From: Anaeramoeba flamelloides
Taxonomy: Eukaryota; Metamonada; Anaeramoebidae
Length of the DNA stretch: 64,000 bases
Direction of reading: 5' to 3'
NCBI GenBank assembly: GCA_027625915.1
Contig: JANTQA010000012.1
Span: 1,085,001-1,149,000 of the forward strand
Each line of letters starts with the position of its first letter. Position 1 is the first letter of the stretch. The position numbers were made by a program, and so were the translations under genes. The notes below the pieces were generated by a model. That model made no database searches and was not told the DNA's origin. It worked only from the letters and a program-made list of their open reading frames with translations. Below, in pieces: positions 1 through 64,000 of this stretch.

Positions 1-672
1 CACACCTTTTGTTGGGTTTATATTTTTTTCTTTTATTCAAGGATCAATTTCAATCATTCATATTAACAAATCTCTCGATCCAAAAGATAAGTTAATAAAA
101 ACTAAACATTTAATCAAAAAAAAAGTTCTATTTATCGAAAAATTCAAGATTCAACTCTGATTTACTTTTGATTTCCTTTTCTTTTCACAAATAGTGCAGC
201 GAATAATATTTTAGTTTCAAAGTTTCATTATCCGTTGGCACTCAAAAATCTTTTTTTTTCAGTAAGGTTGTAAAACAATTATAATTTTTCAAAATGTTAA
301 AACGTATCTACCGCCTTAAATGTTTTTATCAATCATAAAGAATTAAATATAAATATAAAGATAAAATATTTTGAAGGAATATCTAAATAATTGATTTTGT
401 AAAAAGGAAGTCTCCAAAAACTACTCTTTTTAAAAAGAAAAATCATAATCTCAAAAAAATATGATAATTTTGAGGTTAAAATTATTTTTGCCAAAAATCT
501 TGGAATATATATAGAAGATAATATTAAATTATCAATAACATTAAATTAATTACCATTAAAAAAAATATATTGGAAAAAAACAAAAAAAAAAAAATTAAAA
601 TGAAAAGAAAATTCATTATAAAAATAATTATATGTAGAAAATATTTTAAAAACTTATACAAATCATTTGATC
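1..672. other. intergenic, A/T-rich, nothing recognised
   Basis: This stretch lies downstream of the coiled-coil gene, which ends at 673. It is A/T-rich with many A and T runs and no open frame of note. No RNA gene or repeat was recognised by eye. Confidence 0.5.
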
Positions 673-3423
673 TTATTTTTTTTTAATTAAATCTTTCAGC
701 AGTTTAGAAATAGAATTCTTTTCATTTATTAATTCTTTATTTCTATTATCTAAATTTTGAATTTGTTCTAATAAACTTTTTTCATTACTTTTTGAATTTT
801 TCATTTTTTTTTTAATTTGATTAATTTCTTGAATTTTATTATTTAGCATTTTAGACAAAGAATTATAATCGGATTCCTTTTGTCTTATTAAGGAATTCTG
901 CTGTTCATGATTCAATTTCATCTGGAGGTAATCTGTTTGTTCTAATAATATGTTTATTTTTTTCGATCTTGAAAATTTTTTTTTACTTTTTTTTGAATAA
1001 TTATTTTTCAAATCTTCAATGATCTCTTTAAGTTGCTCGATTTCGTTGGAAAATTTTGATTCCAATTCTTCAATATTAATAAGATATTTTTTATTTTGTT
1101 TTTGGGTTGACTCTAAGATAAATTCCTTCCTTTCGATATGATCTTTTAATTCTTGAATTTGGCTTATATACGAATGTGTCGACAAGGTTATATTTTTTTC
1201 TAATTCTACAATTTTATCTTTATATTTTTCATTTTTCTCCACATTTTTGAAATAATTGGAATTAATTTCTTGTAAATTTTGTGAAGTGTTTTGAAAAGAT
1301 TTGTGTTTTATTTTTAAAGAATCATTACCATTGCCATTGACATTGGCATTATGCTTATTTTGCAAAAAAATATTTCGCTTTTTTGAATTATAATTTTTTA
1401 TTATCATTTTTAATTTTATATTTTCTTTTTTTAATTTCAAAATAACAATTTCTAATGGATCTGATGTTTTTTTATTATTGAGATTATTCAATACAGAATC
1501 ATTATTCAAATCATCATCCCTTTTCTCAGAATTCTTCTTTTCATTTTTATTTTCTGTTTGCTCAAATAGTTTTTTTGTCTGTAATTCAATTAATTTATTA
1601 TTTTGTTGAGAAAAGTCATGTTGAATATTTTGTAATTTTTGATCAAATAAAATTAATTTGTTTACCAAATATTCAATTTTCATATGATATTCTAAATTTA
1701 AAAAGTTTTCTAACGATCTTTCCCCATTTAGAATAATTGATTTATTCTTTGTTATCAATGGCTTTAGTTTTTTATTATTTTTTATTTTGTTCTTTTTGTT
1801 TTCATTAATAATTAATTCGAGTTTTTTAATGGTTTCCTTTAATTCATCCTTTTCAATTTCCAATTCAATTGTTTCTTGTTCGTTTTTTTTATTATCCACT
1901 TGCAACTCATCTTTGATTAGAATTAAGGTACTATTTTTATTTGCTAATTCCAAATTTTCATTTTTAGATTTCTGTAATTTTTTTACTAATTTGTTTTTTT
2001 CTAATTGGAAATTATCCATTTTATTGCTTACTTCTAAATAGCTTTCCTGTGCAATTTCCAATTCTTGATTTAATTGACTTTCCCTTTTGTCTTTATTGTT
2101 AATAATGTCTTGCAGTTGGGCGTTTTTTTCAATTAATTCCTTTCTTTCACACATCATTTTTTCAATTTGATCATTTAAAATATTTATTTTTTCTTGAGAT
2201 TCTTGGATATTGCGATTAATATTGATAAATTCATTTTTTCGGGGTTGGCTTTGTTTATTCCCCTCTTCATCGTCAAGGTTTTCATTGCTCTCATCGTCAT
2301 TTATTTGAGATAGTTGTTTAATTTGTTTTTGAAAGTTAATTTTTTCAGTTTCTAATTCTTCAATTTTTTCTTTTAAAGTTATTTGGTAATTCCGATAAAT
2401 TTTTAATTGATCTTTTTGGAGTTTAATTTTCTTTTCAAATTCCCCATTTGTTTTTGAAAGTGTTTTATTTTCGATCATATTGATCCGATCGCCACCGTTA
2501 CCTTCACCATTGCTATTATTATTATCATTTTCAATATTAATATCATCGCTATTGGTATTTTCAAGAGTTTTTTTCTTATTTTCTTTGAGTTTCATAATTT
2601 TTTGTCTTTGTTTATTAATTGTAGCAAGTAATTTTTTGTTTGCTATTTCAATTTCTGTTAATTCTTTTTTGAATCCAACGTTTTTTTTCTTTTTAGAATC
2701 TAATTTTTGTTCAATTTCTAATATTTGTTCTTCAAGCCCCTCATTTGTTAAACTATTTTTCTTGATTGTATTTTTTAGTTTTCTGATTTCTAATTCTTGT
2801 TTTTGAATTTTTATTTTGTTTTCATAATTGCCTTCAAGGAAACCATTCCCAATTTTCTCTGTTTTTAATTTGCTTAATTCGTTTTGTAAATCTAAGATTT
2901 GTTTTTTTAATTGCTCTTTTTCTTGTTCTTTTTCAATTTCTTTTTCAATTTCTTTTTCTTTTTCTTGTTTTTCATTTTCTTTAATAGTTGTGTTTTCTTT
3001 TTGGTGAGAATCCAAAAGATCTTGCTCCAATCTAAATATTTTTTCAACAGATTTGTTCATTGAAATTTCAAGTTGAGAACTAAGCATTTTTTGTTGTTTT
3101 TTTAATTGCCCAATTTGGATAATTAATTTGGAATTTTGTTCTTGTAAAACAACCGAATTGTTTTGCTCCTTTCTTAAGTCTTCTTTTAATTCTTTTTGCT
3201 CACTGGAAGATTTTGTATTTTGTTTTTTGAGTTTTACCAATTGCTCATGAAATTTTTTACAAATTATTGTTTGTTTTTTTAATGTTTTGATTGTTTTGTT
3301 TAATTGCAAATTACGTTGGTGCAATTCCTTTTCAGAATCTTCATATTTTTGATTGATTCGAACAAGGTGTTGTTGAAGCGAAGTAACATCTAAGCTATTT
3401 TTTTTTTGTTTTTTTGAACTCAT
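673..3423 (-). CDS. large coiled-coil protein, 916 aa, function unknown
   Basis: A single uninterrupted frame of 916 codons ends in TAA. I take the ATG at 3421-3423 as the start; the frame opens two codons further upstream but only with TTG. The protein is almost entirely heptad-like, rich in Lys, Glu, Asn, Gln, Leu and Ile, and reads as long coiled coil. A Lys/Glu-only stretch lies near residues 155-175 and Asn/Asp/Gly-rich linkers near 295-315 and 375-395. No signal peptide, membrane segment or catalytic motif is visible. Such proteins are usually cytoskeletal, centrosomal or vesicle-tethering scaffolds, but nothing here identifies which. Upstream sequence on the minus strand contains a GTAAGA-like donor near 3527, so a 5'UTR intron is possible. 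Existence as a real gene is near certain from length; function is not assigned. Confidence 0.9.
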   Translation of the reverse strand: MSSKKQKKNSLDVTSLQQHLVRINQKYEDSEKELHQRNLQLNKTIKTLKKQTIICKKFHEQLVKLKKQNTKSSSEQKELKEDLRKEQNNSVVLQEQNSKLIIQIGQLKKQQKMLSSQLEISMNKSVEKIFRLEQDLLDSHQKENTTIKENEKQEKEKEIEKEIEKEQEKEQLKKQILDLQNELSKLKTEKIGNGFLEGNYENKIKIQKQELEIRKLKNTIKKNSLTNEGLEEQILEIEQKLDSKKKKNVGFKKELTEIEIANKKLLATINKQRQKIMKLKENKKKTLENTNSDDINIENDNNNSNGEGNGGDRINMIENKTLSKTNGEFEKKIKLQKDQLKIYRNYQITLKEKIEELETEKINFQKQIKQLSQINDDESNENLDDEEGNKQSQPRKNEFININRNIQESQEKINILNDQIEKMMCERKELIEKNAQLQDIINNKDKRESQLNQELEIAQESYLEVSNKMDNFQLEKNKLVKKLQKSKNENLELANKNSTLILIKDELQVDNKKNEQETIELEIEKDELKETIKKLELIINENKKNKIKNNKKLKPLITKNKSIILNGERSLENFLNLEYHMKIEYLVNKLILFDQKLQNIQHDFSQQNNKLIELQTKKLFEQTENKNEKKNSEKRDDDLNNDSVLNNLNNKKTSDPLEIVILKLKKENIKLKMIIKNYNSKKRNIFLQNKHNANVNGNGNDSLKIKHKSFQNTSQNLQEINSNYFKNVEKNEKYKDKIVELEKNITLSTHSYISQIQELKDHIERKEFILESTQKQNKKYLINIEELESKFSNEIEQLKEIIEDLKNNYSKKSKKKFSRSKKINILLEQTDYLQMKLNHEQQNSLIRQKESDYNSLSKMLNNKIQEINQIKKKMKNSKSNEKSLLEQIQNLDNRNKELINEKNSISKLLKDLIKKK

Positions 3424-4007
3424 TAGCAACCCTTTGAGAAGAAGTGTTCAAGTGGAATTAATTCGAGTTTCCTTTTTTAAAGTTAATTAAACAATTTATA
3501 AAATAACAAAAAATGAGAAATTTCTTACTTTTTTTTTTTGCTTAATTTTAAGATTAATGTGTTTAGGATTAAACAGTGTACTTGAGATTAAAGAAATAAA
3601 AACTCTCTGTAAGATTAGAATTTAAATCACAAACGATAGGAATTATATTACAATTTTGAACAAAGAAGATTTTAGGTTAATAACAAAAAATAGAACAAAT
3701 TTTTCTTTTGGAGTGTTCAAAAAATCAAAACCCAAAATTAAAACTAATCCATCTAATTTCTTCAATTCAAAAAGAGAAACAAGATGAGAATGGTACTTAT
3801 TTACCTAACAAAATAATTTTAACTTTTACTTGACTTTTAGTACTATTTTTTGTAAAGCCGAAAGAAAATTTTTAATCCTATATTTTTCGACTATTCTTAA
3901 TTAGGTTTTTTTAAATGCACATTTTTGTTTTAATAACAAATATTTTGCTTTGTCAAAAAAAAATCCCTAAAAGAAGTAATTATGACCTCAGTCTTTGTAA
4001 ACTCAAA

Positions 4008-4433
4008 GAGTTGTCAAGACTTTCTCCGAAATTTTAAACACACACCCAACTTCAGCATTTTCCAAAAGTTTAACATTAAAGTAAAATGAAACCCAAATCA
4101 AAAAAACAAAAAAAAAGATCTAAAAACATAATAGATCATTTTTTTGAGAAGAAATAATAAAAAAAGAGTCACTTCATTTTCATTTCCGTTTAAAAATAGA
4201 GTCACAAATTACTTTCTGTTTGTTTGAAAAGTCTATTTGTAAACAAAAACCTAAGAAAAAATACAGTAATGATTATTTTAAATTTATTTTTCAAATTACT
4301 ACAAAACAGAGATAATTACTTTTATTTTGTTTTTTTGATTTGGGTTTTATTTTATTTTAATGTTAAACTTTTGGAAAATGCTGAGGTGTAGAGGCTCTTT
4401 ACAATTTAGAGATGATCTTGACAATTCTTTGAT
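4008..4433. repeat. palindromic element with ~105-nt inverted arms
   Basis: The arm at about 4008-4114 is the reverse complement, with mismatches, of about 4324-4433. Matching words include TTTCCAAAAGTTTAACATTA on the left and its inverse on the right. The roughly 210-nt centre shows no ORF. The structure fits a MITE-type foldback element or a stem-loop; no clear target-site duplication was read. Confidence 0.6.
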
Positions 4434-4582
4434 TATACTTAATATCTGACTATTTAATCATTGACTCTAAACTGACAAGAAACCCAAGGTAAAGATACAA
4501 TATATTTTCTATTCAAGACTTTTCTGTTCAAAACAGGATATTGTTGTAATAAAATATTTTATTATAAATCCAAAAAATTTCA

Positions 4583-4697
4583 ATATATAGTAGTGAAAAA
4601 AATACTGTTTTTGAAAAAAATCCTCGACAAGATTTGTAATTGTCAATTTTAGGAAAATTGATGTATAATTTCTTATATTTGAAATCAAATACTTTTT
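4583..4697. repeat. solo arm of the foldback family at 24351-24876
   Basis: The sequence from TATATAGTAGTGAAAAAAAT onward matches the left arm of the foldback element at 24351-24876 in the same orientation. It includes the shared core GACAAGATTT followed by a TAATTGT-like word. No second arm is present here, so this is a truncated copy. Confidence 0.55.
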
Positions 4698-4799
4698 TTT
4701 TAAGAATTGAACTTTTTAAAATGAATACTCATTCACTTATTATAATGATGATTAATGAAATTATTCTTGTTCACAATACTATTTGTTTCAAAATAAATT

Positions 4800-5690
4800 G
4801 AACAAAATTTTCATTCAGCTTTCCACAAAATTATTTTTTTATTTTGATGTTACTTTTCAAATTTTTCATTATTAAAAACAGTTCAATTTTTTAATTTATC
4901 TTTAAGAATTGGGAGAGCTTTGATTATTTATTTTAATTTTTGGTCAGCTTTGATTTTTTTGGAAACCGAATGAAAATTTTGATTTTTTTATTTTATAATT
5001 ACCAGAAAAAAAAAAGTCAAAAAATTCACAATTTCCAAAATTCAGAAAGAAAAAAAAAAATACATAGGATCCCAAGAGTAAAAATCTAATTAAAAAAATA
5101 AATTAAATACGATTCTCAATCCAAAAAATTTAAATTTTTTAAAAAAGATTCTTTGGTTCTTAATTACAAAAAATTCTATTTACATAAAAAAAACAAATTC
5201 AAAGAGTTCTTCAATTACTGAAAATTACATATTAAAATAAAAATTGTCCTTTTTCTTATCTTAAATTTCCAAATAGTTAAATCTTTTCAATTTAGAAAAA
5301 ATAGTTTTCCATGAAGTCTACGGTCAATTTATTTAATTTAATTCGATTTGTGGTTATTTTATAACCCTGTAAATTTGACAAAGTATGGATTGTGTGACAT
5401 ATTTGATAAAAAAATAAGTCATTTGAGAAATAAAATAATAATTTTTGAGATATCTAAAAACACCAAAGAAGATACTTCAAAACTGACGAAATAGTTTTCA
5501 AATCATTATTTTTATCATTTTTAATTGGAAATTGAGTGTCATCTTTGGCGTTTTTGCGAAAAATGTATTCGTTTTTGATTGTTGTTTTTTGGAAATTGAT
5601 CAGGCTTCACGTGTTGGATAGTTTTTTAATTATTATTGAACACTCATTAATTTTATAATTTTTTTTTTTTGCATTTCAGAAAATTATTTT
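4800..5690. repeat. dispersed repeat family I, copy 1
   Basis: Collinear, diverged similarity to about 30330-31020 in the same orientation. Shared landmarks are GAATGAAAATTTTGATTTTT, a TAACCCT-TAAATTTGA-AAAGTATGG block and AACACTCATTAATTTTATAA versus its relative near 30975. A partial third copy lies at about 43830-44045. No coding potential is visible; probably an old non-autonomous element. Confidence 0.55.
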
Positions 5691-6416
5691 TCACCATAAT
5701 GAATTAGCCATTAACAAATATTTTTTTACAAATTAAAAAAAAACAAAAAATTCCAAATATTGTAATTTTCAATCAACATATAATCAATTAAATGTGTTTT
5801 TTGTGCCTTATAGCATTGTATTCTAACACAATGTGGTATAAGATATGGATAGTTCTTAAACGACTTTGGTTAACTATTTTTTTTATTCAAAAAATAAATA
5901 ATTAAAATAAATGTCTTACATTCCTAAAAATATCATATAATTATTTGATATCAGAAGATTTAATAGTTTTTATTTATACTATCGCAAACTAATAAACAAA
6001 CTGAATTATTATTAAGAATAATTAAATGAATAAATAACACCTTTGGATATTTAAATAGTTTTATGAGGATCGAGTTGAATATTGATCTTTTTAAAATAAA
6101 TTTGCCCCTCTTTTTTTGGAAATAGCGTAATACAGCAAATATGGAATTCTAAAGAGAAATTAGAGGATTTGAAAAGAAAAAATCGTTACTTGAAATTTTA
6201 GGTCAACTCTTAACTTCTGAGTATTGAGAAACCATAAAAGGAAAGAAATTGAAAAATTGACTAAACAACAAAAAGGTAAATGAAAATATTAATCCTTTTT
6301 AGGGTTTTTTATTTTTGGGTAATTAAAAAAAGTATGGTTAAAAAAATTACTATTTTAGCATAAAAAAAAAATTAAATAAGTCGAAAGAGTAAATTATCTT
6401 TCTTGGTAATTATCAT

Positions 6417-6893
6417 TTAGTTTTTTTTTTTTCCTTTTCCTTTTTTTTTACCTTTTCCTTTTTTTTTACCTTTCCCTTTTCCTTTTCCTTTTCCTTTACC
6501 TTTACCCTTTCCTTTTTTTTTCCCCTTACTCTTCTTTGTGTTTCTCCTTTTTCTTTTTCCTTTCCCCTTAAATTCTTCTCTTTCATCTTCATCCAAAACA
6601 AAATGTTGTTTGGTTTGGTATACACACTCGTCTTCTACCAAGTCTGCAAGTGTCCTATTAAAATAGTGTCTCCATACTTTTGAAACTTCCCAGTTTTCTT
6701 GGATATAATTAACAATTGCTGGTCTTGATAAACCTTTTTTGCTTCTTGTTGTGCAAAGTGCCTTATAGATCATGACTTTATAGGTTGGGTTTTTTACTAC
6801 TTTTTTTGTTCTTCTTCTTTTTCTGGTTTTTTTTGCTTGAACTTCACTGCTTGAAGAGGAGGAGTTGTCAGAGCTTGATTCGGATGAACTCAT
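6417..6893 (-). CDS. linker histone H1/H5-like protein with winged-helix domain, 158 aa
   Basis: The ATG at 6891-6893 opens a 158-codon frame ending in TAA. Order of parts: a Ser/Glu/Asp-rich start (residues 1-19), a basic patch (20-35), a winged-helix H15-type globular domain (about 35-101, beginning PTYKVMIYKAL and ending with the wing YQTKQHFVL), an acidic hinge (101-108), and an extremely basic tail (109-158) made almost only of Gly and Lys in GKGK/KKKGK units. This is the architecture of eukaryotic linker histones, which bind nucleosome entry/exit DNA and compact chromatin. The tail lacks the Ala/Pro residues usual in animal H1. The gene is intronless as read. A DNA-binding winged-helix protein other than H1 is the main alternative. 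The polypurine-rich tail coding region is repetitive and could vary in length. Confidence 0.8.
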   Translation of the reverse strand: MSSSESSSDNSSSSSSEVQAKKTRKRRRTKKVVKNPTYKVMIYKALCTTRSKKGLSRPAIVNYIQENWEVSKVWRHYFNRTLADLVEDECVYQTKQHFVLDEDEREEFKGKGKRKRRNTKKSKGKKKGKGKGKGKGKGKGKGKKKGKGKKKGKGKKKN

Positions 6894-7472
6894 TGTAATA
6901 ATAATTTATTAAATTAATTGTTTTGTTTTCAAAAAAAAATGATTATTGTTCTGTGATATTTTGGTTTTAATTGGAAATATTCGAAATTTTTAATTCAGAT
7001 AATTAAAAAAACGGTTAATTTAATAAAAAATCAACAAATATTAGTTTTAAATTATAATGGGTTCATTGGCTCATCTTCTTCATGAATTCATTTAATTTGA
7101 AAAAAGTTTGTTCAAATATGAGAAATCAATTTTTGATCTAGTAACGTATTTAAAATGATTATTTTATATTTTAACAAGTTTGATTAGAAGAGATTTCAAG
7201 ATAAATTATCCATAATATTGATTATTTGAATGAACCACCTCAATCTGTCTTTAGTTTTTTCTTTGTTCTCTATAATTTTTTCTTATTAATCGATTTAACG
7301 TATTTTACTTTTTCTTATTTCATGTGTCGATCAATCATCATTTTCAGAAGTTTACTGAAATATATCAGAAGTTTTTATTCAACCTCTTGTTTTAAGATTT
7401 AGAGAACTGTGTTTTGAGTGAAATATTTTGATAATTAAAATGAACAATCTTTCATCTCCTATTTGAAAAAAT

Positions 7473-7646
7473 TACTGGTGTTTGAATTATAAAGGGTGAA
7501 AAAATTTTCACTTCTTTTACGATTTCCTTTTTCAAATACAGTCTTGACAAATTACAACCTATTTCTTTGAGAACTATATTTATTGTAAAAGAAAAGCAGA
7601 AAAAGGAAGTGAAATTTTTATCCAGTTTCCAATTCAAATACAAGTA
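7473..7646. repeat. imperfect hairpin element
   Basis: The arm at about 7473-7528 pairs with about 7587-7646. The left arm contains TTTGAATTATAAAGGGTGAA and the right arm the diverged inverse. Related hairpins occur at about 31910-32085 and, in part, at 52415-52520, so this is a dispersed foldback family rather than a one-off stem-loop. Confidence 0.55.
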
Positions 7647-8261
7647 ATTCGAACTTAATTTTTTGGAAACTTCTTAAGAATGAAAGATCAAAGAGTAAAA
7701 AGATAGTTAAGGTGAGACACACAGAGAAAAATTTTGTCTCAGACACCAAAAATTATTTATAAAACTACAAACAAAATCATTAAAAAGTTTTTTACAGAAA
7801 TGTAAAAAAAATCCGTTTTGGTTTTTTAATTTGTGGTTTTGAAAATTGTTTCTATTTGTTTTTGAAAATAATTGTTGTTTTTTTTTAAAAGACCGAGTGT
7901 TTTTGGATTTTTAATTGTTGTTTTTAAAATTTCATTTTGTTGTCCTGAAAAATACAATTCAGCAAAATTGTATATTCCAAATCAAACAATATATATTATA
8001 GTACTTTCGACCAAATTGTTGCCCCACAATCTTCCAAGTTCATTCGCCCTATTTTTGAACTAATCCAATCAAATTTAAACAAACTGTCACCAAAATCCAC
8101 AACCACCAGATCTTTGAGTTTGATCAAAAAAAAAAAAAAAAACAAAAAAAAGACAAAGATTTTCTGAAAAACTGTTTTGTGTAGATCTAAATAGACAAAA
8201 TTGATTTCTTAAAATTTCAAGTTTTTTTGAAAACACTTCAAGGAAAATTTTTTCAAAAAAA

Positions 8262-8912
8262 AATCTCTAAATTTTGTATTTTTGAAATACACTCATATAA
8301 TAAACTATATTACACATTACAATTTTCAAAAAGGTTTACAACTTTAATAGATATTAATAGGAATTGAAAAAAAAATGAAATTTTTCAGTAATATTTTTTT
8401 CATTTTTAATTGTAAAATTTTTAAATTTTTTAATTGACTTAGTGAGGAGATATTTTTCAAGTATTTTTTTTAATAGTCTAAAAGGAAACATATTTTTCAA
8501 TTTGAAAATAGCACAAAATATTTCAATCAAAAGATATTGCTCAATTAAATTGAAAATCTGATTTTTTATCTGTTTTTGGAATATTTTTTATCATTTTATT
8601 TTTTTCCATGTTTGAGTTTTTATATACATTACCTGTTGTTTTCTGCAAATTACTTTAACATATATTCTTTTTTCAATCTTAATGTTCAATCAAAAATTAA
8701 TTCATTTCAACTTTTTCCAATAAAAAAATACCCTGAAAATAGGTGTTTTTTTCAAAAGTCGGTATTTTTGAACAGGGGGGTATTCAGATTTTCATGAGTT
8801 TAATAGCTATCCCTTTTTTATTACATAAAATTATGATAACTTTGAAAAAATAATTTATAAAAGAAGTATTACTGAAACCCAATGTATAGTTTTGGCTAAC
8901 TTTAATTTTTGG
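8262..8912. repeat. long inverted repeat, left copy
   Basis: About 650 nt that are a diverged reverse complement of 13070-13722. Landmarks include TTGTATTTTTGAAATACACT at the outer end, a block around TTTACAACTTTAATAGATAT, and TTCATGAGTTTAATAGCTAT near the inner end. The copies lie about 4.2 kb apart in opposite orientation. No ORF is conserved between them. Confidence 0.7.
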
Positions 8913-10050
8913 TATTTAAATTTTCCTTGCAGTGTAGTATGATTTAAAAATTTCTCTTTATTTTCTTTTTTTACTTTGACCAAAAGCATTGAAATCATCT
9001 CTTGTAATTACAGTATTTTATTTATTTACCTGGTTCTTTTTTGTGATATATGTTGGACGAACAAAGAATCCTAGATGAAACAATATTCCAGAATTGAAAA
9101 AAAAGTTAATTAGTCAAAATTATATACCATTAACATTCTACAAGAGCATTGGTCAAATCATTAAAAATCAATTTAATAGAATAATGAGAGCGAATTAGAT
9201 CTCTCAAAATATCATTTCTTATTGAATAATACAGATCTTTGGGGGTTTCATTGAATCTGAAGTAATGTTATTTTAAATGATCTTTAAAAAACACATTTTT
9301 GATTATATCTTGATAAATATTAAGTATTATGCACAAAGATAGACTTTATTCGAAAAATTGCATGCTCTTGAAAATTTTTAATTTTAAAAACAATTAAAAA
9401 CTAAAAAAACATTAGAACAATTTTCAAAACAACAATTAAAAATCAAAAAATTCCAAAAAAACAATAAAAAGTTTAAAAAAAAGATTTTTTTCAAGTCAAC
9501 AAGGATTATTTAACTAACTGTATGTAAAAAAACATTTTTTTTTATATATTATAAACAAAATAGAGATTATTATAAAATGAAAAATTGAGTTAAAAGTGTG
9601 TTATCTGTTAATATTGTATGAATATGAACCTTTTTATATTCGGTGAAGTAAAATAACAAACATTTTCAAAAAAACACCCATGAAAAGAATTTTACTAAAA
9701 AAAAAAAAAACTATTATACTAATTTTGGATTTTTTAAAAAACTTTTTTGATAATAAACATTATCAATTAACAAGACAGCTTTGGTCACAAATTATTTACC
9801 AAGATCTTTTACAATATAATTTGAAAAATCGAATTTTCAATGAAGAATTATTTTAAATTTAATTTAACAAATTTTCCATTTTTTTAACTATTCACACTTT
9901 ATTTTTTAACCCTGATGATATTGGAAATTTTTTTTTTTTCATAATTAATGAATTAGCTCAGTATATATTTACCTATAATTAAAATATGTTGTAATTCAGT
10001 ATAAATAGTATTATCCATAAATAACCCCCCCCCCCCAACGAAAATTATTA

Positions 10051-10246
10051 CAGTCAGTTCCACTTTCAAGAAACAAACTTTGAACAAAATTTAAAGCACA
10101 TAAACAACCCCAAATTAAGGTACAAAATTCGGATTCTAGTAAAATAAATTGTAAAAATAAAAATTACAAATAATATACTTGAGTTTGAAATTATTTTTTT
10201 CCTCAAATTTAGATCAAATTTTATGTCTTAAAAGTGGAACTGACTT
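10051..10246. mobile_element. MITE with CAGTCAGTTCCACTTT terminal inverted repeats, copy 1
   Basis: It begins CAGTCAGTTCCACTTTCAAG and ends with the inverse, AAAAGTGGAACTGACT, about 196 nt overall. Copies 2 and 3 are at 10931-11128 and 63109-63303, with similar lengths and internal blocks such as CCAAATTAAGGTACAAAATT. Termini starting CAGT next to TA resemble Tc1/mariner-type ends. The element encodes nothing, so it would be non-autonomous. Confidence 0.75.
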
Positions 10247-10249
10247 TTA

Positions 10250-10590
10250 TTTATTTAATTATTGTGAGAAAGGAGTAATCAAAGAAACTATACTAAAAAA
10301 AAAAGAGAAGAAGAAAAATAATTAAAACATTAAAGTAAAAAAAATATTATATCATTCACATAACCAAATTAAAAATTATCCACGTCCTGAAACAGAATGA
10401 GTAAAAACCCAATAGAAAGATTATTAATAATAAGATTCCACAAACTGTGATTAATAAATAGATATTCCACGACTCCGAAAAGTGGGGCACTATGTACCCG
10501 AATTTATATATTTTTTTACTATTTTAGGAATTTTTTATTTTCAATTTTTTTATTTTCATTTTTTCTTTATTACCTCAAGTTTTCTAACCT
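10250..10590. repeat. dispersed repeat family B, copy 1
   Basis: The segment is the diverged reverse complement of about 19034-19388; a partial third copy lies at about 57600-57758. Landmarks are GAGAAAGGAGTAATCAAAGA, CTGAAACAGAA, and CGACTCCGAAAAGTGGGGCA. It is flanked on the left by MITE copy 1. On the right there is a relic of a similar end (CCTAAAAGTGGAACTTAC at about 10588), suggesting nested insertions. Confidence 0.6.
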
Positions 10591-10930
10591 AAAAGTGGAA
10601 CTTACTATATAAATATTTTTGTAAATAATGAATAATTATATTTTTTGTCAAAGGATAACTTTGAAAAATTTCTGAATTGAAATTTTTGGTAAAGTTGATT
10701 TTCGAAATCTTAAATAGAAGTCAAAATAACAATAATTCTCATATTATAAAATTCATATTTAGAACTTCCAAAAGTAATTATTTTTCTATTTTGATAATAT
10801 CCAAGATTCACTCTATAACCATCAAGATAAAAAACGGAAAGATTAATTAGTTTTGTTTCCCTTTTAAAAAAACTGTTATGACATCAATATATTTCCAATC
10901 TGTAAAAATAATATATAAAAATAATTATTA

Positions 10931-11128
10931 CAGTCAGTTTCACTTTTAAGGCACAAACTTTCAAGGAAATTTAAAACACAAAAATAATCGTAAATTAAAG
11001 TACATAATTCAAATTCTAGTAATAATTTTTGTAAAAATTAAAATTCCAAATTTTGTTGCCTTAATTTGATATTTTTTTGTGCCTTAATTTTTGTTGAAAG
11101 TTTGTGACTTAAAAGTGAAACTGACTGT
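10931..11128. mobile_element. MITE with CAGTCAG termini, copy 2
   Basis: It starts CAGTCAGTTTCACTTTTAAG and ends CTTAAAAGTGAAACTGACTG followed by TA. The outer ~30 nt of both ends are inverted repeats. The flanking TA on both sides fits a TA target-site duplication, typical of Tc1/mariner-family insertions. It sits about 700 nt from copy 1. Confidence 0.78.
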
Positions 11129-11799
11129 AGGTTATTTATTTATTTTTTTTTGAAAAAAATCAATTATTTGCAACTAATTGACATTATAACAAATATAAGA
11201 AAGATATTTTAGAACTTCAGTAGTCTGATTATTAATAACCCAAACTTTAAATTTATCTTTTTATGCGGATTTTTTGCCGAAATTGTTATGAATTTTTAAC
11301 AATAAAAGGTTGTTTGTTTATTCTATGGAATTAAAAAATGGTGTTATACGACTAATTGAATTTTTAGAGATACCCGGACGATGCCACGTATATGGATATT
11401 CATAATTATAACTGAATTTAATTGTAAATTTCTCATTGATACAAAATAATCACTAAAGAGGATATGCAATTATTATTATTTTTTTTAATTTTGATAAATA
11501 TCTTTCAAATAGGGAATCAATTATTTTAACTACCAAAGAATTTATATGATATTTTTATTTTGGAAATTTATTTTTTCTTTGATTTTTTTTTTGTTTTTTA
11601 AAAAAATTAAAATTTCAAATGAATATTTTGCTCTATAAAATAATAACCCATTCCTAAAATTCCCTTGAATATAAAATTGATGTTTTTTTTTTAAAATGGA
11701 GTTGTTACATTCACAAGTTAAATAGCCAAAAAGAAGAAAGGGGAATTTCCCCTCTTATTAATTAATAAAAAAAAAAACAATTAAACCCCTGGTTGAGTT

Positions 11800-12560
11800 T
11801 TTTTGTACAATACACCGATATGATAAGAAGAAGAATAATGAGGAGAAAAACAATTTCAAAAAAATCTTTATAAATATTCATATTATGTTGCTAGGTTATT
11901 GAGAAAGATTTTGAAAAGTTATCCCACCTCATTAAATTTGAATCGAACAAAGAAAAGGAAATGTTTAAACACACGAACACATTCTTTTCGAGAAGAGGTG
12001 AATGGTTGATTATTTTAGAAGTCCTTTTTTAATCAACCCAATTTGCATTGCCAATAATGACCGATAAATTAATTATTTGACTTTTTTTATTAGATTTGTT
12101 GATCTAAAAGATCACTTAAGATGTCAATCATATCAAAAATAAAATACAATAAAACTCTTTAATCTGATACTTGATTGAACCAAGATTTTTTTATTGTTTT
12201 TTTTAAAGAATAACTGTTTTTTTCAAGATCTTTTTTTAATCAAACAAAAATATTTTATTTTAAAAAAAAATTTCTCAATTAACCCAAAAATTCTCCAACT
12301 ATTATATCACAATTATTTTTTTTACAATATTTAAGTGTTTGTCATGACTTTTAGATATAATATCATGTTTTATCTAAAATATTGCTATTTTTTAAAAATC
12401 AGAACTTTTATGTAATATCGCGATTTGTATCTGTATCACGATTTTTGAAACTTTATTCCTATTTTATATTAAATATTACAATTCGATAAAAAGAATCACG
12501 ATTTAATAAACTTTATATTGTATTGAAAAAGATATTGTAAAATCCCCTTTTATTTTCCTA
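11800..12560. repeat. dispersed repeat family J, copy 1
   Basis: Collinear, diverged similarity to about 58540-59205 in the same orientation. Shared features are a ...GATACTTGATTGAACCAA... type block, the CCAACTATTATAT motif, several ATATCGCGATTTG-type words and the end block TTGAAAAAGATATTGTAAAATCC. No open frame is conserved. Confidence 0.6.
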
Positions 12561-12759
12561 CCAACCCTCTCTGACTCTATGTTTTACTTGTTTTTCATAA
12601 TTCCGTTGAAATTATATAATCTATTTTTCAAAAATTTTTCGATTCACTTTTTTTAGAATGACCATAAAAGCCTCTAAAATATATTTTTTCAATTTATTCC
12701 ATCAAAAATACAACCCATGGTGTTTTTCGTCTATTTTATAAATATTTTTCAAAATTTAT

Positions 12760-13915
12760 TTTCACACTTTTTAATGAATATCTAAAATAAAGCCACTGCG
12801 AGGGGTGTATAGTTCTAAAATTCCGGAAATATGTCATTTATCTTTTTAAATCCAGAAGAACAATTAAATTTCAAATTTTATGTAATTGTAAATTCTACCT
12901 GATCAGAGCTTCTAATAATAATTTAGTACTTAAAACAGAAACCCAGCTCTTTTTTTCTGAGACAAGTATTATCTAGATTCCAATAAAAACCTTTTAAAAA
13001 CCCGAGTTAAAATAAAAAGAATTTGGTTGTGGTTTCCTATACTATAGGGAAAAAATAAAATCTAAAAATAAAAGTTAGCCAAAAATTCAAATTGGATTTT
13101 AGTCGTAAATCTTTTATAAATTATTTTTTCAATTTTATCATCATTTTATATAATTAAGAAAAGATAGCTATTAAACTCATTAAGATTCGAATACCTCCCC
13201 TTTTCAAATTTCCCTGCTTTTGAAATAAACACCTATTTTTGGGGTATATTTTTTTTTATTGAAAAAAGTTGAAACGGATGAACTTTAGATTGAACATGAA
13301 GAAAGAAAAAAAAATAAACGTTAAAACAATTTGCAGAAAAAAAAAACAGGGAATATACATAAAAACTCAAACATAAAAAAAAAATAAAATAATAAAAAAT
13401 ATTCCAAAAACCGAAAAAAAATCATTTTTTCAATTTAATTCAGGGATACCTTTTGAAAGAAATCTTTAAATTGGATTTTAAAATTGAAAAAATATGATTC
13501 TTTTTAGACTATTAAAAAAATAGATTCAAATAATCTCTCCACTAAGTCAAATAAAAATATCAAAAATTTCACAATTAAAAAATGAAAAAAATATTACTGA
13601 AAAATTTCATTTTTTTTTCAATTCCCATTAATATCTATTAAAGTTGTAAACCTTTTTGAAAATTGTTATGTATAATAATGTTTATTATGTGAGTGTATTT
13701 CAAAAATACAAAATTTTCCGAGGTATGTGGTTTTCAGTACCAACTTACGATTAGAAGCTCTGATCAGGTAGAATTTACAATTCCATAAATTTTGAAATTT
13801 AATTGTTCTTCTGGATCTAAAAAGATTAAAGGTCATATTTCCGCAATGTTTTGAACTACACACCCCCCCGTAGTGGCTTTATTTTAGATAATCCTTAAAA
13901 ATGACAAACAATTTT
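12760..13915. mobile_element. ~1.15-kb element with ~150-nt terminal inverted repeats
   Basis: About 12760-12925 is the reverse complement, with some mismatches, of about 13735-13915. Landmarks are ATCTAAAATAAAGCCACT on the left and AGTGGCTTTATTTTAGAT on the right, then blocks around GAAGAACAATTAAATTTCAAA and TTCTACCTGATCAGAGCTTC. The interior holds one arm (13070-13722) of the long inverted repeat whose partner is at 8262-8912. No transposase frame survives, so the element is non-autonomous or decayed. Confidence 0.65.
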
Positions 13916-14117
13916 TTCACATGTTTTATTTCAACGATTTATCCTTACACTCACTAGGATCTGGTTTTTTGCCTAACCAATTTTTCAAAATTAATTTCAA
14001 GTTAAAACAAAAAACAGGAACAAAATGATTGAAAAGTTAATTTATCAGTATTCTTAAAATCTGTAAAAAAAAGAAATAAATCTCCAAGAATTGATTTTAA
14101 AGGATACAAAGGAAAAA

Positions 14118-14903
14118 TTAATCCTTTTTCGAATTTTTTAGCTTTTCTTTTTCTTTCCTTTTCATTTTCTTTTTCATTTTCTTTAACATTTTCTTTTTCT
14201 TTTTTTTCATTTTCTTTTCCTTTCTTTTTTTCTTTTCTTCTTTCCTTTTCCTTTTCAGAGACTGAGAGATAGATTCTTCGGGTTTGTTTGTTTCTTGGTT
14301 TAAATTAATGTTATTCAAATTATTATTTGAATTTGTGTTTGTGGTTGAATTTTTGGGTTGTGTTGAATTTTCAGATCGAGTTATTGTCGTTGTCGATTGT
14401 TCACTGACTTTGCTCAGATCCTTATTTTCGTTATTAGGAAGGCCAGTCTGTGTTTTTCTTTTTCTTTCGCTGTATTGTTCGTCCTTCCTTTTACGATCCT
14501 GTTCCATCATTGCCAATTTTTGCTGTATGCTTTTAAGCTTTTGTTCACGTTTCAACTGATCTGTTGGTTGTATCACAGTGGTTTTTGTAATGTCCGTTGT
14601 ATGTGTTGTGGCTCCCCCTTTGGTGTTGTTCACACGCTGGTAGGCCTTATTTGCAAAAATTCTTCTCCCATAAAGCAATTTGGAATTCAAGATCTTGATC
14701 GCATTATTTGCTTCTTCTTCTGTTTTGTATTGAACAAACGCAATCCCACGGAACCTTCCTCTGCTCTGGCCTTCCTTAGAAAAAACATAATCAAATTTCG
14801 TAATTGTTCCAGTTCCTTTAATGGCTTGAAGCAACTGATATTCATTGACTCGAAGATCTATATTTGTTAGACACACCGAACGTGGTTCATATGTTTTTTG
14901 CAT
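14118..14903 (-). CDS. RRM RNA-binding protein, RBM18-like, 261 aa
   Basis: The ATG at 14901-14903 opens a 261-codon frame. Residues 8-87 form one RNA-recognition motif: RNP2 is VCLTNI (10-15) and RNP1 is RGIAFVQY (52-59). The segment EYQLLQAIKGTGTITKFDYV between them and the KEGQSRGRFRG loop resemble animal RBM18 more than generic RRMs; this judgement is from remembered family sequence. After the RRM come a Lys/Gln helix (about 115-145), a Thr/Ser/Asn-rich linker (150-205) and a very basic Lys-rich tail (210-261) suggesting nuclear localisation. Human RBM18 is shorter, about 190 residues, and lacks such a tail. The function of RBM18 itself is poorly known, so only RNA binding should be inferred. 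No intron is needed. Confidence 0.82.
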   Translation of the reverse strand: MQKTYEPRSVCLTNIDLRVNEYQLLQAIKGTGTITKFDYVFSKEGQSRGRFRGIAFVQYKTEEEANNAIKILNSKLLYGRRIFANKAYQRVNNTKGGATTHTTDITKTTVIQPTDQLKREQKLKSIQQKLAMMEQDRKRKDEQYSERKRKTQTGLPNNENKDLSKVSEQSTTTITRSENSTQPKNSTTNTNSNNNLNNINLNQETNKPEESISQSLKRKRKEEKKKRKEKKMKKKKKKMLKKMKKKMKRKEKEKLKNSKKD

Positions 14904-16052
14904 AATATGATTCTTAAAAGCAATTAATTATGAAAAAATGAATTTGTAATTCGTTTACTGAACAAAAAATCTCCAAACTTTACGCTTTTACAACAATATT
15001 CCATCGTCAAAGTGTTGAATAATTTATAAATTGTCGGAAAGGTTTTTAAAAGTAGGGAGTTTTTTTTTAATATTTCGTTTTTCCAATAATTCAAGTAACT
15101 TTTCAAACTTATAAACAAAGAAGTGACTGAAGAGAGTTTTTAGAAAAACATTGCCTCTGATTTCTTGTCGAAATAATTTGATCATTAAATTTAATTATTA
15201 CTTTATAAGTTGTAGTTAATAATTATATGGTCCGAATATCTTAAAACCCACATTAGCAATGTGAATTTGTTTTAAGCTCTATAAAGTATATTTTCATAAT
15301 CCAATTAATTTATAAGTCTTATGAATACAGATAGAACTGAATTCATAATTATTCTTTACAAAAAGGCAAATTCATAATTTTTGGTAACAATATTATGAAA
15401 GTTTTGGATCTATTACACCAAATTCTGAAATAAATAAGAATTTTAACAACTATTAAATGAATAATTAAAACCTCAGGTGACTAGTAAACATAAAAAAAAT
15501 CTTCAAGTAAATTTTATAGCAAATTTAAAAAAATTTCACATGATCTTGAAATTGAAAAGTGAAGTAAAAATCTGATTATTAAAAAAGTAAACTTACTTTT
15601 AATGCTATTTACAGTAATGAATTTTTGTTTTTAAAAGTTTGATAGACATTTGATTTTGAAAAAGTTCAAAATTCAACATATTTCTGAATTATTAAAAAAA
15701 GATGATTTCTTTGAAAGAAGAAAGAAATCTCATCTTGGAAGGAAGCAGACAAAAATACACTTTAAAAATGAAATCAATAAGTTTTGAAATAACCCAGTTT
15801 AAAAAATAGATTTAATTTCAAAAAAAAATACAATAATTATTTTAACGACCACGTTGGCAATTGAAAATTTGTTGTTTGGTGTGTTTTAAAGAGTATTTGG
15901 TGATTGATATATCTCACAAATATTTATTTAGTGAGATCTAAGTATGAAAAAATGAATTTTTTTTCAGAAAAAGTCTGAATTTTAGATTCCTCGTATCTTA
16001 AAATAACAAAGAAGGTTGCGGAAAAAACAGCTTTTGGAGAAAATTTCTTTCA

Positions 16053-16146
16053 AGGTGAAAATTGAAAACCATTTTGACTTGTTGGGGGTTAACTAGTGTT
16101 ATTTTCTGGTGTGTGAGTTAAGATGAAATGGTTTTCAATTTTCACC
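16053..16146. repeat. near-perfect 24-nt inverted repeat (hairpin)
   Basis: The left arm GGTGAAAATTGAAAACCATT (from about 16054) is inverted as AATGGTTTTCAATTTTCACC-like sequence ending about 16146, separated by about 46 nt. The arms match far better than other palindromes in the window, so this one may be recent or maintained. No poly(T) tail or RNA-gene box follows. Confidence 0.65.
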
Positions 16147-17499
16147 CAAAAGGTCAAAATGGAGAAAATTGGCAATTGTGGATGAGAGGTATTTGTTCTT
16201 TGAAAAAAAAGACATTTTTTTGATGAAATGGTACGGTAAAAGGTTTGGTATTGTATTGAATCCATCCAAATTCGCAATTCCCAAAATTATAAAGATCATT
16301 TTTTGTTTAACTGACAAAGAAATTTATTTTTTAAAAACAAAAACTGACTAATTTTCCCAAATTTAATTTACTAAAAGATCCTTTAATGCAAAATCTCACC
16401 AAACCTTTCCCACAGCACCTCAACACAATTATATTTGGCACAACAAATTGGGTTATAAAAGAAACGATCCAAACAAAAAAAACTTTATCTAAGAAGTACC
16501 CGAAACCTAATATTTTATGTGTTTGACATGGATTGTGTTGTTCCAAAAAAAATTAGTGGAGACAATCTCCTCTTAGTCATGACCGGAGATTTAATTCAAG
16601 GAAAAACAAAAAAAAACAAAAAAAAATAAGCCAAAATCACAACCCCTTTGTAATAATCGATACAGCCGTTCCAGAAATACCTTGAAAAATTTATAAGACC
16701 TCAAATTGATTTTCTATTCTGTAATTTTATTTTGTTCAACAAACAGTAAAAGAGTTATTAAAGCTCATCATAAACTGTAAAATTTATAATAGAAGATTAA
16801 AAATAAGTTATCTATTTTTTGCTTCCTTTGAATTGACAAACAAATCAATAAAAAAACTTACATTAATGGGATCTTCATTTTCCAAAATTGTTTTAATCTC
16901 AGATTTTTACAATTTAAAAGCAATGATCAAAAAACGCTTTCAAGTTTCCATGGGTTTCTGTGATTTCTTTTGTTTCTTTGATTTCCATGATTTCTGTAAT
17001 TTCTTTTCTTGGAAAAATTTAATTTTTGTCTTGGTTTTTACAAAAAAAAAAAACTCGAAGGAAGTAAGACAAGTTGAAATTTTGATCTTATGATCGAAAT
17101 TGAATTTTCTCTTTCAAAAAACACAATTTTATCATAGAAAACCAAATTATATCTCTTAAAATAAATTTCCATTAGGGTTGGGACGGATTAATTGTTTGTG
17201 GAGACAATGTAACAATTCAAAGTAACCCAATGTTCAAAAAACAATTGAAAATACAATTATTTAGCTTTAAAGTTTATTATTGAGAGTTTTTTTAATGTAA
17301 AATATTCATGATTATTTTTTTTTTCATTTTTACCATCCTTAACAAGGGTGTTCGAGTTTACGTATCTCAAAATTTCTTTTTCATTTTTCATAAAAAAAAT
17401 GACATAAAATGAGTTTTTGATCCAAATTGGAAACTATTTCCAAGATCCTAACTTCACTTTTTAAATGAGATTGGGCCAAAAGGTGTTGAGATAAATTAT

Positions 17500-18130
17500 T
17501 AAATTGCCAACGTAGTCCTTAAATCTCAAAAAAATATAATTTTTTGATACAAAAAAGAGTCAGTTCAAATTAATTTTTTCTCTTTATTGAATAAAAAAAA
17601 TACCAGAAAAGAAACTAAACAATTAAATTGATTGTTCACCCAAAATAATTTTTAAGAAACTTGGAAAAATCAAATCATAATCTAAAGAAATACTTTTTAA
17701 TTTGATTATTTTTATACAATAATTAATAACCCAATCTTAATTCTTTGAGTGGGTTATTAATAACTCTTAGATCAAAAGTATAAATAGACTTTATCATGAT
17801 TACTTAATTTTTTGAAAATTTTCAACTAAACAAAACAAATTCAAATAAATAATAATAATAAATATTGCCAAATAACTGATTTGTATTCTAATAGTTCCTT
17901 GTTTATACTCTGAATTTCTGAAAAAGTAATATTACTCAATCTTTTAAAGTTCACGATATTTAATTTATATTTGTGAATAAAATAAATAATCAATTTTTTT
18001 AGATCTTCAAGGGTTCAATATTTGATTTTTTTTGTTTTTTGAAAATAAGATTATACGTTTCAAAGGTTATTTATTCATATAGACCCTCATAAAGTACTAA
18101 AACTATAATTTCCGTTAAAAATAAAAATGC
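17500..18130. repeat. dispersed repeat family H, copy 1
   Basis: Diverged copies occur at about 23800-24340 and 31060-31640 in the same orientation and at about 52850-53480 inverted. Landmarks are AATTAATAACCCAATCTTAA and AGATCTTCAAGGGTTCAATA followed by TTTGATTTTTTTTG. No coding sequence is shared. This is the most widespread family in the window. Confidence 0.6.
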
Positions 18131-18699
18131 TGTGAATATTTTACTTTTTATGTTAAAAAATCATAATAAATACAAAATAAAAATTATTTTCAAAAATTTT
18201 TTTTTTAATTTGATCCAACAATTCAAACCTAAAAGAGGATCAAATTATTTGACTGAAAAAATCATTGTGAAAAAATGAACACTTTTCAAAAATGATAATT
18301 CATCTCTTGAAAGTTGATAAATGAAGTTAAATATCGAGTTTAATTGTATCCTTGTGCAAATAATTACACTTTTGGGGTTGAGCAGAATAATATTAAAGAG
18401 TTATTAGTCCCTTAAGTGGTTATGGTCTTAAAGTAAAACTATAATCCTTTTTACCAATTTAAAAGTGAAATTTATTTTAAATGTAAAAATATTAGTATTT
18501 TTGAGATCAAATAAACCATAGCTACAATTAACTATATTTATATCTATCATTGAATAATATCCTAATTATGAACTATTTTAATTATTGTTTTTTTTTATTG
18601 AAGGGGTGAAATCAATTTCTACAACCCTTATATTTTTGAAAATTCAAAAGAATAGAATAAAATCATAAATTTTAAATAAATCTTTTAAATCTTAGAAAA

Positions 18700-18885
18700 T
18701 TACAATGGCTTTTTCTTGAGTTTTCTGTTTATTTGAAAAATCAATAGATTTTCATAAGGTTTTTTTTACTTTTTGAAATTTACCGAAAATTTATCAAATT
18801 TTTCTGTTTATTTCAAAAAGTAAAATATACCGAGAAAATTTCACAAATAAAACAGAAAACCCAAAGAAAATCAATTCACACTTGC
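18700..18885. repeat. palindromic element
   Basis: The arm near 18703-18755 (TTTTTCTTGAGTTTTCTGTT) is the imperfect inverse of about 18832-18880 (AACAGAAAACCCAAAGAAAA). The inner parts, TTTACTTTTTGAAAT and ATTTCAAAAAGTAAAA, also pair, so almost the whole 185 nt folds back on itself. Confidence 0.6.
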
Positions 18886-19033
18886 TAGACTTCCCAAATT
18901 TCTACTTTTTTGTTTCAAAATTTCAATAAAAAATCATAATTTTCATTAGGAAAAATACTCAAAAACTCTTTAATCTTACTAATCAAAATTAATAAATTTG
19001 TTGTTCTTGTTGAGAATTTTTCATCAAAGCTCT

Positions 19034-19388
19034 TATGATTAGAAAAAATTAAGGTAATAAAGAAAAAATTGAAAATACAAAATTAGAAAATAAAAAATTC
19101 CTAAAATCGTTGAAAAATATACAAATTCAGGTATGTAGTGACCCACTCTTCGGAGTCATGGAATACCAATTATTTATCCCAGTTTGTGAAATCTTTATTT
19201 ATTACCGATAATGTTTCTATGGGATTTTTACCCCTTCTGTTTCAGGGCGTGTATACTTTTTAATTTGGTCATGTAAATGATATAATAGTATTTTGTTTTA
19301 ATATTTTAATTATTTTTCTTCTTCTCTTTTTTATTTAGTAGATTTTCTTTGATTACTCCTTTCTCGCAATAAATAAATAAAAGAATCA
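19034..19388. repeat. dispersed repeat family B, copy 2
   Basis: Reverse-complement copy of 10250-10590. Matching words include GACCCACTCTTCGGAGTCAT (inverse of the CGACTCCGAAAAGTGGG block) and TTTGATTACTCCTTTCTCGC. The diverged state of both copies indicates an old family. Confidence 0.6.
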
Positions 19389-20799
19389 TAATTTTCCTTA
19401 TCATTAAGGGGGTAGCCACGGTAAAGGAAAAATTTTCACTTTTTTGAAATTTTGAAGAGGATCAGAAAATTATATTTTTTACTTTGGTTAAAACTCTTCG
19501 ATTTTTATTTATTTAAAGTACTACATTCATGAGATTTTTTTAATTTTTTTTTTCAAAAGTCTCAAAGAAATAGCCACAATAGAATTTAAAGTTGGATTAC
19601 TTAAAATAGTATTTCGAATGTTGAATAACTTATCTTTTATCCTTATCTTAACATTCTATTATGTAATCTATTTTTTCATCATTTTTGATTTTTTTTTTCC
19701 AAGACAAAAAAAAGTAAAATAGAAATATTTTTTTATTAGTGATAATTGTGATAAATGGATTTTGTTTAAAAGGGGTAATAACATTACTATTGGGGGAATC
19801 ACAAAAGAAAATACGAATGGGTCTTTAATTTCTAGAAGGATTCCAAAATCTAATAATTATCACAAAACATATCGGGTTATGTTTTTTTAACATTTGTATT
19901 TGGAGGAATTGGAGAAGTGAATATGATTCTATTTTATCAATTTTTAAATCAAAAAATAGCTATAATTTTTATTCTAAGAATCTAAAATTATCTTTTCCTA
20001 AAAAAAAAAAACTATTTAAATAAAAATAAAAAATCAAACTAATTTAATCAATTCTTTTTTTCTATTTTTATTGTTGAACATTACTAAAAACAAAAATATG
20101 AAATATTTTTTTAAAATATATTTTTAGAGAATCTACGATCAATGGCTACTAAAATAAAATCAGAGTTTCCAAAATGATTCCATTTTTGGAATTTTTAGAA
20201 TCTCAAAAAATAAAATTTGGAATCATAAGATGAAAAAGATTCCAATGGAATCAATTTTTATCAACCATTTTCAACTTGTTAAAGTCCCTTTGAAGTATAA
20301 TTTTTCAAAAAAATTACAAATTATTTTATTCTGATTCCATGGAATCAAAAAAAGAATTGTTATTTAGTACCAAAACTCTATTAAAAAAAAAAAAGAATTT
20401 TTTGATTCCATTTCAAAGTAAAATAATTTTCTTCCCAGGAATAAACTTAAAAACTTCAGGATTGGTGAAGAGATGATGAAAACTAAAATCTCAAGAAAAA
20501 AAACCTTAAATATTTATTTTTTTGAGAAATATAAAAATTATTTTTGAAAAATAAAAAAAAAATAATTAATTATAAAAATTTTGAGAATGATGTGATTCCT
20601 TGTAAAAATGAATGGAAATAAGAAACGAGTTGAGATTTTTCATTGGAAGAAAAAAGAATCATTTGATTCCATGGAATAAAAAAAAGAATTATTTTGGGTT
20701 TTTTTCACAAAAGAATCAAAATGTGAACCCTGAATAAAATACTCTTTTCTCATCCCTCTCAACTTTTTCTTGTGTCTCATGGTGTAGCTACACCCTTAA

Positions 20800-21130
20800 A
20801 TATCAAAATCTTTAGAAGTTGTTTTCTTGATCTCAAAAATACTTAATTTTTACACTAAATTTTTAATCATAGATAAATCAAAGACGAACACTTTGAGTAA
20901 AAGATATTATTAAAAAACATGTTTTGAACAAATTTTTAATAATTGATCAATCAAAGATAAATCCTTATTAAAAGATAGTATTTATAAAACTCTTATTGTG
21001 TTGAAACCTTCATTTTGTCTTTATTAATTTATTATTCATTTATTAAATGATCTTACTTTGAATTTTCAGTAAATTTTCCCAATTCAAAACCGTGTTTCAC
21101 TTTTTTTCCCTGTTTTACTTTTTTTTCCCG
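20800..21130. repeat. dispersed repeat family K, copy 1
   Basis: Similar in the same orientation to about 49795-50020. Shared words are AATTGATCAATCAAAGA, AAAAGATAGTATTTA, TTCATTTTGTCTTTATT and TTTCACTTTTTTTCC. The end block recurs alone near 56310-56360. Non-coding. Confidence 0.55.
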
Positions 21131-21231
21131 AATGGTTAAGCTAAAAAATTGAGTAAATAGAATAAAATTCAAAAAAGTTTCTAATTAAGAAACAACCCTC
21201 AACCGACAAAAGTCAAAAGATACAATAACAA

Positions 21232-22076
21232 TTAAAGTTTATTTTCAAGTAAAATTAATTTTTTTCGAATATTATAAATGTCTTTCAAACAAACTGAATG
21301 TTTAAAATTACCGTCTTTGTTACACAGTTTGTCTATTTTCTTTTTTTGATAAGAAATTTGTTTTTTTATTTGTCTTTTTTTTTGTCTTTCTTTTTGTTCT
21401 TTCCTCTTTTTCCTTCGTTTTTCTTTCCTTTTCTTTTCTTTTTTCTTCAATTTCCTTTTTTTTCTTTCTTTAATTCGAAGTTTTTTTAATTTTCTTTTTT
21501 CCTTTTTTCTTTCTAAATTGATTCTGAATTTGGAATTGTAGGTATGAAGAATGGAAATTTCATTATAATTAAAAATTGATGAGATCCTATCTTCCATTTC
21601 ATTTTCATCTTTTTTGTTTTTGGTTGTCTCTTTATTCTCTTTTTGAGGGTTTTCTTCTTTCATTTTTGAGAGAAAATTATCCATTTTCATACTTAAAATG
21701 TTTTGTGGAATTGATGAAAATTGGAGGTTAAAATTTTCTAATATGTCGTTGATTAATGATTCGGAATGCACTTTAACCATTTTACATCTTGATTTAACTT
21801 TTGTGAAAATATTGTGTTTTTGTGAAGAAATAATGAGAGAAATTCAAATGATGAGGATTTCGGATTTAGTCATTTGTTTAAAAGAGACGTTAATAAATTT
21901 GCAAAAAAAAAAAGATGATCTTTTGGGTTTCTTTTGCTTGTCTTTGTCTTTGTTAATTCTTGAAAATAAAAAACAATATTACCTTCTTGATCAAATTCTT
22001 TCAGGGTTGGTGGTGGTGAAGCAGTGGGTGAGTTATTCGAAAAGTCTATAAAGTTGTGATATGAACTAAAAAACAT
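21232..22076 (-). CDS. borealin-like chromosomal passenger subunit, two exons, 219 aa
   Basis: Two exons are inferred: 22076-21983 (94 nt, ATG at 22074-22076) and 21797-21232 (TAA end). The 185-nt intron begins GTAATATTG and ends ACAAAAG. The splice is in phase and replaces a stop-bearing intron with continuous protein. Spliced residues 25-74 start LKEFDQEV and end with IPQNILSMKMDNFL, closely following the borealin N-terminal helical region (LKDFDREV... and LPKALREMNWLDYF in human, from memory). That region bundles with survivin and INCENP in the chromosomal passenger complex, which controls Aurora B at centromeres. After it come a Lys/Glu linker and a very basic stretch (about 110-175), then a short helical C terminus that may or may not equal the borealin dimerisation domain. 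Exon 2 alone shows only a nondescript lysine-rich protein. The homology call is moderate; the intron is well supported. Confidence 0.62.
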
Positions 22077-22859
22077 TCAAACTGATCAAAACAAAAATAC
22101 AAAAAAATGAAAAACAAATTAAAAAAGTTTAGATTAAGAGCAAACATTAAAAGGTATCTTATCTCTGATGTTGTAAGAATAACTTTACCAATACCCTAGA
22201 AATTTATAGTTTGATTTCAGTGTCCAATATATTCACAAGTTAATCAAAACTTTTTTTCACTTCTGAAGATTTATTTAATAATCATCAGTCTAAAGTGAAA
22301 AAGTTACAATAATTACAGCATGATTTTTACTGGGAAAACTTCCAAAAAAGCCAAGTACTGTAGTCAAAATAAAGCGTGCCAAAAAATTTAATGCAAATTT
22401 CAAAATAAAAAGCGTGTTTTTGTGTTATAGTTGACCTATACATTAACCAACCAAAGAAACCAATAATAAACCCTAAAAAAATACGGTATTGGTTTCTTAA
22501 AGTTCTATTCTTTAAAAAGAAATTCTGAAAATGAAGAATCAAATTGTAAAATTTATCTCAAAAAATAGAGTTAATTTTTTTGAAAAATTATATTTTTTTT
22601 TAAAAACAAATAATTTCAAAAAAATTGAGAATATTATAGAAAATTTTCAACTATTTGCATGAATAATTTAAATTTTACTGATAATAACCAGACCTTTACT
22701 TCCAAAAATGATTTGAACTTAGGTATACTATTTGGTATTAGATTGGATGTTGCCTTGGTACAAGAAGAAAAAAAAGCACGGATAATATTTTGAAACACGA
22801 ATTATAGTCGTTGGGCACGCATTATTTTGATCACTGTAAAATCAAGTAAAAAATGAAAC

Positions 22860-23417
22860 AAACTGACATTAAGGTTTAAAATCCCTGGAATTTGAAAAAA
22901 GATAATCGTGTTGGGTGTAGTGACTTGTTAATTACGTCCTTAGCTGATCGATCTTGTAACTTGGTATGGGTTATAAAAGTGGTTCAAAAGGACAATTTTT
23001 TGCAATTTATTTGGATTTCTAAAATCTGAATTGAGGAGATTAAGAATAAATTTAGATTTGAGTGTTTCTGATTGAAAATTTTTAATTAGGTTTGGTTTTA
23101 TTTGGGGTTTTTGAAAACAAATTTTTTTTTATTAAGTTAATTGACAAAAATTTATTTATAAGGATTCTTTTCAATGAACAAATAAAAAATCAAATTTTAT
23201 TGTTGAATACCTTCCAATCTTATAATCTTTACTCTTCAATTTGGATTTCGGAAGAAAAAAAATAAATTGCCAAAAATTGCAATTTTGAGCCACTTTTAGA
23301 ACTCATACTAAATTCCAAGATCGATCAGCTAAGAACTAAATTAACAAGTGACCACACCCAACACGAGATAATCTTTTTTTCAAATTTCAGGGATGGTAAA
23401 ACCTTAAGGGACTAACT
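22860..23417. mobile_element. foldback element with ~155-nt inverted arms
   Basis: The arm at about 22860-23019 is the diverged inverse of about 23245-23417. Examples are GACATTAAGGTTTAAAATCC against its inverse near 23390, GTGTTGGGTGTAGTGACTTG against CAAGTGACCACACCCAACAC, and GCTGATCGATCTTG against CAAGATCGATCAGC. A 225-nt spacer separates the arms. No ORF is present; probably non-autonomous. Confidence 0.7.
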
Positions 23418-23799
23418 AACATAAAAAAAATCTACGAATAAATTGATATCAAATTAAAAAAAAAATTACAAAATCTTTTAATTGAAAAGTGAAGTAAAAA
23501 TCTGTGTTATAGGGCCTCACTCACTTTTAAAATTATTTTGGAAATGAGTCAAACTTTTAAAAAATTTGATGGATTATATCTAAATTTTGAAAATTTCAAA
23601 ATCTCAACATATTTCTGAATTATTTCAAAAAAAAATATTTTCTTTGAAAGAAGAAAAAACATCTTAAGTATCTGTAAAGAAAATACACATAAATATACTT
23701 AAATAAAAAATCACTACACTTTAAGAATAGCTCTATATATAAAACCAACTTGTTTTCAAAAAAATTATAATAATTATTTTAATCTTGAAAAAATATGAA

Positions 23800-24340
23800 T
23801 TTTTTATCAAAACAGAGTTCGAATTAATTTTTTCTTTTATTTTCGCATAAAAAATGAAGAAAAACATTCAAACTTAGATTAAAAATTCTCTTAATATGAT
23901 TTTTTAAAACCTTTGGAATTCAACTTTCTCCGAATAGAAATAATTTTTGATTTTTTTTTTTTTAATCAATAATTAATAATCAGATCTTAATTTTTATCCA
24001 GTGTGTTATTAGGTTATTAATAAAGCCAGGAATAAAAATATCAATATTTTTTGTTTTTCTTATACAATTTTTCCCAGATTTTCAAACAAACAAATTAATT
24101 CAAATAAATTATTTGAACAATGAAAAATTATGATAAATATCATCAAATAACTGATTTTTTAGTAATAGTTCCTTGTTTATATTCTTGATATTTGAAAAAG
24201 AATATTGCCTAATTGTTTAGATTTCAAGACATTTAATAAATATGTGAGAAATTGAAAATAAAAGATCAATTTTTTTAGATCTTCAACAATTCAATATTTG
24301 ATTTATTGTTATTTATATTTTTACAATAAGATTAAATTTT
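23800..24340. repeat. dispersed repeat family H, copy 2
   Basis: Diverged direct copy of about 17500-18130. It keeps the AATTAATAATCAGATCTTAA block and TTAGATCTTCAACAATTCAA near its right end. Similarity to the region around 15540-15730 precedes it (AAAGTGAAGTAAAAATCTG, TTTCTTTGAAAGAAGAAA), so the full unit may be longer. Confidence 0.55.
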
Positions 24341-24350
24341 TACAAATTAT

Positions 24351-24876
24351 TTATATATAGTAGGGAAAAAAATACCTTACATGAAAAAAATCCCTGACAA
24401 GATTTTTAATTGTGAATATTAGGAAAATTTTTGTGTAATTTCATTTATTTTCAATCAAATCCTTATTATAAATAACCAATTTTTTTATGAGATTAGTAAT
24501 AAACCCACCTAAAGTTCATCAAAGTAAGAAGTCTCTAGAATACTATGGTAATTGTTTGATAGCCTCAGTAGATCTACTTTTTATGAAAAACAATCGTGTT
24601 TTCTAGAGGTTTATGAGAGTTTAGAAAATTATTATTATATTCTTGTTTTTTGATTGATTGAATGGTGTTTTGAACAAGTGTGATTTCATCAATCATCATT
24701 CTAATAAGTGGGGGGGGGGGGGGTGAGTTATAATTTAAAAAGTTTGGTATTTAAAAAAAGGATTTGATTGTAAATAAATGAAATTATACTAAAATTTTAC
24801 TAATATTCACAATTAAAAATCTTGTCAGGTATTATTTTCATGTCTGGTATTTTTTTCACAACTTTATATATATAAG
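24351..24876. mobile_element. foldback element, TATATA-ended, 14-G tract inside
   Basis: The left arm (about 24353-24480) and right arm (about 24765-24874) are inverted repeats, e.g. CTGACAAGATTTTTAATTGT and ACAATTAAAAATCTTGTCAG. The spacer contains a 14-G homopolymer at about 24710-24723, exceptional in this A/T-rich DNA. A solo left arm lies at 4583-4697. Ends are TATATA on both sides. Confidence 0.7.
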
Positions 24877-25637
24877 TTCTCAGAAATTATTTAAAGTGGT
24901 ATTCTTAAAAATAGAAATGTTTTTGGAATTTTTTTTTCTTTTTTTAATCAAAAAATCCATACCAAAAGGATTGAGTATCTTTTAACTAAAAATTAATTGG
25001 AGAAATGGACTTCTTTTTCTAAAAAATGATAACTCATCTCTCTAAAGTTAATAAATGAAGTTGTATATCGAGTTTAATTGTACCCTTGGGTAAATAATTA
25101 TTCTACTGATAAATTCAAATGAATATAATAAAATTTTTAGTTCAATTTCCGATTTTGTAATCTCATCACTCAACTTTAAAAATAACTCAAGAGAAAGAAT
25201 ATTTTTGAAAGTTAAACCAATTTTAAAAAGTTTTTATCATTTAAAAGGATAAAGTACCTTCTTCAAAGCTATTGTAAAAAAATTTGTAAAATGGAAAATG
25301 AAGTGAAAATTTTCAGATCTTTAATACTAATCAATAAAAAAATAAGTCGAACAATAATATCATTTCAGATCCCAAAAACTAAAATAGTTTAAAAAAATCT
25401 TTTAGAAAGTACTGTTCTTTTAAATTTTGAATGTCGTTCTTTAATGTCTTTGATTTCTGTGATTTCGTTAATTTGCGATTAGAAAAAAAATATGAAATGG
25501 AATATGTATTCGATTAAATATTTAATTTACATTAGAAGACTCTGACAACTTAATATGTGTTAAAAAGAATGGTTTCTATTCCTATTTTTGAAGTTTTTGT
25601 TATGTTTTTTTTGGGGGGGGATTTGTGTTGGTCTAAA

Positions 25638-25640
<3 letters not shown>

Positions 25641-25672
<32 letters not shown>
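25641..25672. repeat. 32-nt poly(A) run
   Basis: Uninterrupted A homopolymer, i.e. poly(T) downstream of the minus-strand eL29 gene. Length in the assembly may be unreliable. Confidence 0.85.
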
Positions 25673-25673
<1 letters not shown>

Positions 25674-25827
25674 AAAAAGGAAAATTTTCAAAGGGTTTTA
25701 GTTGATGACTTTATTTGGTTCACTAATTAATGATTTTTTGTTTTTTTTTAAAAATTGTCTAAAAGTTGCTAGATTTAACAGAATGAAAGGTGTTCAAATC
25801 TATGTTTGGTAATAAAGAAAAAATGAT

Positions 25828-26040
25828 TTATTTTTTTACTACTTCCATTTCTTTTTCTTGGTTTTTTTTCTTTTCCATCTTTGCTTTGAGTGTGCCTTTT
25901 CTAACAAATTTTAAATTCTTAGCAAATGGAAGATACATTCCTTTTTTTGTTCTGTGTCTTTGTCTTTTTGGTTTTTTGATCCCATTTCTATGGTGCTTTC
26001 TGTTTTGGTTGTGGTTTGAGTGGTTTCTTCTTTTGGTCAT
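25828..26040 (-). CDS. RPL29: 60S ribosomal protein eL29, 70 aa
   Basis: A 70-codon frame starts at ATG 26038-26040. It opens MTKRRNHSNHNQNRKHHRNG and continues GIKKPKRQRH, the hallmark N terminus of eukaryotic eL29 (K-N-H-x2-H-N-Q-x-R-K-x-H-R-N-G-I-K-K-P). The remainder has the expected G..PFAKNLKFVRKGTLKA pattern. Fungal eL29 is about 59 residues and animal eL29 over 150, so this is the compact form. It is a small basic protein of the large ribosomal subunit. The ATG directly follows an AG (AACAATAG), and a GTAAGT donor lies at 26212. This suggests a 172-nt 5'UTR intron (26041-26212) the size of others in the window; that intron is inference. An opposing 95-codon frame is its shadow. Confidence 0.9.
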   Translation of the reverse strand: MTKRRNHSNHNQNRKHHRNGIKKPKRQRHRTKKGMYLPFAKNLKFVRKGTLKAKMEKKKNQEKEMEVVKK

Positions 26041-26919
26041 CTATTGTTTTTTTTTAGTAAATTTCAAAAAAAAATAAAAAAAAGAAATAAAAAAAAAAAA
26101 AAAAAAGCAAAAAAAAAAAAAAAAAAGTGTTTTTAGAATTTAAGAAAAACTTGACTCTTTGTTAACTCACAAAAAAAAGATCATGAAAAAATGTTCTGAA
26201 AGATAAACTTACTTTTAATCAAGATATAAAAAGTTAAAAAAAATGAAAAAGTTTCGTTTTAGATTTTGTGAAATGATTCTATTAGTAATAATTTGTAGAG
26301 AAGAGATAGGAAGAATTGAATTCAGCGTTATTTAATCGATACAAATAACCACTAAATTAAAAAGGTGTTGAAAACAAAGCTATAATTGAAAATTGATAAT
26401 AAACAAGAAAAACACCTGAATCTTTATCATAAAAAGTCTTATTTAACAAATTTATGATTAAAAATAAGTTTTCCATATGCTGCATGGTAAGTTATATGGA
26501 CAGATACTTCTTCTTATCTCTTGATTTTTCAAATTCTTTAAACATTATTTAATAGCTTATTCTTTTTAAAGGGTAAAATTCAGATTTATAGCATATATAG
26601 AGTTTGGACTGTAACCTAAAAACAACATTGATTTTATTTTGAAATACGATCATTTAAGTCAAATACTTGATCCATTAGGACGAAGAAAAAAAAATCAATT
26701 CTCCCAAAATCGAATTAAAAAGCAGATCATCAAAAATTCAGCTTACTGTTCACTTCTTAATCTTAGTTCTAAAAAAATACTGAGGTTTATTAATCATTTT
26801 TTCACTTGTTTGAAGAAAAATTACGTAGTTTTTGTTTTCAAAATTTTTTTAATATCAGTAACAATTTCCAAAAATTTAATAACAAACAAAAAACAAAAAA
26901 AAGATGATGAAAAATATCT
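26041..26919. other. intergenic; likely eL29 5'UTR intron then unassigned sequence
   Basis: 26041-26212 is a candidate 5'UTR intron of the eL29 gene (donor GTAAGT on the minus strand). Poly(A)-rich tracts lie at 26065-26130. From 26213 to 26919 no gene is supportable. A 94-codon plus-strand frame at 26639-26923 ends just before the helicase pseudogene and matches nothing I recognise. Confidence 0.4.
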
Positions 26920-29235
26920 TTAAAGAACGCAGAACTTTACCTATTTATGGAGGAAGAAAAAAAATCATCACCACAGTCAAGTCAAATGCAACAACAAATA
27001 CCATTGGTGAGACTGGGTGTGGAAAAACAACCCAAGTTCCAGAGTATATTTGAGAAAGTAAATTATTAAACAGATCAAAAAACAAGATGCTTAGCCCATC
27101 TCCCTGTCTTGTTGGTATTACTCAGCCAAGGAGGATTACAGCGATTGTCCTCAGTGACAGAGTAGCTGGAGAGATTAACAGTGGAGTTGGGGAGTTTGTT
27201 GGATATTCGATTCTATTTGATGATCGAACAAGTAAAAAAAAAAGAGTCAAATTTATGACCGACGGTATCTTATTAAGTGAGGCTATGTTGGATCCTTGAT
27301 TATCACAATACAGAATAATTGTTTTGGATGAAGCACACGAACGAACAGTTAATACAGATATTCTATTCGGGTTATTACAAAGAATCCAAAAAGAAAGATT
27401 TGAAATCGCGAAAAAACATGAGGAGATCAATAATAGCAACACGAAAAATAAGGAACAGAAATTGAAATCGAATACTATCAATTCACAAACAAATCAAATT
27501 ATATTCAAAAAAGATTAAGAAAATGAAAAAGAAAGAGAAAGGGTAACAGAAATGGAAACAAAAATGATAAGAGAAATGGAATCAGAAATAGAAATGAAAA
27601 AGAAAAAGGAAAAGGAAAAGGAAAAAGTCATGGAAATGAAACAACATTGAAAAATTAAAATGGAAAACTACAAGAAAAAGAAAAAGAAAAAACAGAAACA
27701 AATTTTGGTGAATTAAAAATTGTTGTAACCTAGCAATACTTTACGCTGATCAATTTAATGAATATTTTAATTTTGCGCATGTTCTGTATGTCTCAGGAAG
27801 ACAACACCCAATTGATTTATATTATCTACCAGAGCCTTAGCTAGATTATCTTGAAACTGTCCTAACTTGCATTTTGCAAGGCCATTTATTTGTAAAAGAG
27901 GGTGGGTGACATTTTGGCATTTTTAACTGGCAAGAGGAGATTAAAATGGCCAAAAAATTGTTAAAACGAAGGCCGCGCAGTTTACCTCTGAGTACAAGGC
28001 CGATGGAGGTACGTACGCTGTTTTCTGCGCTGTTCCCCGATCAGCAAATCGGTGCCTTTTGGCCAACAAAGCAGCAAAACGCAAGAAAGGTTATCTTATA
28101 AACGAACATTGCAGAAACATCTGTCACCATAACAGGCGTCAGGATTGTGGTCGAAACGGGGGCTGGCGAAACAAAAGGCACGGGATTCGAAGGAAGGTAT
28201 CGATGGATTAGAAGTCGTTGAAATTTCGAAGGAATCTGCTCGCCAGCGTATGGGGAGAGCAGGTAGGGAAAATACTGCCAAATGCTTCCGCATTTATACC
28301 AAAGACTGTTATCATTCAATGAAGGAAACAAGGATCCCTGAAATCCAAAGAACTGAAATGGCAGACGTCTTGTTAAAATTGATCGCTCTGGGCATTCCAA
28401 ATATCTTTTCAATTGGATTTGATCGATAAACCAAAGGTATCAGCGGTCAGTATGGAGTTAAAATTGCTATTGAGGCCAAAGACACTAAAATAAAAAAATG
28501 CAATTGACAAGCTTGGGTGACACAATGTCCAAATTCCCATGCCACCCCATGCTTGCCCCCGTTTTAATAAAATCCACCGAGCTGGGATGCCTTTCAGATA
28601 TTTTAACAGGTGTGTCCCTGCTATCTGCCCAGTCGATTTTTTTCACCCCTTCCCCAATTGTAAACGAGAAAAGGTCAATGAAATCAAATCATATTTTGCA
28701 TCGGAATTCGGCGACCACATCACATATTTAAATGTCTTCGAAACCTGGGCGAGAGAGGGTAGAAGCAAAAAATGGTGCACAAAAAGGTTTATTAATTAGC
28801 GATCAAGGAGAAAAGTTATCCTCATCCACCAACAGTTACAGGATCATTGCGTCCAATTTTCTTTAATGAAGGAAGAAGAATGCTTAAATTTGGACGAAAT
28901 GCGATCAATTTTCAATAAAATTTATGGCAATATTTCCAAAGACAAAAGAGTTGAATTGATTAGAAAAGGTTTTTTGCTTTGGGTTTTTGACCAATTATGC
29001 CGAATTGCAAGCAGACAAAACCTATAAAACCCTTTCAGGAAAAATCGTCAAAATTCATCCTTCCTCCGTTTTGTGGCAAATAAAGCCACCTTCAGTAACA
29101 TCCAATGAATTCGTAAAAACTAAAACAGATTATATTAGGGATGTAATACCAGTTAGACGTTCTTGGGTAGATGAAGCGGTTCCTAGTTTTTTTCAATCAA
29201 TTCAATTAAAATGTTTATTAAATTTAATTATTTAA
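26920..29235 (+). pseudogene. decayed DEAH-box RNA helicase, DHX33-like
   Basis: Conceptual reading across frames recovers most of a DEAH helicase: RTLPIY at the start, motif I GETGCGKTTQ (about 27008), TQPRRI with FMTDGILLSEAMLDP, motif [11 protein letters not shown] (about 27324), FNFAHVLYVSGRQHPID (about 27765), TNIAETSVTITG (about 28100), motif VI QRMGRAGRE (about 28243), then the C-terminal ratchet/OB part with YAELQADKTY and KIHPSSVLWQIKPP. The C-terminal half follows DHX33 best; DHX33-type helicases act in ribosome biogenesis. In-frame TGA, TAG and TAA occur (after PEYI, MLDP, LPEP and KVIL), and at least four or five frame changes are needed, one a probable single-base loss in the TGQEE motif. 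No introns are evident. The SAT motif region is corrupted. The segment is visibly richer in G+C than its surroundings, as expected of former coding DNA. I do not consider it functional. Confidence 0.85.
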
Positions 29236-29291
29236 TTTATTATTCCGCTTTTAAGCTTTTATTTTTTGTATTCAGGGTTATTCCCAATTTA

Positions 29292-29292
<1 letters not shown>

Positions 29293-29329
<37 letters not shown>
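29293..29329. repeat. (TA)18 microsatellite
   Basis: Uninterrupted alternating TA for about 37 nt, immediately downstream of the helicase pseudogene. Confidence 0.9.
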
Positions 29330-29331
<2 letters not shown>

Positions 29332-30329
29332 GATTTAAATCAATTATAGACATAAATATAGATATTAATAAATAAGATATTTTATTTGAGAAAAATTTGT
29401 GTATGAAATATCAACAGAATTAATATTTTTTTTATATTTTTTCCTTGTTATCGGATACTTTATATTGGAAAGAAGTGCTGTAAAGGAAAAAGGCCAAGTG
29501 GTTACTTGCTAATACTGAAACACATATGTATGGGTAAATTGGAAAATAAAAAAGAAAAGGCAATTAAAAATAATGACCAAAGGTTTAAAAAAAGAGAGAT
29601 CAAAAAGAAAAAAGAAATGACAGCAATTAAACAACTATAATCCAAATGAAAGGTCATGATCAACCATCTCATACACAACTAAATTAACCATAAGTATCTT
29701 GGCTGTGGTTTTGGATGTTCTTAATTAAATGATAGTATTGTAGGTTTTTTTGTGAAGGTGACCAGTTGTAATTTGGTAATATTTTTGCGAAAATGGTCAT
29801 AAATAACATAATACATAATATAATAACACTGTATCATATAATAATAAAATTGTCCGTTTTTATAAAAGAATTTTTTTTTTTTTAACATTTAAGATTTTTT
29901 TTAATTTAAATAAGAAAAATTTGAAAAATAAAATGAAAGTTCTCAATTATCATTCTTGTTGTCCTGTGTGAAATTTCAGCCAAAGAGTTTAAGAAACCAA
30001 AGGAAATCGATACATCTTATCCTTATTAAGACTTTTTTGATTCATAAAATAAAGAAGGGGGTTGATATAACTTGTAAAAAAATGCAAAATTTTACATTTT
30101 GCAATTTTTCGCATTATATATCTACCTCCTAAAAAATAATAACCATAAAAAATAAATGCAAAAAATATAAAACATTAAATAATGAAAGAATAATACATTC
30201 TTTGTTTGAATGTTAAATGGTTTTTTTTATTATATTTAAACAAACTTTTTATGAAATATTTGTTGTATTAATTATTAAATTTTATTTTTTTTCTTTTTGT
30301 TTTAAATTTTCTAAAATATTATTTGTTTT

Positions 30330-31020
30330 AAAATAAATGGAACAAAATTTTCAATTAACATTCCAAAAAAAGGTTTTAAAATCCAAAAAATTAAAAATAT
30401 TTGCCACCTTAATCAGTTTGAATTCTTAATTTCCCTTTTTTAGAATTGGGACTGTTGGTGATTTGCTATAATTCTTTGGAATTGGATTTTTGTGGAAGGG
30501 TGAATGAAAATTTTGATTTTTTTATTTTAGAATTAATGGTATGACTAAATCTATTAAAATCAAAACAAAATGAAATTTCCTTTTTCTTAAATTTTATATT
30601 TTCAAAGTTTTTAATTCCTCTACTTTAAAATAAATTGTGTTCTTGAAGTACACAATCAATTTAATTTGATTTATTCAAATTTGTTCTTAAATTGTAACCC
30701 TCTAAATTTGAAAAAGTATGGGTTATGTAATATTCTTACAATAAAAATAACTCTTTTGAAAAATGAAAAAAAAGAAAAAAAAATCTTCGAGATCTCAAAG
30801 AGTGTCACTTCAAAACCAACATAGTTGTTCTCAAACTTATATATTTTAACTATTCTAATTGGAAATTTAGTATCGATCTTTGGTATTTTTTTCTTATAAA
30901 TACCTTCTTTTTGGATTGTTGATTTTTGAGGATTGCTTTCGACACTGAATCTGGTTAGTTTTTGATTGGTATTGGGCACTCATAAAAATTACAAACTTTT
31001 TTTTATCCATATTAGAAAAT
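30330..31020. repeat. dispersed repeat family I, copy 2
   Basis: Diverged direct copy of about 4800-5690. It shares GAATGAAAATTTTGATTTTT, the TAAATTTGAAAAAGTATGGG block and a GGGCACTCATAAAAATTACA end block. Confidence 0.55.
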
Positions 31021-31059
31021 TATTTTTTAACTTAATGACTCAACCCAAAAATTTAACAC

Positions 31060-31640
31060 AAATATAATAAAGTTTTAAACTTGAAAAAAAAATAATATGT
31101 TTATTCAAACAATTTTAAATCATATTTTTTCTTTTATTCAACAAAAAAATACAAGAAAAGCAAACCCAATCATTAAATAAAAATTCTCCCAAAATACTTT
31201 TTTTTAAACTTATAAAAATTTAACTTAAAAACCATTAAAAATACCTTTTTTATTAGATAATTTTTAATCAATAATTAATTACCTAATCTTAATTCTTCCA
31301 GTGGGCTAATAATAACATAATGATTTAAAATATCAATAAACTTTGGTATTATTACTCAATTTTTTATCAGATTTTCAAACAAATAAAAATAATTCAAATT
31401 AATAATTCGAATAATATATAAAATGAAATAAATATTATCAAATAGCATGGGTTAAAAAATAACTCTTCGTTGTTGGTATTCTGAGTATTTAAAAAAGAAT
31501 ATTGCCAAGGGTTTTAAATTTCAAAGAAATTTATTAAATATTTATGAATAAAATAAATGTTCAAATTTTTTAGATCTTCAAGGATTCAATATTTGATTTT
31601 TTTTGTTTTTTGAAAATAAGTTTGTGGTTTTCAAGGGTTT
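31060..31640. repeat. dispersed repeat family H, copy 3
   Basis: Diverged direct copy of about 17500-18130, with AATTAATTACCTAATCTTAA and TAGATCTTCAAGGATTCAAT. It is followed by sequence also present after copy 1, so the shared unit probably extends to about 31870. Confidence 0.55.
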
Positions 31641-31909
31641 TTGTACATACTCTCAGAAATTACTAAAAGTGAGATTTGTTCAAAAACAAAAATTTATTAA
31701 AAATTTTTATTTTTCTAATTTTTATCTAAAAAAATCCAAACAAAATAGGATCTATCTTTTTACTAAAATTTATTCGGAAAAATGAACACAATTGGAAAAT
31801 GATAATTCCTTTTCTCAAAAGTTGCCAAATAAGTTTGATTATTGAGTTTCATTGTACCTTTGTGAAAGTAAGTTTTACAATCAAACTTGGGTATAAAAAA
31901 TCGAATAAG

Positions 31910-32085
31910 GGTATCTACTGTTATTTGAATTATAAACGGGTACAAATTTTCACTTCCCTTTTTCAAATTTTTCTAAAAGAAATCAGAGTTCCCAAAGAAA
32001 CAGGTTGTAATTTAAAAATCTCTCTTTGAAAAAGGAAACTGAGAAATGTGAAGTGAATATTTCTCACTCATTTAGAATTCATTTA
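31910..32085. repeat. imperfect hairpin, relative of 7473-7646
   Basis: The left arm includes TTTGAATTATAAACGGGTAC and AATTTTCACTTCCCTTTTTC. The right arm includes GAAAAAGGAAACTGAGAAAT and GTGAAGTGAATA. It matches the 7473-7646 foldback in sequence and layout. Confidence 0.5.
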
Positions 32086-33673
32086 CCAGTAATCCTTAAA
32101 GAAAAATAAAACAAAAAAAAACTTTACAAATTTCCCAGAAAGGGTGTTATTGGGGTCTGAGGGCTATTTTATAAGGAATTTGGAATACATTTTTTTGACA
32201 CCTTTTTGAAATGAACAAAAAAAAAAATTTTTTCACTGGTTTTTGTGGCTTTTCTTTCATAAACCTTTTTTACATTTATAAAAATATAACCTCACTAGAA
32301 GTTAGTAATATATTACAGAGATCTTTGATCAGATAAAAATATGCGTTTTTTTTTCGTTAATAATTCAACAAGTTAAAATGAGAAAAATTTCAATTTCTAA
32401 CTGTTATTCCAAAAAAATACAAAATAGTTTAATTAAAATTGAAAAGTTTTATTCAATCAGTTGGTTGTTTGATTTTCTTTGAACGTGCTAAACTGTAACT
32501 TACCAAAGAGACGAATCTTAATTTTCATTTAACTTTACAAATTTTGAAACAACAGAATTAAAAAAACCATCAAATTCTAAATTTGATAAGAAAAACAGAA
32601 ACCAACATCTCATCAGGTTTAAATAATTTTAATTTAAACCGTACTTTGAAACAAAATATGGGAATTGTTATGTTTTTTGAATAACTTTCTGAAAATTTGG
32701 ATCAATTAATTTTTCGACACAAACGTTCATGTTACGATCAACAATTATTCTTGAAACATTGAAGAAAAAGTGAAGAAAGTAAACTTTTTTAAATGCTGTC
32801 ACCTTTTTAATTTCCAATCACTGTCTAGAACGGTAAGGGGTACCCAGGCTATACACTCGTTTCCTTTAATTCATTACTTTTGTTCTTATTTGCAACTTTT
32901 TTAACTGAAATTCTCCAACAAATTCATCACAAAATAGCTGTAATAGAGAACTGTAACTTCATAGAACCTTGGTCAAGATCCACAGTGATTCGATTTAAAT
33001 CTGAAATCTGAAAATTGAAACAGGTAAAAAGCAAACAATCTATTTGTTTGTAACAAATTTCAATTAAAAGCACACATTTCAAGAATTCAAGTTTTAACAT
33101 GCATAAAGTCAGAAATCTGTTGGCAACAATCTAGAACAGGTTCACATTTGGGTTTTAATTTTCATATATAAAAAGAATCACAACAACAATCGAGAGCCAA
33201 ACTTTTATCTCAAGAGTTTGATCATTTAAAAATTTTCCCTTTTTATTAAGACCAAACCCAACTTGAAAAAATAATACCAAATACTTTTGGGATTGGTTTA
33301 AACCAAATTGAGTTTTAAAAATTACTTGTTTATAAAAAAGTCAAACTTGATTGTTCCATGGAAACAAATTCTTGAATTCTAAGAGAATATTCGTGTTATT
33401 ATTCGAAAATGAATAATTTTATAGGAAATTCATTTTTATTTTTTTATTCTTTACTACATTATCAATATGTAAAATTTTTTCTCTCTTTTATTTTATTTTA
33501 TTATTTTTTTTTTTTTTTTTTTTCTTTCTTTTTTTCTTTTTCTCTTCTCCTTCCTTATCAACAAAAACTCATTTTTTTTTTTTTTTCTTTTTTTAAAATA
33601 TATATTTTTATAATTATTATATTAACCCCATTTCTTTTTAAACAATTCTTATTTTCAAAGCTTGAATTAAGTA

Positions 33674-34272
33674 ATGTGGAATCAAAAAATTACTGAAGAA
33701 CACAGAAAAAAATTACTTCTGGCTAAAAATGCTTTCTCGAAGCATATGACTAAATTAAAGTTTGAAGTAACATCTGAAGAATTAAGTTCCCTTCATGAAC
33801 TTAATGATAAAACTAACCCAGAAAAGCTCAAAAAAATGGGTGGTGCTGAAGGACTTGCAGAAGTTCTTCAAACCGATTTGCAAATGGGTACTAGAAAAAC
33901 TGAAAAGGAAAGGAAATATCGTGATCGTAAAAAAAAATTTGGAGAGAACAGATTTAAAGAACCAGAATTTAAAGGATTTTGGCCTTTATTTAAAGATACC
34001 TTTGATGATCCTACTTTAAAAATTTTGATTGTTTCGGCAATTGTTTCCTTAGTTTTGGGTGTCACCGTTGAAGATCCAAAGACAGGCTGGATCGAAGGAA
34101 CAGCTATCTTGATGGCTGTTTTGATTGTCTCATTTGTTACTGCAATTAACGACTATCAAAAGGAAAAACAATTTAGAGAACTTAATAAAGTCAAAGAAAA
34201 TATAACTTGCACGGTAAAAATTAAATTTTTTTTTTTTATTTTTTTCTTTATTTTTGTCATTTTTTTTTTTTT

Positions 34273-34339
<67 letters not shown>

Positions 34340-37300
34340 TTTTTTTTTTTTTCGTTTTGTTTTTGACATTTTCCTTCTTTGGAAAAAAAAAAAAACAAAA
34401 AACAATTCAAAAACTCAATAAATAAACTCACTCATACTCTTGTGAATTTAAAAAGGTTGTTAGAGAAAAACAAGAAGAAGAAAATGAAGGTGAGGGAGAA
34501 AAACTTGCCATCTCAATTCATGATATTGTTGTTGGTGATATTGTCGTTCTTGAAACAGGATCAAAAGTGCCAGCAGACGGTATCCTCTTTTATGCAAGCG
34601 AACTGAAAGCCAATGAATCTGTAATGACTGGTGAAATTAAGGAAATTAACAAAACACCAGAAGAAGATTGTTGGATGATTTCCGGTACTGAAATCACACA
34701 AGGAGAAGGTAAATTTATTGTCACAGCTGTAGGAAAACACTCTCAATGGGGTAAAATTCTGGAAAAGGCAAAAAGTAAAGAAGAAGTTAACACACCACTC
34801 CAAGACAAACTCGAAAAAATGGCTGATCAAATTGGAAAACTTGGTCTCTGGTCTGCTATCTTAACTGTCGCTGTTCTTTTAGCAAAATGGGGATTCAGAC
34901 TTTGTAAATATTTTTTTTGATCTAATTTTTTTTTTTTTTTTTTTTTTGAAATTTGGGATTTTGATAAAAGCTGATTTGAAAAAAAGATATTCATAAAAAA
35001 GTGAGATTTCCAAACTTTTAGAAAGAAATCTTTCACAGTAAAATAAGAATTATCGGGCTTTCAAAAGCTTTTGAAAATTTCCAAAAGAAACAATTTTTAC
35101 ACAAAAAAAAAACAAAAATCAAAAAATATTGCTCTTATTATGAATTCTTTGGTGTACTCATTAAAATCTATTCTTCTTACAAAATCTCTTGTTATAAAAA
35201 CAAACCAATAATTAACCAAATAAACAATACAAAACAAAAGATACTAAATTAAATGAAGGAGAAGAATTTGTATTCCATGACTTGGTTGAAGTTGTTGATG
35301 CCGTTATTGTCGGAATTACAATTGTTGTTGTTGCTGTACCAGAAGGATTACCATTAGCTGTCACCATTTCATTAGCTTATTCCATGAAAAAAATGATGCA
35401 AGATAACAATCTTGTTCGAAAATTAGAATCCTGTGAAACCATGGGTAACGCCACCTGTATTTGCTCAGATAAAACAGGAACATTAACTAAAAACGAAATG
35501 ACTGTTGTTACAGGATATTTCTTTGGAGAAAAATCTGAAGACGTCCCAGAATGCGAACAATTTGACGAAAAATATTTGGATATCTTCGTAAGGTCAATTG
35601 CCTTGAATTCCAAAGCCTATTTCCATTTTGATGAAGAGAAACAAAAGGATGTGGTTATGGGTTCCAAAACCGAAGGAGCATTACTTTTGATGTTAAAACA
35701 ATGGAAACAACCATTTGACAAAATTAGAGAAGAACAAGAAAACCTAATTGCTAAATGTATTCCATTCTCATCCAAGAGAAAAAGAATGACAACAATTATT
35801 AACCATAATGATGGATATTTAGTTTTCTGTAAAGGCGCTTCTGAAATCGTTTTAGATAAATGTGTTATGCAAGTCAATGGTGATAATATAGATTCTCTTT
35901 TTGAAGAGAGAATAAACAAATTGAAAGATGTCATTGAAGGTATGGCTTCAAATGGATTAAGAACTCTCTGTCTTGCTTATCGATATGTAGATAAAAACGA
36001 CTATGATAACTTCTTGGAAGAAGACCCAGAAGAAGAAATTGAAACTCAATTAACACTTCTTTCCATTGTTGGAATTAAAGATCCAGTTAGAGACGCTGTT
36101 CCAAAAGGTAATTACTTTACTTTTTTTTTTTTTTTTAAAAATTATTTTTTGAACTATTTTCTGTCTCAAATTAAGGTATAAATAAATGAGTTACTTCATT
36201 TATTTTATTTCGTCCAGAATTCATTATTAATTTTTTAATCTTTTTATTCAATTATTTTCTAATTTTTTGTATTAATTTAATTTTTTTTCTTTAATAACAA
36301 TAGCTGTTGAAGATTCTAAAAGCGCAGGTGTCACAATCAGAATGGTTACAGGAGATAATATTGTAACCGCTAAACACATTGCCAAGGAATGTGGAATCTA
36401 TACTGAAGGAGGATTAGTAATGGAAGGATTTGATTTCAGACATATGACTGATGAAGAAAGATTAAAAATTATCCCAAATCTTCAAGTCTTAGCTCGTTCT
36501 TCACCAAAGGATAAACTTACCTTAGTCAAACACTTAAAAGAAATGGGTGAAGTTGTTGGTGTAACTGGTGATGGTACTAACGATGCACCAGCTTTAAAAG
36601 AAGCCAATGTAGGTCTTTCTATGGGTATTGCCGGTACTGATGTAGCTAAAGAAGCATCAGATATTGTTATTTTAGATGATAACTTTAAATCTATTGTTAT
36701 TGCCAGTATGATTCTTCTTCTTCTTTTTTTGTTTTAATTTTTTTTTCTTGTTCATAATCTTATTTATTTTTTTTTTTTTCTCTTCAAATCATCAAAATGA
36801 ATATTCTAACCAAATATATACCAACCAAAAAAAACCATATTCATACCAAATTTTCATAAAAAAATTACCTCAATTTAATCATAGTCATGTGGGGAAGATC
36901 TGTATATGATAACATTAGAAAATTTTTACAATTCCAACTTACTGTTAATGTAGTCGCACTTGCAACCAGCTTTTTAGCAGCCGTTTCTGGCATTGGATTA
37001 CCATTAAAAGCTGTTCAATTACTTTGGGTAAACTTGATTATGGATACTCTTGCCGCACTTGCACTTGGAACTGAACCACCAACCCACGATTTACTTAAAC
37101 GTAAGCCATATAAAAAAGATGCATCACTCCTTAATGGAATCATGAAGAGAAACATTGGTGCACAATCTGTTTATCAACTTATTGTTCTTTTAGGAATCTT
37201 GAAATTCGGCGGATCCTTCTTTGGTCTTGATCCTTTGGTTGCCGAAGAAAAATTACACTTGGATTGTATTGTATTCAACACCTTTGTATTAATGCAAGTA

Positions 37301-37555
37301 TTTAACGAAATTAATTGCAGAAAGATTAATGACGAAGCTAATATTTTCAAAGGAATCTTTAATAATATGATCTTTATCGGAATCTGGGTTGGAATCATCA
37401 TCATCCAAGCTCTTGTTATTGAATTTGGTGGATCTTTCTTTGCTACTACCCATTTGAATGCTTTCGAATGGGGTGTATCATCCTTTTTAGGATTATTATC
37501 AATTCCTTTAGGATTTGTATTTAGATTAATTCCAGCTAAAGGTGACCCTCAATAA
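33674..37555 (+). CDS. plasma-membrane-type Ca2+-ATPase (P-type, PMCA), five exons, 975 aa
   Basis: Exons inferred by phase and homology: 33674-34213, 34456-34903, 35241-36107, 36304-36705 and 36885-37555 (TAA). The introns (242, 337, 196, 179 nt) are all GT-AG and the joints restore conserved residues. The product pumps Ca2+ out of the cytosol at the cost of ATP. Visible features: PMCA-type N terminus, first membrane pair (residues about 115-155), actuator motif VMTGE, M4 motif PEGLPLAV (from about 363), phosphorylation motif DKTGTLT with Asp about 406, KGAS nucleotide-binding motif (about 527), hinge TGDGTNDAP (about 706-714), and a conserved C-terminal membrane bundle starting [20 protein letters not shown]. 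The chain stops almost directly after the last membrane helix, so the calmodulin-binding autoinhibitory tail of animal PMCAs is absent. Intron 1 contains a 63-T run. The ATG at 33674 is the first in a frame that matches the PMCA N-terminal region. Confidence 0.93.
34275..34337. repeat. 63-nt poly(T) run inside ATPase intron 1
   Basis: An uninterrupted T homopolymer lies inside the first intron of the Ca2+-ATPase gene, within an even longer T-rich block (about 34225-34352). It may act as an extended polypyrimidine stretch; its exact length is likely to be uncertain in any assembly. Confidence 0.85.
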
Positions 37556-40257
37556 TTTGATTTCTAAAAATACTTACTTGAAGGATTTGATTTTTTTTTT
37601 TTTGCAATTTAGTTTTTTTTTGTTTTGTCATTTTAAAACATCTAAAAAAATACAAATTAAAAAAAAAGTTCTCAAAATATGTTATTGTTCAGACTCAATT
37701 CAAATTAAAGACAATCAAATCAAATCTAAATCGAATAAATAAAAATTTATAAAAAAAAAAAAATATTCACAGAAAAACATTAGCAAACATTAAATCAAAA
37801 ATTTTTTCGATTATTTTTGATTTAATTATTCACACAAAATTTTGAAAAATAAATTATTTATTTGATCAGTTACAAATATTCTATTTTTTTTGTTTTGTTT
37901 TGTTTATTTTTATATTTATTTTTTCATTATTTGGGCGGATATAACTGATTTTTATTTGTATAGCACAGAGATTAAAAAATTTGAAAGGGTTAATTTTATT
38001 TTAAAAGAATTATACAGCCTTTACAAATTTTGTGTGAAATTTTTTTGATATCATATTTTAATGTTGATATATATTTTTAAAAAGTTGAATTTTAGCACAT
38101 TCAAGCTCATATTGAAAAAAAAAAATAAAGAGCTTTCCTATCTATATATTCAAGAATTTTTTCTGATTTTCAAAAAATAAATTTACAGAACTTAAAATGG
38201 ATTTTACACATTGAAAATTTAATGAGAAACCAATTATTATTTGACTCTTATAAAAATGATTTTTTTATTTTGATCATTTTAAAAGATTCTGTTTTTCTTT
38301 AAACTAATATCTGATAGAACATCTTTTCAAAATTTGAGATTTATTATTCTCATTTTCAACTTTTTAAAAATCTAAACTATATCCCAAAAATTTGAACACA
38401 GTTTAAACAGTTGAAAAAAATATCATTACTGCAATTTACATTCAATTTGGAAAGGATTTTGATTTTACAAACTATTTCATTTTTTGTCTTTTCTGTTTTG
38501 TTTTCATTTCGTTTTTTTGAGTTACTTAGATATTTCGTTAGATCGGGAATTTTTTTTTTTGAAGGTTGATAGAAGGTTAAAGCGTTGAGTTTGTTAAATA
38601 TAGAAAAATAACATACAATTAGTTGATGTTATGTTATCATTTGATTGATCAACAATTGTTGGTAAAATTTGAACAAATTTACCAATACATTTTTTGTTTC
38701 GCTCGTTTCATTATTTTGGACACACCAATTTTTATTTTTGAGTTTTATGTTTTTTTCTTTTATTTTAATAAAAATGGTTACTTATAAAAACATTAATTAT
38801 GGGTAACTTAAATCGGGTTTTATATTAGGTTTGGAAAAAAATAATAATTTTTTTTTTTTTTTGTTGTCTATTTTTGATTTTGGGTGTGTCCAAATTTTTG
38901 GAATTGAGTTTATATCAACATCAAAATTTGATATCAAAAAAATTTCACAGAAGACTTGATATGGTTGTAAACTTACTATTTATAATAAAAATTCTTTATT
39001 AGATACTTTAAGATTTGAAAACTTTGTTAAAAAAGAGATTATCTAAATAAAATTTAAATTTTATCTATCTTATTATAGCCGTTCCCAACCTAGGGTGAAA
39101 ATTTTCAAACATTGAAATTGACTTTTTTTTTCTATATTAAATATAAAAAAAAAAATTACAATACAACTCTCCTTAATAATTATCTGGTTTTGTAAAAGTT
39201 TTTGAAAAAATTTCTAAGGTAATAAGCCCGCTAAAGGTGGATGTTTTTATTTCAAAGTTATTTAGTTTTATTAAACTACCTGTTATTACTTCCATTAATT
39301 TATAACTTTGAAACTTTAATTTTTAATCAAATTGAAAATTCAATAAATATATATTTTTTTTTTGATCTTTCTCTTTTAAGTTTAAAAATACTTTATATTT
39401 GTTGAAACCTAAAATAAAAATAAAAATTTTAATCTTTTTGAATAAAATCAATAAAAATCAAGACTTTTTTTTTTTTTAAAACTTTTTTTTTTATGAATTT
39501 AAAATAAACAACTTTAAAAAAAATTATTATATTATTTTTCAAGAAAAATAAACTAAATTTCATAATAAATGTCCCAATTTTTATTCATTTTTTTTTTAGT
39601 TTTTTTTATTTTATTTTTCTTTTATTTTTAGAAGAAAAACAAATATTTCTTGAGTATAGAATTGAATACGAAATTAGTAATTTTTTTTTATTATAATAGA
39701 TATCTTCAATTTATAAAAATATTTATTTTCAAAATTTGTCATTTAATGTGCCAATTATTTTGAAATGGAGTTTATGAAAAAAATATAAAACAATACATTT
39801 TGAAATCAGTGATCTTTAAAATTATTTTTCGCTTTAAAATTACAAAAAAAAATAAAAAAGAACTCAATTTTTCATATTGTCATAATTTCATTGATACTTA
39901 ATATATTGAATGAATATCAAATTAGTTATGGTTCTTTTTTAGAACTAACATAGTTTTAATTTTGGTTTTAATTATTCTTGAACTAACTCGATATGGATTA
40001 AAAAATAAAAAGATTAAAAAGGATAATGAAATTTTGTAATCTTATTTATTTTTATTAATTCTGTCTTTAGAAATTCAACCAAATTTTCAAAAAGGTTAAA
40101 AATACTTTAAGAAAATTTATTATGTTGAATGACTAAGGATTGATAGTTAGTAAATTTTGAAAGTCTTGTTTTAAATGATTTTAATAATAAAGAAAGATTA
40201 TTCATTATCTTAGAATTTGTTTTTAATAGAGTATTTTATGATCGATTTTTTTTTTAA
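37556..40257. other. 2.7-kb intergenic region between convergent genes
   Basis: It lies between the 3' ends of the Ca2+-ATPase (+) and the NECAB-like gene (-). Very A/T-rich with many poly(T) runs; no gene, RNA or clear repeat was recognised. Confidence 0.5.
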
Positions 40258-41708
40258 TTAATATAATGTTTGTCTTAATGCAGCCCATTTTTTTGGAATT
40301 ACCATTTGATTAGTTTCACTTGGCTTAACAATAACATCGACGAGATTAGTTTCCCATTCTTTGAATTCTTCTGACATGAAATGTACGTCAAGATCCATTT
40401 TGTGGTCCCAAATTTGATAAACAATAAATTTTGTCATGTCATTTTTTGGTTTTTCTTTTCTTAGGAATAAATAATAACAACTCTCTTCATCAACAAGATC
40501 TGATTGATAATCACTATAAAAGTCGAGAAATTCTTTTTCCTTAATTGTTTCAATATAATGAGTAAAGCATATCAGATGTTGTCCTCCCTTTTCTTCGTCC
40601 AATCTTCCATCGCCAGATCGTACATAGAATTTAACTAATTCTTGTCCTTTCTGTGCTCCCTGTACTTCGACTCGATCAAGCAAATTACTCAAACGGTCTA
40701 CCTGATAGGAAAGTGGATCTTTATGAATTTTCGACATCATGATTTTCTGTACTTCAAGTTGTGTAAGTCCGTTTACTATTTCATCATTTTTGTCAATTGC
40801 TCCTAAAAATCCAATTGCTCTTTGTACAGGTATACCAAGTGCAAACAGGGAGTTTAACATTTCCCTTAAATAAAGTCTGATTTTGAATTGTTTTTGTTTA
40901 TCTGAATTTGGGTAATCCTTTTATGAAATGAAAAATTTGTTTTTATTTTATTTTATTGATTTGTTTTTTTTTTTTTATTTTAAGGATTTGTTTTTTTTTT
41001 TTTTTTTTTTGTTGATGTCGTTTTGTTACATCAAAGGTTTTATTTATTTGATTAATAATTATTACATTGTTGTTTCAAAATTATCACTTTATTTTTTCAA
41101 TTTTTTTTCTTTTTTCCTTTCTTTTTGTTACGTTTTTTTTTTATTAAATCAAGTTGATAAAAATTAATTGATTCATAAATGTAGATTGAAAAATAAACTT
41201 GTTTCCAAACAAAAAAATGAAAATAAATACTAGAATTAACATTAAGACGGTTGCTTTTTTTCACAATCTTTCTGGCATTATTATTTTATTATTATTATTA
41301 TTAATTTTTCAAAAATATTTTTGTTTATATTGTCCAAAAAAAAAAAACCCAGAAAATGGAAATTAGGTTTTCTTTTTTATTATTTTGATTATTAAACCAA
41401 TACTCATTTTTAGAACAAAAAAAAATATTAACAATAAAAGTACTTAAAAGCACTAATCAACATTCTAGAAGATCTGTTTACTCAAAGAAGCTTGACTTCA
41501 AATCTATAAATTTATAGTAGTAGTTTTAAAGACGATTTGATAATAATAATGATAGAATTATGTTTTTTTCTCGGTTTTTGTGTAATCAAAGAATGAAAAA
41601 TTAATTTTGTGGTTTTGCTCTCTTGTTTAATATAATCCAAAAATTAATCAGTCACGCATTAAAAAATTACAAAAATCTATGTTTATTTTCTCTTTCTTCA
41701 AAAGAAAA

Positions 41709-41756
<48 letters not shown>

Positions 41757-43375
41757 TGTGTGCCATTGTGCTGAAAAACTATTATGTGTTGAAATTCTTC
41801 ATTATATTTCAATTCTAAAAAAAAAAAAAAATATAAATTGATTAAAATTATTATAAAGAGAAAAATTATTGTTAACTCCATTTTCATTAAAACAAAAAAA
41901 TATTTGCACTTTATTAATTATAAAACATATTCTCCATAAATCTCGAGATAAGAGATGCTTTTCAATGCAATTTGGAAATTTTTGTTGTAGGTTAGATTCA
42001 AAAATTGTGAAATAAAAACTGTTCAAGAAACATTTTGAAAAAGTAATAAACCCAAGTTTTAAAAAGTGTTAATCAAACTACTTAAAATGAGTGAACAAGA
42101 CAATATGAGCAACTACTTATAAAACGATGAGACCACAATTTTTTAAAACGACTGTACTGGTATTTTCGGATTAATTGACAAAAAATTTTCATCTGATCCT
42201 CTTTTTGTTTTTATTTCGTTATTGTTGTTCTGTTAAATTCCAAATTGAAAAAACTAAGAGAAAACATGAATCTAGATTCAACATTCTAAAAGAAGTGCTG
42301 AAATTAATATGAGCTAAATAAAGCTAAATTGGTTTCTTTGAATTAAGATGGTTAGCACTGAAATTCGAAAAAAAATTGAAGTGTAGATTTTTCCTCGTTT
42401 AATATTCAAATACTGCAAAGAACAAAAAAAGTGATTTTTAAACAAATTTTTTTGAATCAAATATAAACTTTAATTTTTGTTTTTTTGAAACAAGTTTGGA
42501 ATGAATTTTTAAAAGAATTTTGTCTTTTGAAAGGAAGGAAGACAAAAATTATTTTAACAAAGGGAAATTTTTTGAATAAAAAAAACAACTGAAAAAAAAA
42601 AAAAAAATAAAATAAAAAATGTTACTTTTGATGCAGAATGAAGCGATTTTCCAATTGAGATACTTAAGTCTTCAATTTTATCAAACAATGGTTTAAAGTC
42701 TTCAAAATCTTCCAAAAAGAACTTGCAAATTTCTTCGATGTCTAATACTCTTTTCGAGGTTGTTATTAACAAGAAAAAGTTTTTGAACAATGAAAAAATT
42801 TTGACAACAAATTAAATAGGAATTGGTGATTTGTTCATTGAAGAAATGAGTGGGGTGTTTGTTTAAAAAAACAAAGAAAAAAGAAGAGAGGAGAAAAAAG
42901 GAGAAAAATTATTTAAAAAGAAAACAAAAAAATTTACCCATTTGAATCGGCATCAATCAATTTAAATAATTCTTGAAGTTCTTCATCTTTTAAGACACTG
43001 TCTGAAAAGTATTGAATAAATTCTTCATACGAGATCTCTCCATTATCATCTTTGTCTGCTCTTCTAAAAACATCTTGTCAATTCAACAGAAATAAGATTT
43101 TTTTTTTTTTTTTTTGGTTTGGAATAAAGAGAAGTTGTTTAGTTTGTGAATTCAAAAGAATAAGTTTTTTTAACTGAAACCAAAACAGAATTTAACTTTT
43201 TTTTTCTTTTTCAAAAAAAAAATAAAAAAAAAAAAAAAAAGGGTGTAGTTAAATTCTTTTTGATTATTGATCCTTTAAAGAACTTCTTGATAGAAAAGGT
43301 GAATTTAATACCTGTAAAAAGAATTTCACCAGCTGATCTATTTACTTCATTTGGTTTTTCTGTTTTTTCAGTCAT
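40258..43375 (-). CDS. NECAB-like EF-hand protein with C-terminal ABM domain, four exons, 327 aa
   Basis: Exons inferred: 43375-43312, 43073-42938, 42749-42626 and 40917-40258 (TAA). Introns are 238, 188 and 1708 nt, all GT-AG and in phase. Two EF-hand loops are visible: [12 protein letters not shown] (residues 28-39) and DADSNGVLDIEE (62-73), the second completed only by splicing. A helix follows, then the exon 3/4 joint reading [16 protein letters not shown], which continues the NECAB pattern (human: KKDYQEAS...). Next are a predicted coiled segment (about 176-193) and an antibiotic-biosynthesis-monooxygenase (ABM) fold at about 221-307, with [17 protein letters not shown]. Animal NECABs have this EF-hand/coil/ABM order and are neuronal Ca2+-binding adaptors of about 350 residues. 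The ABM fold here, as in NECAB, need not be enzymatic. The long intron was accepted because both the phase and the family alignment run through it. Expression data would settle it. Confidence 0.82.
41709..41756. repeat. (CA)12(TA)12 compound microsatellite in NECAB-like intron 3
   Basis: CA dinucleotides at about 41709-41732 run directly into TA dinucleotides to 41756. It lies within the 1.7-kb intron of the NECAB-like gene; the open frames over it are repeat artefacts. Confidence 0.9.
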
Positions 43376-43829
43376 TTTGTGTTTTATTAATTATTGATGT
43401 AAATCGAGAAAAAAATGAAATCTATTAATTTTTTTTTATGAGTTTAAGGGTGCGATAAATTGTGGTTAGTGGGATTTTTTCAATAAGTAATTCAAATTCA
43501 AAATGGAGAGGAGAATATTTGAATTGAAAATAAGAAAAATTGGAAAAATAAAAAAGATCGATATTTTTGATTTTATTTTCAGAAACTTCAGAAAAGGATC
43601 AAATATTCCAAAAATTTAAGATCTTGAAAGATTGCAAAATACCAGAAGTTTTGAGAGCAAGAAAATGCTACTGAGATTATATTTTTTTAAGGTAAACTTT
43701 TAAAAATTAAATATTTTGTACTTTTTGAGTGATGTAAAAAAAAGAAAAATATCCTAATAACAAAAAAGAAGTATTGAGAAAATAATCTTAGAGTCCTCAT
43801 GAGGATATTACTCTTTGTTGAAAAATAAA

Positions 43830-44045
43830 TGGAAACAAAACTTTCATTCATCTTTCTAAAATAAGGTTATAAAATTCGTGTAAAATTTCAATTTTTTGAT
43901 TCTTTAAATCAGCTTAAATTATTAATTTTCTTTGATAGAATTAGCGACTTTTGATGGTTTGTTTTATTTCTTGGCAGGTGATTATTTTTAGGAAAGCTTA
44001 ATGGAAATTTTGATCTATTTATTTTACAATTAGCAGTAAAATTAA
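43830..44045. repeat. dispersed repeat family I, partial copy 3
   Basis: Diverged direct similarity to 4800-5010 and 30330-30550, including AATAAATGGAAACAAAACTT and GCTTAATGGAAATTTTGATC. It is truncated on the right relative to the other copies. Confidence 0.45.
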
Positions 44046-46483
44046 AAGATTTCCTCAAATCATTTTTTTTTCTATTTTTGTGATAAATATTGTTGTTATT
44101 TTTTTTTTTTTGTGATTCATGATAAGAATAAATATAAAGGACAATGGAATAAAAATGATTTTACACAAAATATGAAATTGATGAGGGGTTTTTAACGTAT
44201 GGTGAAATGGAAATATAGATCTATGGAATTTAGAGTTGGTTATTTTTCAAATGTTCCTCGGAAAAATGGTTGAACATTTAAAAAGAAAAAAAAAAAAACA
44301 AAAAAAGTCTGGAAATAAAATCAAGTACAAAAAAACATATTAATTTGAAGAAAAAGAGAATTTTTACCCCATAAACACACACATAAACTCATACACACGT
44401 TTAACCCCCCTCATCCATTTTCAATTGTACTTTCAGCTAAAGTTAAAATTTTATTATATGAATGGAAGATATCAGAATACAAAAGATAGTTTAATTTTTT
44501 TTTATTCTATTTCAAATTTACTTTAAATTTGTTTAGATGGATTTTCTTAAATTGGTGAAGATCATTTTTAAATGTTATCTTGTAATGTCTTTGAATTTTG
44601 TAAATAACGTTGAAGATATTAGAGTAAATTTTTTTTTTAGAAAATAAATTATTCTAAATCATTAATTAATATGTATTCTTTAAAAAACTAAAATAAATAC
44701 CCATTTGTAATTTATATATTGTCTTGTAATTTTTCTTAGTATTTAAATTTTTAATAATAAAATTATTTCTGTTTGTCTTTTCTTTTTTTTTTTTTTGGTT
44801 CGAAATTTCTTTTTTTTTTAAATTTCTTTGTCAACTTAGGCAAAATGAAAAGATTCACCCACATTAAAAATTAACCAATTGTTAAATTCTGGTTAATTTT
44901 TTCAAACTTAGAATATCACTTTTAAAGTTCAAACTTGGAATGAAAAATAAGGTAAAAAAAATACAACTAATAGATATTGTTTTAAGAATTATTTTTTCTA
45001 GCAATTTATAGTCAAAATTATATAAATTATATTATTAAATTTGGAATTTAATTTTTTAATTAATTTTGGTCAAAATTTTACATGTTGTAATTTTTATAGG
45101 TTTTACCAAAAGAGTTAAACAATAATAATAATATTTTGATATTGAAAAAAATAATTTTATATACCCTCCAAAATTAACTTTTCACTTTTTTTTGATTTTC
45201 TATTTACAATGATTAATTGAATAATCACCAAGCATATAAAAATACTAAGTTAAATTAATTGGGTTTTCATTTATATAAAGTTAGTTTATTTCCAGTTTGT
45301 TTCAAATATGTGAAAATAATTTGTAAAACTAATATATTTATTAATTATTAAAATTATTTAACAAAATCGGATTTTTTCGCTGTTAAAAAACCTTCCAAGA
45401 CAATTTTTTGAAAAATATTTTCCAAATTTAAAGACAAAATATTTTTCATTCTGCCTTTGAAGTTGTATGGAAAATTGACTGCTTTTCAAAAAATTGTTTG
45501 ATTTGTTTTCGAATATAAATAACATTTTTTATTTATTTGATTTGAAAATTATAGTTGTCTTTTATAAATTCTTTTTTTGGCAATATTTTGGTTTTTGGTT
45601 AGACATTTGATTAATTTAAATTCTTTATCAAAATAAATTTATTTTAGATTTTTGTGTTATAGATACCAATCACTTTGCTCATATTGACCACCGTCTTTTT
45701 ACATGTACATCCAAAAAAAAAAAAAAAATAATAATAAAAATAAATAAAGAAGGTAAAGAAAGGGTGGGTATGCTAATTATCTATTCGAAAAAACTGCTTT
45801 AATTTATTATTATATCTCTTGTTGTATTGTAACTTTATCTAAATTATTCATACTTTTTCTTAGAATAAAACGATAAAGAAATTTCCGTAATTAAAAAGAA
45901 AAAAATAAGTTATTCCAATAAGCCGAATGTTAGATGGTAACTAATTAATATTTTTTGTTTTAATTATCAATATCAGATGTTTGTAGATATCTTTTTTTTT
46001 TTTTTTTTTTTGTGAATAACTGTAAAAAATATATAACACTTCCGGAAATGAATTGTGGAATAAACATAGTTGGAAATTTGTTGTAAATAAAAAATTATTA
46101 GCTTTATATTCTTTCCTAATAAAGTGTGTCTTAAAATCACTAAAATTTTATTTTTTATTTTGTTTTAATTTTTTTTCCATTGCTTTATTCTCTTGATAAT
46201 TTTTTTGTTTTATAGAATTCACAAAAAAAAAAAAAAAAAAAAAATAGTCAAAGGGTTAAAAGTTTCTAATTTTAATTAGCAATACATGTTCAAATGTTTA
46301 TGGGCAATTTGATACTAGTCATGAAGGGATCTCTCATACAAATAAATTATAAAGTTAAAAAAATAATATTGCAAAAAAAATATTCAAATTATTTTTTAAT
46401 TTTTTAAAAAAATATTAATTTTTAAAAAAAAAGTTTCAAAAATTTACAAAAAAACTTTTTAATTATAAGGCAAGGTATGTTAT

Positions 46484-46640
46484 ACAGTCATTTTAAAAAA
46501 GTGAGTGATTTTTTTTTTTTTAAGATTGTTGGAATTAAAACTTTTAAAAAAAGTTTTAATTCTTGGCAAAGTTTTCATTTTTTAAAACATAAAAATTCAA
46601 AAAAAAATTAAAAAGTCTCTCACTTTTTTAAAACTACCGT
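46484..46640. mobile_element. 157-nt palindromic MITE, TA-CAGT ends
   Basis: It begins TA-CAGTCATTTTAAAAAAGT and ends with the diverged inverse, CTCTCACTTTTTTAAAACTACCG-TA. The centre AATTAAAACTTTTAAAAAAAGTTTTAATT is itself a perfect or near-perfect palindrome. CAGT termini next to TA dinucleotides fit a Tc1/mariner-type non-autonomous element, distinct in sequence from the CAGTCAGTTCC family. Confidence 0.65.
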
Positions 46641-46962
46641 ATTAATTCGAAAAAAGATTAAATATTTCAAAATTTTGTTATTATTAGTGTTATTTGGTAA
46701 ATGTTGATAATAAATGTCGAGATGGATATTCATAATTTGCAATTTTTCTTATATATCTCGGGCTTTTATATAAAAATTAACCGAATGGGAAAAATAGTAT
46801 TTCTTAAGTGATGTGGTGTTGACTAAAAGCAAATAAATAGCAACTTCATTTTCCAAAGTTCTTTTCAAATTGAGAAGGAAATTGATTGATTTTGATTTTG
46901 ATTTTTAATTTCTGGTTCTTCTTTGCATAATAAAATTACTGGCGTATTACAAATGGGTTTGA

Positions 46963-48876
46963 TCAACGAACAGAACTTTGAGAAGCGACAAATTTAATGG
47001 AATTACCAATTAGCTTTGCGCCTTCTGTGTTGGGATCCCAAAAGTCTCCATCTGAATAAACATTATCTGAAATAAAACAAAAATTCAAAACAACGACTGT
47101 GCCAGAGGTGTTATCACGCTGCTTTGCAGCTGCCAATATATTACCATCTGACCATTTTGAAATGATAACTCCTCCATTTTCAACCTCCTTAGCCAAAATT
47201 CGTAAAGACTTCTTTCCACCGTTAAATGATTTTACACCGTTCATGACTGGATGATCAGGAACCATAACTTCACCTAATGCTGATCTTTTATTTCTGATTT
47301 CGATGCTGGGCGAGATGGGTAAAAACCTTTCGTCAATTATTCTGCCTTGCAATTTCGCCTCGTTTTCTTCAACAAGGGTATAATAGGTAGAAATTACCAA
47401 GCCACCGCCATCTTCAACAAACTGCGCAAGTATATCACCTATTTTCTGCTGTGAGCTAAATTTCGCCCAAGAGTAAACTACAATTACATCATAATTCTTG
47501 ACGACTTCAAAAGGCGGTGTTCTTTTGTGCACTTTGACTAGATCAATATGCAAAATGCCACATTCTCTTATTGATTTATCTACATCGTCCCTCCAAGAGC
47601 TTTGGTGATCAGCAAATAGCAATAATATTTTCAAATCCTCGATCGATTTATTGGTATCCATATCCATATTCATGTTCATGTTCATGTTCATATTCATATT
47701 CATGTTCATACTCATCTTCATTATTTGTAGGCCTGCTGTAAAATTTCTAATATTTGTTGAGGTTGTAGTTGATAATGACGTTGTTGTTGAAGTTGACGTT
47801 GATGTTGTTGTCGTTGTTCTTGATGATGATGTAGATGATGACGTTGTTGTTGTTTTTAATCTAACAAAGTTTCTTGCATGTTTTAATAGCAAAGGAAACA
47901 ATTTTTGAATTTCAAAAATTTTCTTTTCCCATATTTCTTGCAAATGTATTGAAGTGATATTATCAATCTCAACAGACTCCAACAAACTGCCTATAGCATT
48001 TCTTAGATTTTCAGGTGAGCATTTTAAATTCCTCGATTGGCATAAATTCTCTCCTCGTTCAATGACCCTTCGAAAGACTTGGATTTCTGAACACAAAAAT
48101 CTTTTTGTATTTAAAAAGCAATGGCATGTTGTTGCATTTAAATCGTCCAAGCAATGCTCAATTGAAAAAATTTCATGTGCATGGTTTTCGATAAAGCTAA
48201 AAATTCTTTTTATGAAATCAGATCTGCAACATACACAATCACAAAAATGTGGATTGAAACAGCACTTATGTTTATTATTCTCGTTGTTGTTGTTGTTGCT
48301 GCTGTGGTTGCTGTTGTCTTCGTTGCTATTTGAATTGTTTTGGTGACAAGGAATACTACACGTCGAAATTAATAGCGAGCGACACTTTTCAAAGGAGATC
48401 AAGCAGTCCTCGACTGTTAATGTATTTAAAACAAATTCAATACAGAGCCTTTGAAGTTCTGGTAAATTGAATTTGTCAGCTGCCCTGAAAAGATCCCAAA
48501 TAATTTCTTTTGTGAGCGTTACTTGGCGTGTGTAAATAAATTCCATGATCGAGATAAAGACTTTGTATTCTAAATCAGGGATTTCGATTCTTGGTAGCGT
48601 TGGGTTTTCGTTTTTGTAACTATTGTGTTTATTACAATTATTATTGCTATTTTTATTCTTTTTATCATTCTCGTTCTCATTATTTGAACAGTTTGTTTGT
48701 TCAAACCACCGAAACTGGGAATAAAACATTTGTTTGAAAACTTTGCTTCCAACAGAACAAATTAATTTGTGTGCATAGACTTCCTTTTGTTTTTTGCCAA
48801 CAAGAAATTTTATATCGGCTAATTCCGGTTGGTTAATTAATGGTCGATAATAATCATGCAATGGAGTGACTTTCAT
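46963..48876 (-). CDS. BTB/BACK protein fused to a class I amidotransferase-like domain, 637 aa
   Basis: The ATG at 48874-48876 opens a 637-codon frame ending in TGA. A BTB/POZ domain spans residues 12-152 (LADIKFLVGKKQKEVYAHKL, FIYTRQVTLT, AADKFNLPELQRLC), interrupted by an Asn/Lys-rich insert at 61-93. A BACK-like helical region follows (153-335), containing a Cys cluster, CCFNPHFCDCVCC (205-217), that could bind metal. Then come a Ser/Thr homopolymer-like linker (342-376) and an Asn-Met repeat (389-404). Residues 415-632 look like a Rossmann-type class I glutamine-amidotransferase/ThuA-like fold: LKILLLFADHQ, YDVIVVYSW, FVEDGGGLVIS, VVVLNF. No obvious Cys-His-Glu triad was identified, so it may be a non-catalytic binding domain. 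BTB proteins often recruit substrates to CUL3 ligases; that role is inference. Fold assignment of the C-terminal half is moderate. Confidence 0.85.
   Translation of the reverse strand: MKVTPLHDYYRPLINQPELADIKFLVGKKQKEVYAHKLICSVGSKVFKQMFYSQFRWFEQTNCSNNENENDKKNKNSNNNCNKHNSYKNENPTLPRIEIPDLEYKVFISIMEFIYTRQVTLTKEIIWDLFRAADKFNLPELQRLCIEFVLNTLTVEDCLISFEKCRSLLISTCSIPCHQNNSNSNEDNSNHSSNNNNNENNKHKCCFNPHFCDCVCCRSDFIKRIFSFIENHAHEIFSIEHCLDDLNATTCHCFLNTKRFLCSEIQVFRRVIERGENLCQSRNLKCSPENLRNAIGSLLESVEIDNITSIHLQEIWEKKIFEIQKLFPLLLKHARNFVRLKTTTTSSSTSSSRTTTTTSTSTSTTTSLSTTTSTNIRNFTAGLQIMKMSMNMNMNMNMNMNMNMDMDTNKSIEDLKILLLFADHQSSWRDDVDKSIRECGILHIDLVKVHKRTPPFEVVKNYDVIVVYSWAKFSSQQKIGDILAQFVEDGGGLVISTYYTLVEENEAKLQGRIIDERFLPISPSIEIRNKRSALGEVMVPDHPVMNGVKSFNGGKKSLRILAKEVENGGVIISKWSDGNILAAAKQRDNTSGTVVVLNFCFISDNVYSDGDFWDPNTEGAKLIGNSIKFVASQSSVR
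47658..47715. repeat. hexanucleotide coding repeat (Asn-Met)n
   Basis: Tandem CATRTT units on the plus strand encode alternating Asn-Met in the BTB gene, residues about 389-404, with flanking Asp-Met degenerate units. The repeat is likely to vary in number. Confidence 0.75.
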
Positions 48877-51834
48877 TATTTCAAAATAATTATTCTGAGT
48901 TTGTTGGTTGGTTTAATTCTGAATTTGGTTTTGTAAAGCTGGGATATTTTGTTTTGTATATTTTTTTATTCTTGTAAAAAAAAATAAAGATTTAAAAAAA
49001 TGAATTTTTAAATATTTTCACACGACAAGAATAGCACAAAAATTGTAGTCACTTTTTATCCTTATCAACACTTTGTTTTTTGGAAATTGTTTCAAATTTT
49101 GAAAGGAATTAGAAGATCACAATGCAACAACTTTCAATTTAAAAGTTTTTACAAGTTAAACTTTTAAAAACATGTAATTTAAACAACTTTCCAATTTTTT
49201 GTTTTCATAAAAAGAGTTTCAGGTTATTGAAAGTTTACTACATTTTTTTCTTTTAAGATGACTTGATAAAAAAATTTCAATTAATTTCAAAATGCTATCT
49301 TTTGTTAATTATTATTTTTATCCCTTTTTTTGGCTTACAGAAGTTTGTATCAAGTATTTGAAATTTGAAACAATATGAAAGAATATCAGAGACTGAAATC
49401 TTGCAGACTGTCAGTCTGAAAGTTCGAAAAAATCTTGAAAGTTTTTGTATGGATTGTGCTATTCTTGTTGTGCATTTTATTCGTTCATAACCTTTGGTAA
49501 TGGAGTTCTTTATTCAACAAATGATTTTTCTTTGTTTTTTTATGAAGTTAGTGGACATTTAGAAAAAATATTTTGTTTTTTTGGGTGTTTTGATCTTTCA
49601 AAAATAACTGTTGTGGAAAAAAAGTGAAATTGGAAAAAAAGTTCAACAAGGTTTGTAATTGGGAACATTACTGAAAATGAAAAGTAAAATCAATAAAAAG
49701 AAAAAACTAATTAACTTCAAATAATAGCCCATTATATTATTTTCAATCAACCCAACAAATACAATTTAAATCTACTTGATTTATCGAAATTATTGGCGTG
49801 GTTTTGGAGATCTCAAAAATAGTCAATTTTTTGAACAAATTTTTAAGAATTGATCAATCAAAGAAAAACCCATACTAAAAGATAGTATTTAAAAAAACTG
49901 TTATTGTGGCGAATACTTCATTTTGTCTTTATTTATTTATTCTTTTTTTCATTGATCTTACTTTTCAATTTCAGTAATGTTCCCAATTAAAAACCTTGTT
50001 TCACTTTTTTTCCACAACAGTAAGTTTTATTTGAAAAATATGTTTGTTGAATCTAAGTTATTGACTATTCGGTATCACTAAACTTGAAATGAAACTAAAT
50101 TGATCAATCACAATTTTAATATTTGTGAAGAGCCTTTATGAATCTGATCAGTAATAATTTTCAAAACTGTAAATACTAAGATTTCGAACAAAAAATCTAC
50201 TCACAAGAGAAGAGTCTATTCATGAAAGTCTTCACTTTAGTGTTTTGGAAGTAGTAATCTACTTAATTAGAATTTATAATAAAATCTATTAGAATTTGAA
50301 TTTGAAAAATATTCCAACAATAAATAAAAATGATTTCATTTATTAAAAAGTTTTTTGTTTAATTTTTTTCTAAAATTATGACACTATGAAGAAATATAAT
50401 GATATTGGTTTGTTTGGCAAAAAAATCCTACATTGTGAATAGAAAAAAATTTAATTTTAGAAAAGAATAAAAATGTTTGAAAAAGAAACAGTAATAAGAA
50501 AATTTAAAATAATTCCTAAAATCAAAAAAATGATCCCCAACATTTAGACTTTTTTTTGAAATTGATTTTTTTTCGATTAGTAACTTCAATTTCTCGGGCC
50601 ATGTATATCACAGTCGGGGTTGCCTAAACAGTAATTATTTCATTTGGAAGAATTTTTTTTTTTTTGTTAAAAAACTAATAAAATTAAACAATTAATAGTT
50701 AAGATTTGAAATCAAATAAAAAACCATCATAAAATCTTTTCCTCTTTTATTCATGATGCAAGATGTGTAAACATGATGCTCAGATACTCTATTAGAGTGA
50801 TTTTTATTTTAGTAATTGGAATGGGAAATCATATATTTTGCTATTATGGATAAATAAAAAAAAATAAAAAAAAACAGAGTGTATCTTTCATCTAGAACAA
50901 TATAAAATAAGAAGAAGAATGGAACTATTTTTAATTTTTAATAAATATTCACATTTTTGTTATTTCTGTGTATGTGGTAAGAATATTGAGTGATTTTTTT
51001 TTTTTTTTTTTTTCATTTCTTTTTATTTTCTTTTTATAGTTTAATTTTGTTCATATATGGAGTTTCAAAAAAATGGTGTGTTTTTTTTTTTGATATTTTA
51101 AAAAATATTATCGTTTGGTGAATTTATTCTTAGTGTGATAATATAAAAATATATGAAATATTATTACTGATCAACATAAAACCTATTGAATTTATTTCAA
51201 AACGCGTTCATCGAAGTGTTTCCAACTAATTATTAAAAAAAAAAAATAAAAAAACAAAAAACTCTCTTTTTGAGGAAAAATATGTATGTACAATATTAAT
51301 ATAAAATAGAAATATGATGAGAATTTAAATGATTTTTTTAACAATGAAATGTAGTTACATTTTTAACTTTCTATTGAAAGCTGTATAGATGTTAACTGAC
51401 TTTGTGGAACCGTTTTTTTTTTTTTTTTTTTTTTAGTAAAAAGAGAAAAATAATCACCAATTCACGCATATATCAATATTATATAAAATCGATATATTGA
51501 ATTTTGATATCTTTTATTGATAAATCAGATTAAAAAAAAAAAAAAAAAAAAGGGGGGGGGTCATAATAACAAAATTATTGTAATTAATTGTGAATATTTG
51601 TAAAAAAAAGGGCATTTCAAAAACTGTGATTAGCTTTGTTTAATAAAGTGTGAAAAAATATCATTAGGTATCAAATTTAATTAATTATTAAATCTTACAA
51701 TAATTCACCTTTATTTTAATTACAAATATATAAAAAACGGATATTTTCAAAAATAAAAAAAAAATAAACTAAAAATCAAAAATAAATAAGTTTCAATTTT
51801 TGAAAAGAACTTTCCAGATTTTTTATAACTGGAA
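48877..51834. other. 3-kb intergenic region
   Basis: No supportable gene. It includes family K copy 2 (about 49795-50020) and several poly(A)/(T) tracts. A short less-A/T-biased island near 50590-50640 (CTCGGGCCATGTATATCACA) has no recognisable function. Confidence 0.45.
49795..50020. repeat. dispersed repeat family K, copy 2
   Basis: Direct diverged copy of about 20800-21130, sharing AATTGATCAATCAAAGAAAA, AAAAGATAGTATTTAAAAAA and TTGTTTCACTTTTTTTCC. Confidence 0.55.
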
Positions 51835-52198
51835 TTATCTTGAAAGGGTAGCAGTGAGTAAATTGTTTGCCAAAAAAAGGGTTACTAATAAAAGATATAA
51901 AATTGACTCAATTTCCTGAATCTTTATTTTTATTTTTTAAGATTTTATTTTTAATGTTGACTTACTTTAAAAAAGTAAATTATTTGAAAATAAGGGTTAA
52001 AAAAGAAAAAAATGAAACAAAGAAAAACAAAATAGATATTTTTTTTTGAAATAATAATCAAAAAAACCTTACAAAATGTCGTAGATCAATATAGCAAAGT
52101 GGATCAGCATTTTTGAAATAATTAGAAAATATATTGTTTTTTGAACCTTTTTCAAAAAATAATAATATTGGATCAAACTTATCAAAAAAATTATCCAT
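51835..52198 (-). CDS. candidate two-exon small membrane protein, 68 aa
   Basis: Exon 1 would be 52198-52073 (ATG, 42 codons, then donor GTAAGG) and exon 2 51915-51835 (after acceptor GATTCAG, 26 codons and TAA). The 157-nt intron has good splice sites and keeps phase 0. The product begins MDNFFDKFDPILLFFEKGSK and ends with a hydrophobic stretch, ILYLLLVTLFLA, which could be a single C-terminal membrane anchor. I recognise no family. An AG directly upstream (ATTTTCAG then AAATGG) could mean a further 5' exon. It sits head-to-head with the candidate at 52295. Support is splice-site quality and codon content only, so this may be spurious or a relic. Confidence 0.33.
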
Positions 52199-52294
52199 TT
52201 CTGAAAATAATATTTCTTAGAAGTACTTTAATTTAGTGATCGGGCCTGTGCTTCGTTTTCCACACCAAAGGTGTTCTAAATTTTAATTTTGAAA

Positions 52295-52501
52295 ATGTTA
52301 TTTAATTTATTAGAATTTTGTTTTATTGTTGCTGGTCCGTTAACAAAATTTTTTGAGTTTGTTTTCCAAGCCTTTGAATGGGAGCTCGTAAGTTACATGT
52401 GTCTTGGTATTTAAATTAAAAACGTGAAAAAAATTTCACTTCGTTTGCCTCTTTTTTGTTAATAAATACAGTTTTTCAAAGATGTAGAAAGTAATTTGTA
52501 A
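52295..52501 (+). CDS. candidate exon or relic, head-to-head with the 51.8-kb candidate
   Basis: An ATG at 52295 opens 31 codons, MLFNLLEFCFIVAGPLTKFF and onward to FEWEL, ending exactly at a consensus donor GTAAGT (52388). The nearest acceptor (AAATACAG at 52471) would add nine codons and a TAA, but that intron would be only 84 nt. Sequence from about 52415 resembles the hairpin repeat family, so the true downstream exon may have been displaced. The hydrophobic N terminus could be a signal anchor. Not recognised; reported because the donor and coding texture are better than background. Confidence 0.25.
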
Positions 52502-54576
52502 TTTCTATTTATTTATTTGATCTTTTTTTGTGATCATTCTAAGTTGAAATTATAATCCTAAATAAAAGAGATATTGAAGTATAAAAAAAAATCAAGTGAT
52601 GAGTAACCCTTTTTCATTTTTTTTTTCCTAAAAGGTGATGGGGTACTTATTCATCCAAAGTTTACAATTAAATTTGAAAATCGGACTTATTTCTCAACTT
52701 TAGAGAAATGAGTTATATAATTTTTAGACGGGGTTTATTTTTCTCAATGACAATTCAGTAAAAAGTTCGGATAAGTTCTGTTTGGAATTTTTGGATTGAT
52801 TTATATAAAGAAAAAATTGCAAAACATTTTTATTTTTATTGAAATGTCACTTTTAGTTTTTCTGGTAGTTTACATTAACCAATAACATTTCAAATCCAAT
52901 GTTATTATAAAAACATCAATAAAAATAAATCAAATATTGATTCCTTGAAGATCCTCAGAAAAAAATGATCTTTCAGTTTATCTACAAATATTTATTAAAT
53001 TTCTTGGAATGGAAATGATAAAATAATGTTTTAATATACTATCCAGAGTATAAAAAACAACTTAGAATTATCAAAATCAGTTATTTGTAAATATCTATTA
53101 ATTTTATTTTTTATTATTATTTATTTATTCTAATTAGTTTTATTTGTATAACAATCATTTAAAAAATTGAAATATAATTATAAAATCTATTGATACTTTT
53201 TATCCTTGGGGGGGGTTATTAACTTCCTGAAAAAATCGAGATTGGCCTATTAATTATTGATGATAAATAATCAATTTAAAAGTGGTTCATGGGGTTCTTA
53301 GTTGAATTTTGTACTTTTTTTAAATTTGCAGTTTGAGAAATTTTTTTAATGTAATGGTTTGGTTCTTTTTCAAAGATTTTTTGTTCAAAAAGAAAAAAAT
53401 GATTTGAACTGTTCTTTGAATAAATTAATAATATTTTTTTTTAATTAAAATAATTGAAATAATTTTTATTGAATTTGATTGTATTTTTTATTAACTGGGT
53501 AGTGAGATTCCAAACTTGGTTGTTTCATTTTTAAAGTGTATTTCTACACACTTCCTTTGAAAAGAAATTTGATTTCTTTCTTCTTTTCAATAAAAATAAT
53601 TGTTATTCGAAATATTTCAGAAATATTTTGGATTTTGAACTTTTGAAAAAATAGGATAAAATGATCAAACTTTACTCTTTTTTAAAGCAACCCAAAACAG
53701 GACAACAATAATAACAGCAAATTAAAAATATGGTTTCTTGTTGTTTCAAAAAAAAAAGGTAAGAGTTATCAGAAGTTTTTCTCGTTTTCTATTTAATATT
53801 TTGAAATCCAAAGGAAATTCCAGATAACTCTTTGGTTTTGTATGGTCTTTTGAAAAAATAACTATGGAAAGGTCAGTAAAATTTCATAAAAAAATTCGTT
53901 AATAATATTTACCCAAATTACCCAAAATAAGTGATTTCACCTTTTCATTCCTTTTCTACTTTCAAAGAGTATTTTCAAATTACGATCTAATTCTCTGGAA
54001 ACTCAATTTTGTAAAAGAAAAATAGGTAAAATAAACTCAAAATTTTTCCCATTTCTTATTCAAATTAAAATATTTCAAAAAATAGCAAAATTTACTACAA
54101 CCTTTTCTCTTTGTAAATTGAAACAAATGGTATGATTATAAAAGTTTTTGATTTTGAAGTTTCAAGAAATATCGAAAAAAAGAAAATTTTTATTAACGAA
54201 TTTTGGTAATGTAATAATATTATCTGAAATGATGATCATTAAAAAAGGTAAAATTGTATCGGTGTATGTGTTTTTTATTGGGTACAAAAGGTTTAATGTT
54301 CATAAATTAAGAATTAATTAAATTAAGAGAGAAAAAGAAAAACTAAAAATAATCCAATATTTTTACGATTTTATTTTCATTTTTTTATTATTTTTTAATT
54401 TTCCTCTCAAAAATTATAATTGAATAATTCCCAAAATAGAGCTTATTTCATAAATAAATTACATGTTGTAAATTTAAAAAACAAATATCATGATATCTTG
54501 TTCATTTTTTTTTAATATAATTTAAAAAATTTTTTTTAGTATTAACCAACCACAATTGCAATAAAACAATTAAAAA
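52502..54576. other. 2-kb region upstream of the H3 fusion gene
   Basis: It carries an inverted copy of dispersed family H (about 52850-53480) and A/T-rich sequence. The ~200 nt before the H3-fusion ATG show a T-rich block then ACCAACCACAATTGCAATAA close to the start. No classical TATA or histone-type element was identified with confidence. Confidence 0.45.
52850..53480. repeat. dispersed repeat family H, copy 4 (inverted)
   Basis: Reverse-complement relative of about 17500-18130. Examples are ATTGATTCCTTGAAGATCCT against the AGATCTTCAAGG block, and GGCCTATTAATTATTGATGA against the AATTAATAACC block. Confidence 0.5.
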
Positions 54577-55485
54577 ATGGCAAGAACAAAACGAGCATCA
54601 TCATCCTCTATTAAAAACAGAAAAACCAAAGGCAAAAAGAAACTAAGAACTGCCGGAAAGTTAAGAAGAACAAAATCGACAACAAAGGCCCTGCGTGAGA
54701 TCAAAAACTTGCAAAAATCAACAAACCTCTTAATCCCGAAAGCAAGCTTCTTTAGATCTGTTCGCTCAATTGCACTTAACATCAAGCCAGGACTTCGGTT
54801 TCAATCAGCAGCTGTTATGGCATTACAGGAAGCCACTGAAACATTTATCGTTGGTGTACTCAACTTGGCCAATTTAGCCGCGATCCATACACGAAGGGTA
54901 ACACTTATGGACAAAGACTTGAGGCTAGTCACTCAAATTAAACACCTTCACGTACCACAGGTCGCAATTGGAGACCAAGGATCCGGTCTTACCTTTTTAC
55001 CTACACTTACAAGAACACCATCTCTTCCACTTCAAAATTCATGTGAAGACTGCAGAGTAGTTGGAGGGTTATTTAACACGGTTCGCGAAATGAGGAAGTA
55101 TACTCTCTTAGATCTTCCAGCTCAGAGTTTCAATTGGAACACACACGAACAAAAAATTGTGAAGGACTACCTGAAAAAGATGAACATTACAATGGACGAA
55201 CTTTATCACAGTTGCATCCAAGATGTGACTGACAAGAAGTTTACCAAAAAGGAAATGCCAAAATATCATTGGATTAATAAACATTCCCAAATTTGCACTA
55301 AATGTTGGCCAACTGTTTTCTCTGAATTGCTTTATGCATGGAGATCAAAAATCCCAAAACACCACCTTCCAAAAGATGTTACAGACAGGATCGACTGTTG
55401 GTATGGGAGAAATTGTAGAACACAAAAACACAATTTACTACATGCACAGAATCTGAATCATGTTTGTGAACAAACTCGTTGGTAA
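54577..55485 (+). CDS. histone H3 variant fused to CHFR-type cysteine-rich/PBZ domain, 302 aa
   Basis: One uninterrupted ATG-to-TAA frame. Residues 1-125 are a histone H3: start MARTK (K4 kept), basic tail, KALREIKNLQKSTNLLI (alpha-N), LRFQSAAVMALQEATETFIV (alpha-2) and HTRRVTLMDKDLRLVTQIK (loop 2/alpha-3). The usual K9/S10 and K14 context is lost; the tail reads RASSSSIKNRK. Loop 1 is not lengthened, so this is not a clear CENP-A. Residues about 126-155 are a linker. Residues 156-302 match the C-terminal cysteine-rich domain of the mitotic checkpoint ubiquitin ligase CHFR: C156xxC159, a helical part, C240xxC243, and a closing PAR-binding zinc finger, DCWYGRNCRTQ (C274, C280), HAQNLNH (H289, H295), then VCEQTR. 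CHFR's FHA and RING domains are absent. The CHFR finger binds poly(ADP-ribose). A nucleosomal protein carrying a PAR reader is inferred; spacing in the finger differs slightly from human CHFR. Confidence 0.93.
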   Translation: MARTKRASSSSIKNRKTKGKKKLRTAGKLRRTKSTTKALREIKNLQKSTNLLIPKASFFRSVRSIALNIKPGLRFQSAAVMALQEATETFIVGVLNLANLAAIHTRRVTLMDKDLRLVTQIKHLHVPQVAIGDQGSGLTFLPTLTRTPSLPLQNSCEDCRVVGGLFNTVREMRKYTLLDLPAQSFNWNTHEQKIVKDYLKKMNITMDELYHSCIQDVTDKKFTKKEMPKYHWINKHSQICTKCWPTVFSELLYAWRSKIPKHHLPKDVTDRIDCWYGRNCRTQKHNLLHAQNLNHVCEQTRW

Positions 55486-57599
55486 AAAAGTTTTGTAATT
55501 ATTATATTTTTTTAAATTCTTGTTTTTGTTTATAGCAATTTTTTTATAATTCTTCTTTGGTTAAAATATAGTGATTTTTTTTCAAAAAACAAACAAAAAA
55601 ATAAATATAATGTTTTTATTTTATTTTTAGAGCCTTTTTAATTATTTGATTTTTTTTTTTATTTTTTTATTGTATTGCCCTTGTTTAGGTAATAATTTAA
55701 CTTCAGTAAAAAAAAAGAAAAAAAATGAGAACAAAAGAAAAAAGAAAAATGATCAGATTTAAATTTTAAATGGGAGATTGATATTTGGAAAGATTTGTTA
55801 AATGATTTTTAAGTATATAGATAAGGGACTAGTCTCTATTATTTTGTTTTTTGACCAATTTCTCACTAAAGATTCTTAATCTAGAAATAAGCTTAAAATT
55901 GAAAATAAACAGGGTTTTCAAATCTAAGGAATGGGAAAAAAATTTTTTAAATCTCGATTAAATTTAGGTAAAACAATTTAATAGTGTTTATTCCCTTAAT
56001 AGAGCCTGGAAAGGAATAATAAGAGTAGTTAATGAAAGAATAAATAAATAAATAAAGAGGAAATAAATGAATCAAGCCAATAATAGCTTTTATAAAGAAC
56101 CTTTCGAAAAGGGTTTTTAATTTTAATTTGATCATTCTGTCATTCAAAATTTCTTCAAAAAATTGAATTTTTTAGAGATCTCCAAAACCACTTATCAGAT
56201 TTTGATTAAAAAGAAGATCGAAATGGAATTTGTAAATTTGATGAATAATAATATAAGGGATTATTATTTGAAGTTAATTATTTTTTATTTTTAAATAGAT
56301 TTTACCTTTCATTGGTATTATTTTTCCCAATTAAAAAGCACGCTCGACTTTTTTTCTTGTTTGTCTTTTTTTCTCAAATGGAAAAACAGAATTGGTGAAC
56401 TTGGTTTTAGAAAACGATGATCAAAAAAACAAGTACCGAAAGGATATAATTGGTGTTTCAAAACAAGAAAACCCTTGCCCTTTTTTCTTCAGGTTCCAAA
56501 TTAACATCTAATTCGCTACTTAATAGTATACCCTTGTTAAAATCATTTTTGAAGGTAAAATCCTTGATATTTTCAGCAAAAATTTAAATTTCTTTTAATC
56601 ATTTTTTTCATAATATGTCCTTAATAAAATTAAGCACTATTTTTTCCTGATTAATATTTTTCGAAATCTAAGTTTCATACTTAATTCAATTAACCACTGG
56701 GATAATTTTTTTTAGAATAAAAACACTCAAAACTTTTGAATATCGAAAATATTTTTTGAAATTACTGGGCACTTTTTTATTTTTTTTTGAAAAATTGGGT
56801 TTGAGAAAAGTTTGAAATCAAAGGATAAGTTAATATATTAAATTAGAATGCTTTTCCAGAAAGTTTATCCTTTTTAGTTTAACTTTTTTTTTATTTTACC
56901 ATTTAAAACTAAAAAAAACATTTGAAGACCAAATTAGTGCCTTTTGTGAAAAGAAAATTCCCCATAGTTTAGAATTTGTTTTTGTAATTGAGTTTAAACA
57001 AGATAGTGTATCTAAAAATATACATAATTTCAAGTTTGAATTCAATGATTTTGGCAAAAAATGTTTTCAAGAAAAAGCTAAATTGAAACTTTATTTATTT
57101 TTATTTTATCATTTTGTTTTTTTAATTGTATTAATGGAAAGTATTTGATCAGTTTTCCATTTTTAGTGTTTTTTGGGTCGTAGGGACATATTCTATATTT
57201 ATTTCTATTTTTTTGTATTTGTAAAAAAATTCCAACACATATTAGCTTTATTTTTTGAGATAAAAAGTTTCCTTATTAGATACTTCATTTAGAGAATTTC
57301 GATTTAAATAGTAGAACTTTAAGAAATCCATAACCTTATTTACTTTATGTTTTTAAAGTTCGTTTCTTTGATTATTTAATGTATAGGGTTTTTAGAAAAA
57401 ATAAACACACGATTTATTTTGAAACCTAGATTAATCTTTTCTGTATATATTAATTTGACAATCTCAGAGCAATTACGAGAAGAAACCAATAGACTTCAAA
57501 TAATAATTCATTATATTTTTATGAGTTGAATTAACAAATAATAGTTTGTTTCTTCTATATGATTAACATTAAATAGAATAAGTTTTTTGATACTGTGTA

Positions 57600-57758
57600 A
57601 ATAAACCTCACCCGATGTATTCATGAAGTGGTTATTTTTTAATTAGGTCATGTAAACGATATTATTATTATTTATAGATATTTTAATTAATTTTCTTATT
57701 CTTTTTTTTTTTATTTGATATATTTTTCTTCGATTACTCCATTCTCTCTATAATTAGA
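57600..57758. repeat. dispersed repeat family B, partial copy 3
   Basis: Similar to 19190-19370 in the same orientation: AATTAGGTCATGTAAACGAT, then TATTTTAATTAATTTTCTTA and TTCGATTACTCCATTCTC. The CTCCGAAAAGTGGG end is largely lost. Confidence 0.5.
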
Positions 57759-58539
57759 ACTATTTAGCATTTTTCAATTTACCCTACTTTTAGATATCTT
57801 ATAGGTACTATAAATTTCATATTTTGACAAATACACCAAATTTTCTACAGGAACAACGAATTTATAAAAAAATGTGTATTTTATTTGCAAAATTCATATT
57901 TTTTAATGGAAAGAATATGTATAATGCCAACAAGTAATAATATCTATGAATTTTTCAAAATTTGTATGAAAAAATCTATAAAATAATTTTCAAAATCCCT
58001 AACTTTAGAAATAGAGGCTTTGATGACAAAATGGAATATCATGATATTATCAATAATTTTGAGACAATATAAAAAACCCCGAAAAATTATAAAATGGTGA
58101 TAATCTAAAAAAATTGATAAAGAAAATTATCTATTTAAAATCACCTTAAAAATAATCCACCGAAATTTACAATAGATAAAAGACCTTTCCAAAGGATTTC
58201 ACATACAAAAAATACAAGGTATTTGGAATAGGAAGAAAACCACAAAGTCTTCTAAATGGCAGACACCTTTTTATTGTAAAAATTTTTTTGGTAATTCAAT
58301 AATGTTCTTTTTATTTTTTATTATTTTTTATAAAAAAGTAAAATCTCAAAATGAATTTTATATCAAAAAAAAAACAACACATTTTTGAAAACGTAGCTGA
58401 ATCGAGAATAGACCAGTTTGTTCAATGAAAGTATTTTCTAATAGCTAAATAATCAAACAGTTGAGAAATAGGTAATTTTTATTTCTAATGAGTGGACTCT
58501 TAATTAAATCTGTAAACTCTAGTTGTTTTATCTATACAA

Positions 58540-59205
58540 AACTGGGCTATGAGAAGAAGAACAATAACTGAAAAAAAAAACAAGTGCCTCGACAACTTTT
58601 TAATAAACTGTGTTAAAGTGACCAGACCATTGGGATAAGTTTTGAAAAGTTCACCTAACCCTTTAAGATGCAATAGAATATTGGAAATGATTTATTTTTA
58701 TCCCCACTAAATGAAAGAATAGAGGAAAGGGTTGATAGTTGTTTTAGAAACCTTTTTATTCAACACAATTTATAACACCACGAACAACCAAGAAACAACA
58801 ATTATATTTTATTATTAGTTCTTGTGAATCTAAAGCATTGATAGATATTCCAACTAAATCAAAAGAAAATACAAAAAAAATCTTTGATCTGATCCTTGAT
58901 AGAACCAATTAATCTTTTTTTGTTTTTTTTAGAAGAATTTACTTTTAATCAAGGATCTTAATTTTGATTAAATAATTTTTTTATAGAATATTGTTGAATT
59001 TCACCTAAAAGCCCTCAACTATTATATTGCGATTTATTTTATATCACGCAATTTTGAAATTTAGCAGAATATTTAGACAATTATCGCCATTTTAAATCAA
59101 ATATTACAATTTTGTTATAAAATGGTGATTTTCTAAAATATCGCGATTTGATAATCACTTTTTTATAAACTTTATTGTGAATTGAAAAAGATATCGTCAA
59201 ATCCT
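58540..59205. repeat. dispersed repeat family J, copy 2
   Basis: Direct diverged copy of about 11800-12560. Both carry a TGAGAAGAAGAA-type start block, CTCAACTATTATAT, several ATATCGCGATTTG-like words and the end block GAATTGAAAAAGATATCGTC. Confidence 0.6.
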
Positions 59206-59265
59206 CTAAAAAATAAAATATAATTGACCAATTTATTTGAATTTATTTAGAATAAATATAAATAT

Positions 59266-59355
59266 ACAAACAAACAAACAAACAAACATACAAACAAATA
59301 AATAGACAGACAAAGAAAAGAAAAGAAAAGCAAAGCAAAACAAAACAAAAAAAAA
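59266..59355. repeat. CAAA / AAAAG / CAAAA simple repeats
   Basis: Runs of CAAA, then AAAAG, then CAAAA units form a purine-rich tract about 40-130 nt downstream of the PHAF1-like stop codon, possibly within its 3'UTR. Confidence 0.8.
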
Positions 59356-59392
59356 AAACCCAACGATTTTTCGAATTGTTTTATGACTTATC

Positions 59393-61460
59393 TTAATTTA
59401 AATCTAATGAACTAATCGAAGCAGAATCCGAACTTTCATCACTTACTTCTGTCAAAGAACTCTCGTTTTCAAAATTAAGAGCAAATGCTTGTTTTAAATT
59501 TAAGGTTAATTTCGAGTCAAAATTATTTGAAGTTTCTGATCCTAAGATTGGAATCTCTGGAAGTTGGTAGTGCTTTTGGTTTGGAGAATAAATATTTTCT
59601 TTTGGGTCAATATTGTCATCAAATGAATCTTCCTCATTTTCCACTATTGTTTTCTTTTTTTCCTTTCTCGTTCCCCCCTCTTCACCCCCACCCCTTTCTT
59701 TTTCCTTTTCTTTTTCCTTTTCGTTCTCTTCCCCATTTAAATTTAAATTTATTAGTTTTTTGTCAATTTTTTGAGATGCCTTTCTTGGCTTATTTTTTTG
59801 TTTTTTATTTGACATTTTTTCATTTTCTTTTTCATTTGAAATGGATTCCAAATCTGAGTTTTGTTCAACATTTTGGTAGACACCGAGCATTTTTGGATCA
59901 AATAATGTTACGGAAGTAGCATAAGTATTTTTGCACATTATCTCAAAAATCAAATTTGTATTTAAAAAGCCATAGAATTTGGTTTTTTCAAATTCCTTCC
60001 CGATAATGTCACCGCCATGCACTATAGGGCGAGTATTTTGCCCCAATATGCCCTTTATCTCTTTAAATTTCATAAATGGTGTGATGCAGCATTGCTCCTT
60101 TTTAAGAGATTGCACTTTAATTTGATAATTGCATCTTTCATATTGGTTATAATCAATGGAAGAAGGATAATTTGTATGTAAAATGATTTTTTTCACACTA
60201 TGCTCCTCACCATCAAACATAATGTCTATTCCTAAATGGAAATAATTAAAAAAATAGTCAGGATTAATCTGGTTTGACCCAGAATCTTCCAAATTCGAAG
60301 TTGAATCTGTTTCTGGATCAGAATTAAACTCGTACTGATCATTTTGGTTGTTTCTCAAATTATCTAAATTTTCATCGTCACTGATCGTTTTTTCTTTCTC
60401 TTTTTCTTTTTCAATTTCTTCCTCTTTTTCTTTTTCTTTTTCTTTTTCTTTTTCATGATTTTTACTTATTTTGTTTTTGTTCGTAGATTCCTCTCCATTA
60501 AGATTTTTATTCTTATTTAGGTTGACATTTGGATTGTTTGTTAACTCGAAAATATCTTTAAATTCGTTTTCAGGATTCTTTTCAATTTCGTTATTCACAC
60601 CCTTGATGTAGATATTTTGTGGAGAGCTAATTTCTGCTAAAACGTCTTGTGTCGAATCACCAAATTTGATCCACTTGCTTGTTTTTGAAAAGAAAATACC
60701 TTTTTCCAAAATGACATCAACTTGTTGGAAATATTCACATTTCTCATTTATACTTGGCAGTTTTGCTTTGTCAAAACTTGTGCCAGCATAAATAAAGCAA
60801 TGACTCGCGACCAAATCGTTTTTTAATCGTAATAATTTGGGATCCTGCTCTTCCATTTGATCTAGCAGCTTTTTGCTTTCGTCGTCAATGGGGAAAACAA
60901 AGACTAAACCCCGATAATAGTGCACATAAAAGTCGTTATTTTGACTATAATTCCCAGGGAATGAGGCACCTATAACCCGAAGAATATGATCAAACGAAGG
61001 CTCTCTTTTCGGGCTCCCTAAGACACTCTTTTGATAATAAACTGTTAAAAATTCAAAACTTGCCTCGATCAGTTTGAGTCTTTGCTCCAGAGAACAAAAA
61101 TGAAGCTTGATACCGAGATCAAGAAGGTTCACTATCGTGTTTCTGTTTAAAGGATCCTGTTCGTCATATACTAAATCAACCTTTCCTATTTTTTCATGAT
61201 ATTTTTGTAACATTCTGATTGTAGACGACAAACTTGTTCCTGATCGATTGAAAATTATTTTTTTTTTATCAGTATAAATTTTTATTTTTTTTTTGTTTGT
61301 TTTTATTTTTTTTTTGAAACAGATCACATCAATTTAGAAGTATTCTTGGAGAGTAGGAATAGTTTTGAGCGATCACAAAATATTAATCAAAAGAAATAAT
61401 TAATTACAAACCAAGTTTAAAAGGACCAAGACTTTTTCCAGGTATAAGTGTTACTTTCAT
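59393..61460 (-). CDS. PHAF1 (C16orf70/UPF0183) homologue, two exons, 631 aa
   Basis: Exon 1 is 61460-61412 (ATG at 61458-61460) and exon 2 61239-59393 (TAA). The 172-nt GT-AG intron begins GTTTGT. The splice supplies MKVTLIPGKSLGPFKLG, matching the PHAF1 family start, in place of the lysine-rich unspliced read-through that has only a GTG start. The conserved body includes MLQKYHEKI, VYDEQDPLNR, FGDSTQDVL (209-217) and YFFNYFHLGIDIMFD (345-359) followed by VKKIILHTNYP. In animals PHAF1 pairs with BCAS3, a PROPPIN-like protein, at phagophores in autophagy; the same role here is inference. Odd features are a charged, Glu/Lys-rich insert (about 232-342) inside the conserved region and a 160-residue acidic/Lys-rich C-terminal extension, making it half again as long as the ~420-residue human protein. 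Confidence 0.86.
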
Positions 61461-64000
61461 TTTGAAAATGTTTTGAAAAAAATGAAATCCCAAATCTTCG
61501 TTAGGTTGGTAAAGTTATGGTATTTAACGGTGGCTTCCTGTTCCTTTAAATTCAACCATAGGTTTTCAAATGATTGATTGATTCGGTATAAATGAAATTA
61601 TTTGGTGTAAAAAATATTTTGAGACTTTTTAATAATTGATGATTTAGTGTATTTTTTATTGACTGGTGAAATGAATTTCTATTTTTTAAGACAAAGGTAA
61701 AAGAATTGAAACAATTTTTTTCAAATATTTATCACTTTTGTGGGGAAAAATTTTCCTTTAAAATCGAGAGATTAAGTGCCTTTCAGAAAATAGATTAAAG
61801 AAACTTTAAGGGATTAGTATTTCCTTTGATCCATCTATAATTAAAGTATGTTGTAATTAGGTGACAAAGAAATTTGGTATCCTTGATTTATATAGCTACT
61901 CTAGATTAATATAATTTTAATATTATTGAATTAGAAATTTTTAGTTTTTTTATGGGTGATCTATAAAAAAAATTTTCATTTTTGATAAATTTTTTATCTA
62001 ATTACTTTTACCAAATCTCAAAATAGAAACCAAAATAACAGTATTCTGGTAGTTAATAATTCTTATTTAGAAATTCCAAAAGTAACTATTTTATAATTTT
62101 TTTAATTTCAAAGATTTACTCAATAATATCAACATAAAAATACAAAGATTGAATAGTTTTGCTCCCTTTTGATAAATTTAATTGGAACATTAATATTTTT
62201 CAATATTTTACATTATAATTTGTAAAAATAATCTCTTCGAGTAGTTATTAAATATTTGTGTTATATTTGAATTTTTTGGACTATAATAAGTTTTATCTCG
62301 AATTTTTGAATTATATTTTGCAACTTTTTAGTCTATACATTGATATCTCATCCGTTAAATTTGCCCCAAAATTATATTTTTTTCTAAAATTCTTGACTTT
62401 TTTACTAAATACAACTATCATTTTTATTGACGAGTATCAACAAATATTACTATTTTACTAATCGAATTTTAAGAGACATTTCAACCAAGACACACTAATG
62501 TGCTTTAAATCCAATAAAAGCATACTTTAATCTTAGATTCCTCACAGTTGATGCTTATCTATTAATAGAAGTATTTTAACAATATTAGAGTCATTTTAAT
62601 AATATGTGATAAATAACGTTGGAAAAGTATCTTGGAAATCTTATGAAAAACTCAAGATAGCCTATTTACCTAAAATTATGCAAAACATTTTTTTTTTATC
62701 AATTTTTTTTCAAACAAATTTACATTAATATTTCTTTGATTAAGATAGTAGTAACATAATAAAATTCAAAAAAATTTAAAAATATGATTCTTCATTAAAA
62801 ATTGCAGTGTCGAACTTCCAGATTCCCCTAAATTTTAAAGAAAAAAAAAAAACATTTTACTAATATAAACAATTAACTTTTCAGAGAAAATAATTAAAAA
62901 AAAAAAAACACAAATTAATAGTAATTTTGAGAAATTTATTTGGTTTTTTTATCTAGATTATTGTTTTGAAATCTATTATGAAAAACTACAGAATGATTAT
63001 ATTGTAATTTATTCATATCATGTTTATCTATTACTTAGAGATCATTTTCTTTGTAAATGTTATCCTCAAACAAAAATTTGAGATATTTTCAAAAAAAAAA
63101 TATAAATACAGTCAGTTCCACTTTTAAGGCACAAACTTCAAAAAAATTTAAGACACAATAAAAATCCCAAATTAAGGCACAAAATTAAGATTCTAATAAA
63201 ATAAATTGTAGAAAAAAAATTCCAAAGTTTGTGGCTTAATTTGTGATTTTTCTGTTGCCTTAAATTTGATTGAAAGTTTGTACCTTAAAAGTGGAATTGA
63301 CTTTAATAATATTTTTTTTTCAAAATTCTGACATATAAAAGAAATTTTCATTTTTTAATGATGTTTCTTTTTCTGAATTAATATTAAAGACTGTAATATA
63401 TTTCAAAAAGAAATTCATTTTATTTGGTGATATTATTTGAATATGAATTAAACAAGTTTTATTCCATGATATTAAGTTATTTGTCATCTTTTTTGTTAAT
63501 TGATAGGTTATCATAACTTTTTAGCTGTTAAAAAAAATAAAAAACCAAATTTAAATTTATCTTATTACAATATTACATGTACTTTCTCTATATTTTTATT
63601 TATTTTTTTTTTTTGAACTTTTAAATTATCGTTCTATAAATAGGAAAACATTTCTTATAATTTTGACTAAACCAAACTTAAAATAGAAAAAAATGCAACT
63701 GAATTCTAAAATATAAAAATTAATTTTCATTAATCGTTCCACAATCTTTAGAATTCACACTTCTCAGAAATTTTAGAAATTATTCCCTTTACATTCAATA
63801 TTTTTTATAAAAGTTATAAGAGTAATTTTTCTTTTTGATTTAAATTCAGATAAAATTATATAATGCTATATTATTTGGAATTAGTGGTCATATTAATTGA
63901 AAATAAATTTAACAACAAATATACTTGTCATTATCTAAGATTTTAAAATATATTTAAATTTCTGATTTAATAAGTTTTTTCCCAATTTAAACATGATTTT
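61461..64000. other. 2.5-kb intergenic region to window end
   Basis: No supportable gene. It holds MITE copy 3 (63109-63303). Short frames at 62258-62461 and 63320-63514 are compositionally like the A/T-rich background. The upstream/promoter area of the PHAF1-like gene must lie in the first few hundred bases. Confidence 0.45.
63109..63303. mobile_element. MITE with CAGTCAG termini, copy 3
   Basis: It begins CAGTCAGTTCCACTTTTAAG and ends with the inverse, CCTTAAAAGTGGAATTGACT. Internal blocks GGCACAAACTT, CCCAAATTAAGGCACAAAAT and GATTCTAATAAAATAAATTG parallel copies 1 and 2. At about 195 nt it is the same size as the others and is preceded by TA. Confidence 0.78.

Follow-up and report, generated by a model that had tools for sequence, protein, structure and literature searches.

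To our knowledge, core histones that carry an additional folded domain are rare, macroH2A being the well-known case. MacroH2A1.1, a core histone with a C-terminal reader of ADP-ribose or poly(ADP-ribose) (PAR), senses PARP1 activation (available text of PMC9404506); this reader is a macrodomain carried on H2A, which recognizes the terminal ADP-ribose unit, while the PBZ zinc finger recognizes neighbouring units (available text of PMC4030884). A PBZ finger is found together with a cysteine-rich domain (CRD) at the C-terminus of the E3 ubiquitin ligase CHFR. PBZ fingers are also joined to chromatin or repair factors in APLF and in Dictyostelium Ku70, the latter providing the precedent for fusion to a repair protein (available text of PMC5087659).

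On balance, we favour the view that A. flamelloides, a species of the metamonad genus Anaeramoeba, has a further arrangement of this kind, an H3 variant with a C-terminal CHFR-type PAR reader. It resembles macroH2A1.1 in being a core histone with a candidate reader at the C-terminus, but it uses H3 as the histone and CRD–PBZ zinc modules as the candidate reader. Its C-terminal CRD and PBZ are homologous to those of CHFR, but H3 takes the place of the FHA domain, the RING domain and the first part of the CRD, and it differs from Ku70 and APLF in that their host proteins are not histones. No H3–PBZ or H3–CHFR fusion was found described in the mostly open-access literature searched. This agrees with a preliminary description of the locus, which knew of no such fusion, although the databases already contain the proteins, labelled 'histone H3.1'.

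The gene was analysed within a window of 64,000 nucleotides (C13:1085001–1149000), and the genome searched comprises 254,072,379 bases in 76 contigs. The window also holds a linker-histone (H1/H5) domain with a KGKG-rich tail (6417–6893, minus strand) and, at 59393–61327 on the minus strand, a member of the PHAF1 (phagosome assembly factor 1) family in which charged repeats occur (4.1e-76). The fusion gene occupies 54577..55485 on the plus strand, as do all of its parts given below. It is a single intronless open frame of 302 codons plus TAA, starting with ATG at 54577 and free of internal stops up to the TAA that ends at 55485, just as had been described; copies of the same size are present on contigs C1 and C48. 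The profile search that had been suggested as a check returned all three expected domains above their Pfam cut-offs, namely Histone (residues 14–121, E = 2.9e-25), zf-CRD (residues 168–259, E = 1.4e-15) and zf-CCHH/PBZ (PF10283; residues 271–295, 23.2 bits against a cut-off of 22.7). The reported C-terminal CEQTR is present, but the true end of the protein is CEQTRW.

The N-terminal tail (54577..54672; pLDDT 33–44) keeps the MARTK start noted previously (R2, T3 and K4) and lacks an RKS (K9/K27-type) site. Because these sites are absent from the tail, the variant may escape control by K9/K27 methylation. The tail is followed by an H3-type histone fold (54673..54948) with the canonical helices (αN, 33–47; α1, 55–69; α2, 77–104; α3, 112–124), for which the PDB sequence match is the H3 of nucleosomes (3e-25). 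The H3 half is identical to canonical H3 (database protein P0010) at 51 of 92 residues. Across 29 positions that we take to contact DNA, H4 or the second H3 (H3–H3'), 19 are identical; R49, K56, K64, R69, R72, K79, R83, H113, R116, T118, D123 and L126 are kept, and the ten changed positions are Y41, R42, R52, R53, R63, E105, D106, C110, K115 and R129. A tree was built from 26 rows, with 16 identical sequences merged and L036 and L038 left out. In it the fusion groups with its nearest H3 relatives, a three-gene H3 variant also found in this genome (L008, L010 and L013; 92/89), and both lie among the canonical H3 genes of Anaeramoeba (91/100); the program warned that long branches meet at this place. 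A distinct group (98/96), weakly joined to plant CENH3 (80/61), is made up of eleven genes whose loop 1 is longer. Its place in the canonical Anaeramoeba group makes a native but derived form of H3 the most likely identity of the H3 half, rather than CENP-A. No macrodomain was matched in the fusion by Pfam and its histone matches are to H3, which speaks against a macroH2A identity.

The H3 complement of the genome is varied. Canonical H3 here is about 181 residues long, with a tail lengthened by KGQ/KGT/KGR-type repeats (L014 and its relatives L011 and L015–L030); L014 (1–3327) has 21 KG[QTRAE] triplets. The canonical copies are numerous and near-identical, with 17 loci sharing an identical fold. 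The three genes L008, L010 and L013 have a KG-rich tail and a C-terminal extension, DLPLLSESAPWNN. The 11 longer-loop-1 genes (L037 and L039–L048) make up a large CENP-A-like family, most members of which have long serine-rich and basic tails. L036 and L038 are H3-like stretches with changed conserved sites that look like decaying copies; the open frame of L038 has no Met ahead of the fold.

The CHFR half begins with a shortened CRD (residues 151–262; 55027..55362). The CHFR-type CRD of the preliminary description is present (58.4 bits against a cut-off of 26.3) but partial: only about the C-terminal 60% of the profile is matched (positions 64–158 of 158), so that the beginning of the domain and the additional cysteines located there are absent. 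PDB sequence matches of the C-terminal part are to CHFR (2xoc, 5.3e-16; 2xp0, 6.1e-16), and human CHFR CRD is the best structural match of the modelled C-terminal half, the best 50 rows of the Foldseek search having H3-containing entries and CHFR coming first on re-alignment of the top 1000. The fusion retains both of the CxxC pairs that had been pointed out, C156/C159 (55042..55053) and C240/C243 (55294..55305), which are invariant in all ten aligned proteins, three of them fusions; conservation marks these four cysteines as putative zinc ligands. In Pfam searches of the fusion, neither RING nor, at E values up to 10, FHA was matched, as had been claimed; five CHFR paralogs of the genome score 47–52 bits for FHA. 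Lacking both domains, the fusion is not itself a CHFR.

The PBZ finger (residues 271–297, with C274, C280, H289 and H295; 55387..55467) exceeds the PF10283 cut-off in all three copies (23.2, 23.2 and 23.1 bits). Scores elsewhere are 21.2–21.6 bits in L033, L005, L034, P0055 (tarsier) and P0056, and Pfam listed no PBZ match for L006 and L009 (limit E 0.01) or L035 (limit E 1). Set against the consensus C-x-[FY]-G-xx-C ... H-xxx-[FY]-x-H given in the available text of PMC4030884, the finger agrees in the basic residue, both cysteines, the first aromatic residue, the glycine and both histidines. It departs from it in having L293 for the second aromatic F/Y, a spacing longer by one residue, and Thr-Gln in place of two basic residues. 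Of the CxYGxxC...H...H finger of the preliminary description, the Cys, Gly and His residues are in place and the Pfam cut-off is exceeded narrowly, with these departures at the second aromatic position and in the spacing. The longer spacing is common to all five FHA-bearing CHFR paralogs, the leucine to four of the six CHFR-like paralogs and the Thr-Gln to all ten aligned proteins, tarsier CHFR included.

The fusion protein, searched against the genome in six frames, gave 62 matches, the counts for large families being lower bounds. Intact full-length fusions number three, one each on C13 (the window), C1 (94%) and C48 (78%). Counted as genes, they make up three of the 53 H3-type matches. The other matches are 50 of H3 type without a CRD and nine with a CRD only, at eight places. 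For 34 of the 50 the DNA was inspected, 21 loci from this search and another 13, and the remaining 16 were judged by their open frames, which at 183–201 amino acids are too short for H3 plus CRD–PBZ. The C13 and C1 copies share a stretch of about 2 kb (54037..56044, 83.6% by blastn), which is a segmental copy. The C13 and C48 proteins, the most divergent pair, align over 302 of 302 residues with no gaps, linker included, and their DNA similarity spans 54576–55498, almost exactly the bounds of the open frame; three more short DNA matches, of 179, 217 and 96 bases, occur at other places and all involve the opposite strand of C48.

Among proteins in the databases, P0002 differs from the window copy by one residue (V161I) and sits on a contig of 1,031,593 bases distinct from the three that bear the copies; it probably stands for another assembly, and the available text of PMC11550330 reports on BUSSELTON2 and SCHOONER1, two strains of A. 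flamelloides. A second full-length relative, P0003, is labelled 'histone H3.1 [Anaeramoeba flamelloides]'. These two were the only full-length relatives, and none came from beyond A. flamelloides, in two protein searches with P0001 (53 and three hits), which required shared exact words, were limited in sequence size and say nothing of A. ignava. The third hit of the smaller list was tarsier CHFR, and in the remaining hits of the larger search similarity was confined to the histone part. When an A. flamelloides CHFR served as the query, the single hit again came from A. flamelloides. The larger P0001 search also turned up P0013, a predicted protein of a fish that combines domains of linker and core histones.

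Selection was assessed with a simple test, dN/dS by the Nei–Gojobori method (NG86) on the three copies. Whole-gene ratios are 0.076 (C13/C1), 0.228 (C13/C48) and 0.212 (C1/C48). Divided by part, the C13/C48 pair gives 0.28 for the tail, 0.18 for the H3 fold, 2.76 for the linker, 0.24 for the CRD and 0.02 for the PBZ. Constraint is strongest in the PBZ region (residues 263–302) in all three pairs, with ratios of 0–0.03. The CRD and the PBZ are each under purifying selection in C13/C1 (p 1.1e-9 and p 0.0013, respectively) and in C13/C48 (p 8.9e-6 and p 1.8e-11). The linker (residues 125–150; 54949..55026) is fast-evolving, with 42% identity between C13 and C48 against 78% overall, and residues 121–150 have pLDDT values of 26–38; its C13/C48 ratio is not significant (p 0.094; 3.3 synonymous changes) and its C13/C1 ratio is 0.12 (p 0.00058). 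Whole-gene dS among the copies is 0.37–0.61, and the fusion is therefore no recent accident. Chance is excluded by the three full-length copies, the indel-free alignment of all 302 residues, purifying selection on both halves and the existence of P0002. Taken together, the three copies, the Pfam domains, the dN/dS ratios and a DNA similarity that ends with the open frame show that H3 and the CHFR-type domain are joined in one frame, as claimed, in a real, selected fusion that is neither two genes nor an artefact.

The genome contains six CHFR-like genes. Five of these (L033/L004, L005, L006, L034/L007 and L035/L012) have FHA, RING and a full CRD, and CHFR-type proteins therefore remain in the genome. 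The sixth, L009 (C26), is a 333-residue open frame with RING, a short CRD and a CHFR-type finger; it shares with the fusion the same shortened CRD beginning NSCxxC, but has RING where the fusion has H3. In tracing the donor of the CRD–PBZ, two trees, in which long branches meet, did not single out any CHFR-like protein of the genome as nearest, and a clade of the fusion and L009 is neither rejected nor demonstrated by the AU test (p 0.441). As the trees and the AU test leave both possible, the short CRD of the two may reflect common descent or convergence. Two further CHFR-like stretches (L049 and L050) have stop codons inside their CRD–PBZ matches. The PARP catalytic family gave 18 matches in the genome, 17 of them above the cut-off. 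L059 has the PARP1 set of two zf-PARP stretches, PADR1, BRCT, WGR, regulatory and catalytic domains, and L060–L062 have WGR, regulatory and catalytic domains. Because of this PARP1-type domain set and the PARP catalytic family, PAR can probably be made in the A. flamelloides cell.

The kept residues of the H3 fold, a PBZ that scores above that of a vertebrate CHFR and a PARP1-type writer make the fusion compatible with both nucleosome membership and PAR binding. In the mechanism that we propose, the H3 half would pair with H4 and enter nucleosomes, or H3–H4 dimers awaiting deposition, and the flexible linker would let the CRD–PBZ project past the H3 C-terminus. The PBZ would then grip the PAR that PARP1/2-type enzymes produce at breaks or during mitosis, and the variant H3 would stay on PAR-marked chromatin, or be brought to it, with no need for a separate adaptor. 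A homotypic variant nucleosome, with its two H3 molecules, would present a pair of PBZ fingers and would gain avidity as APLF does with its tandem PBZ. Each PBZ by itself binds two adenines that are neighbours, and the tandem fingers of APLF raise affinity more than 1000-fold (available text of PMC4030884), and because of this effect of tandem fingers the two in a nucleosome could, by analogy, act together.

Several other explanations were weighed. The fusion could be mainly a soluble H3–H4 dimer that is pulled by PAR to damage and deposited there as a repair mark, in effect an APLF-like combination of PAR reader and histone chaperone folded into the histone itself. This reading, which we regard as possible though rather unlikely, fits the architecture and the selection data of the fusions equally well. 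It accords with 6yn1, by its entry title a solved structure of the PBZ protein APLF with H3–H4 (in our structural search merely another H3 match), and with the small share of fusions among H3-type matches, a measure of gene number that is silent on expression. Sequence cannot discriminate between standing chromatin (macroH2A-like) and delivery to PAR (APLF-like), and so does not separate this alternative from the best explanation. That the CRD–PBZ has lost its reading of PAR and instead caps H3, either structurally or as a binding site for proteins, for example in a mitotic or silencing complex, is improbable. The leucine at the second aromatic position, the spacing changed by one residue and the loss of part of the CRD would suit such a cap; against it, in every pair of copies constraint is strongest on the PBZ, which also outscores the CHFR fingers tested, and the longer spacing and the leucine recur in the FHA-bearing and CHFR-like paralogs, respectively, themselves candidate PAR binders.

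CHFR acts in mitosis, and this, with the divergence of the H3 half, might suggest a centromeric H3 of the CENP-A type with a fused checkpoint domain. Such an identity is highly improbable and was rejected, as the loop-1 insertion is absent and the fusion lies beside the three-gene variant in the canonical Anaeramoeba group, apart from the longer-loop-1 genes. The chance that the fusion is an artefact, whether of misassembly, of two adjacent genes or of an unseen intron where the halves meet, is close to negligible. The linker is indeed the least conserved of all parts, but the fusion recurs on three contigs of the genome and on the distinct contig of P0002, and the C13/C48 alignment runs across the linker without a gap. 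Moreover, the GC content of the linker (0.46 in the window and C1 copies, 0.32 on C48, against 0.19–0.20 in the window flanks) is unlike that of the introns of the sister species A. ignava, which are 91.86% A+T (PMC11550330).

By analogy, the best reading is that the fusion would work like macroH2A1.1, but on H3 and with an unrelated reader. We are evenly divided on the fuller proposal that it is an independent, H3-based counterpart of macroH2A in a metamonad protist, with two CHFR-type readers per nucleosome and bivalent PAR binding. If true, this would be a second, unrelated invention of a PAR-sensing nucleosome, so that such direct wiring would have evolved more than once, and it would link PAR signalling to H3–H4 inheritance. 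The fusion would also be a natural tool for studying the role of a PAR-binding nucleosome and whether H3, in its native organism, tolerates a folded domain at the C-terminus. The sequence data suggest that the chromatin of A. flamelloides could by itself sense the DNA-damage signal PAR.
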